DNA of 64,000 nucleotides from Blastococcus sp. TF02A-30. Its GTDB lineage: Bacteria > Actinomycetota > Actinomycetes > Mycobacteriales > Geodermatophilaceae. Below the pieces are notes generated by a model. The model saw only the letters and a list, made by a program, of their open reading frames with translations, was not told the origin of the DNA and did not search any database. Location of the stretch: contig NZ_QOHJ01000004.1 in NCBI RefSeq assembly GCF_003319185.1, positions 310,001 to 374,000 of the forward strand, in the 5' to 3' direction. Of this stretch, positions 1 to 64,000 are shown in pieces (the stretch's first letter is position 1; every line of letters begins with the position of its first letter). The translations under genes were made by a program, and so were the position numbers.

Positions 1-197
1 ATGGAGCGCAGGCACTGGAGCGGCGCCGTCGGGTCCGGCGGCAGCACGCCGGAGGCGGCGCTGTAGGAGTCGCCCATCGCGACGTACCGGAGCGGGCCCT
101 GCCCCGGGTGCTGCCCTCGTGGCCCCGCCTGCGCGGACGGGGCCACGAGGACCAGCGCGGTGAGGACGGCGAGCAGGCTGACGACGAGACGGCGCAC
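1..197 (-). CDS. Secreted SGNH/GDSL-family hydrolase, N-terminal part only
   Basis: The gene runs off the left edge, so only the first 65 codons are visible. Translation from GTG at 197 gives a basic start (MRRLVVSLLAV), a hydrophobic stretch and an Ala-x-Ala signal-peptidase site near residues 22-24. The motif AMGDSYSAASG follows near residues 40-50. GDSYS(A/S)G is the nucleophile block (block I) of SGNH/GDSL lipases and esterases, with the Ser after Asp as nucleophile. An AGGAG ribosome-binding site lies just upstream of the GTG. An exported esterase or lipase is likely; the substrate cannot be told and the Asp/His part of the active site is outside the window. Confidence 0.8.
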   Translation of the reverse strand, partial: MRRLVVSLLAVLTALVLVAPSAQAGPRGQHPGQGPLRYVAMGDSYSAASGVLPPDPTAPLQCLRS

Positions 198-289
198 GGG
201 GCTCTCCTACGGCCGGGGACCTGTGGCAGGCACAACGGCCGGGAGAGCTGCGGGTTACGCGTCGTCACGGACATCGCGGTCCGCGGCGG

Positions 290-874
290 TCAGTCCTCGG
301 GCGTCGCCTCGTCGGAGTGCTGGCCGCCCCGGTGCCCCGGGCCCCAGCCGCCGCCCGGCCCGCGTCCGGGGAACTCCTGGTCCACCCGGTCGGACACCCG
401 CTCCTCGACGTCGGCCAGCAGCTCGTCGGCCTCCTCCTGGGTCAGCCGGCCCTCCTCCACGGCCTCGGCGATGCGTTCCCGCTGGGCCTGCACGAGCGCC
501 GCGACCAGGTCCTCCACCGCCACGCCCTGGTCCTCGGCCACCTGCGCGAGCGTCGCGCCGTCCTCCTGGAGGGCGGTTCGCAGCTCGTCCTCGGTCATCC
601 CGAGCGCGTCGGCCGCGGCGCTCAGCCCCGGTCCGGGCCCCCAGCCGGGGCGGCCGCCGTGCCCGGCCACGCCTGCCTCGTCGAGGGTCTCGGCGACCGC
701 ATCGGCCTGGTCGCCGGTGAGCGTGCCGTCGTCGACCAGGCCGGTCAGGGCCTCCCTGATCCGCTCGATCCCGGACGTGCCGGTCCCGTCGTCGGCCAGG
801 GCGGGGACCGCCACGGCCAGTCCGGACACCGTCAGGACGCCGGCGGTCACGCCGACGATCAGCTTCTTGCGCAC
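290..874 (-). CDS. Secreted helical repeat protein of unknown function
   Basis: The 194-residue product starts at a GTG with AGGAG about 7 nt upstream; an in-frame start 24 nt earlier lacks such a site. A typical signal peptide (MRKK followed by a hydrophobic stretch ending AVPALA) covers about residues 1-28. The mature part has three similar helical units with an L-T/D-x-x-Q/E-A-D pattern (LTGDQADAV, LTQEEADEL), and the tail is Gly/Pro/His-rich. Small exported proteins with such units are common in actinomycetes, but I know no established role. It follows the divergent gap before the unknown gene at 1047. Confidence 0.75.
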   Translation of the reverse strand: MRKKLIVGVTAGVLTVSGLAVAVPALADDGTGTSGIERIREALTGLVDDGTLTGDQADAVAETLDEAGVAGHGGRPGWGPGPGLSAAADALGMTEDELRTALQEDGATLAQVAEDQGVAVEDLVAALVQAQRERIAEAVEEGRLTQEEADELLADVEERVSDRVDQEFPGRGPGGGWGPGHRGGQHSDEATPED

Positions 875-1046
875 GGGAGCTCCTCTCCTGGTCGGCACGC
901 CCGACCCTCGCGGTCAGCGTCGCGGCCGTTCCTGTGGTGGGCCTGGCAGCGAGCCCGGGCGGAGCTGTGCATCCGCGGTGGGGACTCACAGCCGATCCCC
1001 AGGGAGCAGCCAGCCGGCTCGGAGGCGCGGTCGGCAGCGTGGCCGC

Positions 1047-1508
1047 ATGGCGGACGCGAACTGGCTCTTCGACCCGGCGACGACGCACGACCTGGTGCTG
1101 GCCCACCGGCCCGAGCGCAGCGCACCGGTGGAGGCGGTGGTCTCCGACGTCGTCTGGGGCGAGGTGGTCCGGCTGCTGCGCTGGGCCTCGGCCGGCACCG
1201 GCGGCGCCCCCGAGCTGGAGGCCGGCGCGTGGTGGCGGCTGGCCGCCTCGTGCGCGGACCTGCTGCGCCGCCTCCCCGGGCTGAGCGCGGAGATCGCCCA
1301 GCCGTGGACGATGGAGCCGCCCGCCGCCGTGCCGGCCGGCCTGCCGCCCGCCGCCCGGGTCGCCCTGCTCACCGACCGGCTGGCCGCGCTGCTGCTGTCC
1401 GGCCGGCCGGTGCCGCTGCGCGCGCTGGCCACCGAGGTCGACGCGCTCGGGGAGGCCGCGATCCAGGCGCTGGCCGACCGTGCGCTGCACCCCGGGGGCG
1501 CCCCGTGA
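1047..1508 (+). CDS. Conserved-looking hypothetical protein, 153 aa
   Basis: This is a soluble, mostly helical, Trp- and Leu-rich protein with no signal peptide, membrane segment or motif that I recognise. The ATG at 1047 lies 6 nt after the hexamer CAGCGT (1035-1040), the spacing expected for a leaderless transcript, and this decided the start; the frame stays open for 313 codons further upstream. Its TGA overlaps the GTG of the VanZ-like gene at 1505, so the two are probably translated together. The function is unknown. Confidence 0.6.
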   Translation: MADANWLFDPATTHDLVLAHRPERSAPVEAVVSDVVWGEVVRLLRWASAGTGGAPELEAGAWWRLAASCADLLRRLPGLSAEIAQPWTMEPPAAVPAGLPPAARVALLTDRLAALLLSGRPVPLRALATEVDALGEAAIQALADRALHPGGAP

Positions 1509-1936
1509 GCGCCCCTCGGCCCGCGCTCGGCCTGCTCCTCGCCGCCGCGCTCGCCGTCGTCGCGCGGCTGACCCTGACGCCCAGCGGCACCGGGTACGCC
1601 GTGGCCTCACCGGTCCAAGAGCTGCACTGGTACGCCGACGGCCTGTCGTCCCCGGCGACGGTGGTGCAGCTCCTGGGCAACCTGCTGCTGCTGGCCGTCC
1701 CCGCCTTCGCCGCGGTGCGCCTCTGGCCCCGGCTGGGCCGCCCGGTCCCGCTGGTGGCCGTCGCGCTGGCCGCCGGCGTCGCCATCGAGCTGGCCCAGTA
1801 CGTCCTCCCCCTCGGGCGCGTCGTCTCCCCGCTGGACGCGCTGCTCAACGCGGCCGGCGCGGTGGCGGCGGGCGCGCTGGCGGCTCAGCGCAGGCGGACC
1901 GGACCGGCGTCGATCCGGGTGCGGAACAGGACGTAG
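1505..1936 (+). CDS. VanZ-like membrane protein
   Basis: The 143-residue protein has four hydrophobic segments (about residues 5-20, 45-65, 75-95 and 105-125). Between them lie features typical of the VanZ-like family: a short LTPSGTG loop after the first helix, a GNLLLLAVP segment, and the ELAQYVLPLGRVVSPLDALLNAAGA-type end, of which E-x-x-Q and D-x-x-x-N are the recognisable family residues. VanZ proteins give low-level teicoplanin resistance in enterococci; most actinobacterial relatives are uncharacterised. The start overlaps the previous stop (GTGA). The last 52 bp overlap, tail to tail, the end of the beta-propeller gene on the other strand. Confidence 0.8.
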   Translation: MSAPRPALGLLLAAALAVVARLTLTPSGTGYAVASPVQELHWYADGLSSPATVVQLLGNLLLLAVPAFAAVRLWPRLGRPVPLVAVALAAGVAIELAQYVLPLGRVVSPLDALLNAAGAVAAGALAAQRRRTGPASIRVRNRT

Positions 1937-2994
1937 GGCTTGCGCCGCTGGTCCTCACCGCCGCGGTACGTGGCCTGCCGGTACAGCTGGTTGGCGGTCA
2001 CGTAGAGGAACCCGTCGACAGCGACGGACATCGTGTCGGGCCACAGCAGGCGGGGGTCGTGGACGACGGTCTCCCAGCTGCCGTCGGGCAGCCGGCGGTG
2101 GATGGCGTCGTGCTCGCCGTCGGTGACGTAGAGCCGTCCCTGGTCGTCGGTCTCCAGCCCGTCGCTGACGCAGCCCTTGTCGCCCTCGTCCCGGACGGTG
2201 GCCGCGACGGCGTCGTCGTCCTGGTCGCGGTCGACCAGGGCGTCCACCGAGACGCTGTACCAGCGGCGTCCGGCCAGCGGGCAGTAGTACAGCCGGTCGC
2301 CGTCGGCGGCGATCGCGATGCCGTCGGCGCCCATGGTCACCGGCGAGGTCTCCCCGTCGGGTGACCGCTCCAGGAACTCGACGCCCTCGACGACCATCCG
2401 CAGGTCCGGCGGGGTGGTCGCCTTGGTGCTCGGGTGCTCGTGCAGCCGCCGCCACGACTCGCCGGTCGCCAGGTCCACGACGATGATCCCGTTCGGGCCC
2501 TGGTCGGACGAGTCGGTGATGAAGGCCGTGCCCGCCTCCCCGCGGCGCAGGTCGAAGCGCACGTCGTTGAGGTAGGTCGTCGGCAGCGCCACGTCGGTCG
2601 GGAACAGGATGGTCTGCACGACCTGGTCGGTGGTCAGGTCGACGCGGACCAGCTTCGGGCCGCCGTGCTCCGTCGGCTGGAACATCGGGCTGCCGGTGTC
2701 GAGCACCCACAGCCGGTCGGCCGGGTCGACGACCACGCTCTGCACCGAGACGAAGCGCTCCGGGTCGGCGTCGGACCGGTTGTCGTTGAGCTCCTGGGAC
2801 GGGAACGCGACCTCCCGCCCGTCGCGGAGCTCGCCCACCGTGAAGCCGACGTCGTCGCCCCACTTGGGATAGCAGACGAACACCCGCCCGGCGTGCGACA
2901 CGGTGACGCCGGTGGGCATGGCACCGGTGAACTGGTGGACGACCTCCAGCCCCCCGATCGTCTCCTCGACCGCCAGCCGCATCGCCGCGGTCAC
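1885..2994 (-). CDS. Yellow / major-royal-jelly-type beta-propeller protein
   Basis: The 369-residue soluble protein has repeated beta-propeller blades with the pattern of the Yellow/MRJP and SMP-30-like families: YPKWGDDVGFTVGEL, LWVLDTG near residue 100, YLNDVRFD near 150, AFITDSS, and a closing MSVAVDGFLYVTANQL. LWVLDTG and YLNDVRFD are the blocks I associate with the Yellow family (insect royal-jelly proteins; bacterial members occur but are mostly uncharacterised). No signal peptide is seen. Its GTG start overlaps the TGA of the hemerythrin-esterase gene (GTGA), so translation is probably coupled. A lactonase-like or ligand-binding role is possible, but the substrate is unknown. Confidence 0.8.
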   Translation of the reverse strand: MTAAMRLAVEETIGGLEVVHQFTGAMPTGVTVSHAGRVFVCYPKWGDDVGFTVGELRDGREVAFPSQELNDNRSDADPERFVSVQSVVVDPADRLWVLDTGSPMFQPTEHGGPKLVRVDLTTDQVVQTILFPTDVALPTTYLNDVRFDLRRGEAGTAFITDSSDQGPNGIIVVDLATGESWRRLHEHPSTKATTPPDLRMVVEGVEFLERSPDGETSPVTMGADGIAIAADGDRLYYCPLAGRRWYSVSVDALVDRDQDDDAVAATVRDEGDKGCVSDGLETDDQGRLYVTDGEHDAIHRRLPDGSWETVVHDPRLLWPDTMSVAVDGFLYVTANQLYRQATYRGGEDQRRKPYVLFRTRIDAGPVRLR

Positions 2995-4586
2995 CGGGAC
3001 GTCCCACCGATCGGTGCCGCACCCGCGGTCGACCGGGCGGCGCCGAACGCGCGGGTGAAGTGCGTGGCAGCCTCCTGCTGGGCCTGCTCCGCCTCGTCCA
3101 GCACGGCCGCGGCGCCGAAGAACTCGTGCATGACGCCGGCGTAGTGGCGGTGCGTGGTGGGAACCCCGGCGGCCTCGAGGTCGCGGGCGAACTGCTGCCC
3201 CTGGCTGCGCAGCGGGTCGCGCTCGGCGGTGATGACCAGGGTGGGGGGCATGACCGCGAGCTGGTCGCGGGACCAGCCCAGGAGGTTCACGCGGGGGTCC
3301 TGCGCGCCGTCCGGAACGCCCTGGAAGGCGTGCATGGCCATCCAGCTGAGCAGGGCACGGTTGGCCGGCCGTGCGTCGGCGGCGTCCTCCATCGACTCCC
3401 CGAACTGCTCGCCGGTGGTCAGCGGGTACACGCACACGGCGGCGGCGGGCAGCTGCTCGCCGGCCTGCGCCAGCTGCAGCACGGTGGCGGCGGTCATCGT
3501 GCCGCCGACGGACTCGCCGCCGATGCCGATGCGCGTCGGGTCGCCGCCGAAGGAGGCGGCGTGCTGCTGCACCCACCGGTAGGCGGCCAGCACGTCGTCG
3601 TGCGAGGCCGGGAACACCGCCTCGGGGGCTCGCCGGTACTCGGGGCTGACGACGATCGCACCGGTCTTGTTGGTGAGGCCGCGGCACGAGGCGTCGTAGG
3701 TGTCGATGTCGAACAGCACCCAGCCGCCGCCGTGGATCCACGTGATCACCGGCAGCGGCTCCGCACCGGCGCCGGCCGGCGTGTAGACGCGCATGCGCAT
3801 CTGCCCGCCGGCGGCATCGGGGATCACGAGGTCCTCGACCGAGCCGACCGCCTCCGGCCCCTCGATGCCCTGGTCGGCCATGACCTTCTTCACCGCGTCG
3901 TCCGGGCCGGGCTGCTTGCGCGCCTGGTCCGGCTCCAGGATCTCGAAGGGCAGTGGGCCCAGCGAGGAGTGCGCGTCGACGATGGCCTGGGCCTGGGGCG
4001 TCAGCAGGCCGGAGGGGTCGGTGGCCATCTCCTTCTGCTTGCCCGAGAGCAGGTCGCGCACGTGGTCCAGCGGCTTGGCGAGCATCCCGGCGATCCGCTC
4101 GGCGATGCCCTCGTCGGGGGCGTGCGGGTGCGGCCGGGTGGGCGCCATGCGCTTGGCGGCGAGGAACTGCTCGCCGAGCCGCGCCATCCGCTCTGCACCG
4201 GCCTTCTGCCGGAACTGCGGCAGCTCGTCGGTCTCCTCGTCGTCCACGTGGTGGCGGGTGACGGCGATGAGCTTGGACAGCGCGTCCTCGAACTCCGGCT
4301 GGCCGGGTTCCGTGCGGCCCAGGGTGACGAGGAGCTCCTTGATCTGCTGGTGCTCGTGCTCGGCGTCGTCGTGCTCGTCGGTCATGCCGATCTCGGGCCA
4401 GATCGGGTAGAGCACGGTCTCCTCGGCGAAGGCGTGCAGCGCGAGCTGGAAGGAGATCTGGTCCACCAGCACCCGCCGGTTGCCGCGGGCGGCCTCCAGG
4501 TACTGGAACTGGCGCTCCACGGCCGCGTGGTCGTCGGCGATCAGGTGGTCGACGTCGCCGGGCAGGGTCGGGTAGTCCAGGGCCAC
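2991..4586 (-). CDS. Hemerythrin-like domain fused to an HSL-type alpha/beta hydrolase
   Basis: Two domains are readable in this 531-residue protein. Residues 1-150 look like a hemerythrin HHE four-helix domain, with His/Glu ligands in DDHAAVE, ALHAFAEE, AEHEHQQ and TRHHVDDEE. Residues about 190-515 form an alpha/beta hydrolase of the hormone-sensitive-lipase/acetyl-esterase type: oxyanion motif HGGGW near 286, nucleophile GESVGG (Ser359), Asp457 in ERDPL and His487 in GVMHEFF. The GTG at 4586 is preferred because AGGAG sits 5 nt upstream, whereas for the GTG at 4592 it would abut the start codon. The gene is coupled to the Yellow-type gene downstream. I infer an iron/oxygen-sensing or peroxide-linked esterase. 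Confidence 0.85.
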   Translation of the reverse strand: MALDYPTLPGDVDHLIADDHAAVERQFQYLEAARGNRRVLVDQISFQLALHAFAEETVLYPIWPEIGMTDEHDDAEHEHQQIKELLVTLGRTEPGQPEFEDALSKLIAVTRHHVDDEETDELPQFRQKAGAERMARLGEQFLAAKRMAPTRPHPHAPDEGIAERIAGMLAKPLDHVRDLLSGKQKEMATDPSGLLTPQAQAIVDAHSSLGPLPFEILEPDQARKQPGPDDAVKKVMADQGIEGPEAVGSVEDLVIPDAAGGQMRMRVYTPAGAGAEPLPVITWIHGGGWVLFDIDTYDASCRGLTNKTGAIVVSPEYRRAPEAVFPASHDDVLAAYRWVQQHAASFGGDPTRIGIGGESVGGTMTAATVLQLAQAGEQLPAAAVCVYPLTTGEQFGESMEDAADARPANRALLSWMAMHAFQGVPDGAQDPRVNLLGWSRDQLAVMPPTLVITAERDPLRSQGQQFARDLEAAGVPTTHRHYAGVMHEFFGAAAVLDEAEQAQQEAATHFTRAFGAARSTAGAAPIGGTSR

Positions 4587-4692
4587 GCGCACTCCTCGGA
4601 TCGGATTCGGGATCGGGCAAGGACCGCCTGCTCTCGACGATCGGCTGCCCGCGACCTACCCGCCGACCTCCCCGGTACACCCCCGGATCGAT

Positions 4693-4716
4693 GCGTGTGC
4701 CAACCGGTCGGGGGTA
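4693..4716 (+). promoter_or_regulatory. Candidate stress-sigma (SigB/SigF-type) promoter for the formaldehyde dehydrogenase
   Basis: The sequence reads GCGT, 15 nt, GGGTA (4712-4716). This fits the GNNT-N14-16-GGGTA pattern known for SigB-type promoters in streptomycetes and the related SigF pattern in mycobacteria. It ends 33 nt before the ATG at 4750. A near copy (same 15-nt spacing, GGGTAGGG) precedes the next dehydrogenase. Confidence 0.45.
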
Positions 4717-4749
4717 GGGCGGGGACCCCGACCTCCCAGGAGGAAGCAG

Positions 4750-5892
4750 ATGAAGGCCGTCGTCTACCGAGGCCCGAAGGACGTCGCGATCCAGGACGTG
4801 CCCGACCCGACCATCCAGTCCCCCACCGACGCCGTCATCCGCATCACGACGACGAACATCTGCGGGTCGGACCTGCACATGTACGAGGGCCGCACCGGCG
4901 TCGAGGAGGGCAAGGTCCTCGGCCACGAGAACATGGGGATCGTCGAGGCGGTGGGCCCCGGCGTCGACCGCATCCAGGTGGGCGACCGGGTCTCCGTCCC
5001 GTTCAACGTCGCCTGCGGCACCTGCCGCAACTGCACCCAGGGCTGGACGTCGTTCTGCCTGCGCGCCAACCCGACCGAGGGGATGGACGGCGCGGCCTAC
5101 GGCTACGCGAACATGGGTCCGTACGACGGCGGTCAGGCCGAGTACCTGCGGGTGCCGTGGGCGGACTTCAACCTGCTGCGACTGCCGCCGGGCACCGAGC
5201 ACGAGAACGACTTCACGATGCTGTCGGACATCTTCCCCACCGGCTGGCACGGCGTGGAGCTCTCCGGGCAGCAGCCCGGCGACCGGGTGGCCGTCTTCGG
5301 CGCAGGTCCGGTCGGGCTGATGGCGGCGCACAGCGCGCTGCTCCGCGGCGCTTCGGAGGTCTTCGTCGTCGACAAGGAGCCCGACCGGCTCCGGCTGGCC
5401 GGGAGCATCGGCGCCACCCCGGTCGACTTCTCCCAGGGCGACCCGGTCGAGCAGCTGATGGACGCCACCGGCGGGCGCGGGGTCGACCGCGGCGTCGAGG
5501 CGGTCGGCTACCAGGCCCACGACCCGTCCGGGCAGGAGCATCCCGAGCTGGTGCTCGACAACCTGGTCCAGGTCGTGCGCTCGACCGGCGGGATCGGCGT
5601 CGTCGGCGTGTACATGCCCCAGGACCCCGGCGCAGCCACCGACCTCGCCAAGGAAGGGCGCATCCCCTTCCAGTACGGCCAGTTCTTCACCAAGGGCCAG
5701 TCCATGGGAACCGGCCAGTGCCCGGTCAAGCGGTACAACCGGCAGCTGCGCGACCTGATCGTCACGGGCCGTGCCACGCCGTCGTTCATCGTCTCCCACG
5801 AACTCGGCCTCGAGCAGGCCGTCGAGGGCTACGACCGGTTCGACCGGCGCGAGGACGGCTGGACCAAGGTCCTCCTGCACCCGGCCGCCTGA
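4750..5892 (+). CDS. Zinc-dependent dehydrogenase, glutathione-independent formaldehyde dehydrogenase type
   Basis: The 380-residue medium-chain dehydrogenase has catalytic zinc ligands in NICGSDLH and GHEN, the structural-zinc cysteines in CGTCRNCTQGWTSFC, and an NAD-binding GAGPVGLMA near residue 180. The MLSDIFPTGWHG block and the TGQCPVKRYNRQL region are typical of the glutathione-independent formaldehyde dehydrogenase/dismutase family (Pseudomonas putida FdhA type), which oxidises formaldehyde with NAD. AGGAGG stands 7 nt before the ATG. A similar dehydrogenase follows at 6075. The stress-type promoter upstream suggests induction with general stress. Specificity for other small aldehydes or alcohols cannot be excluded. 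Confidence 0.85.
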   Translation: MKAVVYRGPKDVAIQDVPDPTIQSPTDAVIRITTTNICGSDLHMYEGRTGVEEGKVLGHENMGIVEAVGPGVDRIQVGDRVSVPFNVACGTCRNCTQGWTSFCLRANPTEGMDGAAYGYANMGPYDGGQAEYLRVPWADFNLLRLPPGTEHENDFTMLSDIFPTGWHGVELSGQQPGDRVAVFGAGPVGLMAAHSALLRGASEVFVVDKEPDRLRLAGSIGATPVDFSQGDPVEQLMDATGGRGVDRGVEAVGYQAHDPSGQEHPELVLDNLVQVVRSTGGIGVVGVYMPQDPGAATDLAKEGRIPFQYGQFFTKGQSMGTGQCPVKRYNRQLRDLIVTGRATPSFIVSHELGLEQAVEGYDRFDRREDGWTKVLLHPAA

Positions 5893-5922
5893 TCCCCGGC
5901 CGCCTGACCCCGGCCGCCCGAT

Positions 5923-5938
5923 CCCCGGCCTGCCGGGG
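5923..5938 (+). terminator. GC hairpin after the first dehydrogenase
   Basis: CCCCGGC and GCCGGGG pair around a 2-nt loop, inside a run of imperfect GATCCCCGGCCGCC-like repeats that begins at the stop codon (about 5890-5945). There is no T tract, as is usual for hairpins in such genomes. It may attenuate read-through to the second dehydrogenase. Confidence 0.4.
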
Positions 5939-5982
5939 CGGCCGGTGGCGCCGGCCCCCGACGCAGCCGGTCCACGGCGGAC

Positions 5983-6006
5983 GGGTGGCCGGTGCCGCAG
6001 GGGGTA
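5983..6006 (+). promoter_or_regulatory. Candidate stress-sigma promoter for the second dehydrogenase
   Basis: GGGT (5983-5986), 15 nt, GGGTA (6002-6006), with the same GGGGTAGGG core as at 4711. It lies about 70 nt before the GTG at 6075. Confidence 0.4.
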
Positions 6007-6074
6007 GGGCCCGCTGGGCGGGTGTCCGCGATCGGACCAGCTCGACCGAACCTGCCGAGACCTCTGGAGGACAC

Positions 6075-7286
6075 GTGAAGGCAGTGGTGTGGCACGGCGT
6101 CGGGGACATCCGGCTCGACGACGTCCCCGACCCGACCATCCAGGACCCGACCGACGCGATCGTCGAGATCACCGCGAGCGCGATCTGCGGCACCGACCTG
6201 CACTTCGTGCGCGGCACGATGAGCGGGATGGTCGAGGGCACGATCCTCGGGCACGAGGCGGTCGGCGTCGTCCGCGAGGTCGGCTCCGGCGTGCGCAACC
6301 TGCGCCCGGGCGACCGGGTGGTCATCCCCTCCACGATCGGCTGCGGTATGTGCTCGTACTGCCGGGCCGGCTACTACGCCCAGTGCGACAACGCCAACCC
6401 CAACGGGCCGGCAGCAGGTACCTGCTTCTTCGGCGGTCCGCAGACCACCGGGCCCGTCGACGGCCTGCAGGCCCAGTACGCCCGCATCCCGTACGCCAAC
6501 GTGGGACCGGTGTGGCTGCCGGACGAGATCGGCGACGACGCGGCGATCATGCTGTCCGACATCTACCCGACCGCCTGGTTCGGCGCCCGGCTGGCCGAGG
6601 TCGGCCAGGGCGACACCGTGCTCGTCCTCGACGCCGGCCCGGTCGGCCAGTTCGCCGTCACCAGCGCCTTCCAGCAGGGCGCCGGACGCGTGCTCGTCGT
6701 CGACGGCATCGGCTCGCGGCTGGACCAGGCCCGTGCCCGAGGTGCCGAGGCGATCGACTTCAACGCCGAGGACCCGGTGGCCGTGGTCAAGGAGCTGACC
6801 GGGGGCATCGGGGTCGACCGGGTGATCGACGCCGTCGGCGTGGACGCGCAGCGGCCGAAGAGCGGGCCGGCGGCCGAGGCGGCCGAGCAGCAGGCAGGCC
6901 AGTTCGAGCAGGAGCGGTCGCGGGTGGCGCCCGCGCAGAACCCGCAGGGCGGCACCTGGGTGCCCGGCGACGCACCCAGCCAGTCGCTGCAGTGGGCGGT
7001 CGAGGCCGTGGCCAAGGCCGGCAGCATCGGCATCATCGGGGTCTACCCGCCGGAGATGACGAGCTTCCCGACCGGTGCGGCCATGAACAAGAACCTGACG
7101 GTGAAGATGGGCAACTGCAACCACCGCCGGTACCTCCCGCACCTGCTCGACCTGGTGCGCACGGGCGCCATCGACCCCTCGACGGTGCTGACCCAGGTCG
7201 ATGACATGCCCTCGGTGCTCGACGCGTACGAGACCTTCGACCAGCGGCAGACCGGCTGGACGAAGGTGGTGCTGGACCCGTCCTGA
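6075..7286 (+). CDS. Zinc-dependent alcohol dehydrogenase, formaldehyde-dehydrogenase-like
   Basis: The 403-residue protein is a paralogue of the gene at 4750 (both begin KAVV..G followed by VPDPTIQ-PTDA). It carries AICGTDLHF and GHEA zinc-site motifs, structural cysteines CGMCSYCRAGYYAQC, and DAGPVGQFAVT where the usual GxGxxG nucleotide motif has Asp as first residue. An insertion of about 45 charged residues near 255-300 (EAAEQQAGQFEQERSR region) is shared with longer members of this family and absent from the first paralogue. The GTG start has GGAGG 6 nt upstream. It probably oxidises an alcohol or aldehyde with NAD; the substrate is not known. Confidence 0.85.
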   Translation: MKAVVWHGVGDIRLDDVPDPTIQDPTDAIVEITASAICGTDLHFVRGTMSGMVEGTILGHEAVGVVREVGSGVRNLRPGDRVVIPSTIGCGMCSYCRAGYYAQCDNANPNGPAAGTCFFGGPQTTGPVDGLQAQYARIPYANVGPVWLPDEIGDDAAIMLSDIYPTAWFGARLAEVGQGDTVLVLDAGPVGQFAVTSAFQQGAGRVLVVDGIGSRLDQARARGAEAIDFNAEDPVAVVKELTGGIGVDRVIDAVGVDAQRPKSGPAAEAAEQQAGQFEQERSRVAPAQNPQGGTWVPGDAPSQSLQWAVEAVAKAGSIGIIGVYPPEMTSFPTGAAMNKNLTVKMGNCNHRRYLPHLLDLVRTGAIDPSTVLTQVDDMPSVLDAYETFDQRQTGWTKVVLDPS

Positions 7287-7299
7287 CCTCACCGGCGCG

Positions 7300-7331
7300 C
7301 CGGGCACCACGACGACGTCGTGCGTGCCCGG
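7300..7331. terminator. Hairpin between convergent dehydrogenase and kinase genes
   Basis: CCGGGCAC and GTGCCCGG form an 8-bp outer stem and ACGAC/GTCGT an inner stem. The hairpin lies 14 bp after the dehydrogenase stop and 25 bp from the kinase stop, so it can serve both strands. Confidence 0.55.
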
Positions 7332-7355
7332 GAGCCGGGCGGTGGCACCCCGGCG

Positions 7356-9038
7356 CTATGCCGGACCGCCGGTCGCGGTCGACGGGGCCGAGCCGTCGCC
7401 GGGCGTCGTCGTCCCGTCGGGGCCGCCGGTCGGCGCGGTGCTCGAGGGGGTCGGCTCGCTGCCGGAGGGGGTCGCCGGCTCCGACGGGGCGGGCTCGGAC
7501 GGCGCGGGCTCGGACGGCGCGGGCTCGGACGGCGCGGGCTCCGACGGCGCGGGCTCCGACGGCGGCGGATCGGACGGCGGCGGATCGGACGGCGCCGGGT
7601 CGGACGGCGCCGGGTCGGAACCCGACGGCGCGGCCGGTGGCTCCGGTGCGTTCCCGGGCAGGCCCTCGTCGGCTGCTGTGCCGCCCGCCGGATCGTCGGG
7701 GGCCTCGGGCGCCGCGCCGCCCGGAGCGGTGACGTCGTCGGCTCCGGCGCCGGCCCCGGTCGGCGCCGAGCGGTCCGGAGGCGCCACGGCGACGTGCAGC
7801 GTGACGGCGTCGCCGGGCGACAGCGGTGCCCCGACGGGGTCGAGGGCGGCCACGGCGCCGGGCGGGTGCGCGGTCGTGGTCCGGTCCAGCCGCTGGACGG
7901 CGAGCCCCAGGTTCGTCAGCTCGGCGGCGACCTGGTCGGCCGGCCGTCCGACGTGGTCGGCCGCGGTGAGGACGATCCCGCCCGGCTCCGGCGTCGCGGC
8001 GTCGGCGCTGCCGGACGGCGCGGACCCGTCGTCGGGCAGCCCGAGCACGGCTCCGACGGTACCCGCGCCCAGCAGCACCGCGACCAGGGCGGCCAGCACG
8101 AGCCACGTCCGCCGCGGGGTGCGCCGGTCCGCAGGACGCGGCCGCGGTGCGGGCGGCACGGAGATCGCTCTCGTCGGTGGCGGGTCCACCGGGGTCCGGC
8201 CGTCCAAGGTCCGGTCGATGGCGTCGAGGAACGCCGAGCCGTCCGGGATGCGGTTCTCCGGGTCCTTGGCGAGCGCGGCGTCGATGAGCTCTCGGACCTC
8301 GTCGGGCAGCTCCACGGGCAGCGGGTCGGGGTCCTGCTGCACCTGCTTGAGCGCGATGGTCACGGGGTTGTCGCCGTCGAAGGCGGCGTGGCCGGTCAGG
8401 CTCTCGTAGCCGACGAGTCCGAGCGCGTACACGTCGCTGGCCGGGCGGGGCGCCTCTCCGGAGGCCTGCTCGGGCGACATGTACTGCGGGGTGCCGATCA
8501 CCTGGCCGGTGCGGGTGAGCGGGACGCTGGCCGCCGACCACGCGATGCCGAAGTCCGTCAGCTTCACCGTCCCGTCCCGCCGCACCAGGATGTTCGCCGG
8601 CTTCACGTCCCGGTGCACGACACCTGCCTGGTGCGCCTCGGCCAGCGCGGCGGCGGCCTGGCGGAGGACCGACAGGGCGGACTGCGTGCCCATCGGCCCC
8701 CCGTCGTGCAGCCGGGCGGAGAGCGGCTCGCCGTCCACCAGCTCCATGACCAGGTAGGCGATCCGCTCGCCGGTGGCTCGCGACGTCGTCTCCCCGTAGT
8801 CGTGCACGGCGGCGATGTTCGGGTGGCTGAGCGCCGCTGCGTGGGTGGCCTCGGCCCGGAAGCGTGCGGCGAAGCTCGGGTCGTCGGCGTACTCGCTGCG
8901 CAGGACCTTGATCGCGACCGGCCGGTCGAACCGGCTGTCCCTCCCCCGCCACACCTCGCCCATGCCGCCGGTGGCGATCAGGGAGTGGAGCTCGTAGCGG
9001 CCGCCCAGGACCTCGCGGTCGTGCTCGGCGATCGTCAC
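7356..9038 (-). CDS. Membrane Ser/Thr protein kinase with one PASTA domain and a proline-rich exterior
   Basis: This 560-residue protein is a Hanks-type kinase. It has a Gly loop TGGMGEVW at 23-30, Lys44 in VAIK, HRDVKPAN with catalytic Asp144, DFG at 162-164 and SPEQ at 189-192. A juxtamembrane Arg/Pro segment leads to one transmembrane helix (about 311-333), one PASTA-like domain (about 353-415) and an outer tail. The tail carries about ten Ser-Asp/Glu-Pro-x-Pro repeats encoded by a 15-bp tandem repeat. PASTA kinases such as PknB sense cell-wall fragments; most have three or more PASTA units, so a single one is short. No cell-wall gene cluster is adjacent. Confidence 0.9.
   Translation of the reverse strand: MTIAEHDREVLGGRYELHSLIATGGMGEVWRGRDSRFDRPVAIKVLRSEYADDPSFAARFRAEATHAAALSHPNIAAVHDYGETTSRATGERIAYLVMELVDGEPLSARLHDGGPMGTQSALSVLRQAAAALAEAHQAGVVHRDVKPANILVRRDGTVKLTDFGIAWSAASVPLTRTGQVIGTPQYMSPEQASGEAPRPASDVYALGLVGYESLTGHAAFDGDNPVTIALKQVQQDPDPLPVELPDEVRELIDAALAKDPENRIPDGSAFLDAIDRTLDGRTPVDPPPTRAISVPPAPRPRPADRRTPRRTWLVLAALVAVLLGAGTVGAVLGLPDDGSAPSGSADAATPEPGGIVLTAADHVGRPADQVAAELTNLGLAVQRLDRTTTAHPPGAVAALDPVGAPLSPGDAVTLHVAVAPPDRSAPTGAGAGADDVTAPGGAAPEAPDDPAGGTAADEGLPGNAPEPPAAPSGSDPAPSDPAPSDPPPSDPPPSEPAPSEPAPSEPAPSEPAPSEPAPSEPATPSGSEPTPSSTAPTGGPDGTTTPGDGSAPSTATGGPA
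7477..7626. repeat. 15-bp minisatellite inside the kinase gene, 10 units
   Basis: Ten near-identical 15-bp units (consensus GGCTCGGACGGCGCG on the + strand) run in frame and encode the S-D/E-P-x-P repeats of the kinase's outer tail. Units 1-5 are nearly identical and units 6-10 diverge (GGATCGGACGGCGGC, GGGTCGGACGGCGCC). The length is likely to vary between strains. Confidence 0.85.
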
Positions 9039-9336
9039 CAGGAGGGGGTGCCCGCCGGCGGGGAGGGCTACACGCCGTACCGGCCGTTCGCGTTCCGCTC
9101 AGGGGTCGGTGGCGGGCCCGTGGCCGTGCACGAGCTGGAGCTGCCCGGATCCGTCCCGCCCGGGCTCCGCCGGGCCGGGCTCTGCCTCGCCGGGCTCTGA
9201 CCCGCCGGGCTCTGACCCGCCGGCGCGCACAGGGGACCGCCACCGACAGCGCCGCGGCGGCGGCCAGCGGGTGGTCATCGCCGGCCCGGCTGAGCACCAG
9301 GTGGAACAGCCCCGGGATCGCTCCCCTCGGGCGGGG
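9039..9336. other. 298-bp gap without a convincing gene; possible gene remnant
   Basis: This gap separates the kinase start from the end of the molybdopterin subunit. It holds about three 14-15 bp units around GCCGGGCTCTGACCC (about 9165-9220). On the minus strand from about 9330 to 9235 a frame reads RGAIPGLFHLVLSRAGDDHP and continues with an Ala-rich stretch that looks protein-like, then dissolves into Arg-rich sequence. I see no start codon with a ribosome-binding site and no family match. It could be the stump of a lost gene. Confidence 0.35.
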
Positions 9337-11430
9337 TCACGGCAGGCCGGCCAGGACCTTGTCCAGGGTCACCGGGAGATCGCGCACCCGGATGCCGGTG
9401 GCCCGGTGCACCGCGTTGACGACGGCGGCGGCGGTGCCGGTGATGCCGATCTCGCCGATGCCCTTGCTGCCCATCGCGTTGACGAAGGGGTCGTGCTCGT
9501 CGAGCCAGTGCGCCTGCACGTCGCCGACGTCGGCGTTGACCGTGACGTGGTACTCGGCGAGGTCGTGGTTGGCGACCTGGCCGATCCGCGGATCCCAGAC
9601 GCTGTTCTCGTGCAGCGCCATCGACAGGCCCATCGTCATGCCGCCGATCAGCTGCGAGCGCGCCGTCCGCGGGTTCACGATCCGGCCGGCGGCGAACACG
9701 CCGTGGAGCCGGGGCACGCGCAGCTCACCGGTGTCGGCGTGCACCCGCACCTCGGCGAACTGGGCGCCGAAGGCGTACGCCGCGTGGTCCTCGTCCTTGG
9801 TGGCCTGGTCCACCGAGCCGGTCACCTCGTCGCCCTCGGCCGGTGAGCGGCCGAACTTCCCGCGGAACTCGCGGGCGGCGACGGTGATCGCCGACCCCCA
9901 CGTGTTCGTCCCCGACGAGCCGCCGGCGACCGAGGCCACCGGGTAGCGGGTGTCGCCGATCCGCACCTCGACGTCGTCGACCGGCACGTCGAGGGCGTCG
10001 GCGGCGATCTGCGGCAGCACCGTCCAGGCGCCCGTGCCCAGGTCGGCGGCGCCGATCTCGACGACGTAGCGGCCCTGCTCGAAGCGGACCGCCGCGTCGG
10101 AGGTCGCCTGCCGCATCGTCGGGTACACCGACGACGCGACGCCGGTGCCGACCAGCCAGTCGCCGTCGCGGTGGCCCGGCGGAGGCCGGTCGGCCCAGCC
10201 GAACCGCTGCGCCCCCTCGCGCAGGCAGGCCACCAGGTTGCGGCTGGACCACGGCTTCCCGGTCTCGGGGTCGACGTCGGGCTCGTTGCGGATCCGCAGC
10301 TCCACCGGGTCGATGCCGAGCTCCTCGGCCAGCTCGTCGAGCGCCACCTCGGGGCCGAACATGCCCGGGCACTCCCCCGGCGCCCGGAACCAGGACGGGA
10401 CCGGGACGTCCAGCGGGGCGACGCGGTGCGTCGTCCGGCGGTTCGGCGCGGCGTACATCATCCGGGTGGGCGCGCCGGTCTGCTCCGCGAACTCCTTGAT
10501 CCGCGACGTCTGCTCGACGACGTCGATCGCGATGGCCTGCAGCCGGCCGGTGCGGTCGGCGGCCAGCTGCATCCGCTGGATCGTCGGCGTCCGGTAGCCG
10601 GCGAGGAAGAACATCTGCTGGCGGGTGAGCGCCAGCTTCACCGGGCGGCCGGGCAGGGCCCGTGCCGCGAGCACGGCGAGCATCACGTTGGCGTGCGGGG
10701 TCCCCTTGGACCCGAAGCCGCCCCCGACGTACGGGCAGACCACCCGCACCTGGTCCTGCTCGAGACCGAACACCTCGCACACCGCGGCGCGGTCGGGGTG
10801 CACGCCCTGGGTGGAGTCCCAGACGGTGAGCGGCACGTCGGCGGCGGGGTCCCAGAGGGCCGTCGTCGCGTGCGGTTCGAGCGGGTTGTTGTGCACCATC
10901 GCCGTCGAGTAGGTCCGCTCGACGGTCGCGTGCGCCGTGGCCATCGCCGCGGCGACGTCGCCCTCCGCGGTGTCGGTCTCGTGCCCGGCGTTGACCTGCT
11001 CGGGTGCGTACAGGTCTGGGTGGTCGACGGTCAGCTCGCTGTCGTGCTCCTGCTCGGCGTAGGTCACGACGACGGCGTCGGCCGCCTGGCGGGCCACCTC
11101 GGAGGTCTCGGCGAGCACGACGCCGACCAGCTGCCCGCGGAAGGCGACCTCGGCGGACTGGAGGACGGCGTACTCGCGGTCCTCGGTGGAGGCCAGCCGC
11201 TCGGCGTTCTCGTGGGTGAGCACGGCCAGCACGCCGTCGAGCGCCTCGGCGGCGGAGGTGTCGACGGCGGTGATCCGGCCGCGGGCGACCGTCGCCTGCA
11301 CGGGGTGCGCGTAGGCCGGGTGCGCCACCGGCGTCTCGGCGGCGTAGGTGGCGGTGCCGCGCACCTTCGCCTCGCCGTCGCGGCGGACCAGCGCCTGACC
11401 GATGGCGCGCGGATCGAGCAGTTCGGTCAC
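9337..11430 (-). CDS. Xanthine dehydrogenase-family molybdopterin-binding subunit (PaoC/YagR-like)
   Basis: The 697-residue large subunit belongs to the xanthine oxidase family of molybdenum hydroxylases. Visible are the N-terminal GEAKVRGTATYAAE domain, the GGGFGSKG cofactor motif near residue 240, RAPGE near 355, and the C-terminal KGIGEIG motif with the catalytic Glu near 660. With the two genes upstream it forms a 2Fe-2S / FAD / Mo three-subunit enzyme resembling periplasmic aldehyde oxidoreductase PaoABC. No Tat signal is seen on the small subunit, so a cytoplasmic enzyme is likely. The GTG start lies 1 bp after the FAD-subunit stop. The substrate (aromatic aldehyde or purine-like) cannot be told. 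Confidence 0.9.
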   Translation of the reverse strand: MTELLDPRAIGQALVRRDGEAKVRGTATYAAETPVAHPAYAHPVQATVARGRITAVDTSAAEALDGVLAVLTHENAERLASTEDREYAVLQSAEVAFRGQLVGVVLAETSEVARQAADAVVVTYAEQEHDSELTVDHPDLYAPEQVNAGHETDTAEGDVAAAMATAHATVERTYSTAMVHNNPLEPHATTALWDPAADVPLTVWDSTQGVHPDRAAVCEVFGLEQDQVRVVCPYVGGGFGSKGTPHANVMLAVLAARALPGRPVKLALTRQQMFFLAGYRTPTIQRMQLAADRTGRLQAIAIDVVEQTSRIKEFAEQTGAPTRMMYAAPNRRTTHRVAPLDVPVPSWFRAPGECPGMFGPEVALDELAEELGIDPVELRIRNEPDVDPETGKPWSSRNLVACLREGAQRFGWADRPPPGHRDGDWLVGTGVASSVYPTMRQATSDAAVRFEQGRYVVEIGAADLGTGAWTVLPQIAADALDVPVDDVEVRIGDTRYPVASVAGGSSGTNTWGSAITVAAREFRGKFGRSPAEGDEVTGSVDQATKDEDHAAYAFGAQFAEVRVHADTGELRVPRLHGVFAAGRIVNPRTARSQLIGGMTMGLSMALHENSVWDPRIGQVANHDLAEYHVTVNADVGDVQAHWLDEHDPFVNAMGSKGIGEIGITGTAAAVVNAVHRATGIRVRDLPVTLDKVLAGLP

Positions 11431-11431
11431 G

Positions 11432-12436
11432 TCAGGCCTCCAGGTCGCGCAGGGTGGCGACGGCGGTGCGGGTGACGAGCGGGATCTTGAACCCGTTGCC
11501 GCCGTCGATGCCCGGCTGCGGCTGGGCTGCGGTCAGCTCCACCTCCACCGCGTGGCGGACGGCGTGCTCGGTGAGCTCGCCGCCGCGTAGCAGCTCCTCC
11601 GCGCGCGTGGCCCGCCAGGGCTTGTGCGCCACGCCGCCGAGGGCGATGCGGACGTCCTTCCCGGCGACCACGGCCGCGACCGACACCAGCGCGAAGGCGT
11701 AGGACGCGCGGTCGCGGACCTTGCGGTACGCCGAGCGGGCGCCGGCCGGTAGCGGGGGCAGGTCGATGGCGGTGATCAGCTCGCCGTGCTCCAGCACCGT
11801 GTCGCGGGAGGGGTCGTCGCCGGGCAGCCGGTGCAGCTCGCCGAACGGGACGGTGCGCTCGCCGGCCGGGCCGACCACGTGCACCACCGCGTCCAGCGCA
11901 GCGAGGGCGATCGCCATGTCCGACGGGTGGGTGGCGATGCAGGTCTCCGGCGCGGACGGGTCGGGCATCGCCGAGGGGACGCCCAGGATCGCGTGGTAGC
12001 GGGTGTAGCCGTTCACCGCCGAGCAGCCGCTGCCCGGTTCCCGCTTGTTGCACGGCGTCGTGACGTCCTGGAAGTACACGCACCGGGTGCGCTGCAGCGG
12101 GTTGCCACCGGTGGTGGCCAGGTTGCGCAGCTGGCCGGTCGCGCCGGCCAGCAGCGCCTGGGCGAGCACCGGGTAGCGCTCGCGCACCCGCCGGTCGGCG
12201 GCGAGCTCGCTGTTGGTGACGGCGGCGCCGACGCGCAGGCCGCCGTCCTCGGTGTCCAGCACCTCCCGGGAGGTCAGCCGCCGGACGTCGACGACCAGCT
12301 CGGGCCGGGCGACGCCCAGGCGCAGGTGGTCGACGAGGTTGGTGCCGCCGGCGAGGAAGACGGCGCCGGGCTCCGCGGCCACGTCGCGGACCGCCTCGGC
12401 GACGCTGCCCGGGCGGGCGAAGGCGAAGTCCTTCAT
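11432..12436 (-). CDS. FAD-binding subunit of molybdenum hydroxylase, with extra 4Fe-4S motif
   Basis: This is a 334-residue CoxM/PaoB-type flavoprotein. It has the FAD motifs FLAGGTNLVD near residue 30 and ATTGGNPLQ near 110, followed by cysteines C-x7-C-x7-C (CVYFQDVTTPCNKREPGSGC) that in PaoB-type subunits bind an additional 4Fe-4S cluster. The CO-dehydrogenase-like C-terminal domain follows. The ATG overlaps the stop of the iron-sulfur subunit (ATGA) and the stop is 1 bp from the large-subunit start, so the three are one operon transcribed in the order 2Fe-2S, FAD, Mo. Confidence 0.9.
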   Translation of the reverse strand: MKDFAFARPGSVAEAVRDVAAEPGAVFLAGGTNLVDHLRLGVARPELVVDVRRLTSREVLDTEDGGLRVGAAVTNSELAADRRVRERYPVLAQALLAGATGQLRNLATTGGNPLQRTRCVYFQDVTTPCNKREPGSGCSAVNGYTRYHAILGVPSAMPDPSAPETCIATHPSDMAIALAALDAVVHVVGPAGERTVPFGELHRLPGDDPSRDTVLEHGELITAIDLPPLPAGARSAYRKVRDRASYAFALVSVAAVVAGKDVRIALGGVAHKPWRATRAEELLRGGELTEHAVRHAVEVELTAAQPQPGIDGGNGFKIPLVTRTAVATLRDLEA

Positions 12437-12945
12437 GCCTGAGCTCCCCCGGCCTGCTGCACCGCCGGGACGATGTTGACGTAGGCGGCGCAGCGGCAGA
12501 GGTTGCCGCTCATCCGCTCGGCGACCTCGTCGTGGCTCAGCTCGGGGTCGGCGGTCAGGTCGGGGCTGGCGTGGCTGGGCCAGCCGCGCCGCACCTCCTC
12601 CAGCACGCCGACGGCGGAGCAGACCTGCCCCGGCGTGCAGTAGCCGCACTGGAAGGCGTCCCGGTCGAGGAACGCCTGCTGCACCGGGTGCAGCTCGCCG
12701 TCGGCGGCCAGGCCGTCGGCGGTGGTGATCTCGGCGCCGTCGTGCGCGACGGCCAGCGCGAGGCAGGTCAGCGCCCGGTCGCCGTCGAGGAGGACGGTGC
12801 ACGCGCCGCACTGGCCGTGGTCGCAGCCCTTCTTCGGGCTGGTGTTGCCGATCCGTTCGCGCAGCGCGTCCAGGAGCGAGGTCCTGGTGTCGACCCGCAC
12901 CCGGTGCTCCGTGCCGTCGACGGTCAGCGTCACCTCGGCGTCCAT
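12433..12945 (-). CDS. 2Fe-2S iron-sulfur subunit of molybdenum hydroxylase
   Basis: The 170-residue protein has two domains. The first is a plant-ferredoxin-like 2Fe-2S domain with CDHGQCGAC and a later LTC (residues about 41-62). The second is an all-helical 2Fe-2S domain with CGYCTPGQ and CRC (about 101-150). The two clusters pass electrons from the molybdenum centre to FAD. It is the first gene of the operon; there is no Tat signal, in contrast to periplasmic PaoA. The C-terminal domain has an SHASPDLTADPELSH stretch between its cysteine pairs, slightly longer than usual. Confidence 0.9.
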   Translation of the reverse strand: MDAEVTLTVDGTEHRVRVDTRTSLLDALRERIGNTSPKKGCDHGQCGACTVLLDGDRALTCLALAVAHDGAEITTADGLAADGELHPVQQAFLDRDAFQCGYCTPGQVCSAVGVLEEVRRGWPSHASPDLTADPELSHDEVAERMSGNLCRCAAYVNIVPAVQQAGGAQA

Positions 12946-12993
12946 GGGTGGCGCGGTGCCCTGTCCCGGGGGTGCGGCAAACGCGCCTCCGGA

Positions 12994-13737
12994 TCAGCCG
13001 CCGATGGAACCGGTCCGGGTCAGCTCCTCCGCGACGTCGCGCAGCTTGCGGTTGCTGTCCTGGCTGACCCGCGACAGGAGCGCGAACGCCTGCTCCGCCG
13101 GGATCTTGAACCGCTCCATGAGGATGCCCTTGGCCTGGCCGATGAGGTCGCGGCCGGCCAGGGCGACGTGCAGGTGCTCCAGCTGCCGCGCGTCCGCGAC
13201 GGCCACGGCGGCGTGCGAGACGAACAGCAGACCGACCGTCTCCGACTCGTCGTCGAACGCCGACGGCCGGGAGGAGAGCATGTTGAGGGCGCCCAGATTG
13301 GCGCCGTGCACGAACAGCCGGAGGCACAGCAGGCTGACCACGTCGATCTCGTGCGCCCGGCGCCCCAGCTCCGGCCACCGCCCGTCGCCCGGGAGGTCGT
13401 CGACGCGGACGACCTCCTGCTCGAAGACCGCGTCGAGGCAGGGACCTTGCTCCACCTCGTCGTGGAGCTCGTCGAGCTTCCGCGCCCGGTTCCCGGTGGC
13501 GGCTGCCGAGACGACGTGGGTGCGCTCCTCGGTGAAGGTGATCGTCGCCGCCTCCGCCCCCGGCACCAGCGCGACGGCGGCGTGCACCAGGTGGTCCATG
13601 ACCTGCTGGGGGCCGCTCAGCTCCTGCATGTCGCGAGCCGCGGCGGCCAGCCGCCGCGCGAGGTCGTCCTCGTTCTCGCTCGCGCCGGCGTTCTGCTCCG
13701 ACGGCTGATTGGGGCTGCGGGTGTCGCCGCTGGTCAT
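12994..13737 (-). CDS. GAF-ANTAR domain regulator
   Basis: In this 247-residue protein a GAF sensor domain covers about 25-175. An ANTAR RNA-binding domain covers about 185-240, with the typical GRDLIGQAKGILMERF start and a second helix ending in LRDVAEEL. ANTAR proteins bind paired hairpins in mRNA and act by antitermination; GAF-ANTAR proteins are frequent in actinomycetes, where their ligands are mostly unknown. The ATG at 13737 (MTSGDTR) has AAGGTGG upstream and is preferred over an in-frame start 15 nt earlier. It stands alone, divergent from the STAS-like gene. Confidence 0.85.
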   Translation of the reverse strand: MTSGDTRSPNQPSEQNAGASENEDDLARRLAAAARDMQELSGPQQVMDHLVHAAVALVPGAEAATITFTEERTHVVSAAATGNRARKLDELHDEVEQGPCLDAVFEQEVVRVDDLPGDGRWPELGRRAHEIDVVSLLCLRLFVHGANLGALNMLSSRPSAFDDESETVGLLFVSHAAVAVADARQLEHLHVALAGRDLIGQAKGILMERFKIPAEQAFALLSRVSQDSNRKLRDVAEELTRTGSIGG

Positions 13738-13802
13738 GCCCCACCTTCGCACGGCGCCCGGCCCGGCAGCGCCGCGCCGGCACGTCCGGGCACACTGGGG
13801 CG

Positions 13803-14102
13803 GTGACCGCCCCCTCGCCCCCCGGTCCGGCGCGCGGCGTCGTCCGCCTGCTCAACACCTCCGGCGGGCGGGTGCTCTGCCTGGCCGGCGACGTCGACCC
13901 GGCCGTCGTCGCCGCCTTCGTCTCCCGGTACGGCCGGGAGCCGGCCCGCGTCGAGCGGATCGACGCCGCGTCGGTCACCGCGCTCTCGCAGGACGGGCTG
14001 GAGCTGCTGCGCGAGCACCTCGCCGCGGCCGAGCTGTCGGGCCGGCCGGTGCCGGTGCGTTGCTCGCCGGTCGTCGACGCGTTCCTGCGGGTGCCCGCGT
14101 GA
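13803..14102 (+). CDS. Small STAS-like protein
   Basis: The 99-residue protein has an alternating beta/alpha pattern (VLCLAGDVDPAVVAAFV, VERIDAASVTALSQDGLELL) that resembles a single STAS (anti-anti-sigma-like) domain. The Ser in DAASVTA lies where SpoIIAA-type proteins carry the phosphorylated residue, but the match is by eye only. The GTG start lies 6 nt after CACACT (13791-13796), the spacing of a leaderless promoter. The stop overlaps the GTG of the alditol oxidase, so the two are co-translated. No partner kinase is adjacent. Confidence 0.55.
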   Translation: MTAPSPPGPARGVVRLLNTSGGRVLCLAGDVDPAVVAAFVSRYGREPARVERIDAASVTALSQDGLELLREHLAAAELSGRPVPVRCSPVVDAFLRVPA

Positions 14103-15382
14103 CGGCGCCGGACGACCGCCCGGCGGGGGTCAACTGGGCGGGCAACCTCGCCTACCGCGCCGCCCGGCTGCACCGCCCGGCGAGCCTGGAGCAGGTGCAG
14201 GAGATCGTCGCGGCCGCGCCGCGGGTGCGCGTGCTGGGCTCGCGGCACTCCTTCAACGAGATCGCCGACTCCGCCGAGCTGATCTCCCTCGAGGCGGTGC
14301 ACGCCGAGTCGGCCTTCCCGGCGGCCATCGACGTCGACCTCGCGGCGGGCACCGTCTCGCTCAGCGGCGGCGTCAAGTACGGCGAGCTGGCCGAGGTGCT
14401 GCGCGACGAGGGCGCGGCCCTGCACAACCTGGCCTCGCTCCCCCACATCTCGGTGGCCGGTGCGGTGGCCACGGCCACCCACGGGTCCGGCGTCGGCAAC
14501 GGCAACCTGGCGACGGCGGTCTCCGCGCTGGAGCTGGTGCGCTCCGACGGCGAGGTGCTGCGGGTGCGGCGCGGAGACCCCGACTTCGACGGGATGGTGG
14601 TCAACCTCGGCGCCCTCGGCGTCGTCACCCGGCTGAGCCTGGACGTCGAGCCGGCCTACGAGGTGTCGCAGCGGGTCTTCGAGCACCTGCCGTGGACGGC
14701 TCTGGACGAGCACTTCGACGAGATCGTGTCCGCCGGGTACAGCGTCAGCCTGTTCACGCTGTGGGGCGAGGACGTCGAGATGGTGTGGGTGAAGTCCCGC
14801 ACCGACCGGCCCTCGTCCCTGGGCGACGACCTGTTCGGCGCGGCCGCCGCGACGACGGAGCTGAACCCGGTCATCGGCCTGGACCCGACGCCGTGCACGC
14901 CGCAGCTGGGCCGGCCGGGTCTGTGGTCGGACCGGATGCCGCACTTCCGCATGGGGTTCACGCCCAGCGCCGGGGAGGAGCTGCAGGCCGAGTACCTGGT
15001 GCCGGCCCGGTCCGCCGTCGAGGCGCTGCGCGCGGTGCGCTCGCTCGGCGACCGGATCCGGCCGCTGCTGCTCACCTGCGAGATCCGCACGGTCGCCGCC
15101 GACGAGCTCTGGATGAGCACCGCCCACGGCGAGCCGACCGTGGCGGTCCACTTCACCTGGCGGCCGGCGCAGGACGAGGTGCTGGCCGTGCTCGCCGAGC
15201 TGGAGCGGGCGCTCGAGCCGTTCGCGCCGCGCCCGCACTGGGGCAAGCTGTTCTGCGCCGGCGGCGCGGAGCTGGCCGGCCGGTACGAGCGGCACGCGGA
15301 CTTCGTCGGGCTGGTCGAGCGGCTCGATCCGCGCGGCGCCTTCCGCAACGACTGGTTCGAGGCGACGGTCCTGGACGGCTGA
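14099..15382 (+). CDS. Alditol oxidase (xylitol/sorbitol oxidase type)
   Basis: The 427-residue FAD protein of the vanillyl-alcohol-oxidase family matches Streptomyces AldO in length and motifs. GSRHSFNE at 48-55 contains the His that carries the 8-alpha-histidyl FAD. HISVAGAVATATHGSG is the FAD pyrophosphate loop. The substrate-site residues lie in CEIRTV, HFTWRP and HWGKLF. AldO oxidises the terminal hydroxyl of xylitol or sorbitol to an aldose with release of hydrogen peroxide. The GTG start overlaps the STAS-like gene's stop. L-gulonolactone/arabinonolactone oxidases are related, but the TAHGEP and HWGK details favour alditol oxidase. Confidence 0.85.
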   Translation: MTAPDDRPAGVNWAGNLAYRAARLHRPASLEQVQEIVAAAPRVRVLGSRHSFNEIADSAELISLEAVHAESAFPAAIDVDLAAGTVSLSGGVKYGELAEVLRDEGAALHNLASLPHISVAGAVATATHGSGVGNGNLATAVSALELVRSDGEVLRVRRGDPDFDGMVVNLGALGVVTRLSLDVEPAYEVSQRVFEHLPWTALDEHFDEIVSAGYSVSLFTLWGEDVEMVWVKSRTDRPSSLGDDLFGAAAATTELNPVIGLDPTPCTPQLGRPGLWSDRMPHFRMGFTPSAGEELQAEYLVPARSAVEALRAVRSLGDRIRPLLLTCEIRTVAADELWMSTAHGEPTVAVHFTWRPAQDEVLAVLAELERALEPFAPRPHWGKLFCAGGAELAGRYERHADFVGLVERLDPRGAFRNDWFEATVLDG

Positions 15383-15413
15383 CCTGTCGGTGCCGGCTGC
15401 CAGGATGGCGCCC

Positions 15414-16952
15414 GTGCTGCTCGCCGACGTCGTCACCGCCTCCGGAGCGGTCGCCGCGACGCGGGCCCGCACCGCGAAGGCGGCGGCGATCGCCGAGCTG
15501 CTGCGCCGGGCGGACGCCGGCGAGGTCGAGCCGGCCACCGCGTGGCTGGCCGGTGAGCCGCGTCAGGCGCGCGACGGGCGGCTCGGGGTGGGCTGGCGGA
15601 CGCTGTCCCGGCTGGCCCCGCCGCCCGCCGACGAGCCGTCGCTGACCGTCGCCGCGGTCGACGGAGCGCTCACCGAGGTGGCCGGGATCAGCGGGACCGG
15701 CTCGGCGGCCCGGCGGGAGGCGGTGCTCGGCGGCCTCCTCGCTGCGGCCACCGCCGACGAGCAGCGCTTCCTCGTCCGGTTGCTCACCGGCGAGCTGCGG
15801 CAGGGCGCGCTGGAGGGCGTGGTGGTCGACGCCGTCGCCGTCGCGGCCGAGGTGCCCGCCGCGGCCGTGCGGCGGGCGTTCATGCTCTCCGGCCGGCTGC
15901 CGGAGACCGCGGCGGCGGCGCTCACCGGCGGGGCGCCGGCGCTGGCGGCCGTCCGGCTCCAGGTGGGCCGGCCGGTGCAGCCGATGCTGGCCAGCCCCGG
16001 GTCGTCGCTGGACGCCGCGCTGGCGGCGCTGGGCGCGGACGTCACCGTCGAGTTCAAGCTCGACGGCGCCCGCATCCAGGTGCACAAGGACGGCGACGAC
16101 GTCCGGGTGTGGACCCGCACGCTGCGCGAGGTCACCGACGGCGTACCGGAGCTGGTCGAACGGGTGCGCGCGCTGCCCTGCCGCGCCGCCGTCCTCGACG
16201 GCGAGACGCTGGCGCTGGACGACGACGGCCGGCCCCGGGCCTTCCAGGACACGATGAGCCGCTTCGGCAGCGCCGGGGCCGACGACGCCGGGGTGCTCCT
16301 GAGCCCGTTCTTCTTCGACCTGCTGCACGTCGACGGCCGCGACCTGCTGGACGAGCCGCTGCGGGTGCGGCTGGACGCGCTGGCCGGGCTGCTCGCCGAC
16401 GACGAGCACGCCGCGCTGCGGATGCCCGGCGTCCGGAACCCGTCCGCGGAGCAGGCCGCGGGCGTGCTCGCGGACGCGTTGGCGGCCGGCCACGAGGGCG
16501 TCGTCGTCAAGGAGCTCGGCGCGCCCTACGCGGCCGGCCGGCGCGGCAAGGCCTGGCAGAAGGTCAAGCCGGTGCACACCCTCGACCTCGTCGTCCTGGG
16601 TGCGGAGTGGGGGTACGGCCGGCGCACCGGGACGCTGTCGAACATCCACCTCGGCGCCCGCGATCCCGACGGCGGCGAGCCGGTGATGGTCGGCAAGACG
16701 TTCAAGGGCATGACCGACGAGCTGCTGGCGTGGCAGACCGCGACCTTCCCCGGGCACGCGCGCGAGAGCCCGCCGTGGGGGGTCGTGCTCCGGCCGGAGC
16801 TGGTGGTCGAGATCGCCGTCGACGGCGTGCAGCGCTCGCCGCGCTACCCCGGCGGGGTCGCGCTGCGGTTCGCCCGGGTGCTGCGCTACCGCCCCGACAA
16901 GACGCCCGCCGAGGCCGACACGATCGACGCCCTCCGGGCGCTGCTTGGCTAG
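15414..16952 (+). CDS. ligB: ATP-dependent DNA ligase, LigB type
   Basis: The 512-residue protein follows mycobacterial LigB along its length. An N-terminal DNA-binding domain (to about 190) is followed by motif I EFKLDGARIQVHK with the adenylated Lys215, motif III FFFDLLH, motif IV GHEGVVVKE, motif V WQKVKPVHTLDLVV, and an OB domain ending VQRSPRYPGG and RYRPDKTPAEADTID. GTG at 15414 is preferred because it begins LLADV as in the mycobacterial protein and lies 7 nt after CAGGAT (15401-15406), a leaderless-type spacing; in-frame starts at 15390 and 15405 would add a few residues. LigB is non-essential and probably acts in repair. Confidence 0.9.
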   Translation: MLLADVVTASGAVAATRARTAKAAAIAELLRRADAGEVEPATAWLAGEPRQARDGRLGVGWRTLSRLAPPPADEPSLTVAAVDGALTEVAGISGTGSAARREAVLGGLLAAATADEQRFLVRLLTGELRQGALEGVVVDAVAVAAEVPAAAVRRAFMLSGRLPETAAAALTGGAPALAAVRLQVGRPVQPMLASPGSSLDAALAALGADVTVEFKLDGARIQVHKDGDDVRVWTRTLREVTDGVPELVERVRALPCRAAVLDGETLALDDDGRPRAFQDTMSRFGSAGADDAGVLLSPFFFDLLHVDGRDLLDEPLRVRLDALAGLLADDEHAALRMPGVRNPSAEQAAGVLADALAAGHEGVVVKELGAPYAAGRRGKAWQKVKPVHTLDLVVLGAEWGYGRRTGTLSNIHLGARDPDGGEPVMVGKTFKGMTDELLAWQTATFPGHARESPPWGVVLRPELVVEIAVDGVQRSPRYPGGVALRFARVLRYRPDKTPAEADTIDALRALLG

Positions 16953-17003
16953 GCGCCGGCGCTGCTGGGCTAGGCGCCCGCGACTGGGCTAGGCGCCCGC
17001 GAC
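16947..17003. repeat. Three copies of GGCTAGGCGCC around two convergent stop codons
   Basis: Copies begin at about 16947, 16968 and 16987. The first holds the ligase stop (TAG, 16950-16952) and the last holds the stop of the minus-strand luciferase-like gene (16989-16991). The pattern suggests small tandem duplications of a gene end, leaving spare stop codons for both genes. Confidence 0.6.
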
Positions 17004-18017
17004 GCGGGGGGCGACCTCGGTGCCGAGCAGCTCGATGCCGCGCAGCAGATCCTCGTGCGCCAGCCGCGGGTTGGTCATCTGCAGCGACACCCGCTCCACC
17101 CCGCCGAGCTGGCCGGCGATCCGCACCAGCTTCTCGGCCACCGTGTCCGGGTCGCCCATGAAGAAGGCGCCGTCCGGCCCGCTGGTGCCGTCGAACTGCG
17201 CCCGCGACGGCGGCGCGAAGCCGCGCTCGCGGGAGACCTTGGTGAACATCTCGTGCCAGCCGGGGTAGATCGTGTCGGCGGCGGCCTGGGTGCTCTCGGC
17301 GACGAAGCCGAACACGTGCAGCCCCACCCGCAGCCGCTCCGGCGGGTGTCCGGCGTGCGCCCCGGCGCGGCGGTAGAGGTCGACCAGCGGCGCGAACTGG
17401 CGCGGCTCGCCGCCGATGATCGCCACCATCAGCGGCAGGCCGAGCAGCCCGGCGCGGGCGAACGACTCCGGCGTCCCGCCGACCCCGACCCAGATCGGCA
17501 GCGGGTCCTGCAGCGGCCGCGGGTAGACGCCCTGCCCGGACAGCGGCGGGCGGTGCCGGCCGGACCAGGTGACGTGCTCGTCCTGGCGGATCCGCAGCAG
17601 GAGGTCGAGCTTCTCCTCGAACAGCTCGTCGTAGTCGGCCAGGCTGAGCCCGAACAGCGGGAACGCCTCGGTGAACGAGCCACGGCCGACGACCAGGTCG
17701 ATCCGGCCCTTCGAGATCAGGTCCAGCGTGGCGAACTGCTGGAACACCCGGACCGGGTCCGCGGCGCTGAGGACGGCGACGGCGCTGCCCAGGCGGATGC
17801 GGCTCGTGCGCGCGGCGGCGGCCGCGAGGATCACCGGCGGCGCGGAGTCGTAGTACTCGCTGCGGTGGTGCTCGCCGATGCCGAACGAGTGGAGGCCCAC
17901 CCGGTCGGCGAGCTCGATCTCCTCCAGCAGGTGCGCCATGCGCTCCTCGGGGCCGATCACCCGCTCCGTCCGCGGATCGGTCACGGCCGAGACGAAGCTG
18001 TCGATCCCCAGGTGCAT
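16989..18017 (-). CDS. LLM-class flavin-dependent oxidoreductase
   Basis: The 342-residue protein is a bacterial-luciferase-like TIM-barrel monooxygenase. It starts with a beta-strand holding GIDSF, followed by GLHSFGIGEHHRSEY near residue 45, TSRIRLGSAVAVLSAADPVRVFQQFATLD near 75-105 and GRIDLVVGRGSF near 105. The C-terminal half carries IWVGVGGTPES and FFMGDPDTVAEKL. It probably uses FMNH2 supplied by a separate reductase, or F420; the substrate is unknown. The stop codon lies in a small repeat shared with the ligase end. The gene is monocistronic. Confidence 0.85.
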   Translation of the reverse strand: MHLGIDSFVSAVTDPRTERVIGPEERMAHLLEEIELADRVGLHSFGIGEHHRSEYYDSAPPVILAAAAARTSRIRLGSAVAVLSAADPVRVFQQFATLDLISKGRIDLVVGRGSFTEAFPLFGLSLADYDELFEEKLDLLLRIRQDEHVTWSGRHRPPLSGQGVYPRPLQDPLPIWVGVGGTPESFARAGLLGLPLMVAIIGGEPRQFAPLVDLYRRAGAHAGHPPERLRVGLHVFGFVAESTQAAADTIYPGWHEMFTKVSRERGFAPPSRAQFDGTSGPDGAFFMGDPDTVAEKLVRIAGQLGGVERVSLQMTNPRLAHEDLLRGIELLGTEVAPRVAGA

Positions 18018-18056
18018 GCGGGCCAGTCAAGCACCCGCCGCCGGTGGGCTCGGCGT

Positions 18057-18929
18057 TCAGGCGGCCGGGACGACGCGGTCCAGCCAGGCCAGCAGGTCGG
18101 CGACGACCTCGTCGCGGTTGGTCTCGTTGAACACCTCGTGCCGGGCGTCGCCGTACACCTGGAGCGTCACGTCGGACAGCCCGGCCTGCTCGAGCCGCTG
18201 CACGAGTCCGTGCACGAGGGCGAGCTGCCCGGTGACCGGGTCCTGGTCGCCGACGGCGACGTAGACCGGCAGGTCGGCGCGGATGCCGGCGATGCGGTCG
18301 GGGTCGGCGACCTGCCTGGCCGAGACGAACATCTGCTTGCCGTCCGCGGCGGACAGGCCGAAGCCGCACCGCGGGTCGGCGACGTAGGCGTCGACCTGGG
18401 CGGGGTCGCGGGACAGCCAGTCGTAGTCGGTGCGCGCCGGCGCGAAGGCAGCGTTGAAGGCCGACAGGTCCATCGGCCCGTCGAGGTCGATGGCCGGCTC
18501 CAGCAGGTCCAGCGCGGCCGTGCCGGTGAGGACCAGCCCGGCCAGGTCCTCGCTGTGGTCGAGGACGTGCTGCTGAGCGGCGAAGGACCCCATGCTGTGG
18601 CCGAGCAGCACCAGCGGCAGGTCGGGCAGCTCCGTTCGCACCCGGTCGGACAGCCGGCCGATGTCGCGCACCAGCTCGTCCCATCCGCCGGGGCCGAGCG
18701 CTCCCCACTGCCCCTCGCGCGCCGTCGCGCCGTGCCCGCGGTGGTCCTGCCCGACGACGACGAAGCCGGCCCGGGTCAGGTCGGCGGCCAGCGCCTCGTA
18801 GCGGAGCAGGTGCTCGCCCATGCCGTGCGTCAGCTGGACGATGCCGCGCGGGGCACCGGCCGGGTCCCAGCGGTAGGCCGTGACCGTCACGTCGTGGGCG
18901 GAGGGGACGGCGAAGCTCCGGGGGGCCAT
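18057..18929 (-). CDS. Alpha/beta hydrolase, monoglyceride-lipase/lysophospholipase type
   Basis: The 290-residue protein has THGMGEHLLRYE near 34-45 (oxyanion region), GQDHRGHGAT near 60, nucleophile elbow GHSMGS near 108, an acidic residue in AVGDQDPVTG near 230, and a final His in GDARHEVFNE near 262. HGMGEH and QDHRGHG are hallmarks of bacterial monoglyceride lipases. There is no signal peptide, so it is probably intracellular or loosely membrane bound. The ATG is 6 nt after TAATCT (minus strand, 18941-18936), a strong -10 hexamer, suggesting a leaderless message. Confidence 0.85.
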   Translation of the reverse strand: MAPRSFAVPSAHDVTVTAYRWDPAGAPRGIVQLTHGMGEHLLRYEALAADLTRAGFVVVGQDHRGHGATAREGQWGALGPGGWDELVRDIGRLSDRVRTELPDLPLVLLGHSMGSFAAQQHVLDHSEDLAGLVLTGTAALDLLEPAIDLDGPMDLSAFNAAFAPARTDYDWLSRDPAQVDAYVADPRCGFGLSAADGKQMFVSARQVADPDRIAGIRADLPVYVAVGDQDPVTGQLALVHGLVQRLEQAGLSDVTLQVYGDARHEVFNETNRDEVVADLLAWLDRVVPAA

Positions 18930-19077
18930 GCCGGGAGATTACGGTCCACCGCTGCGCTCCGGCCACCTGCGCGACCCGGTCGCGTCGCCGTGTCAAGCCC
19001 GTCCAGGAATCTGTGGACGGGCGGTTGACCTGGGGAAACGTACTCCGGGAAACGCCGGTCGGCGCTAGACTTCGCAC

Positions 19078-20319
19078 ATGTGTTCGACCGCCTGTGCAAC
19101 TCCCGTGGAGTGCCTGACCGGCGCTTTGGATGCGCTGGCCGCTGAGGGCTCGGGCGAGCTGCCCGGCCCGGTGTTGCTGGACCGGGAGTCGTTGCTGCTG
19201 CGGTCGGTCAACCGGCTGAACACGGAGCTGGCGCGCACCACCCGCCGCTGCGAGGTCGCCGGGGCCGGCGAGCACGACGGCAAGGCGACGATGGCGTCCT
19301 GGCTGCGCGGGCACGCCCGGCTGCCGGCCGGTGCGGCGAACCAGCTGGTGCGCGCCGGCCGGGCGCTGGAACAGCTGCCGGTGATCGCCGAGGCCGCGGC
19401 CTCGGGTGCCGTGCCGATCGAGGCGGTCGCCGCGGTGGCCCCGGTGGTGGAACCGGGCAACCTCGCCGCCGCGGCCGAGCAGGGCGTGGACGTCGGCGAG
19501 GTCGACCCGTTGCTGGCCGGCGTGGCGGCCACCCGGCCGCACGCCGAGCTGCGACAGGTGGTCGCCCACTACCTGGCCCGGCTCGATCCCGACGGGCCGG
19601 AGCCCGACCCCACCGAGTCCCGGCGGCTGGCGTGGACCCGGCACGACGACGGCAGCATCGCCGGCCGGTTCGAGCTGGACGCGGTCGGCGGGGAGAAGCT
19701 GATCGCCGCGGTCGAGGCGATCCTGCAGGCCTCCCGCCCCGCCGGGGATGACCGCACCCGGTCCCAGCGGCAGGCCGACGCGCTGGTGCAGCTGTGCGAC
19801 AACGCGCTGGCCGCCGGCTCGCTGCCGAGGCTGCGCGGGCACAAGCCTCAGATAGTCGCGACCATCCCGCTCGCGGACCTCGCCGACCCCGCCGTCGGCC
19901 GGGGTGCCGGCACCACCGGGTTCGGTGCCGCCATCTCCGCCGCCCGGGCCCGGTGGCTGGCGTGCGACGGTGCCGTCACCCGGGTGGTGATCGGCCCGGA
20001 CAGCGTGCCGCTGGACATGGGCCGCACCCACCGCCTCTTCCCGCCGCACCTGCGCCGGGCCGTCGAGCTGCGCGACAAGCACTGCGTCTTCGCCGGCTGC
20101 GACGCCCCGTCCTGGTGGTGCGACGTCCACCACCTGCTGGAGTGGATGGCCCACGGCGGGGAGACCAGCCTGGAGAATTCCGGCCTGCTGTGCGAGCGGC
20201 ACCACACCAAGGTCCACCACGGCTTCCGGATCGAACGAGATCCTGCCGGCCGATGGCACACCTACCGGCCCGACGGCACCGAGATCCTCATCGGCGAACC
20301 CTTCCTCCTGCTCGGCTGA
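19078..20319 (+). CDS. DUF222 and HNH-motif protein (13E12-repeat type)
   Basis: In the 413-residue protein the N-terminal helical DUF222 region covers about 20-250. A C-terminal HNH nuclease motif follows: CVFAGCDAP, WWCDVHHLLEW, and CERHHTKVHHG. Such proteins occur in many copies in actinobacterial genomes (the 13E12 family of mycobacteria) and are sometimes linked to mobile introns, but their function is not settled. The ATG lies 6 nt after TAGACT (19066-19071), so the message is probably leaderless. Two GGGAAACG copies stand at about 19033 and 19048 just upstream. No mobile-element ends are seen here. Confidence 0.85.
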   Translation: MCSTACATPVECLTGALDALAAEGSGELPGPVLLDRESLLLRSVNRLNTELARTTRRCEVAGAGEHDGKATMASWLRGHARLPAGAANQLVRAGRALEQLPVIAEAAASGAVPIEAVAAVAPVVEPGNLAAAAEQGVDVGEVDPLLAGVAATRPHAELRQVVAHYLARLDPDGPEPDPTESRRLAWTRHDDGSIAGRFELDAVGGEKLIAAVEAILQASRPAGDDRTRSQRQADALVQLCDNALAAGSLPRLRGHKPQIVATIPLADLADPAVGRGAGTTGFGAAISAARARWLACDGAVTRVVIGPDSVPLDMGRTHRLFPPHLRRAVELRDKHCVFAGCDAPSWWCDVHHLLEWMAHGGETSLENSGLLCERHHTKVHHGFRIERDPAGRWHTYRPDGTEILIGEPFLLLG

Positions 20320-20365
20320 GCGGCACCGACACCGACACCGGCACCGGCGCCGTCGTCATGCGCCG

Positions 20366-22210
20366 TCAGGCGGTCAGGGCCACGTCCCGCTCGGCGGCGG
20401 CGACCAGGTCGGCGTAGCGCCCGCCCAGTGCCAGCAGCTCTTCATGCGTGCCGAGCTCGACGACCCGCCCCTGGTGCAGGACGGCGATCGCGTCGGCGTG
20501 CCGGATGGTCGAGAGCCGGTGCGCGATGGTGATCGTCGTGCGCCCCCGGCTGGCCTCGTCCAGCGCCGCCTGCACCGCGCGCTCGGTGGCGATGTCCAGC
20601 GCGCTCGTCGCCTCGTCGAGCACCAGCACTCGCGGGTTCCGCAGCAGCGTGCGCGCGATCGCCAGGCGCTGCTTCTCCCCGCCCGAGAAGCGCTGCCCCC
20701 GGGCGCCGACCACGGTGTCGTAGCCGCGTGGCAGGCCGGCGATCAGGTCGTGGATCTGCGCCCGGCGCGCGGCGTCCTCGATCTGCTCGTCGGTCGCGTC
20801 GGGCCGGGCGTGCCGCAGGTTGTCGCGCACGGAGGCGTGCAGCAGGTAGGTCTCCTGCGACACCACGCCCACCACCTGCGCCAGCGTCGCCAGCGTCAGG
20901 TCGCGGAGGTCGACGCCGTCGATGGTCACCCGGCCGGTCGTCGGGTCGGCCAGCCGCGGCACCAGCGAGGCCAGCGTCGTCTTGCCCGACCCCGTCTCGC
21001 CCACCACGGCCAGCGTGCTGCCGGCGGGCACGAACAGGTCCACGTCCGCCAGCGCCGGGCGGTCGGCGTCCGGGTAGCGGAACCCGACGCCCTCCCAGCG
21101 CACCTCGCCGCGCACCCGCGCCGGGTCCAGCGGGACGGGGTGGGCCGGGTCGGTGATCTCCACCGGCAGGTCGAGGTACTCGAACACCCGGCTGAACAGC
21201 GCCAACGAGCTGGTCACCGTCACCTGCACGTCGAGCAGCTGCATGAGCGGCCGGAACAGCGCCCCCTGCAGCGTCGTGAACGCCACCAGCGTGCCGATCG
21301 TCATCCCGCCCGAGGTGACCGGCAGCCCCGCGGCGAGGTAGATCAGTGCCGGGATGGCGGCGAAGACGATGCTCATCGTGCCCATCCGCCAGCGCCCGGC
21401 CAGCTGCGCGCGCACCTCGAGGTCGACCAGCTCGCGCGAGGTGTCGGTGAACCGCTGGGCCTGCACCGGCCCGGCACCGACGGTCTTGGACAGCAGCACA
21501 CCGCTCACCGACAGGCCCTCGTCGACCTGGGCGCTCATCTCGGCCAGCTGGCGCTGCTGCTGCGCGGTGACCGCCCGGCGCATGCGGGCCACCTTGCGGG
21601 TGAGCAGGACCGCCGGCGGCAGCACGAGCAGCGAGAGCAGCGCCAGCCGCCAGCTGAGCGTCACCATCGCCGCGACCGTGCCGATCACCGTGGTCGCGTT
21701 GGCCGCCAGGGAGGTCGCCGTCGAGGTGACCACCGACTGCATGCCGGCGATGTCGTGGGTCAGCCGCGACTGCACCTCGCCGCCGCGGGTGCGGGTGAAG
21801 AAGGCCAGGGACTGCCGCTGCAGGTGGGTGAACACGGCCGTGCGCAGCATGTGCATGACCCGCTGCCCCACCGTGGTGGAGATCCACGTCTGCGCGATGC
21901 CCAGCAGCGCGGTGCTCACCGCAACGGCCATCATCCCGAGCACCGCCCAGACCAGCAGCGCCACGTCCCGCTCGGGCAGCGCCCGGTCGATGACCAGGCG
22001 CAGCAGGAACGGCGAGGCCAGCGCGATTCCCGACGACAGCACGATCAGCGCGACGACGAGCGCGACCCGGCGGCGCCACGGGCGGAAGAGCGCGGCGACC
22101 CGGCGCAGCGGCACGGGGGCGCGGTCGAGCTGCGCGCGGTCGGCGGGGTCGACCCGGCGGCCGGACCGGCCGCCGCCGTCCCCGCCGCCACGCCACGGTT
22201 GCGGATCCAT
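20366..22210 (-). CDS. ABC transporter, fused permease and ATPase (multidrug/lipid exporter type)
   Basis: In this 614-residue half-transporter an N-terminal soluble stretch is followed by about six membrane helices (about 45-330). The ATPase domain has Walker A GETGSGKTT at 404-412, signature FSGGEKQ at 508-514, Walker B VLVLDEA at 527-533 and switch His in IAHRLS near 564. It acts as a homodimer or with a partner. It is divergently transcribed from a MarR-type regulator, with a 74-bp AT-richer gap that holds a repeated GGTTACC motif, so control by that regulator is likely. A drug or lipid is the probable cargo. Confidence 0.9.
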   Translation of the reverse strand: MDPQPWRGGGDGGGRSGRRVDPADRAQLDRAPVPLRRVAALFRPWRRRVALVVALIVLSSGIALASPFLLRLVIDRALPERDVALLVWAVLGMMAVAVSTALLGIAQTWISTTVGQRVMHMLRTAVFTHLQRQSLAFFTRTRGGEVQSRLTHDIAGMQSVVTSTATSLAANATTVIGTVAAMVTLSWRLALLSLLVLPPAVLLTRKVARMRRAVTAQQQRQLAEMSAQVDEGLSVSGVLLSKTVGAGPVQAQRFTDTSRELVDLEVRAQLAGRWRMGTMSIVFAAIPALIYLAAGLPVTSGGMTIGTLVAFTTLQGALFRPLMQLLDVQVTVTSSLALFSRVFEYLDLPVEITDPAHPVPLDPARVRGEVRWEGVGFRYPDADRPALADVDLFVPAGSTLAVVGETGSGKTTLASLVPRLADPTTGRVTIDGVDLRDLTLATLAQVVGVVSQETYLLHASVRDNLRHARPDATDEQIEDAARRAQIHDLIAGLPRGYDTVVGARGQRFSGGEKQRLAIARTLLRNPRVLVLDEATSALDIATERAVQAALDEASRGRTTITIAHRLSTIRHADAIAVLHQGRVVELGTHEELLALGGRYADLVAAAERDVALTA

Positions 22211-22234
22211 GCCGCCCCCTTCCTCGAATTAGTC

Positions 22235-22278
22235 CGGTTACCTCATCATACGGTTACCTCGGCAGCTGCCGGTACGAT
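22235..22278. promoter_or_regulatory. Shared promoter/operator between ABC exporter and MarR regulator
   Basis: CGGTTACCTC occurs twice in direct order (22235-22244 and 22251-22260), 16 bp apart; its core GGTTACC is nearly self-complementary. Between the copies lies TATGAT on the minus strand (22250-22245), a -10 for the exporter. TACGAT at 22273-22278 is a -10 placed 6 nt before the regulator's GTG. The copies thus flank one -10 and sit near the -35 of the other, as expected for a repressor site. Confidence 0.55.
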
Positions 22279-22284
22279 CCCGCT

Positions 22285-22707
22285 GTGACCCGCGACGAGA
22301 GCGCGCAGCTCAGCGAGCTGCTCATGCACGCCGCGCGGACGCAGCGCCGCCGGTGGCGCGACGTGCTGGCGCCCTGGGGCCTCTCACCGTCGCAGGCGCG
22401 GGCGTTGCGCATCGTCTGCGAGCGCGACTCGACCCGCGTCTCCGACCTCGCGGAGGCCCTGCGCATCGCCCCCCGGTCGGCCACCGAGGTGGCCGACGAC
22501 CTCGAGGCGCGCGGCCTCGTGCGGCGCGCACCCGACCCGAGCGACCGCCGCGCCGTGCTGCTGCACGTCACGCCGCAGGGGCGCGAGATCCGCGACGAGG
22601 TGGACGCCGCCCGGTCGGCCGACTCCCGCGTGCTCTTCGCCCGGCTCACCGCCGACGAGCGGGCCGGCCTGGCCGAGCTGCTGCGCAAGGTCGCGGAGGA
22701 GCCCTGA
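22285..22707 (+). CDS. MarR-family transcriptional regulator
   Basis: The 140-residue protein has the winged-helix arrangement of MarR: LMHAARTQRRRW dimer helix, LSPSQARALRIV, recognition helix region RVSDLAEALRIAPRSATEVADDLEARGLV (about 55-83), and the wing DPSDRRAVLLHVTPQG. It is divergent from the ABC exporter, which is the usual arrangement for a local repressor released by the exporter's substrate. The GTG is only 6 nt from a -10 hexamer TACGAT, so the message should be leaderless. Autoregulation is likely because the repeat motif overlaps its promoter. Confidence 0.9.
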   Translation: MTRDESAQLSELLMHAARTQRRRWRDVLAPWGLSPSQARALRIVCERDSTRVSDLAEALRIAPRSATEVADDLEARGLVRRAPDPSDRRAVLLHVTPQGREIRDEVDAARSADSRVLFARLTADERAGLAELLRKVAEEP

Positions 22708-22805
22708 GCGGACCCGAGCGCCCTGGACCGGCCACCCCCCGATGGGGTGGAGATCACGTCGACCCGCCTCTCAAGATCATCAGCGGTGTTGCCGATGCCA
22801 ACCAG

Positions 22806-24416
22806 GTGACCAGTGGCGCCGTCGTCGGGACGGGACGTGGCGGGGCGATCCCTCCCCCACGGTCCGGCGACCCCGCCGCGGCGCTGTCGGCCGAGCTCGA
22901 CGAGCTCGAGGTGCTGTCCCGGTTCGAGCGCGACGACGTCGGCCCGCGCGCGGAGCAGGCCGCCGCAGCGGCCCGCGACCTCGGCCTCACCGACCAGGAG
23001 CTGCGCGCCCGCGTCGTCCTCGCCGACCTGCACCGCAAGGGCGGGCACGTGGCCGAGGCCGGTCGACGGCTGCACGAGATCCTGCGCTGGGCCGACGACC
23101 ACGACGCCGCGCACCTGCAGTCCCGCGCCGCCTTCGTGCTGGCCTCGGTCTTCCAGGAGCTCGGCGACCTCTCCCGGGCGCTCGAGCACGCCGTCCGCGC
23201 CGTCGACCTGCTCGCCGAGGACGCCGTCCCGGAGATCCGGATCGACGCCCTCGCCCGGCTGGCCGACTGCATCGGGCTCAGCGGCGACACCGCGGCCCGC
23301 GAGCGCTACGACCAGGTCCTGCAGCTCGCCCAGGACCTCGGCGACGTCGAGCGCCAGCTGCTCGTGCTCAACAACCGCGCCTACACCGAGACCGTCGCCG
23401 GTGCCTTCGAGGAGGCGCTGGTCTGGTGCACCGTGCTGCAGGACCTGGCCGCCGAGCACGACGTGCCCCTGCGGGTCGGCCGGCTCGACACCGTCGTCCG
23501 CGCGCTCATGGAGCTGGGCCGGTTCGACGAGGCCGAGACGGCGATGCTGCCCGGCCTGCGACCCGAGGCGCTCGACGCCAGCCAGGACGGCGACGCCGGT
23601 GCCGACTTCCTCCTCACCGCGGCCGAGCTCCGGCGCCGGCGCGGCCAGCTCGGCGCCGCCCAGGAGACGCTCGACGAGTGCGTGCGCCGCTGCGAGACCT
23701 ACGGCCTCGCCTCGATCCGGGTGCGCGCCCGCCGCGAGCAGGCCGAGCTGCACGCGGCCCGCGGGAACTTCCGCGCGGCCTACGAGGAGCACAAGCTCTA
23801 CAGCGACGAGGTCATGGAGCAGCAGTCCGCCGAGCGCGACGCCCGCGCCCGCGCGCTGCAGGCCATGTACGAGGCGACCGAGGCGCGGCGGCAGAGCCGC
23901 CGCTACCGCGAGCTGTCGCTGCGCGACCCGCTCACCGGGCTGTACAACCGCCGCTTCGTCGACGACCAGCTCCCCCGTCTGCTGGCCACCTCCGACGAGG
24001 TCACGGTCGGCCTGCTGGACCTCGACCACTTCAAGCGGATCAACGACACGCTCTCCCACGACGTCGGCGACCGGGTGCTGCGCGCCGTCGCCGAGCTGCT
24101 GCTGGAGGTCGAGGCGTCCGCCGACACCGGCCCGGGCACCGGTTCGTTCGCCGCCCGCCTGGGCGGCGAGGAGTTCCTGCTCGTGCTCGTGGGTGTCGCC
24201 CGCGCCGACGGGGTCGCGCGGCTGGACGAGGTCCGCCGCACCCTGGCCGCGCAGCCCTGGGACCAGCTGACCGCGGGGCTCCCGGTGACCACCAGCATCG
24301 GCGCCACCACCGCCGCGCCCGGCGAGTCCCCGGCCGACGTGCTGGGCAGGGCCGACGCGCACCTGTACCGCGCCAAGCGCCAGGGTCGCGACCGGGTCGT
24401 CAGCGACCTCGGCTGA
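22806..24416 (+). CDS. TPR-like repeat protein with active-type GGDEF domain (diguanylate cyclase)
   Basis: The 536-residue protein has an N-terminal two thirds of helical TPR-like repeats (Ala/Leu-rich pairs such as LEHAVRAVDLLAEDAVPEIRIDALARLA). A short coiled segment with many Arg and Gln (about 340-370) leads into a GGDEF domain: RDPLTGLYNRRF, DLDHFKRINDTL, and the active-site loop as GGEEF, which is compatible with catalysis. No membrane helix is present, so this is a cytoplasmic cyclic-di-GMP synthase tuned by protein interaction. The GTG at 22806 is the first good in-frame start after the regulator gene. A C-terminal EAL domain is absent. Confidence 0.85.
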   Translation: MTSGAVVGTGRGGAIPPPRSGDPAAALSAELDELEVLSRFERDDVGPRAEQAAAAARDLGLTDQELRARVVLADLHRKGGHVAEAGRRLHEILRWADDHDAAHLQSRAAFVLASVFQELGDLSRALEHAVRAVDLLAEDAVPEIRIDALARLADCIGLSGDTAARERYDQVLQLAQDLGDVERQLLVLNNRAYTETVAGAFEEALVWCTVLQDLAAEHDVPLRVGRLDTVVRALMELGRFDEAETAMLPGLRPEALDASQDGDAGADFLLTAAELRRRRGQLGAAQETLDECVRRCETYGLASIRVRARREQAELHAARGNFRAAYEEHKLYSDEVMEQQSAERDARARALQAMYEATEARRQSRRYRELSLRDPLTGLYNRRFVDDQLPRLLATSDEVTVGLLDLDHFKRINDTLSHDVGDRVLRAVAELLLEVEASADTGPGTGSFAARLGGEEFLLVLVGVARADGVARLDEVRRTLAAQPWDQLTAGLPVTTSIGATTAAPGESPADVLGRADAHLYRAKRQGRDRVVSDLG

Positions 24417-24467
24417 CGCCCGGAGGCGGTGACGAGGGCCCCGCGCCGATCACCTAGCGTGCACGGG

Positions 24468-25298
24468 ATGACCGCCGCCCCTCCCCCGCGCCGGGTGCTG
24501 ATCACCGGTGGCGCCTCCGGCCTCGGTGCCGCGCTCGCGGCCCGCTACGCCGCCCGCGGCGACCGCGTGCTCGTCACCGACCGGGCCGACACCGCCGACG
24601 TCCCCGCCGGGGCGACCTACCGCCGCCTCGACATCACCGCCGAGGACGACTGGACGGCGGCGCGCGCCGCCGTCCGCAGCGAGTGGGGCGGCCTCGACGT
24701 CCTGGTGAACAACGCCGGCATCGCCGCCGGCGGCCGCATCGACCGGCTCTCGGGCGAGCACTGGCGGCGGGTCCTCGACGTGAACGTGCTGGGCGCGGTC
24801 ACCGGCTGCCGCACCTTCGCGCCGCTGTTCAAGGAGCAGGGCGCCGGGCACCTGGTGAACGTGGCGTCGGCCGCCGGCCTGGTGCACTCGCCCGCCATGA
24901 CCAGCTACGACGCCGGCAAGGCCGCGGTGGTCGCGCTGTCGGAGAGCCTGCGCTGGGAGCTGGGGCCCTGGGGCGTGGCCGTCTCGGTGGTCTGCCCGTC
25001 GTTCTTCCGCACCAACCTGGCCGCGTCCCTGGACGACGACGACCCGATGATGGGCCAGGTCGCCACCCGGCTGATCGCCCGCTCGCGGCTCGGCGCCGAC
25101 GAGATCGCCGCCCGGGTGGTGCGCGCCGTCGACGCCGGCACCTTCCTCGTCCTGCCCGACCGGGACGCCCGGATCGCCGCCTGGACCAAGCGGCTGGCCC
25201 GCCCCCTCTACGACCGGCAGATGCGGGCGATGGGCGCCCGCATCCGCCGCGCCGAGCAGCAGCCGGCGCCCGACCGCACCGAGGAGCGCTCCGCATGA
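24468..25298 (+). CDS. Short-chain dehydrogenase/reductase, first of a four-gene operon
   Basis: The 276-residue classical SDR has the NAD(P) motif TGGASGLGA near residue 15, NNAG near 85, catalytic Ser in VASAAGL near 140, and YDAGK (Tyr/Lys) near 152. The residue after the second strand is Asp (LVTDRAD), which usually favours NAD over NADP. The ATG is 7 nt after TAGCGT (24455-24460), so the operon message is probably leaderless. The stop overlaps the ATG of the next SDR gene. Two SDRs, a phosphotransferase-family protein and an SMP-30-like protein follow each other with 4-bp overlaps. Confidence 0.9.
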   Translation: MTAAPPPRRVLITGGASGLGAALAARYAARGDRVLVTDRADTADVPAGATYRRLDITAEDDWTAARAAVRSEWGGLDVLVNNAGIAAGGRIDRLSGEHWRRVLDVNVLGAVTGCRTFAPLFKEQGAGHLVNVASAAGLVHSPAMTSYDAGKAAVVALSESLRWELGPWGVAVSVVCPSFFRTNLAASLDDDDPMMGQVATRLIARSRLGADEIAARVVRAVDAGTFLVLPDRDARIAAWTKRLARPLYDRQMRAMGARIRRAEQQPAPDRTEERSA

Positions 25299-26041
25299 GC
25301 ACCGGCACCATCGTCATCACCGGCGCGAGCGCCGGCCTGGGCGCGGAGATGGCCCGCCAGTTCGCCGCGCTCGGCTACGACCTGGCGCTGTGCGCCCGGC
25401 GCACCGAGCGGCTGGACGCCCTCGCCGAGGAGATCCGCGCCGCCACCGGCCGGCGGGTGGAGACCGCGGCGCTCGACGTCACCGACGCCGACGCCGTCCC
25501 GGCGGTGTTCGCCGGGTTCGCCGAGCGGTTCGGCACGATCGACCGGGTCGTCGTCAACGCCGGGCTGGGCAAGGGCGCGCCGCTGGGCACCGGCCGGGCC
25601 GACGCCAACCGCGAGACGGCGATGACCAACTTCGTCGGCGCGCTGGCCCAGACCGAGGCGGCGCTGGAGATCTTCCGGCGGCAGGGCCGCGGGCACCTGG
25701 TCCTGATCTCCTCGATGTCCGCGCTGCGCGGCATGCGGAAGTCGATGACCACCTACGCCGCCACCAAGGCCGGTGTCGCGGCGATCGCCGAGGGCCTGCG
25801 CTCCGAGCGCATCCCCGGCCTGGACGTCTCGGTGGTCTACCCCGGCTACATCCGCTCCGAGATGAACGAGCACGTCACCCAGAAGACCCGCTTCATGGTC
25901 GACACCCCGACCGGCGTCCGCGCGATGGTCGCCGCGATCGAGGCCCGCCGCGCCAAGGCCTACGTCCCGGCCTGGCCGTGGGTGCCGATCGGCGTCCTCA
26001 TGCGCGTGCTGCCGCTGTCGGCGGTGCGGAAGCTGACGTGA
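25295..26041 (+). CDS. Short-chain dehydrogenase/reductase, second of the operon
   Basis: The 248-residue SDR has TGASAGLGAEMA near residue 9, an Arg-rich segment after the second strand (CARRTERLDAL) that suggests NADP, VNAGLGKGAPLG near 88, catalytic Ser in ISSMSALRG near 137 and YAATK near 152. The C-terminus is hydrophobic (PWVPIGVLMRVLPLSAVRKL), a membrane-associating tail common in SDRs acting on lipids. It overlaps both neighbours by 4 bp (ATGA, GTGA). With the other SDR it could perform a two-step oxidation/reduction on a lipid-like substrate. Confidence 0.88.
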   Translation: MSTGTIVITGASAGLGAEMARQFAALGYDLALCARRTERLDALAEEIRAATGRRVETAALDVTDADAVPAVFAGFAERFGTIDRVVVNAGLGKGAPLGTGRADANRETAMTNFVGALAQTEAALEIFRRQGRGHLVLISSMSALRGMRKSMTTYAATKAGVAAIAEGLRSERIPGLDVSVVYPGYIRSEMNEHVTQKTRFMVDTPTGVRAMVAAIEARRAKAYVPAWPWVPIGVLMRVLPLSAVRKLT

Positions 26042-27171
26042 CGGCGTCCTCCCCCGGCGCACGGGACGTCCGCACCGAGGACGCCTTCGACGTCGCCGCG
26101 GTGGCCGGCTGGCTGGCCGCGCACGCCGATCCCGACCGCGCCGGCGTCGACCTCACCGCCGTTCCCGAGGTGCGCCAGTTCTCCGGCGGCGTCTCCAACC
26201 TCACGTACCTGCTGCGCTACCCCGACGGCGACCTCGTCCTGCGCCGCCCGCCGCGCGGCGCGCACCGTGGCAGCGCGCACGACGTCGCCCGCGAGCACCG
26301 CATCCAGACCGCGCTGGGCCGGGTGCTGCCCTACGTCCCGACGACGGTCGCCCTGTGCGAGGACACCGCCGTCATCGGGACGCCGTTCTACGTGATGCGG
26401 CGGATCGCCGGACCGATCCCGCGCAAGGAGCTGCCGCGCGACGTCCGGCTGTCCGAGGCGCAGGTCGCCGACCTCTGCCGCAACGTCGTCGACCTGCTGG
26501 CCGACCTGCACGCCGTCGACGTCGGCGCCGCGGGGCTGGGCGACCTCGGCAGGGGGCCCGGTTACGTCCGCCGCCAGGTCGAGGGCTGGTCGGAGCGGTA
26601 CCGCCGCGCGCGGACCTGGAACGTCGGCACGTTCGGCCCGGTCATGCGCTGGCTGGCCGAGAACCAGCCCGCGGACCGGCCGCACGTGCTGGTGCACAAC
26701 GACTTCCGGTTCGACAACGTCGTGCTCGACCCGGCCGACCCCACCCGGCCGGTCGGGCTGCTGGACTGGGAGCTGGCCACCGTCGGCGACCCGCTCATGG
26801 ACCTCGCCTCGGCCCTGGGTTACTGGGTGCAGGCCGACGACGGGCGGCTGCTCCAGCTGTTCCGGCGCCAGCCCACCCACCTGCCCGGGATGATGTCCCG
26901 CGAGCAGGTGGTGGCCCGCTACGGCGAGCGCACCGGCACGCGGGTGACCCGGCGCGAGTGGCTCTGGTACGAGGTGTTCGGTCTGTTCCGCGTCGCGGTG
27001 ATCGCCCAGCAGGTGTACCAGCGCTACCTGGCGAAGCAGACGACGAACCCGCAGTTCCGGCTGTTCGGCGTCGCCGTCGTGGTGCTCGAGCTGCGCTGCC
27101 GGCGGCTCATCCGCCGGGCCCGGCGGATGAGCCCGGCCGACGCCGACCGCACCCTGGGGAGCCCCGCATGA
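26038..27171 (+). CDS. Phosphotransferase-family protein (APH/ACAD10-type kinase)
   Basis: The 377-residue protein has the aminoglycoside-phosphotransferase fold of the ACAD10/ACAD11-like group. Signs are QFSGGVSNLTYLL near the N-terminus (Gly loop), VLRRPP with the Lys position occupied by Arg, the catalytic block VLVHNDFRFDNVVLD near 220, and LLDWELATVGDPLMDLA near 245 (metal site). In known cases such kinases phosphorylate 4-hydroxyacyl-CoA (human ACAD10/11) or, in levulinate breakdown, LvaA-type proteins. Here it sits between two SDRs and an SMP-30-like protein, so a hydroxylated-lipid or acyl substrate is a reasonable inference. Confidence 0.85.
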   Translation: MTASSPGARDVRTEDAFDVAAVAGWLAAHADPDRAGVDLTAVPEVRQFSGGVSNLTYLLRYPDGDLVLRRPPRGAHRGSAHDVAREHRIQTALGRVLPYVPTTVALCEDTAVIGTPFYVMRRIAGPIPRKELPRDVRLSEAQVADLCRNVVDLLADLHAVDVGAAGLGDLGRGPGYVRRQVEGWSERYRRARTWNVGTFGPVMRWLAENQPADRPHVLVHNDFRFDNVVLDPADPTRPVGLLDWELATVGDPLMDLASALGYWVQADDGRLLQLFRRQPTHLPGMMSREQVVARYGERTGTRVTRREWLWYEVFGLFRVAVIAQQVYQRYLAKQTTNPQFRLFGVAVVVLELRCRRLIRRARRMSPADADRTLGSPA

Positions 27172-28160
27172 CCCGCCGCCTGATCCGCCCCCGCCGCTGG
27201 GCGCCGCCCGCCGCACCGGCAGGCGCCGGCACCGGCGCCTTCCGCATCGCCCGGCGGCTGCCGACCGGCGGCTCCGGGCCCGAGGACGTCGTCTTCGACA
27301 CCGCCGGGCGCATCGTCACCGGGCTGGCCGACGGCCGCGTCGTGCGCATCGACCCCGCCACCGGCGCGGTCACCGAGGTGGGGACCACCGGCGGCCGGCC
27401 GCTGGGCGTGGAACCCTGCCCCGACGGCAGCGTGCTCGTCTGCGACCACGACCGCGGGCTGCTGCGGATGGCCGCCGACGGCGGCGTCGAGGTGCTGGTC
27501 GACCGGGTGGACGGCGAACCGCTCACCTTCGCCAGCAACGTGGTGCAGGGCGCCGACGGCACGATCTGGTTCACCACCTCGACCAGCCGCTGGACCGTCG
27601 ACGAGCACCTCGGCGACATGTTCGAGCACTCGTGCACCGGCCGGCTCGTGCGCCGCGACCCGGACGGCACGGTCACCACCGTGCTGCCCGGGCTGAAGTT
27701 CGCCAACGGGCTGGTCCTGGCGCCCGACGGCTCGCACCTGCTGGTCGCCGAGACCAGCGGCTACCGCGTCCTGCGGCTCTGGCTGACCGGGCCGAGCGCG
27801 GGCCGCACCGAGCCGCTGGTCGAGAACCTGCCCGGGTTCCCCGACAACATGAGCCTGGGCAGCGACGGGTTGCTCTGGGTGGCCGTCGCCGCGCCGCGCA
27901 ACGCGCTGCTGGACCGGCTGCTGCCGCTGCCGGGCCTCCTCCGGGTGCTGCTGTGGAACGTGCCGCAGCGGATCCGGCCGAAGGCCACGCCGGTGGCCTG
28001 GGCCATGGCCTTCACCCTCGACGGTGATCCGGTGCACGACCTGCGCTCCTCGGACGCCGGGTACGACTTCGTCACCGCGATCGCCGAGCGCGACGGCACC
28101 CTGGTGGCCTCCGGCCTCCACGAGGACGACGTCGTGGTGCTGGAGCGCCCGGCCGGCTGA
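27168..28160 (+). CDS. SMP-30/strictosidine-synthase-like beta-propeller
   Basis: The 330-residue six-bladed propeller-type protein has repeats such as PEDVVFDTAGRIVTGLADGRVVRIDP near residue 40, GVEPCPDGSVLVCD, WFTTSTSRW, and the conserved block LKFANGLVLAPDGSHLLVAET near 185 followed by FPDNMSLGSDGLLWVAVA near 225. The last two are typical of the strictosidine-synthase-like/arylesterase subgroup, which often hydrolyses lactones. It is the last gene of the operon and overlaps the phosphotransferase stop by 4 bp. A lactone-opening step in the same pathway is plausible. Confidence 0.85.
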   Translation: MTRRLIRPRRWAPPAAPAGAGTGAFRIARRLPTGGSGPEDVVFDTAGRIVTGLADGRVVRIDPATGAVTEVGTTGGRPLGVEPCPDGSVLVCDHDRGLLRMAADGGVEVLVDRVDGEPLTFASNVVQGADGTIWFTTSTSRWTVDEHLGDMFEHSCTGRLVRRDPDGTVTTVLPGLKFANGLVLAPDGSHLLVAETSGYRVLRLWLTGPSAGRTEPLVENLPGFPDNMSLGSDGLLWVAVAAPRNALLDRLLPLPGLLRVLLWNVPQRIRPKATPVAWAMAFTLDGDPVHDLRSSDAGYDFVTAIAERDGTLVASGLHEDDVVVLERPAG

Positions 28161-28163
28161 CGC

Positions 28164-29102
28164 TCAGCGCCCGGGCGGGGCACCCCCGGGACCGCCTCCG
28201 CCGGGCGCCCCGCCGCCGCTGGGCGTGGTGGTCGTGTCCACGCCCAGGGCCAGCCGCACGGTGTAGCCGCCGCGCACGTCGCCGTCGACGGTGGCCAGCT
28301 GGCTCGCCCCGCCGTCGTCACCGAACACGGTGTCGGTGGTGAGGCCGACCCGCGCGAGGTTGGCGACCGACGCCTCGTACCCCTCGGTGGCGTACACCGC
28401 CTCGCAGACGTCCTGCGGCAGCGCGACCTGCGAGGTGGCGATCGCGTTCCCGCTGTCGGTGATGCTGCGCTGGTCCGGGTAGACCTCGACGTGGACGTGC
28501 GGCCAGCGGCCGTCGTAGCAGGCCGGGACGATGCTGGTGAACCGCACGCGGCCGGAGGAGTCGGCGATCTGCACGCCGCGCAGGAAGTTCTCGTCCTCGA
28601 CGCCGCTGGAGTACATCGAGTAGCCGCCCTCGCGGGTGCAGTGCCAGACGTAGACCGCGGCACCCTCGAACGGCACCCCGCCGTTCGCCAGGTCCCGGAC
28701 GGTCAGCTCCAGCGTCATCGGCACGCCCTCGGCCGTCCCCGAGGACTCCCCGAAGCTCGAGCGGAGATCGCTGCGCACGATGCCGCTCTGCTCGAGCACG
28801 TCCGGTCCGTTCGAGCCGTCGCCGGGGTACGGCCCGGCGGTCTCGTCGGGGATCTCACCGCTCGCCGCCCCCGCGGACGACGACGAGGACCCCGACGAGG
28901 AGGACCCCGACGACGACGCCGCGGTCCCGGAGCCCCCGCACGCGGCCAGCCCCAGGCCGGCCGCGCCGATCCCGAGCAGCGCCAGCAGCCGCCGCCGGTC
29001 GAGCAGCGTGCCGACGTCGAACGCCAGCCCCTGGTCCACCAGCTCCTCGTCGGGGCGGGGCAGCTCCCGGCCCGCGTAGCTGGGGCGTGCGTGCTGGGTC
29101 AT
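28164..29102 (-). CDS. Exported intradiol ring-cleavage dioxygenase-like lipoprotein
   Basis: The 312-residue protein begins with a Tat-type signal (LDRRRLLALLGIGAAGLGLAAC) whose end is a lipobox, L-A-A-C. A Ser/Gly linker follows, then an intradiol dioxygenase core with ETAGPYPGDG near residue 90, VYVWHC near 155, and RWPHVHVEVY near 200. The usual Tyr and His iron ligands are partly visible (Tyr in PYP; His in HC and HVHVEV). Extracytoplasmic members are known in actinomycetes but poorly studied. A TAGCGT hexamer at 29139-29134 gives a 31-nt leader with GGAGG before the ATG. It faces the end of the SMP-30 gene. Confidence 0.85.
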   Translation of the reverse strand: MTQHARPSYAGRELPRPDEELVDQGLAFDVGTLLDRRRLLALLGIGAAGLGLAACGGSGTAASSSGSSSSGSSSSSAGAASGEIPDETAGPYPGDGSNGPDVLEQSGIVRSDLRSSFGESSGTAEGVPMTLELTVRDLANGGVPFEGAAVYVWHCTREGGYSMYSSGVEDENFLRGVQIADSSGRVRFTSIVPACYDGRWPHVHVEVYPDQRSITDSGNAIATSQVALPQDVCEAVYATEGYEASVANLARVGLTTDTVFGDDGGASQLATVDGDVRGGYTVRLALGVDTTTTPSGGGAPGGGGPGGAPPGR

Positions 29103-29199
29103 GCGTCCTCCGGTGCGTCCTGGTGTCGCCGCGACGCTAGGGACGCCACCCGGTGGCACGCCTGGGCACCGGGTGCGAACTCCCTGGGAGGACCGGCGC

Positions 29200-30069
29200 T
29201 CAGCGCCCGATCTCGGTGCGGACGGCGTACAGCTCGGGGAAGAAGGTGAGGTCCAGCGCGCGGCGCAGGAAGCCGACGCCGGACGACCCGCCGGTGCCGC
29301 TCTTCGCGCCGATGGTGCGTTGCACGGTGAGCAGGTGGCGGAAGCGCCACATCTGGAAGTTGTCCTCGATGTCGACCAGGCTCTCACAGGCCTCGTAGAT
29401 CCCCCACGGGGTGTCGCTGGACTCGTAGATCCGCTGGAACACCGGCACGAGCTCCGGGCGCAGCGCCCACGGCTCCCGGACGTCGCGGGTCAGGACGTCG
29501 TCCGGGACCGCGAAGCCGGTGCGGGCGAGCAGCCGGAGGAACTCGTCGTACAGCGTCGGGCTGTCCAGCAGCTGCTCGAGCAGCTCACGGGCGGCCGGCT
29601 CGCCGTCGAAGACCTTCAGCATGGCCGCGTTCTTGTTGCCGAGCAGGAACTCCACCGCGCGGTACTGGTGCGACTGGAAGCCGGAGGCGTTGCCGAGCGC
29701 GCCGCGGAACTCGGCGTACTCGCGCGGGGTCAGGGTGGCCAGCACCGACCACTGCTCGGTCAGCGTGCGCTGGATGTTCTTCACCCGCGCCAGGCACTTG
29801 AGCGCCGGGTCCAGCTCGTCCTGCGTCAGGTAGCGCCGGGCGGCCAGCAGCTCGTGCAGCACCAGCTTCAGCCACAGCTCGCTGGTCTGGTGCTGGACGA
29901 TGAACAGCAGCTCGTCGTGGTGCTCGGGGGTGCTGCGCGGGTTCTGCGCCGAGAGCAGCTGGTCGAGGTCGAGGTACCCGCCGTAGGTCATCCGGCCGCC
30001 GAGGTCGGTGCGCACCGATGCTTCGAGGGGCCGCACGGAGCGGTCGGTCTCCCGCGGGTCGCTGGTCAT
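29200..30069 (-). CDS. kynA: Tryptophan 2,3-dioxygenase
   Basis: The 289-residue protein carries the family blocks [16 protein letters not shown] near residue 27, [19 protein letters not shown] near 50 (substrate pocket), [25 protein letters not shown] near 112-136, and [14 protein letters not shown] near 240 with the heme-ligand His. It opens the indole ring of L-tryptophan to N-formylkynurenine, the first step of the kynurenine route. Kynureninase and formamidase genes are not adjacent. The ATG is 6 nt after TAGCGT (30081-30076), so the message is probably leaderless. It is divergent from mqo. Confidence 0.95.
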
Positions 30070-30132
30070 GGGAGCACGCTAGCCGTCCCCCGGGCGCCCG
30101 GCGGCTCCTCCGCGGGGGTGAGGGGGCTGCAG

Positions 30133-30161
30133 CGTTTCCCCGCCGCCGGAGCCGGGAAACG
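30133..30161. promoter_or_regulatory. Inverted repeat CGTTTCCC-N13-GGGAAACG in the kynA/mqo gap
   Basis: Perfect 8-bp arms lie in the 230-bp divergent region between tryptophan dioxygenase and mqo. The AT-rich core stands out from the context. It may be an operator; the same GGGAAACG word occurs twice upstream of the HNH gene at 19 kb. Confidence 0.4.
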
Positions 30162-30299
30162 GGCGGTACGGGGCCGGTTGCATGGCGAAGATCACGCGGG
30201 CGCGACATACCTCACACCCTCTGGACTCCATGTCGGGGCCCGATCCGGCCGACGATCAGTAGAGCGGCATCCCACCCGTGTGCAGCCAGAGAGGCAGAC

Positions 30300-31802
30300 G
30301 TGACCCCGGTATCCGGTGTAGTAGCTGACAGCGCGAACCCCGACGTGGTGCTCGTGGGCGGCGGCATCATGAGCGCCACCCTCGCGTCGCTGCTCGGGAT
30401 CGTGGCCCCCGACTGGTCGGTCACGGTGTTCGAGTCCGGATCCGCGGTGGCGGGCGAGAGCTCCGACGCCTGGAACAACGCCGGCACCGGCCACGCCGCC
30501 CTCTGCGAGCTGAACTACACGCCGGCCGGTCCGGACGGCCGGGTGGACCCGAGCAAGGCCGTCACCATCAACGAGCAGTTCCAGGTCTCGCGCCAGTTCT
30601 GGTCGCACCTGGTGCGCTCGGGGATGACCGGCTCCCCCAAGGACTTCATCACCCCGGTGCCGCACGTCAGCTTCGTCACCGGCGAGGCCGGCCGCCGCTA
30701 CATGAAGGCGCGCTACGACGCCCTGGCCGCCCAACCGCTGTTCGCCGGCATGGAGCACACCGACGACCCCTCGGTCCTCGCGCAGTGGATCCCGCTGGTC
30801 ATGGACGGCCGCGACCCGGAGGAGGTCGTCGCCGCGACCCGCTCGGTCGCCGGCACCGACGTCAACTTCGGCGAGCTCACCCGGCTGCTGTTCGCCGACT
30901 CCGCCCGTCGCGGCGTCGCGGTGCACACCCACCAGCGGGTCCGGGAGCTCGAGCGCGAGCCCGACGGCCGCTGGAAGGTCACCGTCGAGGACACCCGCTC
31001 CGGGGAGCCGCTGGTCGTGCGCACCCGGTTCGTCTTCGTCGGGGCCGGCGGTGGCGCGCTGCCGCTGCTGCAGAAGGCGGCCATCCCCGAGATCCGCGGC
31101 TTCGGCGGGTTCCCCGTCAGCGGCATGTTCCTGCGCACCAGCTCCCCGGAGCTGGTGTCCAAGCACCAGGCCAAGGTCTACGGCCAGGCCGCCGTCGGCG
31201 CCCCGCCGATGTCGGTCCCGCACCTGGACCTGCGGCTCATCGACGGCGACCACTCGCTGCTCTTCGGCCCCTACGCCGGCTTCTCGCCCAAGTTCCTCAA
31301 GGCCGGGTCGATGTTCGACCTGCCGCTGAGCGTCAAGCCGAACAACCTCGGCTCGATGCTGGGTGTGGCCCGCACCGAGATGGCGCTCACCCGCTACCTG
31401 ATCGGCGAGCTGCTCCAGTCGCGCGGGGCCCGGCACAAGTCGCTGCAGGCGTTCGTGCCCCGGGCCGAGCAGGCCGACTGGGACATGATCACCGCCGGCC
31501 AGCGGGTCCAGGTCATCAAGCGCGACCCGGGGTCCGGCAAGGGCGTGCTGCAGTTCGGCACCGAGCTGATCGTCGGCTCCGACGGCAGCATCGCCGGTCT
31601 GCTGGGCGCCTCCCCGGGTGCCTCCACCGCGGTGTCGGCGATGCTCACCCTGCTCGAGCGTGCCTTCCCCGACCGCACCGACGCCTGGCGGCCGCTGCTG
31701 CAGGAGGCCATCCCCTCCTACGGCCGGAAGCTGTCCGAGGACCCGGCGCTGCTGGCCGAGGTGCGCGCCGACACGACGCAGACCCTCGAGCTCAACGGCT
31801 GA
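30300..31802 (+). CDS. mqo: Malate:quinone oxidoreductase
   Basis: The 500-residue flavoprotein has the N-terminal FAD motif VVLVGGGIMSATLASLL near residue 16 and the family-specific blocks SSDAWNNAGTGHAALCELNYTP near 55, FWSHLVRSGM, PHVSFV, FVGAGGGALPLLQ near 248, and GFPVSGMFLRT. It oxidises malate to oxaloacetate and reduces quinone at the membrane, replacing or supplementing soluble malate dehydrogenase in the citric acid cycle. The GTG start follows GAGAGG. A hairpin directly after the stop ends the unit before the cold-shock gene. Confidence 0.95.
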   Translation: MTPVSGVVADSANPDVVLVGGGIMSATLASLLGIVAPDWSVTVFESGSAVAGESSDAWNNAGTGHAALCELNYTPAGPDGRVDPSKAVTINEQFQVSRQFWSHLVRSGMTGSPKDFITPVPHVSFVTGEAGRRYMKARYDALAAQPLFAGMEHTDDPSVLAQWIPLVMDGRDPEEVVAATRSVAGTDVNFGELTRLLFADSARRGVAVHTHQRVRELEREPDGRWKVTVEDTRSGEPLVVRTRFVFVGAGGGALPLLQKAAIPEIRGFGGFPVSGMFLRTSSPELVSKHQAKVYGQAAVGAPPMSVPHLDLRLIDGDHSLLFGPYAGFSPKFLKAGSMFDLPLSVKPNNLGSMLGVARTEMALTRYLIGELLQSRGARHKSLQAFVPRAEQADWDMITAGQRVQVIKRDPGSGKGVLQFGTELIVGSDGSIAGLLGASPGASTAVSAMLTLLERAFPDRTDAWRPLLQEAIPSYGRKLSEDPALLAEVRADTTQTLELNG

Positions 31803-31817
31803 TCCGACCGGCCCCGC

Positions 31818-31851
31818 AGACCCCCTCCCGGCCCGTGCCGCGAGGGGGTCT
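31818..31851 (+). terminator. Terminator of mqo
   Basis: AGACCCCCTC and GAGGGGGTCT form a perfect 10-bp stem with a 14-nt loop, 16 bp after the mqo stop. A short TT follows. Confidence 0.7.
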
Positions 31852-31863
31852 TGCGCATCGGGG

Positions 31864-32018
31864 TACAGTTGTCCCCGGTCGCTGTTGTACCTCTGCTCGT
31901 TCTCGAACGTCCGCAGTCGTCTCTGCCTGACGTTCCTCTCGGTCCATCCGGTCGGTGCGGCGGCCCCGGCCCGGCGACCTGCCGTGCCGGTCACCTCCAG
32001 CACGGAACGAGAAACATC
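31864..32018 (+). promoter_or_regulatory. Promoter and long 5' leader of the cold-shock gene
   Basis: TACAGT at 31864-31869 is a plausible -10. Transcription from about 31876 would leave a leader of about 140 nt before the ATG at 32019. The leader is less G+C-rich than its surroundings (TTGTACCTCTGCTCGTTCTC). Long structured leaders that change fold with temperature are well known for cspA-type genes. Confidence 0.5.
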
Positions 32019-32222
32019 ATGGCTCAGGGCACTGTGAAGTGGTTCAACGCGGAGAAGGGCTTCGGGTTCATCGCCCAGGACGGCGGCGGCGCCGACGTCT
32101 TCTGCCACTACTCCGCCATCGTGGCTGACGGCTACCGCTCGCTCGACGAGGGCCAGCAGGTCGAGTTCGACGTCACGCAGGGCCAGAAGGGCCCCCAGGC
32201 GGAGAACGTCCGCCCCATCTGA
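32019..32222 (+). CDS. Cold-shock protein, CspA family
   Basis: The 67-residue protein is a single cold-shock domain with both RNA-binding motifs: KGFGFI at residues 14-19 and DVFCHY at 27-32 (usual form VFVHF, here Cys-His-Tyr). It starts [10 protein letters not shown], the family norm. It binds single-stranded RNA and DNA and melts mRNA structure. A long leader precedes it and a strong hairpin follows, so it is a single-gene unit. Confidence 0.95.
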
Positions 32223-32232
32223 TCCACCCCGG

Positions 32233-32267
32233 ACGGGGGTCACGGCGCAGCGCGCCGTGGCCCCCGT
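32233..32267 (+). terminator. Strong hairpin after the cold-shock gene
   Basis: The arms 32233-32248 and 32252-32267 pair over 16 positions with one G-T wobble and a 3-nt loop, followed by TCGTCGTT. It lies 11 bp after the cold-shock stop and 16 bp before the end of the convergent flavodoxin-like gene, so it may act on both. Confidence 0.75.
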
Positions 32268-32282
32268 TCGTCGTTCCCGGGG

Positions 32283-32723
32283 TCAGAGGCCGACGGCCAC
32301 CGTCGCGGCGAGCTCCCGGCAGGCCTCGAGGTCCGCGGGCCCGGGCGCCCCGGTGAGGTCGAGCGGCGCGGCCGCCTGCTTCCACCGCAGCGCCCCGGTG
32401 ATCCGGGCGACGCTCGCCAGCGCCCCGGCCGTGTCGTCGTTGCCGTGCACCCACACGCCGAACGGCAGCCCGGCGGTGGCGTCCAGGCACGGGTAGTAGA
32501 CCGTGTCGAAGAAGTGCTTGAGCGCACCCGACATGTAACCGATGTTGGCCGGCGTGCCCAGGAGCACGCCGTCGGCGGCGAGCACGTCCGCCGCCCCGGC
32601 CGACAGCGCGGGGCGCAGCACCGGCTCTACCTCCTCGACGAGGGCGATGCCCTCCTTCACCGCCTCGAGCACGGCCTGCAGCGCCGGCGACGGGGTGTGG
32701 TGGACGACGAGCAGGCGTGGCAT
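32283..32723 (-). CDS. Flavodoxin-like protein (NADPH-dependent FMN reductase family)
   Basis: The 146-residue protein begins LLVVHHTPSPALQAVLEAV, a flavodoxin-type phosphate loop (H-T-P-S-x-x-L). GTPANIGYMSGALKHFFDTVYYP near residues 56-78 is the FMN isoalloxazine loop of the WrbA-like NADPH-dependent FMN reductases. It probably works as an FMN-binding quinone or flavin reductase. The ATG lies 6 nt after CAGGAT (32735-32730, minus strand), so it has a leaderless-type start inside the 4-bp gap after mug. Confidence 0.85.
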   Translation of the reverse strand: MPRLLVVHHTPSPALQAVLEAVKEGIALVEEVEPVLRPALSAGAADVLAADGVLLGTPANIGYMSGALKHFFDTVYYPCLDATAGLPFGVWVHGNDDTAGALASVARITGALRWKQAAAPLDLTGAPGPADLEACRELAATVAVGL

Positions 32724-32727
32724 GCGG

Positions 32728-33255
32728 TCATCCTGCCGGGTCCGGCGGCCGCAGCCGGGCGTAGATCCGGGCCAGGTCCGGGAGCTGGACGTGCGCGTTG
32801 AGCCCGCTCGGGTTCGGCACCACCCAGGTGACCGCGCGCCCCACCCGCTCCGGCTGCTCCCCCACCGCCGCCCGCGGCCGGCCGAAGCCGGTCCGGTAGG
32901 CGGTGACGCCGAGGACGGCGAGCAGGCGCGGCCGGTACCGCTCGACCAGGGCGGCCAGGGCCGCGGCCCCCTCGGCGAGCTCGTCGCGGCTCAGCTCGGC
33001 CGCGGTGCGGGTCGGCCGGTCGACGACGTTGGTGATCCCCATGCCGTACCGCAGCAGCTCGCGGTCCTCGTCCGGGGTGAGCAGCCGCGGCGTGAGCCCG
33101 GCCAGGTGCAGGGCCGGCCAGAACCGGTTGCCCGGCCGGGCGAAGTGGTGCCCGCGCTCGGCGGAGCGCAGCGACGGGTTGATTCCGCAGAACAGCACGT
33201 CGAGATCCGGGGCGATGACGTCGGGCAGCGGCTTGGCTCCCGGTCCACCGTCCAC
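32728..33255 (-). CDS. mug: G/U mismatch-specific uracil-DNA glycosylase
   Basis: The 175-residue protein has the two signature motifs of the Mug/TDG family: FCGINPS near residue 22 (catalytic Asn) and NPSGLNAH near 148. The intervening HHFARPGNRFWPALHLAG block is also typical. It removes uracil, thymine or ethenocytosine from mismatches with guanine, useful in a G+C-rich genome where cytosine deamination is frequent. The GTG is 6 nt after CAGGAT (33267-33262), again a leaderless-type start. Confidence 0.92.
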   Translation of the reverse strand: MDGGPGAKPLPDVIAPDLDVLFCGINPSLRSAERGHHFARPGNRFWPALHLAGLTPRLLTPDEDRELLRYGMGITNVVDRPTRTAAELSRDELAEGAAALAALVERYRPRLLAVLGVTAYRTGFGRPRAAVGEQPERVGRAVTWVVPNPSGLNAHVQLPDLARIYARLRPPDPAG

Positions 33256-33297
33256 TCCCCCATCCTGCCGGGCCGCCGGCGCACGGCGAGCGGCCGG

Positions 33298-33492
33298 TCA
33301 GCCGCCCTCGACGACGCGGAGCCGGCGCACGTGCACCCCGCCGTCCTCGTCGATCCAGGAGTGGCGCAGCAGCCGGCGGCGCTCGACGTCGCCGAGCCCG
33401 GCGGTGAGCACCTCGTACTCGGCCAGGACGCGTGCCAGGAACGGGTCCGCCGCCCCGGCGGGACCCGGCTGGTCGGGGCCGTCCTCGTCCAC
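33298..33492 (-). CDS. Small hypothetical protein, 64 aa
   Basis: From GTG at 33492 the frame gives an acidic N-terminus, a helix FLARVLAEYEVLTAGLGD and a short WIDEDGGVHVRRLRVVEG beta-like end. It fills the space between the Mug gene and the anti-sigma gene on the same strand. I recognise no family. The protein-like composition supports a real gene, but the start is uncertain because the frame stays open further upstream. Confidence 0.5.
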   Translation of the reverse strand: MDEDGPDQPGPAGAADPFLARVLAEYEVLTAGLGDVERRRLLRHSWIDEDGGVHVRRLRVVEGG

Positions 33493-33557
33493 GCGGGCAG
33501 CATCGGCGCGCAGCAGCCGATCGCCGAGGCCTCCGCGGCGCGTCCCACCCGGAAGGA

Positions 33558-34352
33558 TCAGGCCGGCTGCTCCCCGCTGGCCACCACGTCGGTCGGCGCC
33601 GCCGGCGCGGCACGTCCGGCCTCGATGCTGATGCCGAAGCCCGCGAAGCGCCCGGCGTCGCGCGCCGCGAGCCGGCGCAGCTCCGCCTCGTCGCCGGTCA
33701 CGTCGAAGGTGCCCAGCGCCGCCGGTTCCCCCTCGCCCAGCCCCCAGAGGACGTAGGTGGTGGCCGAGCGGTCGTTCGCGGGGAGCCCGTGCGCGACCAG
33801 CGCGACGTCGTCCTCCCGGGTCAGGACGGTGGCCACCGGACGGCCGTCCTCGCCGGCCACCGGCGTGAGCGTGGCCGGCCCCGGGCGGAGCAGCTCGTCG
33901 ATGACCTGCTGCTGCGCGGTCGCGGTCGCCCGCGCGTCGTCCCGGGCGTCGTCCAGCACGACGGTGGTGATGCCCAGCCCGACGACGGCGGCGACCCCCG
34001 CGGCGACCAGGCCGCGGGTCCACGCCGACCGGCGCCGCCCGTCCCGCCGCTCGCGCGCCGCCGCCAGCGGGACCGGTGCCGCGACCGGGACGTCCTGCTC
34101 CGTGCCGGCGACGGCGGCACGCAAGCGGCGGCGCAGCCCCTCGGGTGGGTCCGCGGCCGGCACGGCGGCGGCCAGGCCGGCCATCACCTCGGTGGTGTCG
34201 TCGACCAGCCGGCGGCAGCGGGGGCAGGTGGGCAGGTGCGCGTCGACCAGCGCCCGGTCCGCCGGCTCCAGGGCGTGCAGCGCCCAGCCGACCGCCAGCT
34301 CCTCGAGGGCCGCGGTGTGCCCGGGCCCCTCCTCGAACCGTTCCTCGCTCAC
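33558..34352 (-). CDS. rskA: Anti-sigma-K factor (RskA type)
   Basis: In the 264-residue protein the N-terminal cytoplasmic zinc-anti-sigma domain (about 1-70) contains the H-x3-C-x2-C motif in HLPTCPRC. One transmembrane helix follows (about 117-137, RGLVAAGVAAVVGLGITTVVL). The extracytoplasmic RskA-type domain reaches the end (VLWGLGEGEPAALGTFDVTG). RskA holds SigK at the membrane until it is cut by proteolysis. Its GTG overlaps the sigma-factor stop (GTGA), the usual order sigma then anti-sigma. Confidence 0.88.
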   Translation of the reverse strand: MSEERFEEGPGHTAALEELAVGWALHALEPADRALVDAHLPTCPRCRRLVDDTTEVMAGLAAAVPAADPPEGLRRRLRAAVAGTEQDVPVAAPVPLAAARERRDGRRRSAWTRGLVAAGVAAVVGLGITTVVLDDARDDARATATAQQQVIDELLRPGPATLTPVAGEDGRPVATVLTREDDVALVAHGLPANDRSATTYVLWGLGEGEPAALGTFDVTGDEAELRRLAARDAGRFAGFGISIEAGRAAPAAPTDVVASGEQPA

Positions 34353-34954
34353 CGCGTCGTCCCGTCCCCGAGCACGTCGCCGGACAGCGTCGCGCGCAGC
34401 TTCCGCATGCCCGACAGCATGCGGGTCTTCACCGTGCCGAGCGGGACACCGGTCAGCGCGGCGACCTCGCGCTGGGTGTAGCCGCCGTAGTAGGCCAGGG
34501 CCAGGGCCTCGCGCTGCACGGGCGGCAGGCCGCGCAGGGCGGTGCGCACCCGCTGCGCCTCGACCCGGTCCTCGGCCTCCTCGCCGACGTCCCGCACGGC
34601 CGCGGACTCCCCGGCGGTCAGGTCCTCCTCCACGCGGTCGCGGCGGCGCCGGTGCGCCTCCTCGCGGCGGACGGCGTCGACGGCCTTGTGGTGCACCATC
34701 GCCAGCAGCCACGACGACAGGCTCGCCCGCGCGGCGTCGAAGGCGGCGGGGTTGCGCCAGACGGACAGGAACACCTCCTGCACCACGTCCTCGGCGAGCG
34801 CGTCGTCGAGCAGGATGCGGCGGGCCAGCGCGTAGGCCGGGCGGGCGTACCGGTCGTACAGCCCGTCGACGGCGTCGCGCTCCCCCGCGCGCAGGCGGGC
34901 CAGCAGGTCCGCGTCGGCGACGTCGTCCTGCGCCCTCCGGACCGGACGACTCAC
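34349..34954 (-). CDS. sigK: ECF RNA polymerase sigma factor, SigK type
   Basis: The 201-residue protein has region 2 (LYDRYARPAYALARRILLDDALAEDVVQEVFLSVW, about 33-67) and region 4 with LPPVQREALALAYYGGYTQREVAALTGVPLGTVKTRM (about 140-176), typical of group ECF19/SigK. It is followed by rskA and faces a fasciclin locus, the same partnership as SigK, RskA and MPT70/83 in Mycobacterium. The GTG is 7 nt after TAGCCT (34967-34962), giving a leaderless transcript. A second, SigK-like promoter may lie at about 35055-35028. Confidence 0.9.
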   Translation of the reverse strand: MSRPVRRAQDDVADADLLARLRAGERDAVDGLYDRYARPAYALARRILLDDALAEDVVQEVFLSVWRNPAAFDAARASLSSWLLAMVHHKAVDAVRREEAHRRRRDRVEEDLTAGESAAVRDVGEEAEDRVEAQRVRTALRGLPPVQREALALAYYGGYTQREVAALTGVPLGTVKTRMLSGMRKLRATLSGDVLGDGTTR

Positions 34955-35027
34955 GACGTCGAGGCTAGCCAGGACCACCGCTGCCCGCCTTCCCCACCCC
35001 GTGGGGCCGGTTGCCCCTGTGCACGGC

Positions 35028-35055
35028 GTTCGCACCGCAGCCCCGGTCCGGATGG
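35028..35055 (-). promoter_or_regulatory. Possible SigK-type promoter facing sigK
   Basis: On the minus strand CCATCC (35055-35050) is followed after 16 nt by GCGAAC (35033-35028). Mycobacterial SigK promoters read about CCATCC-N17/18-CCGAAT, so the -35 matches fully and the -10 four of six, with a spacer 1 nt short. It would allow autoregulation of the sigma/anti-sigma pair. Confidence 0.35.
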
Positions 35056-35113
35056 CCGGAGAAAAAGATCGTGCGAGATGAAACCGCTCGCGTCCACCCT
35101 GCGAAGACCTGGC

Positions 35114-36775
35114 ATGACCACGACGGAGCAGACGCCGGCCACCGCGGCCGGGGAGCCGGCCGGGACCGCCCGCGGACGGCGCCCCCTGGCCGCCCTCGCC
35201 GGGCTGCTGTCCGCCGCCGTCGCGCTGGGGGTCGCGGAGCTGGCCGCCGGGCTGATCGGCCCGGCCTCCTCCCCGGTCGTCGCCGTCGGCAACTCGGTCA
35301 TCCCGCTCACCCCCGAGCCGGTCAAGCAGTTCGCCATCGACACCTTCGGCGCGCAGGACAAGGTCGCGCTCGTCGTCGGCACCCTCGTCCTCGTCGGGAT
35401 CTACGCGGCCCTGCTGGGGCTGCTCTCGCTGCGCGACCGCCGGATGGGGATCGCCGGCATCGCGCTGTTCGGCGTGGTGGGCGCGGTGGCGGCCGCCACC
35501 CGGCCGGCCGGCGGGATCCTCGACGCAGTCCCCTCCGTCGCCGGCGCGCTGGCCGGTTGCCTGGCGCTCCTGGCGCTGGTCCGGCCGCTGACCCTGGCCG
35601 TGCCCGGGCACGCGGGCGCGCCGGCGGCGGAGGCTCCCCCGGCCGCCCCGCTGGAACGGGTGCGCGCCGCCCTCGCCGGCGGGGACCGGAAGGGCGGGAC
35701 GCTGGACCGCCGCCGCTTCTTCGTCACCGGTGGCGTGGCCGTCGGGGTGGCGGCCGCCGCGGGCGGGGGCGGGCGCCTCCTGCAGCGCCGGTTCGCCGTC
35801 GCCGACGAGCGCGCCGCGATCACCCTGCCGCGGCCCGCCTCGCCCGCGGCGCCGCTGCCCCCCGGCGCGGACCTGGCCGCCGAGGTGGACGGGCTGACCC
35901 CGCTGTTCACCCGCAACGGCGACTTCTACCGGGTCGACACCGCCATCACCGTGCCGCAGATCCGCCCGGCCGAGTACCGGCTGGAGCTGGCCGGGCAGTT
36001 CGACCGCGGCCGCACGTGGTCGCTGGCCGACCTGCTCGACCGCGACGACCTGATCGAGCGGGACATCACGCTGACCTGCGTCAGCAACGAGGTCGGCGGC
36101 GGCCTGGCCGGCACCGCGCGGTGGCTCGGCGTCCCCCTCGGCGCGTTCCTGCGCGAGCACGGCATCGGTCGCGGCTCCACGCAGCTGGTCTGCCGCTCGT
36201 CGGACGGCATGACCATCGGCGCCTCGACGCGGGCGGCGCTGGAGACCGAGGACGCGATGCTCGCCGTCGGGATGAACGGCGAGCCGCTGCCGGTCGAGCA
36301 CGGCTTCCCGGTCCGGATGGTCATCCCCGGGCAGTACGGCTACGTCTCGGCCTGCAAGTGGCTGACCCGCATCGAGGCCGGCACGTACGACGACTTCGAC
36401 GCCTACTGGACCGAGCGCGACTGGGCCGCCGAGGGACCGATCAAGATCGCCTCTCGGATCGACACCCCTGCCCCGCTGCGCCGCTTCCCGGCCGGCCGGC
36501 GGGCCATCGCCGGCGTGGCGTGGGCGCAGACCCGCGGCATCGCCGCCGTCGAGGTGCGCGTCGACGACGGCGAGTGGACCCCGGCCGAGCTCTCCCCGCA
36601 GGTGGACGCCGACCTCTGGCGGCAGTGGGTGCTGCCCTACGACTTCCCCGCCGGCCGGCACACCGTGACCGTCCGGGCCACCGGCGCCGACGGCGAGGTG
36701 CAGACCGACGAGCGCGCCGCCCCCTTCCCGGCCGGATCCAGCGGCTGGCACACCGTCGAGGTGATCGCCGGCTGA
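35114..36775 (+). CDS. Membrane-anchored molybdopterin oxidoreductase, sulfite-oxidase fold
   Basis: The first 190 residues of this 553-residue protein hold about four membrane helices (near 20-45, 75-100, 110-130 and 135-155). A twin-arginine-like DRRRFFVTGG segment and another hydrophobic stretch follow. The remaining 340 residues are a sulfite-oxidase-type molybdenum domain with the cofactor Cys in LTCVSNEVGG near 330, then the Mo-co dimerisation domain (AGVAWAQTRGIAAVEVRVDDGEW). Catalysis is therefore outside the membrane. An alternative ATG at 35078 would add 12 residues. It lies next to sigK and the fasciclin gene. It may repair oxidised methionines as MsrP does, or act on sulfite; this is not decided. 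Confidence 0.85.
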   Translation: MTTTEQTPATAAGEPAGTARGRRPLAALAGLLSAAVALGVAELAAGLIGPASSPVVAVGNSVIPLTPEPVKQFAIDTFGAQDKVALVVGTLVLVGIYAALLGLLSLRDRRMGIAGIALFGVVGAVAAATRPAGGILDAVPSVAGALAGCLALLALVRPLTLAVPGHAGAPAAEAPPAAPLERVRAALAGGDRKGGTLDRRRFFVTGGVAVGVAAAAGGGGRLLQRRFAVADERAAITLPRPASPAAPLPPGADLAAEVDGLTPLFTRNGDFYRVDTAITVPQIRPAEYRLELAGQFDRGRTWSLADLLDRDDLIERDITLTCVSNEVGGGLAGTARWLGVPLGAFLREHGIGRGSTQLVCRSSDGMTIGASTRAALETEDAMLAVGMNGEPLPVEHGFPVRMVIPGQYGYVSACKWLTRIEAGTYDDFDAYWTERDWAAEGPIKIASRIDTPAPLRRFPAGRRAIAGVAWAQTRGIAAVEVRVDDGEWTPAELSPQVDADLWRQWVLPYDFPAGRHTVTVRATGADGEVQTDERAAPFPAGSSGWHTVEVIAG

Positions 36776-36795
36776 ACCCGGCCGCCCCCCAAGCA

Positions 36796-36816
36796 CGTCC
36801 CGGCCCCGCCGGGACG
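36796..36816 (+). terminator. Hairpin between oxidoreductase and fasciclin gene
   Basis: CGTCCCGGC and GCCGGGACG form a perfect 9-bp stem with a 3-nt loop, 20 bp after the stop. It probably makes the fasciclin gene at least partly independent. Confidence 0.5.
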
Positions 36817-36894
36817 CCCCCGGACCGCACCCGCGGCCGGCGCACGACCCCTCCGCGACATCGACGTCGCACGGACAGGACAGGAGCACCACCC

Positions 36895-37566
36895 GTGACG
36901 AGCACCCGCCTCCCCCGCTTCGCCCTCCTCACCGCCGCCAGCAGCCTGGTGATCACGCTGGGCGCCTGCGGCTCGGACGACAGCTCCGACAACGCCTCGG
37001 GGAGCAGCAGCGACAGCGGCATGAGCTCCTCGGAGTCCTCGGAGACCAGCGCGATGCCCATGTCCGACGAGCCCTTCGGCGCCGGCTGCTCGGCCGTTCC
37101 CGCCGACGGCGAGGGCAGCTTCACCGGCATGACCGACGACCCGGTGGGCACGGCCGCCAGCAACAACCCGGCGCTGTCCACCCTGGTCAGCGCGGTCTCG
37201 GCCGCCGGCCTGGTGGACTCGCTCAACACCGCCGAGGACATCACCGTCCTCGCGCCGGCCAACCCCGCGTTCGAGGCGGTCCCGGCCGACGCCCTGAACG
37301 GGCTGCTGGCCGACCAGGCCCAGCTGACCGCGGTGCTCACCCACCACGTGATCGAGGGTCGGCTGGCCCCCGACGAGCTGGCCGGGACGCACACCACGCT
37401 CAACGGCGACGAGGTGACCGTCGAGGGCTCCGGCGAGGACTTCTCGGTCGCCGCCGAGGGCACCGTGCTGGGCACCTCCGAGGCGAGCGTCATCTGCGGC
37501 AACGTGCAGACGGCGAACGCGACCGTCTACATCATCGACCAGGTGCTGACCCCGCCGGCCGCCTGA
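36895..37566 (+). CDS. Fasciclin-domain lipoprotein, MPT83-like
   Basis: In the 223-residue protein a signal peptide ends in the lipobox LGAC (near residue 25). A Ser/Asp-rich linker follows, then one FAS1 domain: GTAASNNPALSTLVSAVSAAGL near 90, ITVLAPANPAFEAVPADAL near 118 and LTHHVIEGRL near 145. The C-terminal block has ICGNVQTANATVYIIDQVLTPPA. Length, lipobox, the ATAASNNP-LSTL pattern and the NVQTANATVY end closely follow mycobacterial MPT83, a surface adhesin under SigK control. An AGGAG stands 9 nt before the GTG. The adjacent sigK/rskA genes strengthen the identification. Confidence 0.9.
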   Translation: MTSTRLPRFALLTAASSLVITLGACGSDDSSDNASGSSSDSGMSSSESSETSAMPMSDEPFGAGCSAVPADGEGSFTGMTDDPVGTAASNNPALSTLVSAVSAAGLVDSLNTAEDITVLAPANPAFEAVPADALNGLLADQAQLTAVLTHHVIEGRLAPDELAGTHTTLNGDEVTVEGSGEDFSVAAEGTVLGTSEASVICGNVQTANATVYIIDQVLTPPAA

Positions 37567-37579
37567 CCGACCCGAGCGC

Positions 37580-37623
37580 GCACGGCGCCGCCCGGTCCCG
37601 CACGGGGCCGGGCGGCGCCGTGC
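37580..37623. terminator. Bidirectional terminator between fasciclin and dienelactone hydrolase genes
   Basis: The arms 37580-37595 and 37608-37623 are perfectly complementary over 16 bp with a 12-nt loop. It lies between two convergent genes and ends 8 bp before the dienelactone hydrolase stop. Confidence 0.75.
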
Positions 37624-37631
37624 GTCGTAGG

Positions 37632-38348
37632 TCAGGCCGCCGCGCGCAGGTGGACGTCGAAGAACGCCAGGATGCGCGCCCAGGCGTCCTCGGCCGAGGG
37701 CTCGTGGTAGCCGAAGCCCGCGATCCGCTCGAGGACGCCGAACGGCCCGCTGCCGTGCCGGTTGAGGAACGAGTGCCCCGCCCCCGGGTACTCCACGACG
37801 TCGTGCGGGACGTCCAGCTGCTCGAGGGCGCCGCGCAGCCGGCCGGCCGCCCTGCGCAGGACCGGGTCCCGCCGGCCGAAGCTGGCCACGACCGGGCAGG
37901 CGCCCCGGAGGGCCTCCTCCGCGTCGCGCGGCACCCAGCCGTAGTTCGGGGCGGCGGCGTCGAACCCTCGCGGCGCCGCCAGCAGCGCGAAGCCACCGCC
38001 CATGCAGAAGCCGACGACGCCCACCCGGCCCGTGCACCCCGGCTGCCCGGCCAGCCAGCGCCGGGTCGCCTCGATGTCGCCGAACACCGGCCCGCTGCCG
38101 CGCAGCAGCGACCGGAAGGTGCCCTGCAGGCAGCGCAGCGCACCGCCCGCGGTGAACAGGTCGGGGGCGACGGCGAGGTAGCCGGCCGCGGCCAGCCGGT
38201 CGGCCAGCCGGCGGATGTCGTCGGTCAGCCCGAACGCCTCGTGCAGCACCACCACCCCGGGCCAGGGCCCCTCCCCCACCGGCGGCCGGCTCAGGTGGGC
38301 GCGCAGCTCGGGTGCGGTCTCGGCACCCGGGACGGTCGTGTCGGGCAC
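37632..38348 (-). CDS. Dienelactone hydrolase family protein
   Basis: The 238-residue alpha/beta hydrolase has a Cys nucleophile in GFCMGGGFA near residue 114, as in true dienelactone hydrolases, with Asp in GRRDPVL near 165 and His in GAGHSFLN near 195. The oxyanion region [11 protein letters not shown] near 36 is also typical. The family hydrolyses carboxymethylenebutenolide in chlorocatechol breakdown, but many members act on other esters. The next gene upstream on the same strand is an HxlR regulator. No catechol genes are beside it. Confidence 0.88.
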
Positions 38349-38412
38349 GGGCGGTCCTCCAGTCGGACGGCGACCGGGACCACGCTAGCCACCGCGGGCA
38401 GGAACCGCCTGG

Positions 38413-38871
38413 TCAGCGGCGGGCGGCCGGCTGCGGCACCGGGCGCACCTCGCGCGGGCCGGCCAGCTCGTGGCCGGCGCCGCACACCAGGCCCAGGTGC
38501 ACCGGCTCGCCGCAGTCGCGGTGCTCGAGCGCCATGGGCGGCACGCCGTCGGCCAGGTACCGGTCGCCCCACTGCATCAGGGCCACCAGCGTCGGGTAGA
38601 GGTCGCGGCCCTTCTCGGTGAGCCGGTACTCGTGCCGCTGCCGCTCGCCCTCGGCCTGGTAGGGCACGCGCTGCAGGATGCCCTGCTCCACCAGGGTCGC
38701 CAGCCGGTCGGTGAGCACCGCCTTGGGTGCGCCGAGGATGCGCTGGAACTCGGCGAAGCGGCGCACCCCGAAGAACGCCTCGCGCAGCACGAGCAGGCTC
38801 CACTTCTCGCCGACGACGGCCAGGGTGCCGGCGACCGAGCACCGGGACCGGTCCCACGCGGGTTCGCTCAC
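38413..38871 (-). CDS. HxlR-family transcriptional regulator
   Basis: The 152-residue protein has the HxlR signature: a Cys near the N-terminus (RSRCSVAGTLAVVGEKWSLLVLREAFFGVRRFAEFQRIL), a recognition helix in APKAVLTDRLATLVEQGIL and the wing Y-x3-GERQRHEYRLTEKG. A long C-terminal tail with Cys residues (HRDCGEPVHLGLVCGAGHE) looks like a possible metal site. Some HxlR proteins sense aldehydes or electrophiles through the N-terminal Cys. The GTG is 6 nt after TAGACT (38883-38878), so it is leaderless. A strong double operator separates it from a GNAT gene. Confidence 0.9.
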   Translation of the reverse strand: MSEPAWDRSRCSVAGTLAVVGEKWSLLVLREAFFGVRRFAEFQRILGAPKAVLTDRLATLVEQGILQRVPYQAEGERQRHEYRLTEKGRDLYPTLVALMQWGDRYLADGVPPMALEHRDCGEPVHLGLVCGAGHELAGPREVRPVPQPAARR

Positions 38872-38892
38872 GGGAGCAGTCTAGGCGCTGCT

Positions 38893-38944
38893 GGGTTCAC
38901 TTGACGAACCTCGATCGGAGGAGGAAGGTTCGTTCTGTGAACCC
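38893..38944. promoter_or_regulatory. Double dyad operator GGTTC-N7-GAACC between HxlR and GNAT genes
   Basis: Two 17-bp dyads of form GGTTC-N7-GAACC lie at 38894-38910 and 38927-38943, their centres 33 bp apart, about three helix turns. The two are also mirror images of each other (18-bp arms, differing only in the central 3 nt). The left dyad covers the probable -35 region of the HxlR gene; the right one lies 13 bp before the GNAT start. This is the best-looking operator in the window. Confidence 0.8.
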
Positions 38945-38956
38945 AGGAGGCGCGCG

Positions 38957-39448
38957 GTGGACATCGAGCTGACCCTCCGGCCCGTCGCCCCCGACGACGC
39001 GGGCCGCTTCTGCCGGCTGTGGGACCGGCTCTCACCGGAGACGGTCTACCGCCGGTTCCACGCCCCGATCCGCCGTCCCGGGCCGGCCGCCGTCCGGCAC
39101 CTCGTCGACGTCGACCACGACCTCCGGGAGGCGCTGGTCGCCGTGGTCGGGGACGACGTCGTGGGGGTCGCGCGCTACGACCGCTCCCCCGGCGATCCCG
39201 CGCGGGCCGAGGTCGCCGTCGTCGTCGAGGACGGCTGGCAGGGCGCCGGGGTCGGCCGCCAGCTGCTGCGCGCGCTGGCCGAGCGGGCGGCGGCCCGCGG
39301 CGTCACCACGGTGACCGCGGACGTCCAGCCGGACAACGCGCCTGCCCTCGCGCTGGCCGCGCGGCTCCTCCCGGGGACCACCACGACCGACGACGCCGGC
39401 GTCGTCACGGTGACGAGCCCGCTCGCCGCCGTCCCCGCGCCGGCCTGA
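38957..39448 (+). CDS. GNAT-family N-acetyltransferase
   Basis: In the 163-residue GNAT domain LRPVAPDDAGRFCRLWDRLSPETVYRRFH near the N-terminus is common in Pat-like single-domain enzymes. The acetyl-CoA loop is VVEDGWQGAGVGRQLLRALAERA (about 88-110), with the pyrophosphate pattern Q-x-x-G-x-G/A. A second conserved block is VQPDNAPALALAARL. AGGAGG lies 7 nt before the GTG. It is divergent from an HxlR regulator and preceded by its operator, so expression is likely controlled by it. The acceptor is unknown; protein-lysine acetylation is one option. Confidence 0.85.
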   Translation: MDIELTLRPVAPDDAGRFCRLWDRLSPETVYRRFHAPIRRPGPAAVRHLVDVDHDLREALVAVVGDDVVGVARYDRSPGDPARAEVAVVVEDGWQGAGVGRQLLRALAERAAARGVTTVTADVQPDNAPALALAARLLPGTTTTDDAGVVTVTSPLAAVPAPA

Positions 39449-39472
39449 GCAGGGAAGGAGGCGAAGCACCCC

Positions 39473-39616
39473 ATGACCCGTCTGCGCACCGCGCTCGCCG
39501 AGCGCCGCTCGGCCCGCGCCCACCTGCGCGAGGAACGCGCGCTCGCGCGCGCCCTCGCCGTCGCACCGACCGTCGAGTCGGCGCACGAGATCACCGCCGC
39601 GGCCAGCCGCCGCTGA
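39473..39616 (+). CDS. Small basic helical protein, 47 aa
   Basis: An ATG 11 nt after AGGAGG opens a 48-codon frame ending 9 bp before a strong hairpin. The product is one amphipathic, Arg/Ala-rich helix (MTRLRTALAERRSARAHLRE) with a short polar tail. It lies 24 bp after the GNAT gene and is probably co-transcribed. Short Arg-rich helical proteins of this kind are often found in actinobacterial genomes without known function. Confidence 0.6.
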   Translation: MTRLRTALAERRSARAHLREERALARALAVAPTVESAHEITAAASRR

Positions 39617-39624
39617 CCGCACCC

Positions 39625-39659
39625 GCTGACCGGACCGGGCAGCGCCCGGCCCGGTCAGC
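39625..39659. terminator. Bidirectional terminator between the 47-aa gene and the dehydrogenase
   Basis: The 16-nt arms 39625-39640 and 39644-39659 pair except for one A-C mismatch, with a 3-nt loop. The right arm includes the stop codon of the minus-strand dehydrogenase (39655-39657). Confidence 0.7.
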
Positions 39660-40668
39660 GGCGGGGGTCGACGGCGATCTTGGGTCCCGGCCCCGCGCCC
39701 TCCGGCCGCCGCCCGGCCAGCACCGCGGCCACGCCGTCGAGCCCGACCGTGGCCGCGACCAGCGGGCGCGGGTCGACCTGGCCCGCGGCGTAGGCGGCGA
39801 CCGTGCCGGCCAGCGCCGGTGACGCGCTGAGCACCCCGGTCGCGGTCACGTCGCCGAGCACGAGGTCCCGCGTGTCCACCGTGCTGGCGCTGCCGGCCAG
39901 CCCGATCAGCACCAGCCGGCCGCCGGGCTCGACCAGCTCCAGGGCGCGGGCGGGCCCGCCGGGGTCGTTGGCGGCGTCGACGACGGCGTCGAACGGCGTG
40001 CGGGGCAGCGTCCCGGCCGTCCAGACGTCCGGGAAGCCGAGCCCGCGGGCGAGGTCGAGCGCCGGGCCCGGCAGCCCGAGCAGGTGCACCTCGGCGCCGG
40101 CCACCCGGAGGAACATCGCCGTCAGCAGGCCGATCGTGCCCGGGCCGATCACCAGCACCCGGTCCCCCGGCACGGCCGCCGCCGCCCGTGCGGCGCGCAG
40201 CGCGTTGCCGCCCGGCTCGACCAGCGCGCCGAGCGCTGCGTCGACGCCGTCCGGCAGGGCGTGCAGCGAGCTCGCCGGGACGGCGAGCCGCTCGGCCAGC
40301 GCCCCGGCGCGGCCACCGCGGATGCCGACCTCCTGCCGGGAGGCGCAGACGTGCTGGCCCCCGCGCCGGCAGCGGCGGCACCGCCCGCAGCCGAGCATGG
40401 TGTCGCCGGTGACCCGCCGGCCCAGCCAGGCGCGGTCCACGCCGGAGCCGACGGCGGACACCGTGCCGGCCCACTCGTGGCCCAGCCGCAGCGGGAACCG
40501 GGCGTGCCCGTCGGCGAGGTAGGCCATCTCGCCGGTGAAGAACTCCACGTCGGTGCCGCAGACGCCGGCGCGCTCGACGTCGACCACCACCTCGCCGGCT
40601 CCCGGCTCGGGGTCGGGCACCTCCTGCACCGCACCTTCCCCCGGTCCGGTCAGCACGAACGCCCTCAC
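39655..40668 (-). CDS. Zinc-binding medium-chain dehydrogenase
   Basis: The 337-residue protein has the catalytic zinc ligands in GVCGTDVEFF and GHEWAG and the structural-zinc cysteines in CGRCRRCRRGGQHVC. The nucleotide motif VLVIGPGTIGLLTAM is near residue 165 (first Gly of GxGxxG replaced by the order G-P-G-T-I-G). It is the third gene of a coupled operon: its GTG overlaps the stop of the histidine kinase gene (GTGA). A metabolic dehydrogenase coupled to a sensor kinase is unusual. The substrate may be a polyol or threonine-like compound. Confidence 0.85.
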   Translation of the reverse strand: MRAFVLTGPGEGAVQEVPDPEPGAGEVVVDVERAGVCGTDVEFFTGEMAYLADGHARFPLRLGHEWAGTVSAVGSGVDRAWLGRRVTGDTMLGCGRCRRCRRGGQHVCASRQEVGIRGGRAGALAERLAVPASSLHALPDGVDAALGALVEPGGNALRAARAAAAVPGDRVLVIGPGTIGLLTAMFLRVAGAEVHLLGLPGPALDLARGLGFPDVWTAGTLPRTPFDAVVDAANDPGGPARALELVEPGGRLVLIGLAGSASTVDTRDLVLGDVTATGVLSASPALAGTVAAYAAGQVDPRPLVAATVGLDGVAAVLAGRRPEGAGPGPKIAVDPRR

Positions 40669-42104
40669 GGGCGCGGCGCGCCGGCGGGCTCCGTGAGCGG
40701 CAGCACGACCGAGAACCAGGTGTCCCCCGGCTCCGAGCGCACCCGCAGGTCGCCGCCGTGCCGGTTGACCACGATCCGCCACGACACGTCCAGGCCGAGC
40801 CCCGTCCCCTGGCCGACCGGCTTGGTGGTGAAGAACGGCTCGAAGACCCGCGCCCGCAGCTCCGCCGGGATGCCGGGGCCGGTGTCGCCGACCTCGACCA
40901 CCGCGCAGTCGCCGTCACGGGCGGTGCGCACCGTGAGCGTCCCCTGACCGGCCATCGCGTCCAGCGCGTTGACGATCAGGTTCGTCCACACCTGGTTCAG
41001 CTCGCCGGCGAAGGCCGGCACCTCCGGGAGCGTCCGGTCGTACTCCTTCACCACCCGCACGCCGGCCGGGATCTTGGCGCCGAGCATGACGAGGGTGGCG
41101 TCCAGCCCGGCGGCGAGGTCGGTCGGTCGGTGCGGGGTGCGGTCCAGCTGCGAGTACTGGCGGGCGGCGTCGACCAGGCCCGAGATGCGGCCGGTGCTCT
41201 CGGCGATCTCGGCCAGCAGGGTCTCGGTCTCGACGGTGTAGGCCAGCCACCGCACCGCCGCCTCGAGCGCGTCGGGCGCCACCGCGCCGGAGACCTTGTC
41301 GAGGTCCGCCGTCCCCAGCCCGGCGCCGACGAAGATGCCGGCCAGGTCCCACGGCCCGGCCAGCCGGCGCTCCTCCAGCCACGCCCCGACCTCGTCCTCG
41401 GCGTCGGCCCGCTCCAGCGGCGAGAGCTCCTGCTGCCCGTCGATGCCGGCGACGAACTCCTCCTGCAGGCCCACCAGCGCGCGCAGCACCTCGCCGTCGA
41501 GCCGGCCCTCCGAGAGCATCGCCAGCTTCTGCCGCATGCCGGCGAAGCGTTCCCGCAGCGCCGCGGTCGCGCGGGCGGCGGCGGCCGCCGGGTTGTTCAG
41601 CTCGTGCGTGAGGCCGGCGGTGAGCTTGCCGAGGGCCAGCAGCCGCTCCCGCTGGCCGACCAGCTCCGCGGAGTTGCGCTGGCCGACGAACATGCCCTCC
41701 AGCAGGTGCACCGCCATCGGGTACCAGCGGCGGAAGACGGCCGCGAAGGGCCCGGCCGGGAGCGCCAGGAAGCGGCAGTCGGTCACCGCCCGGACGGTGG
41801 CCGGGTAGCGCTGCTCGAGCCGGTCGCCGAAGTAGAACTGGACCGCACCGGAGTAGACGCCGCGGTGGTCGGTGCGCACCGTCTCGACGTCGCTGCCGCC
41901 GACCCGGCGGCTCATCGTCATCGTGCCGCTCAGCAGCACGAAGAAGCACTCCGCCGGCTCGCCCTCCACCGAGACGTCCGACCCGGCCGGGCACTCGACG
42001 ACGTCCCCGTTCTCCGCCACCCAGGCCAGCTGCTCGTCGTCGAGGTCCTCGAAGAGGAACAGCTCCCGCAGCTCGGCCGGGGCCAGCCGCTGCGGCGCCG
42101 TCAC
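40665..42104 (-). CDS. Sensor histidine kinase with N-terminal cyclic-nucleotide-binding-type domain
   Basis: The 479-residue soluble kinase starts with a cNMP-binding-like domain (about 8-135: FLFEDLDDEQLAWVAENGDVVECPAGSDVSVEGEPAECFFVLLSG). Dimerisation and phosphorylation helices follow with His167 in GLTHELNNP, then the ATPase domain: N box NLIVNALDAM, DTGPGIP, FFTTKPVGQGTGLGLD. No membrane helix is present. H-x-L-N-N-P is the H-box form of kinases with PAS or cNMP input. GTG overlaps the stop of the response-regulator/TrxR gene upstream, so both are made together and are likely partners. Confidence 0.9.
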   Translation of the reverse strand: MTAPQRLAPAELRELFLFEDLDDEQLAWVAENGDVVECPAGSDVSVEGEPAECFFVLLSGTMTMSRRVGGSDVETVRTDHRGVYSGAVQFYFGDRLEQRYPATVRAVTDCRFLALPAGPFAAVFRRWYPMAVHLLEGMFVGQRNSAELVGQRERLLALGKLTAGLTHELNNPAAAAARATAALRERFAGMRQKLAMLSEGRLDGEVLRALVGLQEEFVAGIDGQQELSPLERADAEDEVGAWLEERRLAGPWDLAGIFVGAGLGTADLDKVSGAVAPDALEAAVRWLAYTVETETLLAEIAESTGRISGLVDAARQYSQLDRTPHRPTDLAAGLDATLVMLGAKIPAGVRVVKEYDRTLPEVPAFAGELNQVWTNLIVNALDAMAGQGTLTVRTARDGDCAVVEVGDTGPGIPAELRARVFEPFFTTKPVGQGTGLGLDVSWRIVVNRHGGDLRVRSEPGDTWFSVVLPLTEPAGAPRP

Positions 42105-43759
42105 CGCTCCCCCAGGTACCGGTGCACGAGGGTGACGGCCATGGCGCCCTCGCCGACGGCGGAGGCGACCCGCTTCACCGAGTCGGCCCGCGCGTCCCCG
42201 GCGACGAACACGCCGGGCAGGCTCGTCTCCAGGAAGTACGGGTCGCGCTCGGGCTGCCAGCCGGGCGGGCGGCGCCCGTCGGTGACCAGCGCCGGTCCCG
42301 TGGGGATGAAGCCGTGCTCGTCGCGGACGACGGAGCCGTCCAGCCACCCCGTGCGCGGGGCGCCGCCGATGAAGACGAACAGGTGGCTGGCGGGGAGGGT
42401 CTCGCGCTCCCCTGTGCCCGCGTCCTGCACGGTGACCGCCTCCAGGTGGCCGTCGCCCTGCGTGCCGGCGACCGAGCAGCAGGTGCGGACGGTGATGTTG
42501 GGCAGCGCCGCGATCTGCTCGATCAGGTAGGCCGACATCGACGCCTCGAGGCTGTCGCCCCGGACCAGCAGGCACACCGACCTCGCGTAGCCGGCGAGGT
42601 AGACCGCGGCCTGGCCGGCGGAGTTGGCGCCGCCCACCACGAAGATGTCGCGGTCGGTGCACTCCACGGCCTCGGTCATGGCCGAGCCGTAGTAGACGCC
42701 GCGCCCGGTCAGCTCGTCGACGCCGTCCACCCCCAGGCTGCGGTAGGAGATGCCGGTCGCGAGGACGACGGCGTGCGCGGCCAGCGCCCGGCCGTCGTCG
42801 AGGCGCACCACCCGCTTCGGCCCGTGCGCCTCCAGCGAGACGACGTCCCGGGTGAGCAGCAGTTCCGCGCCGAAGCGGACCGCCTGGCGGCGGGCGCGGT
42901 CGGCCAGCTGGCTGCCGGACACCCCGTCGGGGAAGCCCAGGTAGTTCTCGATCCGGCTGCTCTGCCCGGCCTGCCCCCCGGTGGCCTCGCGCTCGACCAG
43001 GACGGTGCGCAGCCCCTCCGAGGCCCCGTACACCGCTGCCCCCAGCCCGGCCGGTCCGCCGCCCACGACGACGAGGTCGTAGAACTGCTCGCGCGGCTCG
43101 ACGGCGAGCCCGACGACGGCGGCCAGCTCCGACTCGCTGGGGTGCCGCAGCACCTGCGCGTCCGGCGTCACCACCACCGGGATGTCCTCGCGGCCCGCGC
43201 CGGCGGCGGCCAGGATCCGCTGCCCCTCGGGCTCGTCGACGCTGAACCACGTGTAGGGCACGGCGTTGCGCGCGAGCAGGTCGCGGGCCCGGAACGACGG
43301 CGCCGACCAGCGGTGCCCGACCAGCTTGACGCCCACGACCTCGGGGTCCGGCGTCTCCCGCCAGGCCCGCACCATGGCGTCGACCACCGGGTAGAGCTTC
43401 TCCTCGGGCGGGTCCCACGGCTTGAGCAGGTAGGCGTCGACGTCGACGACGTTGATCGCCGAGATCGCCGCCTCGGTGTCTGCGTAGGCGGTCAGCAGCG
43501 CCCGCCGCGCCCGCGGGAACAGGTCCATCGCCATCTCGAGGAAGTCGATGCCGTTCATCTCGGGCATGCGGTAGTCCGCCAGCACCACCGCGACCGGGTC
43601 GCCGCGCAGCTTCAGCTCGCGCAGCGCCTCCAGACCCTCGGCGGCCGACGCCGCCCGCAGCACGCGGAACTCGCCGCCGTAGCGGCGGCGGAGGTCGCGG
43701 GCCACGGCCCGGGAGACCCCCGGGTCGTCGTCCACGCTGAGCAGGACCGGTGTGCCCAT
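42101..43759 (-). CDS. Response regulator fused to a thioredoxin-reductase-like flavoprotein
   Basis: Three parts are visible in the 552-residue protein. A receiver domain covers 1-125, with acidic pocket Asp10-12, phospho-acceptor Asp62 in LADYRMPEMNG, Thr90 and Lys113. A glutaredoxin-like domain follows (about 140-220), in which the CxxC place reads HRWSAPS. A thioredoxin-reductase-type FAD/NAD domain starts at VVVGGGPAG (231-239). In that domain the usual CATC is replaced by GVYYGSAMTEA, so it cannot exchange disulfides in the normal way. Fused proteins of this architecture are known in databases; their function is not well established. It is the first gene of the operon with a kinase and a dehydrogenase. 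Confidence 0.92.
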   Translation of the reverse strand: MGTPVLLSVDDDPGVSRAVARDLRRRYGGEFRVLRAASAAEGLEALRELKLRGDPVAVVLADYRMPEMNGIDFLEMAMDLFPRARRALLTAYADTEAAISAINVVDVDAYLLKPWDPPEEKLYPVVDAMVRAWRETPDPEVVGVKLVGHRWSAPSFRARDLLARNAVPYTWFSVDEPEGQRILAAAGAGREDIPVVVTPDAQVLRHPSESELAAVVGLAVEPREQFYDLVVVGGGPAGLGAAVYGASEGLRTVLVEREATGGQAGQSSRIENYLGFPDGVSGSQLADRARRQAVRFGAELLLTRDVVSLEAHGPKRVVRLDDGRALAAHAVVLATGISYRSLGVDGVDELTGRGVYYGSAMTEAVECTDRDIFVVGGANSAGQAAVYLAGYARSVCLLVRGDSLEASMSAYLIEQIAALPNITVRTCCSVAGTQGDGHLEAVTVQDAGTGERETLPASHLFVFIGGAPRTGWLDGSVVRDEHGFIPTGPALVTDGRRPPGWQPERDPYFLETSLPGVFVAGDARADSVKRVASAVGEGAMAVTLVHRYLGER

Positions 43760-43888
43760 GGCGTCCCTTCGACGGGGCGAGCGCCGACGCGGCCGGCCGG
43801 CGCACCGGCAACGCTAGCCGGGCGGCGGCCCGCAGGGGCACCCCCGGACGGCTTCCGCGGCGGGCCGGCGCTCCGTACGGTGAGCGCC

Positions 43889-44239
43889 ATGGACCCGCGT
43901 CCCGGGATCGATCCGTCGGCGCGCCCCAGCGGCACGGGGTGCGCGGAGTGCGAGGCCACCGGCGGCTGGTGGTTCCACCTGCGCCGGTGCGCCCAGTGCG
44001 ACCACATCGGCTGCTGCGACTCCTCCCCCAGCCGGCACGCGCGGGCGCACGCCGCCGAGTCGGGCCACCCGGTGATCCGCAGCTTCGAACCCGGCGAGGA
44101 CTGGTTCTGGGACTTCACCGCGGAGGCGCCGGTCAGCCCGACGACCCACCTGGCACCGCCCGCGCACCACCCGCCGGACCAGCCGGCGCCCGGGCCGGCC
44201 GGCCGCGTACCGGCGGACTGGCGGTCGCACCTGCACTGA
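43889..44239 (+). CDS. UBP-type zinc-finger protein
   Basis: The 116-residue protein has a ZnF-UBP domain over about 17-75: CAECEATGGWWFHLRRCAQCDHIGCCDSSPSRHARAHAAESGHPV, with Cys and His ligands in the order expected for the fold that in eukaryotes binds the ubiquitin C-terminus. Actinomycetes lack that ubiquitin system, so another target, perhaps a C-terminal Gly-Gly tail such as Pup-like or thiolation proteins, is possible. The tail is Pro-rich. The ATG is 7 nt after TACGGT (43876-43881), a leaderless-type start. The antiporter gene follows. Confidence 0.85.
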   Translation: MDPRPGIDPSARPSGTGCAECEATGGWWFHLRRCAQCDHIGCCDSSPSRHARAHAAESGHPVIRSFEPGEDWFWDFTAEAPVSPTTHLAPPAHHPPDQPAPGPAGRVPADWRSHLH

Positions 44240-44280
44240 GCCTCCCTGCCGGTCACCCGACCGTCGGGAAGACTGTGCCG

Positions 44281-45933
44281 GTGCACGCCGAGACCCTGCT
44301 GCTGCTCGTCCTCGGCGCCGTCGCCGTCATCGTCGCCGTCCACTGGGTGGCCGCCCGCACCGGCCTGCCGGAGGCCGCGCTGCTCACGCTGGCCGGCATC
44401 CTCTACGCGGTGCTGCCCGGGCCCAACGTCGGCCTGGACCCCGACCTGGTCCTGATGCTGGTCATCCCGCCGCTGCTGTACAGCGCGGCGCTGGACTCCT
44501 CGCTCACCGCCATCAAGCGCAACCTGCGCACGGTGGTCAGCCTCTCGGTCCTGCTGGTGCTGGTCACCGCGCTGCTGGTGGGCATCGGTTTCGAGCTGTT
44601 CGTCGCCGGCGCCACGCTCGGCGCCGGCATCGCCCTCGGCGCCGCCGTCGCCCCTCCGGACCCGGTGGCCGCGCTGGCGGTCGGCCGCAAGGTCGGGCTG
44701 CCCCCGCGGCTGGTCACGCTGATCCAGGGCGAGGGGCTGCTCAACGACGCCACCGCGCTGACCATCCTCACCGTGGCGGTCGCCGCCGCCGAGGGCGACG
44801 GCTTCTCCACCCCTGCGGCGATCGGGCAGTTCGCGTTCGCCGCGGTCGGCGGGGTGGCCGTCGGCGTGGCCGTCGCCTACGGCGTCCGGCCGCTGCGCCG
44901 GCTGCGCAGCGACCCGCTGTCGTCCAACGCGATCTCGCTGGCGACCCCGTTCGTCGCCTACCTGCTCGGCGAGACCGTGCACGTGTCCGGCGTGCTCGCC
45001 GTCGTGGTCGCCGGGCTGGTCATCGGGCACAACAACCCCAGCTGGGCCTCGGGCGCCAGCCGGCTGCAGACCAACGCCGTGTGGCGGTTCGTGGGCTTCC
45101 TGCTCGAGGGCGTCGTCTTCCTGCTCATCGGCCAGCAGATCCCCTCGGTCGTCGCCAACCTCGAGGAGTACGCGGCCTCCACCATCTGGACCGCGTCGCT
45201 GATCACCGTCGGCGTGGTGCTGCTCGTGCGCCCGCTGTGGCTCTGGCTCACCGAGCACATGCCCCAGGCGCTGCACATGCGGCTGACCGTCCAGGACGGC
45301 GGGGTCGACGGCGAGCGGCCCCCGCACGGCCGGCTCACCGGGCGGGAGATCGTCGTCCTGAGCTGGGCCGGCACCCGCGGGGTGATCAGCCTCGCCGCGA
45401 TCGTCACGCTGCCGCTCGTCACCGACGCCGGCGATCCCTTCCCCGACCGCGACCTGCTGATCTTCTGCGCCGTCCTCGCGGTGCTGGTCACGCTCGTCGG
45501 CCAGGGGCTCACCTTCGCGCCGCTGGTGCGGGCGCTGGGGCTGCGCGCCGACCAGGCCGACCAGGCGCGGCAGCGCAACGAGGCCCGCGCCGCGGCGGTG
45601 GAGGCGGCGCTGTCCCGGCTGGACGACCTGGCCCGGGACGAGCACGACGCCGTGGACGACCAGGCGATCGCCGCGCTGCGCGCCCAGCTGACCGCGCGGC
45701 TGAACCGCTACCGGCGCCGGATCGACGTGCTGGAGAACGCCGAGGCGGGCGAGATCCCGATGTCGCCGCAGTACGAGGCCGCGCTGCGGGTGCGGCGCGC
45801 GGTGATCGACGCCCAGCGCGCCGAACTGCTCCAGTGGCGCGACACCGGCCGGCTGCCCGACGAGAGCCTGCGCACCCTCGAGCGCGAGCTCGACCACGAG
45901 GAGGGGCTGCTGCCCACCCGCGACCGGCGCTGA
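44281..45933 (+). CDS. Na+/H+ antiporter, CPA1 family
   Basis: The 550-residue protein has about 11-12 membrane helices up to residue 430 and a soluble, charged helical C-terminal region of about 120 residues. The ion-site motif of CPA1 proteins is visible as GAAVAPPDPVAAL near 125, followed by GEGLLNDATAL near 150 (Asn-Asp of the transport site). WAGTRGVISLAA near 365 is the third hallmark. It exchanges Na+ (or K+) for protons and helps pH and salt homeostasis. The GTG at 44281 has GGGAAG 9 nt upstream; an in-frame GTG at 44275 is less well placed. Confidence 0.9.
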   Translation: MHAETLLLLVLGAVAVIVAVHWVAARTGLPEAALLTLAGILYAVLPGPNVGLDPDLVLMLVIPPLLYSAALDSSLTAIKRNLRTVVSLSVLLVLVTALLVGIGFELFVAGATLGAGIALGAAVAPPDPVAALAVGRKVGLPPRLVTLIQGEGLLNDATALTILTVAVAAAEGDGFSTPAAIGQFAFAAVGGVAVGVAVAYGVRPLRRLRSDPLSSNAISLATPFVAYLLGETVHVSGVLAVVVAGLVIGHNNPSWASGASRLQTNAVWRFVGFLLEGVVFLLIGQQIPSVVANLEEYAASTIWTASLITVGVVLLVRPLWLWLTEHMPQALHMRLTVQDGGVDGERPPHGRLTGREIVVLSWAGTRGVISLAAIVTLPLVTDAGDPFPDRDLLIFCAVLAVLVTLVGQGLTFAPLVRALGLRADQADQARQRNEARAAAVEAALSRLDDLARDEHDAVDDQAIAALRAQLTARLNRYRRRIDVLENAEAGEIPMSPQYEAALRVRRAVIDAQRAELLQWRDTGRLPDESLRTLERELDHEEGLLPTRDRR

Positions 45934-45945
45934 CCCCGGGTCCGG

Positions 45946-46794
45946 TCAGGCGCGCTCGGCGCTCTCCGCCCCGGCCGGGACCGGGGCGGTCGGCTCGTCG
46001 CGCAGGAACAGGTACCAGTAGGACGTCGCCACGAACACGACGGCGCCGACGAGGTTGCCCGCGCCCGCCAGCAGCCAGTTCAGCAGCGTCTCGTCCCAGC
46101 CGACGTCGGGCACCCCGGTGAAGATCGCGGCCGGCAGGAAGAACATGTTGGCGACGACGTGGTCGAAGCCCATCGCCACGAACGCCATGATCGGGAAGAA
46201 GATCGCCAGCACCTTGCCCGACACCGACGGCGCGGCCAGCGACATCCAGACGCCGAGGCAGACCAGCCAGTTGCAGCCCACGCCGCGGAGGAAGGTCTGC
46301 CACGGCGACTCGCCCAGCGCCTTGCCCTCGGCGATGCCGGCCAGCCGCTCGTAGGTGAGCGCGGCGCTGCCCACGGAGTCGGCGTCGCCGATGACCCCGG
46401 TCTGGACGGCCAGGAAGAAGGCCACGAACAGCGCGCCGAGCAGGTTGCCCAGCAGCACCAGCGTCAGGTTGGCGACGACGTCGCGACCGCCGATCTTCCC
46501 GCGCATCGCACCCAGCGGGACCAGCATCATGTTGCCGGTCGCGAGGTCGGACCCCGCGATGAGCACCAGGACCAGACCGAGGGTGAACGCCGCGCCCATG
46601 AAGAGGGTGGGCAGCGTGCCCCAGGTGCCCGGGTCCAGCCCCGAGGAGACGGTGATCGCGACCAGCGCCCCGAAGGAGATGTAGGCCCCGGCGAGGAACG
46701 CGCTGACCAGCACGCGGTCCCACGTGCGCCGGGTCTTCTTCGCCCCGGTCTCCGCGGCGACCTGCGCGATCTCGTACGGCTCCCGTGCCGACAT
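45946..46794 (-). CDS. Formate/nitrite transporter family channel
   Basis: The 282-residue protein has six membrane helices and the FNT signatures: AFLAGAYISFGALVAI near residue 32, GSDLATGNMMLVPLGAMRGKI near 85 with the omega-loop, LGNLLGALFVAFF, GCNWLVCLGVWM near 173 and GFDHVVANMFFLPAAIF near 212 (central His). FNT channels move formate, nitrite or hydrosulfide as the neutral acid or anion. GGAGGAGG precedes the ATG. It converges with the antiporter gene with only 12 bp between the stops. Confidence 0.92.
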   Translation of the reverse strand: MSAREPYEIAQVAAETGAKKTRRTWDRVLVSAFLAGAYISFGALVAITVSSGLDPGTWGTLPTLFMGAAFTLGLVLVLIAGSDLATGNMMLVPLGAMRGKIGGRDVVANLTLVLLGNLLGALFVAFFLAVQTGVIGDADSVGSAALTYERLAGIAEGKALGESPWQTFLRGVGCNWLVCLGVWMSLAAPSVSGKVLAIFFPIMAFVAMGFDHVVANMFFLPAAIFTGVPDVGWDETLLNWLLAGAGNLVGAVVFVATSYWYLFLRDEPTAPVPAGAESAERA

Positions 46795-46844
46795 GGGACC
46801 TCCTCCGGGGACGGACCTCCCCAGGGTCCCGGCGGTCCGCCCGC

Positions 46845-47987
46845 TCAGCTACTCGAGGGATCCCACTCCACCGGCGTCGGCGCGATGCGCGGTCCCGGCC
46901 GCCGCAGGTAGGCCTCCAGCTCCCGCGGCCGGTAGTCCTCGTCCCGGGCGCGGCGATCGCACACCGTGGAGGCCACCGACTCCGTCGCGACGTGGGTCTC
47001 CCCGATCGGGCGGTGGTGCGGCCGGCTCAGCAGGTAGAACATCCGGCGGGACTCCTCCAGCCGTCCGTCCGGGTCCGCGGTGTGCCGGACGTGCCCGTCG
47101 TCGGGGGCCGTCGTCCCGGGCGGCAGCCGCTGGAACGCCCCGTCGGCGAAGGTCAACCCCGCGGCGCCGGCCCGCTCCGCCATCCAGAGCAGCGCGATGT
47201 CCGAGAGCGAGGAGTCCGCGTACCCGCCGCCGACGCCGCAGTGGACGCCGGCGAACCACCGCTGCTCCACCCGCTGCCACGGCGGCGGCTCGACCAGCGT
47301 GCCGTCGCGCTTCCGCTCCTGGGTCCAGAGCGCGGGCCGGAAGGCGGAGCGCCGCTCGTCGATCGCCAGGGCCTGGTAGGCGTGCTCCACCCAGGAGCTC
47401 AGCGTGGTGTCGTGGAAGGCCCAGTGCTTGTTGAACCAGCCCATGCCCCGCACCGGCAGGCCGAGCGCGCCCACGGTGTCCCAGACGCCGACGAACCGGA
47501 TCAACGGCCGGTCCTCGGGCGCCGGGTGGGAGAAGGACTGGCGGAACAGCCGCGACTCCAGCCCCTTCGGGTGGGCGCGTGCGTCGCGGTAGAGCCGGTA
47601 GGCCTCGTCCACGCGCGCGGCGTGCTCGCGGCGGAGGATGCCGCAGTTGCGGATGAAGCCGACGGCGCTGCGGGCGGTGTAGGCGCCGCGGCTGAAGCCG
47701 AAGAACCAGAGCTCGTCGCCGGGGTCGTAGGCGCCGACGACGGCGCAGTAGGCCTCCTTGACGTTGCGCGACAGGCCCACCCCGAAGGCGCCCCCGCGCA
47801 GCCGCTGCCCCTTCGTCGTGCCGACGCCGCGGACGTAGAAGACGCACTGCGGCATGCCGTCGGCGCCGACGGGGGCCACCTCGAGGGCCACCTTGACGAC
47901 GTTCGTCGGGCAGGGGCCGCCGTCGTCCCCCTCCTGGTCGGGGGTGTTCCACGTCCCGTCGCAGCAGACCACCAGGCGCTTGACCAC
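46845..47987 (-). CDS. DUF2235 hydrolase (T6SS phospholipase-effector-like)
   Basis: The 380-residue protein follows the DUF2235 pattern: KRLVVCCDGTWNTPDQ at the N-terminus, NVVKVALEV, FYVRGVGT, and the nucleophile motif GFSRGAYTARSAVGFI near residue 97. Later blocks are RFVGVWDTVGALGLP near 165 (Asp) and WFAGVHCGVGGGY near 245 (His). Tle1-type phospholipase effectors of type VI secretion carry the same fold, but no secretion genes or immunity partner are next to it, and free-standing actinobacterial members are common. No signal peptide is seen. GGGGAGGGG precedes the GTG. Confidence 0.88.
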   Translation of the reverse strand: MVKRLVVCCDGTWNTPDQEGDDGGPCPTNVVKVALEVAPVGADGMPQCVFYVRGVGTTKGQRLRGGAFGVGLSRNVKEAYCAVVGAYDPGDELWFFGFSRGAYTARSAVGFIRNCGILRREHAARVDEAYRLYRDARAHPKGLESRLFRQSFSHPAPEDRPLIRFVGVWDTVGALGLPVRGMGWFNKHWAFHDTTLSSWVEHAYQALAIDERRSAFRPALWTQERKRDGTLVEPPPWQRVEQRWFAGVHCGVGGGYADSSLSDIALLWMAERAGAAGLTFADGAFQRLPPGTTAPDDGHVRHTADPDGRLEESRRMFYLLSRPHHRPIGETHVATESVASTVCDRRARDEDYRPRELEAYLRRPGPRIAPTPVEWDPSSS

Positions 47988-48092
47988 GGCCCCTCCCCCG
48001 GGACGTGCCCCCGGGGGACCCGGCGTCCTCCCGGGCGGGCACCCGGGACGATCCCGGGACCGCGCCCGCCCGGCAAGGGGTCGGCGCGCGGG

Positions 48093-48956
48093 TCAGCCCC
48101 GGCGCTGCAGGACGAAGTCGTACCGCGCCTCCGCCCAGGGGACCTCGCTGCGGCCGCCGTCCGGCGTGGGTCCGGGCTCGCGGTGCTCGAACCGGACCAC
48201 GAGCTCCTGCTTCGTCCCGAACACCACGTCGGTGTCCAGGTACTCGGCGCCCTCCTGGAACAGGTGGGTGATCAGCGGCTCGTAACCGGGCACCGCGAAC
48301 AGGAAGTGGATGTGCGCCGGCCGGAAGTGGCTGATCGCGGTCTGCGAGATCAGCTCACCCACCGGGCCGTCCATCGGGATCGTGTAGCCCTTGGGGGCGA
48401 TGCTGCGCACGCAGTAGCCGCCGTCCTCGCGGGTCGTGTACTTGCCGCGCAGCCGCGCCTCGTCGACCTCCCCGAGCTGGGCCTCGTAGACGCCCTCGTC
48501 GTCGGCCTGCCACACGTCGAAGGTGGCGCCGGGCACCGGCTCGCCGGCGAGGTCGCGGACGGTCCCGTGCAGGTACAGCGGGACGCCGGGCAGCCCGTCG
48601 GACATGTCACCGCCGTAGGGCAGCTGCGGCGACCCCTCGATGAAGAACGGGCCGAGCACGGTCGCCGGCGTGGCCTGCGGATCGAGCCGGTGGTTCATCT
48701 GCACGACCAGCATGGACAGGCCCAGGACGTCGGAGGCGAGGATGAACTCCTCGCGCTTCTCGTCGCTGATCTGCCCGGTGCGGGTCAGCCACTGCACGGC
48801 GGCCATCCACTCGGCCTCGGTCAGCCGCACCTCGCGGGCGAAGTCGTGCAGGTGCCGCACCAGCGCGGTCATGAGCTCGGCCAGGCGCGGCTCGCGGGCG
48901 GTGGCCCAGCGCTCGACGGCGAGCTCGGTGATGTTGTCCTCGGTGACCAGCTGCAC
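48093..48956 (-). CDS. Intradiol dioxygenase, hydroxyquinol 1,2-dioxygenase type
   Basis: The 287-residue protein is a catechol-type intradiol dioxygenase with the N-terminal helical dimerisation region (residues 1-100: TEDNITELAVERWATAREPRL, VRHLHDFAREVRLTEAEW). Iron ligands fit the family: Tyr in PQLPYGG near 115, Tyr in PKGYTIP near 190, and two His in HFRPAHIHFLF near 209-215. The N-terminal pattern and GPFFIEGSP favour hydroxyquinol over catechol as substrate. GAGGAGG precedes the GTG. It is the last gene of the minus-strand cluster beginning with the CoA-transferase. Confidence 0.85.
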   Translation of the reverse strand: MQLVTEDNITELAVERWATAREPRLAELMTALVRHLHDFAREVRLTEAEWMAAVQWLTRTGQISDEKREEFILASDVLGLSMLVVQMNHRLDPQATPATVLGPFFIEGSPQLPYGGDMSDGLPGVPLYLHGTVRDLAGEPVPGATFDVWQADDEGVYEAQLGEVDEARLRGKYTTREDGGYCVRSIAPKGYTIPMDGPVGELISQTAISHFRPAHIHFLFAVPGYEPLITHLFQEGAEYLDTDVVFGTKQELVVRFEHREPGPTPDGGRSEVPWAEARYDFVLQRRG

Positions 48957-49009
48957 GGGATCCTCCTCGCACGGGGGGCGACCGGCGGGCGCCGGCCGCG
49001 GGACGGAAG

Positions 49010-49981
49010 TCAGGGGGTCAGGACCAGCCGGACGCCCGGGTCGCCGGTGGCCTGGCGCCGCCAGGCGGTGGCGACGTCGGCCAGCGGCACCCGCTCGTGG
49101 GCGACCGCCAGCCGGCCGGCGGCCGCGTGCTCCGCGACGGCGGTCAGGGCCGCGCGCCGCTGGTCCGGGGTCAGCGCGTTGTTCGTGTAGCCGAGCACCG
49201 CCGCCGTCCGGGAGCGGAGCACCGCCGAGGAGAACTCGGCGACGTCGCCGGACGCCCCGCCGAGGTTGACCAGCCGGCCGCCGTCGGACAGCACCCGCGA
49301 GGCGGCGGTGGCGGCGACGCCGAACACCGGGTCGACCACGAGGTCGAGCCGCCCGTCGAGCGCCGCGCGGAAGCGGTCGGCCAGCGCGTCGGCGTCGCCG
49401 TCCAGGGCGACCACCTCGTCGGCGCCCGCGGCCCGCGCCCGCTCCCGGGCGCGCTCCGACCGTGCGACGGCGACGACGCGGCCGGCGCCCAGCAGCCGGG
49501 CCGCACCGACCGCCGCCTGGCCGACGGCACCGCCGGCCCCGAGCACGAGCACGTGCTCACCGGGCCGCAGCCCGCCACGCCAGGTGAGCGACATCCAGGC
49601 CGCGACGGCGGACAGGCCGAGGGCGGCCAGCGCCGGGTCCGGGACGTCAGCGGTCACGGGCACCACGTCCACGGCCGGCACGGCGCACCGCTCGGCCAGG
49701 CTGCCGTCGCCGGGCGCCATGCCGGCCGACGTCGCGAACCAGACCCGGGTGCCGGGCGCGAGGTCGTCGGACTCCTCCACGACGCCGGTGCCCTGCACGC
49801 CGGGCACGTAGGGCACCGCCGGCCGGCCGAAGTACGAGGTGCCCGAGCCGCAGAGCAGGTCCAGCGGCACCAGCGGCGCCGCGGTCACCCGGACGACGGC
49901 GTGCCCCGCGGCGGCGACCGGATCGGGGTGCTCGGCGTAGTCGGGGGCCTCCCCCGGCGTGTGCAGGACGGCGGCGCGCAC
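49010..49981 (-). CDS. Quinone-oxidoreductase-like zinc-free medium-chain dehydrogenase
   Basis: The 323-residue protein has the NADP-binding block GEHVLVLGAGGAVGQAAVGAARLLGAGRVVAVARS near residue 140-172 and the substrate-domain motif PYVPGVQGTGVV near 55. There are no zinc cysteines, which places it with quinone reductases/enoyl reductases (QOR family). GAGGAGG stands 6 nt before the GTG, and the gap to the upstream lyase gene is 11 bp. In the cluster it could reduce a quinone or an unsaturated acid produced by the dioxygenase. Confidence 0.85.
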   Translation of the reverse strand: MRAAVLHTPGEAPDYAEHPDPVAAAGHAVVRVTAAPLVPLDLLCGSGTSYFGRPAVPYVPGVQGTGVVEESDDLAPGTRVWFATSAGMAPGDGSLAERCAVPAVDVVPVTADVPDPALAALGLSAVAAWMSLTWRGGLRPGEHVLVLGAGGAVGQAAVGAARLLGAGRVVAVARSERARERARAAGADEVVALDGDADALADRFRAALDGRLDLVVDPVFGVAATAASRVLSDGGRLVNLGGASGDVAEFSSAVLRSRTAAVLGYTNNALTPDQRRAALTAVAEHAAAGRLAVAHERVPLADVATAWRRQATGDPGVRLVLTP

Positions 49982-49992
49982 GGGGATCCTCC

Positions 49993-50823
49993 TCAGGCCC
50001 CGACGCCGGGGAGGGGCTCGGGCACGTAGGGGTCGGGGTCGACCGGTCGGTTGTTGAGGTCGACCGAGAGGAAGACCTCGTTGGCGACCGGCCGGCGCAG
50101 CTCCTCGGCGAGCTGGCCGATCAGCCCGGCGGTGCGGGCCAGCAGGGCGAAGCCGCGCAGCAGCTCCAACGGCAGCCCGAGGTCGGCCAGGGCCGCGCCG
50201 CAGACGCCGGCCCCGTTGAGCGGCAGCCGCTTGCCCAGCACCTGCTCGTGCACCCGGCCGATGGCGGCGAACAGGGCGAGGTGCGGGCCGACCAGGCCCT
50301 CCTCGGTCGCGATCTCCAGCAGCCGCGGGGTGCGCGGGTCGCCCTGCTTGTGCACGTGGTGGCCCAGGCCGGGCACGAATCGGCCGGCGGCGCGCTGCGC
50401 GGTCATCGTCTGCAGGGCGAGGGCGTCCCACCCGTCGTCGTCGGTTGGCAGCGGCCGGTCGTGCCCGGCGAGGACGTCGTGCAGGAACCGGCCGCAGTCC
50501 TCGGTCACGCCGAGGAACCGCGAGCCGCCGCCGAGCAGGCCGGCGGCCAGCGCCCCCTGGATGGAGTCGGGCGCCGACAGGTAGGTGAGCCGGGTGACGA
50601 TCGCCGTCGGCGTGAACCCGTGGTCGGCGAGCGCGGCCAGCACGGCCTCGAACACGCGTGTCTCCCCCGGCGTGGGGCGGCGCTGGGTGGCCAGCCAGAA
50701 GGAGAGCTCCCCGAAGCCGACGGTGCCCATGACGTCGCGCGCCAGGTCGCTGCCCAGGAGCGTGATCGTCTCCAGGCTGGAGGCGCCGAGGGCGGTCGGG
50801 TAGACGGGGGGTTCGGTGCTCAC
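49993..50823 (-). CDS. Citrate-synthase-fold lyase, citryl-CoA-lyase type
   Basis: The 276-residue short citrate synthase homologue has the conserved GLGHHVHKQGDPRTPRL near residue 148 (His of the citrate synthase G-x-G-H motif) and LNGAGVCGAALADLGLP near 215. The N-terminal half of true citrate synthases is missing, and such short proteins are annotated as citryl-CoA lyases that split a CoA-activated 3-hydroxy-3-carboxyacid. The start overlaps the CoA-transferase stop (GTGA), so the two steps (CoA activation, then C-C cleavage to acetyl-CoA and a 2-oxoacid) are probably linked. The exact acid is unknown. Confidence 0.8.
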   Translation of the reverse strand: MSTEPPVYPTALGASSLETITLLGSDLARDVMGTVGFGELSFWLATQRRPTPGETRVFEAVLAALADHGFTPTAIVTRLTYLSAPDSIQGALAAGLLGGGSRFLGVTEDCGRFLHDVLAGHDRPLPTDDDGWDALALQTMTAQRAAGRFVPGLGHHVHKQGDPRTPRLLEIATEEGLVGPHLALFAAIGRVHEQVLGKRLPLNGAGVCGAALADLGLPLELLRGFALLARTAGLIGQLAEELRRPVANEVFLSVDLNNRPVDPDPYVPEPLPGVGA

Positions 50824-51989
50824 GCCCGCTCCTCCTGGGGAGCGGCCAGCCAGCGGCGGATCTCCGCGCCGTGCTCGTCCAGGGACGGCGGGGGCAGCCG
50901 GTAGGCCGGCGGGGTGGCGGAGAACGTGATCGGGTTGCGCACCGAGGGGATCGCCGCGGCGCCCTCCCCCACGGTGACCACCGGGTCCAGGCCGATCTCC
51001 TGGGCGAAGGCCACGCCCTGGTCGATGGTGTTGATCGGCCCGCACGGCACGCCGGCGCCGATGATGTCGCGGAACCAGTCCATCTTCGACCGGGTGCGCA
51101 GCCGGGCGACCAGCAGCGGCCGCAGCTCGTCGCGGTTCGCGGTGCGGTCCTCGTTGCGTCGGAACCTCGGGTCGTCGACCAGCTCCGGGACGCCGAGCAC
51201 CTCGCAGAGCCGGCGGAACTGCCCGTCGTTGCCGGCGGTGATGATCAGCTCCCCGTCGGCGCACGGCAGCGGCTCGTACGGGAACAGGCTCGGGTGGCTG
51301 TTGCCCATCCGGAACGGGACGACGCCGCCGGCGACGTAGGCGCTGGTCTGGTTCACCAGACCCGACAGCGCCGAGGAGAGCAGGTTGACCTCGACGTGCT
51401 GGCCGGCGCCGGTCTCGTGCCGGGAGTTGAGCGCCGACAGCACGCCGATGGTGGCGTGCAGGCCGGCCATCACGTCGAACAGCGCCACGCCCGCCCGGTA
51501 CGGCTCGCCGTCGGGGGCACCGGTCAGGCTCATGAAGCCGGAGATCGCCTGCACGATGAGGTCGTAGCCGGGCAGCTTCGCCCCGCCCGGGCCGCTGCCG
51601 AACCCGCTGATCGACGCGTAGACGATGCCGGGGTTGACCGCCGCCACGCTGTCGTAGTCCAGGCCGAAGCGGGCCAGCCCGCCCGGCTTGAAGTTCTCCA
51701 CCAGGACGTCGGCCCGCGCGGCCAGCTCGCGCGCCAGCCCGGCGTCGCCGTCGTCCTTGAGGTCGAGCGCGACCGACCGCTTGTTCCGGTTGGCGCCCAG
51801 GTAGTACGTGGCCACGCCGTCGCGGACCGGGGGCTGCCAGGTCCGGGTGTCGTCACCGCCGGGGCCCTCGACCTTGACCACCTCGGCGCCCAGGTCGGCC
51901 AGCAGCATCGTGCTGTAGGGCCCGGCCAGGATGCGGGAGAAGTCGGCCACCAGCAGCCCGGACAGCGGCCCCCTCGAGTCTGCTGCCAT
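50820..51989 (-). CDS. CaiB/BaiF family (class III) CoA-transferase
   Basis: The 389-residue protein has the class III blocks: VADFSRILAGPYSTMLLADLGAEVVKVEGP near residues 14-43, YYLGANRNKRSVALDL near 62, the catalytic Asp in the YDLIVQAISGFMSLTG region near 140, and the C-terminal MDWFRDIIGAGVPCGPINTIDQ. These enzymes transfer CoA between carboxylic acids. GGAGGGGG precedes the ATG. It is the first gene of a four-gene minus-strand operon and is divergent from an amidohydrolase gene across a 230-bp gap with matched -35 motifs. Confidence 0.88.
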   Translation of the reverse strand: MAADSRGPLSGLLVADFSRILAGPYSTMLLADLGAEVVKVEGPGGDDTRTWQPPVRDGVATYYLGANRNKRSVALDLKDDGDAGLARELAARADVLVENFKPGGLARFGLDYDSVAAVNPGIVYASISGFGSGPGGAKLPGYDLIVQAISGFMSLTGAPDGEPYRAGVALFDVMAGLHATIGVLSALNSRHETGAGQHVEVNLLSSALSGLVNQTSAYVAGGVVPFRMGNSHPSLFPYEPLPCADGELIITAGNDGQFRRLCEVLGVPELVDDPRFRRNEDRTANRDELRPLLVARLRTRSKMDWFRDIIGAGVPCGPINTIDQGVAFAQEIGLDPVVTVGEGAAAIPSVRNPITFSATPPAYRLPPPSLDEHGAEIRRWLAAPQEERA

Positions 51990-52045
51990 CAGCGGCGCGC
52001 CCCCTCCGTAGCCACACGCGGACAGCCGTCCGCGATGTCGGTGGC

Positions 52046-52145
52046 AGTCTCGACCCGACGCTCGACAGGTGTCAACCGTCAGCTCCATGGCCGTTCGGGA
52101 GGAGGTCGCGACCCTGTTGACACGCCGGGCCGACGGGTCCATCGT
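52046..52145. promoter_or_regulatory. Divergent promoters within an inverted repeat GTGTCAAC / GTTGACAC
   Basis: GTGTCAAC (52069-52076) and GTTGACAC (52116-52123) are perfect 8-bp inverted copies 39 bp apart, and each contains a consensus -35. TTGACA (minus, 52075-52070) followed by GAGACT 18 bp on serves the CoA-transferase operon. TTGACA (plus, 52117-52122) followed by CATCGT 17 bp on serves the amidohydrolase. A regulator bound at the repeats would control both; the IclR protein two genes away is the obvious candidate. Confidence 0.5.
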
Positions 52146-52219
52146 GACCCACGTCGCACCGGTCGTCCGACACGCGGACGCCTGTACGGCAGAGTGACGA
52201 CGACGTCCAGGAGGAGACG

Positions 52220-53704
52220 ATGAGCAACCCCGAGCCCACGCCGGAGGCCGGTCGCCCGGTGGTCCTGCGCGGCGGCACCGTGCTGACGATGGACGACAGC
52301 TGCACGGTGCTCCCGAGTGCCGACGTCCTCGTCGTGGACGACCGGATCGCCGCCGTCGGCCCGGACCTGGAGGTGCCCGAGGGCACCCAGGAGGTCGACG
52401 CGAGCGGCGGCATCGTGATGCCGGGGATGATCGACACCCACCGGCACATGTGGCAGACGGCGATGCGCGGCTACGGCGCCGACTGGACGCTCACCCAGTA
52501 CTTCGTCTGGTACTACCTGGAGCACGGCCGGAAGTTCCGCCCCCAGGACATCGCCGCCGGCAACCGGCTGGCCGCCATCGAGTCCCTCGACGCCGGCGTC
52601 ACCACCACCGTCGACTGGTCGCACAACCTGCACACCGTCGAGCACGCCGACGCCGCCCTCGACGCGTTGCGTTCCGTGCCCGGCCGGTTCGTGCTGGCCT
52701 ACGGCAACATCCAGGCCGCCCCGTGGGAGTGGACCGCGGATCCGGCCGTCCGCTCGTTCCTCGAGCGGCTGCGCGACGAGCGGGACGACCGGATGGGCGT
52801 CCAGATCGCCTTCGACGTCACCGGTGACCCCGCCTTCCCGGAGCGGGCCGCGTTCGAGGTGGCCCGCGAGCTCGGGCTGCCGGTCACCACCCACGCCGGC
52901 GTCTGGGGCGCGACCAACGACACCGGCATCCAGCAGATGCACGACGGCGGCTTCATGACGCCGGAGACGACGTACGTGCACGCCTCGACGCTCACCCGCG
53001 ACAGCTACCAGCGGATCGCCGCCACCGGCGGCTCGATCTCGGTGGCCACCGAGTCCGAGTGCAGCGCCGGGCAGGGGCACGCCCCCACCGAGCAGGTGCT
53101 GCAGTACGGCATCCCGGTGTCGCTGTCGGTGGACACCAGCGTGTGGTGGAGCGGCGACATGTTCTCCGCGATGCGCTCGACGCTCAACGCCGACCGGATG
53201 TCCGAGCACCTCACCGCCCACCTCGAGGGCGAGACCATCACCCACCTGCGGCTGCGCGCGAAGGACGTCGTCCAGTGGGCGACCCGCGGCGGGGCGCACA
53301 CCATCGGCCGCGACGCCGACCTGGGCAGCCTCGAGCCGGGCAAGAAGGCCGACGTGGTGCTGGTCAAGAACGACGCCTCGCCGGTCTCCTTCCCGCTGCT
53401 CAACCCGCTGGGCCACGTGGCCTTCCAGGCGCAGCGGGGCGACGTGCACACCGTGCTGGTCGACGGCCGGGTCGTGAAGCACGCCGGGAAGCTGGTCGGC
53501 ATCGACCTGGCGCCCGTGCGGGCCGAGATCGAGGACACGATCGAGTACCTGCGCGGGGAGTGCGGCGAGGAGGTCTGGCAGGCGGGGATGTTCCCGGAGA
53601 TGCCCGAGGCGGAGGCCGCGATCCTCGACAACCCGTACCAGTACAGCGACTTCGTCGACGAGTCCAAGCGGGCCGGCGGCGAGGAGCGGGTGCTCGGCCG
53701 CTGA
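52220..53704 (+). CDS. Amidohydrolase-superfamily deaminase/hydrolase (8-oxoguanine deaminase/AtzA-like group)
   Basis: The 494-residue metal-dependent hydrolase has HxH at His74/His76 in DTHRHMW, later ligands His in VTTHAGVW near 233 and VHASTLTRD near 255, and Asp in LSVDTSVWW near 306. It belongs with the TrzN/AtzA, guanine and cytosine deaminase-type enzymes that remove amino or chloro groups from heterocycles; the residue HMWQTAM resembles 8-oxoguanine deaminases. AGGAGG lies 5-6 nt before the ATG. It is divergent from the CoA-transferase operon and followed by an IclR regulator, so it probably feeds the same catabolic route. Confidence 0.85.
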   Translation: MSNPEPTPEAGRPVVLRGGTVLTMDDSCTVLPSADVLVVDDRIAAVGPDLEVPEGTQEVDASGGIVMPGMIDTHRHMWQTAMRGYGADWTLTQYFVWYYLEHGRKFRPQDIAAGNRLAAIESLDAGVTTTVDWSHNLHTVEHADAALDALRSVPGRFVLAYGNIQAAPWEWTADPAVRSFLERLRDERDDRMGVQIAFDVTGDPAFPERAAFEVARELGLPVTTHAGVWGATNDTGIQQMHDGGFMTPETTYVHASTLTRDSYQRIAATGGSISVATESECSAGQGHAPTEQVLQYGIPVSLSVDTSVWWSGDMFSAMRSTLNADRMSEHLTAHLEGETITHLRLRAKDVVQWATRGGAHTIGRDADLGSLEPGKKADVVLVKNDASPVSFPLLNPLGHVAFQAQRGDVHTVLVDGRVVKHAGKLVGIDLAPVRAEIEDTIEYLRGECGEEVWQAGMFPEMPEAEAAILDNPYQYSDFVDESKRAGGEERVLGR

Positions 53705-53792
53705 GAGCTCCCCGCGGCGGTCCGGAAGGCTTCCGGCCCGGGCCGTCGCGGGGGTCGGATCCGCACGGGCGGGCTACGGGAGGATGGACGGC

Positions 53793-54623
53793 ATGGCAGG
53801 ACGCGGCACCGGGCCCGACTTCGTCGAGGCGCTGGCACGGGGGCTCGACGTCCTCACCTGCTTCGACCGCGACTCCCCCACGATGACGCTGTCGGAGGTC
53901 GCGGCCGCGGCCGGGCTGGCCCGGCCGACGGCGCGCCGGCTGCTGCTCACGCTGGAGGAGCTCGGCTACGTCCGCACCACCGGTGGCGCGTTCGCGCTGA
54001 CCCCGAAGGTGCTCGACCTCGGCATGGCCTACGTGAGCGCGCTGGGCCTGTGGGACATCGCCCGGCCGCACCTGGAGGCGCTCGTCGCGCGCACCGGCGA
54101 GTCCTCGTCGATGGCGCAGCTCGACGGTTCCGACATCGTCTACGTCGCCCGGGTGTCGGTCCCCAAGATCATCACGCTGCGGGTGGACCTGGGCACGCGC
54201 TTCCCCGCCGCCCAGACGTCGCAGGGCAAGGTGCTGCTCGCCGCGCTCGCACCCGACGAGCTGGCCCGCGTCCTCGCCGTGCCCAGCCGCTCGGGCCTGC
54301 CGCCGTTCATCGGCCGGGGCGCGGAGGAGCTGCGCGACGAGCTCACCGAGGTCCGCGCCCGCGGCTGGGCGCTGGCCGACGAGGAGCTGGCCCCGGGCGT
54401 GCGCTCGGTCGCCGTCCCGGTGCGCGACGGCGCGGGCGCGGTGCAGGCCGCGATGAACGTGACGGTGCACGCCGCCGAGACCAGCACCGAGCGGCTGCTC
54501 GGCGAGCACCTGCCCCTCCTGCTGCGGGCTGCCGGCGACGTCAGCGCCGAGTGGGCGCTGTGGCAGTCGCGGCCGCACGTGGAGCTGCCGCGCCCGGCCG
54601 GGGGCGGCAGCGCCACCGCCTGA
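53793..54623 (+). CDS. IclR-family transcriptional regulator
   Basis: The 276-residue protein has an N-terminal winged helix (VEALARGLDVLTCFD, MTLSEVAAAAGLARPTARRLLLTLEELGYV, to about residue 70). The effector domain (about 85-255) carries ESSSMAQLDGSDIVYVARV and the RFPAAQTSQGKVLLAA pocket of the PcaR/PobR subgroup, which usually responds to aromatic acids such as protocatechuate or 3-oxoadipate. ATG at 53793 (MAGRGTG) is preferred over that at 53784: it has GGGAGGA at a proper distance and lies 7 nt after GAGGAT. It is expected to control the divergent cluster upstream. Confidence 0.88.
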   Translation: MAGRGTGPDFVEALARGLDVLTCFDRDSPTMTLSEVAAAAGLARPTARRLLLTLEELGYVRTTGGAFALTPKVLDLGMAYVSALGLWDIARPHLEALVARTGESSSMAQLDGSDIVYVARVSVPKIITLRVDLGTRFPAAQTSQGKVLLAALAPDELARVLAVPSRSGLPPFIGRGAEELRDELTEVRARGWALADEELAPGVRSVAVPVRDGAGAVQAAMNVTVHAAETSTERLLGEHLPLLLRAAGDVSAEWALWQSRPHVELPRPAGGGSATA

Positions 54624-54630
54624 GACCTCC

Positions 54631-54716
54631 GGTGATCAGGTGAGCTGATCGTTCTGGGTCCTGGCTCAGCACCGGTCGTGAGCCAGGACCCACGACGATC
54701 AGGTGTCCTGATCACC
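54631..54716. repeat. 86-bp nested palindrome between iclR-type gene and pdxY
   Basis: The arms 54631-54668 and 54679-54716 match at 33 of 38 positions. The central 14 bp of each arm (54655-54668 / 54679-54692) match perfectly, and the middle of the 10-nt loop is ACCGGT, itself a palindrome. Each arm ends in its own small palindrome (GATCAG-N5-CTGATC on the left, GATCAGG-N3-CCTGATC on the right), so a cruciform with two side hairpins can form. It may end the regulator transcript, but its build resembles REP/miniature palindromic elements. Confidence 0.75.
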
Positions 54717-54746
54717 ATCGCTTCCCGTGTGCCAGGGTGTGCGATC

Positions 54747-55598
<852 letters not shown>

Positions 55599-55603
55599 CC
55601 GCC

Positions 55604-56266
55604 TCAGCCGTCCCGGACCGCGACGCCCAGGACCTGCGGCGCCGTCGGCATCGGCACCCGCCCGTCCGGGAAGCGGAACCGCTCGAGCCGCTCCACCCGG
55701 AAGCCCGCCGCCGCGATCGCCGCAGCGGTGTCGCGGCCGACGTGGCAGCCCCCGCCCACGGTCGGCCACACCGTGCGGTCGAGCACGTCCTGCACCCGCG
55801 CGAGGGCCCCGCCGTCGGCCCGCACGTGCTCCCAGAAGTGCAGCCGCCCGCCGAGGCGCAGCACGCGCCGCAGCTCCCGCAGGGCCGCGGCCTGGTCCGG
55901 CACGCTGCACAGCACGAGGGAGACCACGGCGGCGTCGAACGCGCCGTCGGCGGCGGGGACGTGCTCGGCCGTCGCGTCGACCACCACCACGGGGACCGCG
56001 GCCCCCGCGGCGGCCCGCTCGGCGGCGGCGCGCAGCCGCGGCCCGGGCTCCACCGCCAGCACCTCGGTGACCGACAGCGGGTAGTGGCCGAAGTTCACCC
56101 CGGTGCCCGCCCCGATCTCGACCACCCGACCGGAGATGCCGGCCAGGAGCCGCTCGCGGTGCCCGGCGGCCCCGTGCCGCTCCATCGCCGGCGCCATCCG
56201 GGCGTAGCACCGGGCGAAGACGGGGTGGTGCACCGTCGCGCGGGGGGCCGCACCGGATCCGGTCAT
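55604..56266 (-). CDS. Class I SAM-dependent methyltransferase
   Basis: In the 220-residue protein motif I is VVEIGAGTGVNFGHYP near residues 48-63, motif II EVLAVEPGPRLRAAAERAA near 70, and the post-motif region FDAAVVSLVLCSVPDQAAALRELRRVLRLGGRLHFWEHV near 110-148. The pattern matches the Methyltransf_11 group close to human METTL7-type and phospholipid methyltransferase-like proteins. The substrate is unknown. The ATG is 6 nt after CATCGT (56278-56273, minus strand), so it is probably leaderless. It lies divergent from prfC. Confidence 0.85.
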   Translation of the reverse strand: MTGSGAAPRATVHHPVFARCYARMAPAMERHGAAGHRERLLAGISGRVVEIGAGTGVNFGHYPLSVTEVLAVEPGPRLRAAAERAAAGAAVPVVVVDATAEHVPAADGAFDAAVVSLVLCSVPDQAAALRELRRVLRLGGRLHFWEHVRADGGALARVQDVLDRTVWPTVGGGCHVGRDTAAAIAAAGFRVERLERFRFPDGRVPMPTAPQVLGVAVRDG

Positions 56267-56420
56267 GGGGGCACGATGGCCGGGCCCCGGGCCGCCGGCA
56301 AGGTCTCCCCGCACCGCCGTGACCGAGGACGCAGGCGGGACCGGCCCGGCAGCGCGGATACTGTCGTGTCGTGCCCCCCGCTGTGCTGTCCCGGTCCCGT
56401 GCTGCCCTGACGAGGCTCCG

Positions 56421-58031
56421 ATGAGCGCGGTCGACGAGCGGACCGCCCCCGCGGGGGACGTCCTCGCCCAGGCCGCGCGGCGACGCACCTTCGCCGTCAT
56501 CAGCCACCCGGACGCCGGCAAGTCGACGCTCACCGAGGCGCTCGCGCTGCACGCCCGCGTCATCGGCCAGGCCGGCGCGGTGCACGGCAAGGCCGGCCGG
56601 CGCGGCACGGTGTCGGACTGGATGGACATGGAGAAGGCCCGCGGCATCTCCATCACGTCCGCCGCGCTGCAGTTCGAGTACGGGGACGCGGTCATCAACC
56701 TGCTCGACACCCCGGGGCACTCCGACTTCTCGGAGGACACCTACCGGGTCCTCACCGCCGTCGACGCCGCGGTGATGCTGATCGACGCGGCCAAGGGCCT
56801 CGAGGCGCAGACGATGAAGCTGTTCGCCGTCTGCCGGCACCGCGGCATCCCCGTGCTGACCGTGGTCAACAAGTGGGACCGCCCGGGCAAGGACGCGCTC
56901 GAGCTGATGGACGAGATCACCGAGCGCACCGGTCTGACGCCCACCCCGCTCACCTGGCCGGTGGGCATCGCCGGCGACTTCCGCGGCGTGCTGGACCGCT
57001 CCGACGGCTCCTACCGCCGGTTCACCCGCACCGCGGGCGGCGCCACCATCGCGCCCGAGGAGACGCTCTCCCCCGACGCGGCGCTGGCCCGCGAGGGCGA
57101 CGCCTGGCAGCAGGCGGTCGAGGAGGTGGAGCTGCTCGCCGCCACCGGCGCCGAGCACGAGCAGTCGCTGTTCCTCGACGGCGTCACGACGCCGGTGCTG
57201 TTCGCCTCCGCGGTCTCCAACTTCGGCGTGGGCGCGCTGCTGGACACCCTGGTGGGCCTCGCCCCCGCGCCGACCGCCGCCCCGACGGCCGACGGCGGCC
57301 GCCGCGAGCTGACCGAGCCGTTCAGCGCGTTCGTCTTCAAGGTGCAGGCCGGCATGGACACGGCGCACCGCGACCGGCTGGCCTTCATCCGCATCTGCTC
57401 GGGGGTCTTCGAGCGCGGCATGGTGGTCACCCACGGCCGCACCGGCCGGCCGTTCGCCACCAAGTACGCCCAGCAGGTGTTCGGCCGGGACCGGGAGAGC
57501 GTCGACGTCGCCTACCCCGGCGACGTCGTCGGGCTGGTCAACGCCGCGGCGCTCGGCGTCGGCGACACCCTCTACGCCGAGCGACCGGTCGCCTTCCCGC
57601 CGCTGACCACCTTCGCGCCCGAGCACTTCGCGGTCTGCCGGGGCCGCGACACCGCCAAGCACAAGCAGTTCCGCAAGGGCATCGAGCAGCTCGACGGCGA
57701 GGGCGTGGTGCAGGTGCTGCGCTCCGACCGCCGCGGCGACCAGGCCCCGGTGCTCGCCGTCGTCGGGCCGATGCAGTTCGAGGTGGCCAGCCACCGGATG
57801 GAGCACGAGTTCGGCGCGCCGGTGGAGCTGGAGCGGCTGCCCTACAGCCTGGCGATGCGCACCGACGAGGCGTCGGCGCCCGGTGTGCTCGCCGCGGCCC
57901 GCAACGCCGAGGTGCTGCGGCGCAGCGACGGCGAACTGCTGGCCGTCTTCCCCGACAAGTGGGGGCTGCGGGTGCTCAAGGAGAACAAGCCCGAGCTGAC
58001 CCTCGAGCCGATGGTGGCCGCCCAGCTCTGA
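56421..58031 (+). CDS. prfC: Peptide chain release factor 3
   Basis: The 536-residue translational GTPase has G1 HPDAGKST near residue 28, the switch II block DTPGHSDFSEDTYRVL near 92, and G4 NKWDR near 150. The RF3-specific N-terminal segment is RRRTFAVISHPDAGKSTLTEALAL and the C-terminal blocks are GRDTAKHKQFRKGIEQLDGEGVVQV and VGPMQFEVASHRMEHEFG. It releases RF1/RF2 from the ribosome after termination. A GATACT hexamer about 65 nt upstream could be its -10, with a short leader and a weak GAGG before the ATG. The DUF1330 gene follows. Confidence 0.95.
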   Translation: MSAVDERTAPAGDVLAQAARRRTFAVISHPDAGKSTLTEALALHARVIGQAGAVHGKAGRRGTVSDWMDMEKARGISITSAALQFEYGDAVINLLDTPGHSDFSEDTYRVLTAVDAAVMLIDAAKGLEAQTMKLFAVCRHRGIPVLTVVNKWDRPGKDALELMDEITERTGLTPTPLTWPVGIAGDFRGVLDRSDGSYRRFTRTAGGATIAPEETLSPDAALAREGDAWQQAVEEVELLAATGAEHEQSLFLDGVTTPVLFASAVSNFGVGALLDTLVGLAPAPTAAPTADGGRRELTEPFSAFVFKVQAGMDTAHRDRLAFIRICSGVFERGMVVTHGRTGRPFATKYAQQVFGRDRESVDVAYPGDVVGLVNAAALGVGDTLYAERPVAFPPLTTFAPEHFAVCRGRDTAKHKQFRKGIEQLDGEGVVQVLRSDRRGDQAPVLAVVGPMQFEVASHRMEHEFGAPVELERLPYSLAMRTDEASAPGVLAAARNAEVLRRSDGELLAVFPDKWGLRVLKENKPELTLEPMVAAQL

Positions 58032-58053
58032 GCCGGGCCGCTAGCGTGCCGGC

Positions 58054-58416
58054 ATGGCCATCGACCCCCGTGGAACCGACCTCAAGCGCTACCTGCAGGA
58101 GGACCCCGGCGGCCCCGTCGTGATGCTCAACCTGCTCCGCTGGGCCGAGGGCGGCCGGGCGGGCTACGAGCAGTACGCCGAGGCGCTGCGGACGACGTTC
58201 CTCCCGCGCTACGGCGGTGAGGTGCTCTACGCCGGCGAGGGCTCGACGGCGCTGGTCGCCGAGGCCGGCCAGGACTGGGACGCCGTCCTGCTGGTGCGCT
58301 ACCCCTCCCGCGAGGCGTTCAGCCGCATGGTCGCCGACCCGGAGTACCAGGAGGTCACCGCCCTGCGGACGCAGGCGCTCACGGAGGCGGTGCTGCAGGC
58401 CACCGTCCCCTGGTGA
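58054..58416 (+). CDS. DUF1330 protein
   Basis: The 120-residue ferredoxin-like alpha/beta protein has VVMLNLLRWAEGGRAGYEQYAEAL near residue 22, VLYAGEG in the middle and the family block WDAVLLVRYPSREAFSRMVADPEYQEV near 75-102. DUF1330 proteins are small dimeric proteins with no agreed function. The ATG is 6 nt after TAGCGT (58042-58047), so it has its own leaderless promoter despite being 22 bp after prfC. Confidence 0.85.
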   Translation: MAIDPRGTDLKRYLQEDPGGPVVMLNLLRWAEGGRAGYEQYAEALRTTFLPRYGGEVLYAGEGSTALVAEAGQDWDAVLLVRYPSREAFSRMVADPEYQEVTALRTQALTEAVLQATVPW

Positions 58417-58429
58417 CCCGGTTCGCCCG

Positions 58430-58648
58430 CTAGGCGGGCGCGCCGGCGAGGTGCGCGCGCAGCCGGGCGGCCAGGCGCCGGCGGTGCACCGCGCGCTGGT
58501 GCAGCCGCGCACCGGCCGCCGGTGAGCCGGTGAGCACCGCCTGCCGGTCGAGGGCCGCGGCCCCCTCCTCGTGCCCCAGCGCCTGGCGCAGCAGCTCCGC
58601 CCGCACCGGGTCGTCGCCGGCGGCGGGCAGCGGACGGGCGGCGGTCAT
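58430..58648 (-). CDS. Small helical protein of unknown function, 72 aa
   Basis: From ATG at 58648 the product is almost entirely Arg/Ala/Leu-rich helix (VRAELLRQALGHEEGAAALDRQAVL, QRAVHRRRLAARLRAHL). I recognise no family. It fills the gap between the DUF1330 gene end and the next minus-strand gene with coherent helical periodicity, but with so high a G+C content chance frames can look similar. Confidence 0.45.
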   Translation of the reverse strand: MTAARPLPAAGDDPVRAELLRQALGHEEGAAALDRQAVLTGSPAAGARLHQRAVHRRRLAARLRAHLAGAPA

Positions 58649-58707
58649 GCCCCGATCGTGCGGCCCCTCGTCACTGTCCGCGACCGGAGCGGCCGGCGTT
58701 CCCCCGT

Positions 58708-59526
58708 TCAGGGGTCGACGAGCGTGGCCGAGATCCGGCTGATGGTGGCCTCCTCGACCGGCAGGTGCGGCAGCACCGCGGGCACCTCCTCCCGCTCCAG
58801 CCCGGTGTCGGCCAGGGCGGCGAGGAGGAGGTCGGCCTCCTGCGGCGGCACCGGCACCGTGCACCCGGAGGCGTCCAGCGCCGCGCGCGCCAGGAACAGC
58901 GCACCCGCCAGGGAGTCGTCCGGCTGCGGCGGCTCGGGCGCCGGTGCGGCCGAGCGGGTGACCGCTTCGGCCGCGCGGACCAGCGACAGCGGCAGCCCCT
59001 CGGTCTCCACCTCGATCAGCGGGACGCGGCCCAGGGCGGCGAGCACCAGCTGCTCGGCGTCGATCCGCAGCGGCGCCTCCCAGCCGCCGGAGCGGACGAC
59101 GGCGGGCAGGTCGTCGGCGTCCTCGCCGAGGTCCTCGGCCAGCTCCGCCCAGGCGGCCGGGCGGTTCTCCCGCGCCCGCTCCGCGGCGAGGACGCACGTG
59201 GCGAGGACGAACGGCGCGAGCACCTCGTCGTCGAACCGGTCGGCCTGCACGGTGCCGTCGGCGGCGAGCGAGTTCAGCGCGTCCTGGAAGGTGCCCGGCG
59301 TCGCGTCGCCGAGGTCCAGCCGCCCGTCGTCGGCGCTCAGCGGCAGGCCGTCGGCGGCGCGCTCCCCCAGCGTGGGCCCCGTGCGCGTGAGCACCGCGCC
59401 GCGGCGCACCACGTGCGGCAGGTCGGAGAGCCCCACGGCCCAGGCGCAGCTCTCCGCGATCAGCGCGGGGGTCCGCTCCCGCAGGACCTCCCGGGTCAGC
59501 AGGCCCATCCAGTCGACGTCGAACAC
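58708..59526 (-). CDS. Hypothetical protein, 272 aa
   Basis: This is a soluble, acidic, helical protein starting MFDVDWMGLLTREVLRERTPALIAES, with a Pro-rich linker at about 190-205 and a helical C-terminal domain. No motif or membrane segment is recognised. The GTG lies 6 nt after GACAGT (59538-59533, minus strand), compatible with a leaderless start. The frame is long and the composition is protein-like, so it is very probably a real gene of unknown function. Confidence 0.7.
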   Translation of the reverse strand: MFDVDWMGLLTREVLRERTPALIAESCAWAVGLSDLPHVVRRGAVLTRTGPTLGERAADGLPLSADDGRLDLGDATPGTFQDALNSLAADGTVQADRFDDEVLAPFVLATCVLAAERARENRPAAWAELAEDLGEDADDLPAVVRSGGWEAPLRIDAEQLVLAALGRVPLIEVETEGLPLSLVRAAEAVTRSAAPAPEPPQPDDSLAGALFLARAALDASGCTVPVPPQEADLLLAALADTGLEREEVPAVLPHLPVEEATISRISATLVDP

Positions 59527-59571
59527 CCCTCCACTGTCCCCGACCTGGCGCGGCGGTGACGGCCGGGCGCG

Positions 59572-60012
59572 TCAGCCGGGGTCGCGGACGAGGTGGACGG
59601 CGGCCTCCTCCGCCGAGGCGGCCGCGCCGTCGATCCCCTGGTCGCGGGCGTAGAGCTGCTCGTCGGAGTCGGTGGTCCCGCCGTCGTCGGCGTCGACCAG
59701 CCGCCCGGCCCGCACGTCGCCCACCTCGTCGTCCAGCAGCTCGCCGTCGGTGTCGGACGTATCGCCCAGGCCGTCGCCGTCGTCGTCGACACCGTCGGGC
59801 AGCTCCCGGGCCAGCCGCCCGTCCAGGCTCTCCCCCGCCTCCTCCTCGGCCTCCGTGGTGCCCCAGTCGTCGACCGCCCAGGCGCGCTCGGGCGGCGACC
59901 AGCCGCGGTCCAGCACGTCGCCGTCGTCGTCCAGGGTGTCCGAGGCCTCGAGCAGGCCGGTGGCCTCCTCCGGATCGGTGCCGTCGGTGCCCCAGGTGTC
60001 GCGCGGTGCCAT
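59572..60012 (-). CDS. DUF5709 acidic protein
   Basis: The 146-residue, strongly acidic protein has the DUF5709 pattern: DTLDDDGDVLDRGWSPPERAWAVDDWGTT near residue 25, ESLDGRLARELPDG near 63 and DEEVGDVRAGRLVDADDGG-type text near 95 (here LLDDEVGDVRAGRLV). A helical AASAEEAAVHLV end follows. The family is restricted to actinomycetes and of unknown function; such acidic proteins are often induced by stress. GAGGAGGA precedes the ATG. Confidence 0.85.
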   Translation of the reverse strand: MAPRDTWGTDGTDPEEATGLLEASDTLDDDGDVLDRGWSPPERAWAVDDWGTTEAEEEAGESLDGRLARELPDGVDDDGDGLGDTSDTDGELLDDEVGDVRAGRLVDADDGGTTDSDEQLYARDQGIDGAAASAEEAAVHLVRDPG

Positions 60013-60095
60013 CGCCGTCCTCCTCAGCCGGGCGTCGTCGGGCCGAGTGTGGCCCGCGCCGCCCGCCGGTGGAAGGGGTCGGCCAGGATGGCGCC

Positions 60096-60563
60096 ATGAC
60101 CGAGTTCCCCGCCCTCGCCGTACTGGCCGCCGAGGAGGCCGAGCTGCAGCTCCCGGCCTTCTCCTCCGACGACGCGTGGGCGCTCGGGTGCGCGCTGGTG
60201 GCGACCGCCCGCGACGGCGGCCTGCCGGTGGCGGTGGACATCAGCCGCAACGGGCACCAGCTCTTCCACGCCTCGCTGCCCGGCACCAGCCCGGACAACG
60301 ACGACTGGCTGGCCCGCAAGAGCCGCGTCGTCCAGCGGTTCGGCCACAGCTCGCTCTACGTCGGCCAGCGCTCCCGGGAGAACGGCACCACCGCCGAGGC
60401 GGAGTTCTCCCTCGACCCCGCCCGGTACGCCGCGCACGGCGGGGCGTTCCCCCTGCTCGTGCGCGGCGTCGGGCCGGTCGGGGTGGTCGCCGTCAGCGGG
60501 CTGCCCCAGGTCGACGACCACCGCATGGTGGTCGCGGCGCTGCGCGCCCACCTGGCCGGCTGA
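60096..60563 (+). CDS. UPF0303/HbpS-GlcG-like heme-degrading-domain protein
   Basis: The 155-residue protein matches the UPF0303 family: VALVATARDGGLPVAVDISRNGHQLFHASLPGTSPDN-like text at residues 35-70, then DDWLARKSRVVQRFGHSSLYVG and the C-terminal GVGPVGVVAVSGLPQVDDHRMVV. It has the profilin-like fold shared with HbpS, and some relatives bind or degrade heme, but the family's function is not settled. The ATG is 6 nt after CAGGAT (60084-60089). Confidence 0.8.
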   Translation: MTEFPALAVLAAEEAELQLPAFSSDDAWALGCALVATARDGGLPVAVDISRNGHQLFHASLPGTSPDNDDWLARKSRVVQRFGHSSLYVGQRSRENGTTAEAEFSLDPARYAAHGGAFPLLVRGVGPVGVVAVSGLPQVDDHRMVVAALRAHLAG

Positions 60564-60567
60564 CGAG

Positions 60568-61992
60568 CTACTCCGAGGCGGCCGCCGCGGTGTCGCCCTC
60601 GCCCTGCTCGCTGCTCGGCGGGCCGACCCACACGGTCTTGGCGTTCATGAACTCGCGCATGCCCAGCTCGGTCAGCTCGCGGCCGTAGCCGCTCTGCTTC
60701 ACCCCGCCGAAGGGCAGCTCCGGGTAGCTGGTCACCATCCCGTTGATGAACGCCATGCCCGAGGCGACGTCGCGGACGAACTGCGCCCGCTCTGCCTCGT
60801 CCTCGCTCCACAGGTTGGCGCCCAGGCCGTAGGGGTGGCTGTTCGCGATCTCGATCGCCTCGTCGAGGGAGTCGACGGTCCACAGCGCCGCCACCGGGCC
60901 GAAGACCTCCTCGAAGTAGAGGTCCATCTCGGGCGTGATCCCGGTGAGCAGGGTCGGCTCGTAGAACCATCCCGGACGGTCCACCCGCTTGCCGCCGACC
61001 AGCACCTGCGCGCCCTTGGCGACGGCGTCCTGCACGTACTGCTCGACGTCGTCACGGCCGGACTCGGTGGCCAGCGGGCCGACCTTCGTCTCCCGGTCCA
61101 TCGGGTCGCCGACGGTCAGCGCGGCGATCTTCTCGGCGAACAGCCGGGTGAACTCCTCGGCGACGTCGCGGTGCACGAAGAACCGCTTGGCCGCGATGCA
61201 GCTCTGCCCGTTGTTCTGGTTGCGGGCGGTGACCGCGACCTCGGCGGCCTTCTCCAGGTCCGCCGACGGCATGACGATGAACGGGTCGCTGCCGCCCAGC
61301 TCGAGCACGGTCTTCTTCAGCGCGTCGCCGGCGATCGAGGCGACCGACTGCCCGGCCGGTGCGCTGCCGGTCAGCGTCGCCGCGGCCACCCGGTCGTCGC
61401 GCAGCACCCGCTCGATCGTCGAGGACCCGATGAGCAGGGTCTGGAAGACGTCCTCGGGGAAGCCGGCCTTGCGGAACAGCTCCTCCATGTACAGGGCGGT
61501 CTGCGGCACGTTGCTCGCGTGCTTGAGCAGCCCGACGTTGCCGGCCATCAGCGCCGGGGCGGCGAACCGCATCGCCTGCCACAGCGGGAAGTTCCACGGC
61601 ATGATCGCCAGGACGACGCCGATCGGCTGGTGGACGACGTAGGCGTCCACGGCACCCACCGCGTCGGCGTCCTTCTTCTCGGGCTCGAGCAGCGCCGGGC
61701 CGTGCTCGGCGTACCAGCGCAGCGCCTTGGCGCACTTGCCCACCTCGGCCTCGGCCGAGGCCAGGGTCTTGCCCATCTCGGTCACCATGAGCTCGGCGAC
61801 GGACCCGGTGTCCTCGTCGAGCACGTCGGCGGCCGCGCGCAGCCACCCGGCCCGCTCGGCCGGCGTGGTCAGCCGGTAGCTCGTCCAGGCCTCCGCGGCG
61901 CGCGCGATCTTCTGCTCGAGGGCGTCGTCGCTGAGCGGTTCGTAGGTCTTGAGCGTCTCGCCCGTGGTCGGGTTGGTGGTGGCGATGGCCAT
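60568..61992 (-). CDS. NAD(P)-dependent succinate-semialdehyde-dehydrogenase-type aldehyde dehydrogenase
   Basis: The 474-residue protein has MPWNFPLWQ near residue 130, catalytic Glu in ELGGSDPF near 230 and catalytic Cys in NNGQSCIAAKRF near 264, and a closing ELPFGGVKQSGYGRELTELGMREFMNAKTVW block. The short length and the NVGLLKHASNVPQTAL region are those of the GabD-like/SSADH subgroup (YneI type), which converts succinate semialdehyde to succinate. GGAGGG lies 6 nt before the ATG. The gene stands alone, ending 5 bp from the UPF0303 gene. Confidence 0.9.
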   Translation of the reverse strand: MAIATTNPTTGETLKTYEPLSDDALEQKIARAAEAWTSYRLTTPAERAGWLRAAADVLDEDTGSVAELMVTEMGKTLASAEAEVGKCAKALRWYAEHGPALLEPEKKDADAVGAVDAYVVHQPIGVVLAIMPWNFPLWQAMRFAAPALMAGNVGLLKHASNVPQTALYMEELFRKAGFPEDVFQTLLIGSSTIERVLRDDRVAAATLTGSAPAGQSVASIAGDALKKTVLELGGSDPFIVMPSADLEKAAEVAVTARNQNNGQSCIAAKRFFVHRDVAEEFTRLFAEKIAALTVGDPMDRETKVGPLATESGRDDVEQYVQDAVAKGAQVLVGGKRVDRPGWFYEPTLLTGITPEMDLYFEEVFGPVAALWTVDSLDEAIEIANSHPYGLGANLWSEDEAERAQFVRDVASGMAFINGMVTSYPELPFGGVKQSGYGRELTELGMREFMNAKTVWVGPPSSEQGEGDTAAAASE

Positions 61993-62066
61993 GGGGGTCC
62001 CTCCGTCGGTCGCGCCTGCTGCCCTGCCCGCGACCGGGCCGGGGAAAACCGTCGTCCCACCGTGGG

Positions 62067-62117
62067 GCATGACCTGCCCCCGGCCCGGGTAGGGGGCGCG
62101 GGGATTGCGCCGATAGT
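62067..62117 (+). promoter_or_regulatory. Candidate stress-sigma promoter plus a second -10 before the MEDS-HATPase gene
   Basis: GCAT (62067-62070), 16 nt and GGGTA (62087-62091, in GGGTAGGG) fit the SigB/SigF-type pattern. GATAGT at 62112-62117 is a normal-type -10 placed 8 nt before the GTG at 62126. Two sigma factors could thus read this regulator gene. Confidence 0.4.
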
Positions 62118-62125
62118 GGACGTCG

Positions 62126-63139
62126 GTGGACGACCATCGACGACGCGGGGAGTTCGACGTGGGCGAGCAGGGCACGGGGCGGCCGAGACCAGGCCGCGAG
62201 TACCTGCACGATGCACTGCTGTTCGACGACGACCAGCGGCTCACCGAGGTCGCGGTGCCCTTCCTCCTCGAGGGCCTGGCCGCCGGCGAAGCGGCCGTCG
62301 TCGCCACCACCCCGCGGACGGCGGGGACGCTGCGCGCGGCCGTCGGCGACGACCCGCGGGTGCACGTGCTCGAGCGGCACGAGGTGTACCGGGCGCGCAC
62401 CCCCACGGCCATCACCACGTTCCGCAGGCTGGCCGAGCAGCACCGCGCCGAGGGCGTGCGCCGGGTCCGGGTCGTCGGCGAGGTCGGCTTCGGCACCACC
62501 GAGCGGGACTGGCTCGAGTGGATGCGCTACGAGTCGGTCATCAACGAGGCGCTGGCGGCCTGGCCGCTGTGGGGGCTGTGCGTCTTCGACACGCAGCGGC
62601 TGCCCCAGCCGCTGCTCGACTCCGCGCTGGCCACCCACCCCCATCTGGTCGACGGGGCGCGCCGGCGGGGTCACAACCCCGGGTTCGTCGAGCCGGTCGA
62701 CTACGTCCGCTCGCTGCCGGTCCCGCCCGAGCCGCTCGAGGCGACCACCCCCGCGCTGCACGCGCCCGACGTCGCCGACTTCGCGGGGCTCCGGCACGCC
62801 GTCGCCGCCGAGCTGTCGGCCAGCCGGGCCGGCCCCGACCTCGTCGAGGACTTCCTGCTCGCCGTCGACGAGATGGTGTCCAACGCCGTCCGGCACGGGC
62901 TTCCGCCGGTCAGCCTGCGGCTCTGGACCTCCGCCGACCGCATCGTCTGCACCATCGGGGACGGCGGCCCCGTCTGGGACGACCCGTTCGCCGGCTACGG
63001 CCCCGCCCACGGCGACGACCTCTCCCGCGGCGGCATGGGGCTGTGGCTGGCCCGCCAGCTCTGCGACCACGTGGACATCTCCACCGCCGGCGACGGCGGC
63101 ACGGGCGTCGAGGTGCGGCTGACGGTGCGGCTGCCCTGA
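62126..63139 (+). CDS. MEDS-domain and HATPase anti-sigma-type regulator (RsbA-like)
   Basis: In the 337-residue protein residues about 25-190 form a MEDS/DcmR sensory domain (HDALLFDDDQRLTEVAVPFLLEGLAAGEAAVVATTP, AITTFRRLAEQHRAEGVRRVRVVGE, WMRYESVINEAL). Residues about 225-335 form an RsbW-type HATPase domain with N box DEMVSNAVRHG and G box SRGGMGLWLARQL. It probably binds a sigma factor or its antagonist and switches with a small-molecule signal. A stress-sigma-like promoter precedes it, suggesting it belongs to the general stress network. No phosphatase partner is adjacent. Confidence 0.85.
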   Translation: MDDHRRRGEFDVGEQGTGRPRPGREYLHDALLFDDDQRLTEVAVPFLLEGLAAGEAAVVATTPRTAGTLRAAVGDDPRVHVLERHEVYRARTPTAITTFRRLAEQHRAEGVRRVRVVGEVGFGTTERDWLEWMRYESVINEALAAWPLWGLCVFDTQRLPQPLLDSALATHPHLVDGARRRGHNPGFVEPVDYVRSLPVPPEPLEATTPALHAPDVADFAGLRHAVAAELSASRAGPDLVEDFLLAVDEMVSNAVRHGLPPVSLRLWTSADRIVCTIGDGGPVWDDPFAGYGPAHGDDLSRGGMGLWLARQLCDHVDISTAGDGGTGVEVRLTVRLP

Positions 63140-63149
63140 GCCGCTCGCG

Positions 63150-63545
63150 TCAGCCGAACAGGTCGCTGAGGAACGACTCCTTCTTCCGCCGGCCGCCGTA
63201 CCGCTGGTCGTAGCGGGGGTCGTGGCGCTCGTCGTACCGCCCGTCGGACCGCTGGTCGCGCGTGCCGTGCGAGCTGCCGCGCACCTGGCGCAGGACCTCG
63301 TCGACGACGGACCCCAGCTGGCCCCCGGTCGGTTGCTGCGTGGTCGCGCGCGGCTCCTGCCGGCGGTCGTCCGCGGCGGCGGGGGCCGACGTGCCGCCGT
63401 GCCAGGCGTTCTCCGCGTCGATGAGCCGGTCCAGCTCGCCCCGGTCGAGGAAGATGCCGCGGCAGTCGGCGCACTGGTCCACGTGCACGCCGTTGCGCTC
63501 GTAGGTGCGCATCGCGCCGTGGCACTTCGGGCAGGTCAGCTCCAT
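63150..63545 (-). CDS. Zinc-ribbon (TFIIB-type) protein
   Basis: The 131-residue protein begins with a zinc ribbon, MELTCPKCHGAMRTYERNGVHVDQCADCRGIFLDRGELDRLI, with Cys pairs at 5/8 and 25/28 as in the zf-TFIIB family (YjdM-like). The central part is polar. The C-terminus has Arg/Tyr repeats (DGRYDERHDPRYDQRYGGRRKK) and ends in an ESFLSDLFG tail typical of these proteins. The role is unknown. It converges with the MEDS gene with 10 bp between stops. Confidence 0.85.
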   Translation of the reverse strand: MELTCPKCHGAMRTYERNGVHVDQCADCRGIFLDRGELDRLIDAENAWHGGTSAPAAADDRRQEPRATTQQPTGGQLGSVVDEVLRQVRGSSHGTRDQRSDGRYDERHDPRYDQRYGGRRKKESFLSDLFG

Positions 63546-63624
63546 GCCGCACCAACGCCGGGCGGGTCGGCCCCGGTTCCCGACGATCTTCCGGCCAGTG
63601 GCGGGTGGGGACGGGCCACTCGCG

Positions 63625-63734
63625 CCGCGGTGGGGATACTGACCGCGGCAACCGCGACCGATGGGAGCACCGCAGTGGAACCGAGGCACACGTTGTCGAC
63701 GCGGGCCGTGCGGCCCCCGGTCCGGGAGGGCTGA
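63625..63734 (+). promoter_or_regulatory. Promoter, dyad and possible leader peptide before the CoA-transferase
   Basis: CCGCGGT-N10-ACCGCGG (63625-63631 / 63642-63648) surrounds a -10 hexamer GATACT (63635-63640). Downstream a GTG at 63675, 7 nt after GGGAG, opens a 19-codon frame (MEPRHTLSTRAVRPPVREG) whose TGA lies 1 bp before the CoA-transferase GTG. It may couple or tune translation. Confidence 0.35.
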
Positions 63735-63735
63735 C

Positions 63736-64000
63736 GTGGACAAGGTCATCGGCAGCGCCCAGGAGGCGGTCGCGGACATCGCGGCCGGCTCGGTCCTCGC
63801 CGTGGGCGGCTTCGGCCTCTGCGGCGTGCCGTTCGCGCTGATCGACGCGCTGCTCGAGCAGGGCGCCGACGAGCTCACCACCATCTCCAACAACTGCGGG
63901 GTCGACGACGCCGCGCTGGGCGTGCTGCTCTACGCCGGGCGGATCCGCAAGACGATCAGCTCGTTCGTCGGCGGCAACAAGGAGCTCGCCCGCCTGTACC
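63736..64000 (+). CDS. 3-oxoacid CoA-transferase subunit A, N-terminal part
   Basis: The gene runs off the right edge; 88 codons are visible. The product begins MDKVIGSAQEAVADIAAGSVLAVGGFGLCGVPFALIDAL and continues with LTTISNNCGVDDAALGVLLYAGRIRKTISSFVGGNKE, the standard start of subunit A of succinyl-CoA:3-ketoacid CoA-transferase (ScoA/PcaI type). GGAGGG lies about 7 nt before the GTG. Subunit B would be expected just outside the window. It would activate acetoacetate or 3-oxoadipate. Confidence 0.9.
   Translation, partial: MDKVIGSAQEAVADIAAGSVLAVGGFGLCGVPFALIDALLEQGADELTTISNNCGVDDAALGVLLYAGRIRKTISSFVGGNKELARLY

Follow-up and report, generated by a model that had tools for sequence, protein, structure and literature searches.

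The window analysed here, a stretch of 64,000 nucleotides from the soil actinobacterium Blastococcus sp. TF02A-30, carries on its reverse strand a gene (2991..4586) whose product joins an HHE (hemerythrin-like) four-helix domain to a serine esterase domain of the hormone-sensitive lipase (HSL) type. The protein has 531 residues if translated from the GTG at 4586, or 533 (2991-4592) from the GTG at 4592. The former appears to be the better start, since an AGGAG at 4592-4596 lies five bases 5' of it and since the match to the window protein begins at this same residue in most homologues. Residue numbers are counted here from GTG 4592 and are thus those of the initial annotation plus 2, its Ser359, Asp457 and His487 being our Ser361, Asp459 and His489. 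Only 8 bp downstream, on the same strand, lies the gene of a 365-residue major-royal-jelly/yellow-type protein (MRJP; 1885..2982; PF03022, 122.1 bits). Two zinc alcohol dehydrogenase genes are found on the forward strand: ADH1 (4750..5892), which is divergent from the fusion gene and FdhA-like (TIGR02819, 347.6 bits, below the cut-off of 637), and ADH2 (6075..7286; PF08240 and PF00107), 37.5% identical to ADH1.

The HHE domain covers residues 14-147 (4152..4553, reverse strand). Its sequence is matched by Pfam Hemerythrin PF01814 at residues 15-126 with 36.6 bits, above the cut-off of 25.3, and it has the four-helix bundle fold of that family; the NCBIfam PA2171-family model reaches 50.5 bits on the same part, below its cut-off of 190. 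Among the matches listed, its best sequence and fold match is the Mycobacterium kansasii HLP, a homologue of Rv2633c (PDB 6q09); in the two VIA-align fold comparisons, the matches listed belong in each case to a single one of the two domains. The His/Glu residues that had been noticed initially are indeed present: H22, H53, E57, H81, H115 and E119 align with the six ligand positions of 6q09, and the domain probably binds two irons, the positions of the ligands being taken from this alignment. A second alignment spans five of the six, H22 lying outside it. The M. kansasii HLP is a single-domain protein, unlike the fusion, and is described with a tyrosine ligand in PMC8913304. The ligand pattern of the HHE domain, H-HxxxE-H-HxxxE, is not that of canonical O2-binding hemerythrins, with A77 at the place of the expected extra His in helix 3, and H115xxxE119 followed by E120 and no Asp in helix 4. 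This rules out a canonical oxygen carrier, and the general statement that such domains bind oxygen does not carry over to this protein. The profile of the YtfE/RIC iron-centre repair proteins (PDB 5fnn, 7bha) also gives an HHE-type match (E 1.4e-5). RIC proteins carry an N-terminal ScdA_N-type domain. Such a domain is absent among the Pfam matches listed for the window protein (E up to 1), in which only about 13 residues precede HHE helix 1, and the esterase found in its stead sets the fusion apart from the RIC/YtfE family. In the same genome (G000), contig C36 holds four hemerythrin-family matches within 20 kb (110597-130181), out of 11 matches in all.

The second domain, at residues 199-516 (3045..3998, reverse strand), is matched by Pfam Abhydrolase_3 at residues 285-492 with 198.1 bits. 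The catalytic elements of family IV are found in the usual order on an alpha/beta-hydrolase fold: the HGGG oxyanion motif (residues 287-290; 3723..3734), the GESVG nucleophile motif (359-363; 3504..3518) with Ser361, then Asp459 (3216..3218) and His489 (3126..3128). The complete alpha/beta hydrolase that had been proposed is thus present in the window copy: by motifs and fold it is a serine esterase of the HSL type (family IV) with nothing missing, and its activity is predicted. HGGG, Asp and His are kept in 48 of 48 rows, and the serine in 38 of 48, the other 10 having a glycine. The same motifs and fold are common to HSL-family esterases such as Est8 (PDB 4ypv) and the LipP1 family, and the matches to solved HSL-family structures span only the esterase part of the fusion. 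Narrower family models score below their cut-offs, with 242.2 bits for the NCBIfam LipP1 family (NF058653; equivalog cut-off 350) and 166 bits for the chloramphenicol hydrolase model (cut-off 500).

Both domains lie in a single frame in 38 distinct aligned rows from many genomes, 37 of them other than the window and 53-96% identical to its protein. This alignment leaves out identical copies, L029, of which two short stretches are present, and L073, truncated by a contig end; the L022 row in it lacks its start, also at a contig end. For three pairs of close copies whose sites are intact, dN/dS is below 1 in both domains (0.18-0.45 for HHE and 0.08-0.21 for the esterase). The pairing of hemerythrin and esterase in one chain, first read from the window alone, is confirmed by the Pfam matches to its two parts and by the recurrence of the same domain order.

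The fusion gene is patchily distributed within Actinomycetota. Within the genus, both domains were matched together in 14 of 23 genomes, where G009 has two copies. At the order level this holds for 16 of 200 (E limit 1e-100), the G137 match being cut by a contig end, at the class level for 5 of 394 (E limit 1e-70), and at the phylum level for 1 of 396, the own genome (E limit 1e-60). Genus g21 has 13 copies in 12 of 121 genomes, and family f10 has the fusion in 4 of 24, G137 among these. These samples overlap, and each includes the own genome or a centre genome with the gene. The named records are from Geodermatophilus, Blastococcus, Modestobacter, Nocardioides, uncultured Nocardioidaceae and Sporichthya. 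A pattern search of species genomes, which finds close relatives only, returned 24 loci: 20 full or nearly full fusions, all in actinobacterial records, the two pieces of L029, also actinobacterial, and three loci matching the HHE part alone. In plasmids (E limit 1e-60), none of nine matches covers 80% of the query, all nine being esterase-only. An origin of the fusion outside Actinomycetota was set aside on these grounds, as far as such searches for close relatives reach; distant fusions may exist in other phyla.

How the two parts were joined can be read from their stand-alone relatives. Between the domains lies a connecting segment (residues 148-198; 3999..4151, reverse strand), which had been taken for a linker of about 40 residues. 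A segment is indeed there, but most of it is the native tail of stand-alone actinobacterial HHE proteins, with which the fusion has the sequence in common up to about residue 187 (APTRPHPxAP...DRxRD). The junction is thus placed near residues 188-198. Stand-alone proteobacterial esterases start matching the fusion at residues 199-202, which indicates that a complete HHE gene was joined to an esterase. Nine residues of the segment are invariant in the 38 rows (R148, P151, H155, P156, D176, T191, D192, S194 and L197). The nearest sampled stand-alone relatives are eight proteobacterial GESAG esterases encoded on plasmids (e.g. NZ_CP061037.1), 41-47% identical over about residues 199-493. At the place of the HHE domain they have a signal-peptide-like N-terminus, with a maximum 15-residue Kyte-Doolittle mean of 1.73-2.25 against 0.17 for the window protein and -0.05 to 1.27 for the 38 fused rows; these hydrophobic N-termini are presumably signal peptides. 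In a tree of 69 esterase domains (48 of the fusion family, the 8 proteobacterial GESAG and 13 actinobacterial GDSAG sequences), all 48 fusion-family domains fall on one side of a branch with 100/98 support. The tree is midpoint-rooted and flagged by the tool for long branches meeting; the proteobacterial group is weakly supported in it (85/47), and the 13 GDSAG sequences lie outside. Among the sampled sequences, the fusion seems to have arisen once and to have been kept in scattered relatives.

The AlphaFold model of the full chain has a mean pLDDT of 91.8 and a pTM of 0.90, the latter being the model's own estimate from an alignment of 54 rows. Since a pTM of about 0.6, close to the fraction of the chain taken up by the esterase, would be expected with the 190-residue HHE part placed at random, docking appears to be predicted with confidence, and the model suggests that the HHE bundle sits at a fixed position on the esterase. 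A physical coupling of the two domains would also be in line with the connecting segment, whose blocks at 151-190 have a pLDDT of 70-80 in the full chain versus 44-57 in an HHE-only model, and with the invariant residues of the junction. Its conservation gives a mixed picture: over the 38 rows its mean majority (0.80) is close to that of HHE (0.82) and of the esterase core (0.81), but in a set of 12 diverse rows it ranks lowest, with a pairwise identity of 0.54 versus 0.60 and 0.67. Regulation of the esterase by the HHE domain is a plausible hypothesis.

Joining a hemerythrin-type domain to an effector or an enzyme is known from DcrH, Bhr-DGC, Bhr-HD-GYP and a P1B-5 ATPase. According to passages of the review PMC9388753, the partners in the fusions named there are chemotaxis, c-di-GMP and metal-pump outputs, and the bacterial sensors carry H-HxxxE-HxxxH-HxxxxD, the ATPase having H-HxxxE-HxE-HxxxxD. 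The window fusion differs from the sensors described there in its ligand pattern and in having a serine esterase as partner. The sensor class is also defined by regulation of the output domain, whereas for the fusion the joining is observed and the docking predicted. For O2-binding hemerythrins, 56 architectures are reported in PMC4919030. Words starting with esterase or hydrolase are absent from the main text of PMC4919030, PMC2556348 and PMC9388753. At the level of titles and abstract openings, the literature on hemerythrin fusions gave no earlier description of a hemerythrin-esterase fusion, in agreement with the initial remark that the combination was not known as characterised.

Natural variants provide further clues, since some lineages have lost one of the two sites. 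Glycine replaces Ser361 in 10 of 48 rows, all from genus g21 (L070, L071, L129-L136). HGGG, Asp and His are kept in all ten, and the HHE ligands in all nine with a readable HHE row. Three other g21 copies (L069, L127, L128) keep the serine, and G1005 holds one copy of each kind. The Ser-less copies, considered with their flanks (L078, L079, L137-L144), are 94-98% identical in DNA and are counted as one recent event. Their surroundings are mostly different, one pair having 2.8 kb in common, which suggests that the gene has recently spread from species to species. The shared blocks end differently from pair to pair (left -57 to -504, right 1627 to 2677), which gives no support to a mobile cassette whose ends are fixed. 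The esterase domain that lacks the serine appears to be under constraint nonetheless. In eight of these ten copies (L079, with an insert, and L142/L134, with a stop, being dropped) nonsynonymous changes are under-represented, with an N/S ratio of 0.42 in the esterase (p 1.2e-4), 0.51 in HHE (p 0.029) and 0.93 in the linker; the binomial test used is a simple one and takes no account of mutation bias, recombination or common descent. Inside this clade, dN/dS values of single pairs are noisy (up to 0.67 for HHE and 1.5 for the linker).

The converse loss is seen in L067 and L068 (2 of 47 HHE rows), where F22, V57, N81, Q115 and S119 replace five of the six ligands and the triad is intact; L072 has Ala at position 57. 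All six ligands are intact in the other 44 of 47 rows, even in copies whose overall identity is as low as 54-55%; L134, of which the HHE piece was dropped, does not enter these counts. The HHE domain evolved fast where the ligands were lost, with a dN/dS of 0.76 against the ligand-intact L066, compared with 0.23 for the esterase of the L066/L067 pair, and is constrained again between L067 and L068 (0.115). With ten copies lacking the nucleophile and two lacking five ligands, neither site is universally needed. That each can be lost alone with the chain kept argues against one obligatory sensor-to-esterase circuit. Thanks to such single-site variants, sequences that are already known allow one to ask whether a diiron domain governs the enzyme attached to it.

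The neighbourhood of the fusion gene is conserved in part. In 13 of 47 other fusion loci, the next gene downstream is again that of an MRJP. An FdhA-like dehydrogenase, with at least 72% identity to ADH1 or ADH2, is encoded no more than about 3.1 kb away in 14 of the 47 loci, three different arrangements being seen. A conserved operon as the key to function finds partial support in these counts, automatic gene calls, which are crude, having served as leads. The 33 loci lacking a dehydrogenase at this threshold include all ten Ser-less ones, some flanks being short (L022, L027, L015 and L084 among the 47); L068 has downstream dehydrogenase fragments below the threshold, and one of the three g21 copies with serine has the dehydrogenase (L145). 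Close relatives of ADH1 are found near the fusion in three families. In the own genome, no further match to ADH1 exceeds 45% identity, which makes it unlikely that the two genes are neighbours by chance; part of the pattern is due to linked inheritance in close relatives. Around the stand-alone esterases, surveyed in 8 of the 9 plasmid records (H5 left out), a catalase-family gene adjoins the esterase in L148 and L159 (Sphingomonas, Paracoccus), DNA ligase D lies within 4 kb in L147, L161 and L162, and a gene annotated as DUF4142 is nearby in L147, L160 and L161. The catalase gene after the esterase in L148 and L159 is a possible parallel to HHE as an oxidant-handling partner.

Taken together, we tentatively propose, with a probability of roughly 0.45, that the fusion protein is a cytoplasmic diiron-coupled esterase of stress metabolism, its iron, substrate, regulation and stress role being putative. 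An exported GESxG esterase would have had its signal peptide replaced by an entire HHE gene, tail included, so that the enzyme would now act in the cytoplasm and carry the HHE bundle docked to its surface. This bundle, probably with two irons, would react with peroxide, NO or oxygen, like the mycobacterial HLP, and either tune the esterase or clear oxidants beside it during stress. The esterase would split a small ester, the alcohol part of which may pass to the neighbouring FdhA-like dehydrogenase in part of the loci. Coupling would be useful and not obligatory, since lineages that lost either active site keep the whole chain. The link to stress is drawn from gene neighbourhoods, and two of the eight plasmid records (L149, L150) have no catalase-family, DNA ligase D or DUF4142 gene. 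Linker variability, the 33 of 47 loci devoid of a dehydrogenase, the site losses and the fast HHE evolution count against this explanation. With such a fusion, diiron control, or the handling of oxidants by a diiron site, would reach into the metabolism of small-molecule esters.

The two activities could also be independent: a peroxide- or NO-consuming diiron domain and an esterase would then share a chain for the sake of co-expression, and no signal would pass from one to the other. This is somewhat unlikely, although the loss of each site alone with the other kept, the separate catalase-family genes next to stand-alone esterases in L148 and L159, and the poor conservation of the linker in the 12 diverse rows would all fit; the pTM of 0.90 and the better-ordered linker of the full model speak rather for a fixed interface. 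A redox- or NO-gated serine esterase, in which the state of the diiron site opens or closes the HSL pocket and the pocket of the Ser-to-Gly lineage serves as a ligand sensor for the diiron domain, is unlikely. We know of no serine esterase under direct diiron control described before, and a gated enzyme would, if real, be the first known to us.

A role of the HHE bundle mainly as a structural or dimerising arm, with iron incidental and the esterase as the function, is quite unlikely. The constraint still acting on HHE in L067/L068 after the loss of five ligands would agree with such a role, but not the retention of all six in 44 of 47 rows, diverged copies included. Plant GID1 illustrates a receptor-like use of the HSL fold, and the esterase pocket could likewise be a binding domain with the diiron site as the worker. 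The ten-copy Ser361Gly clade would suit such a role, given its mostly different flanks, its preserved HGGG, Asp, His and (in nine readable copies) HHE ligands, and the low esterase N/S ratio in eight of them. A binding pocket is nonetheless improbable, as the full triad is found in 38 of 48 copies, including that of the window, and in three further g21 copies, and as the Ser-less clade is one recent lineage.

A joining of two genes by a frame error, the refutation foreseen in the initial annotation, has a negligible probability and was ruled out by the 38 in-frame rows from many genomes, nothing in the window speaking for it and the split copies L134 and L029 being the cases in its favour. In L029 (2404-2929, Modestobacter sp. 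DSM 44400), the HHE part is reduced to its first 94 residues and the esterase to 66 residues near its end, the two pieces lying close together on a short contig; this reflects either an internal deletion or an assembly fault. In L134 (1501-3072), an in-frame TAG separates the two domains, which are then either made as separate proteins or belong to a gene in decay.
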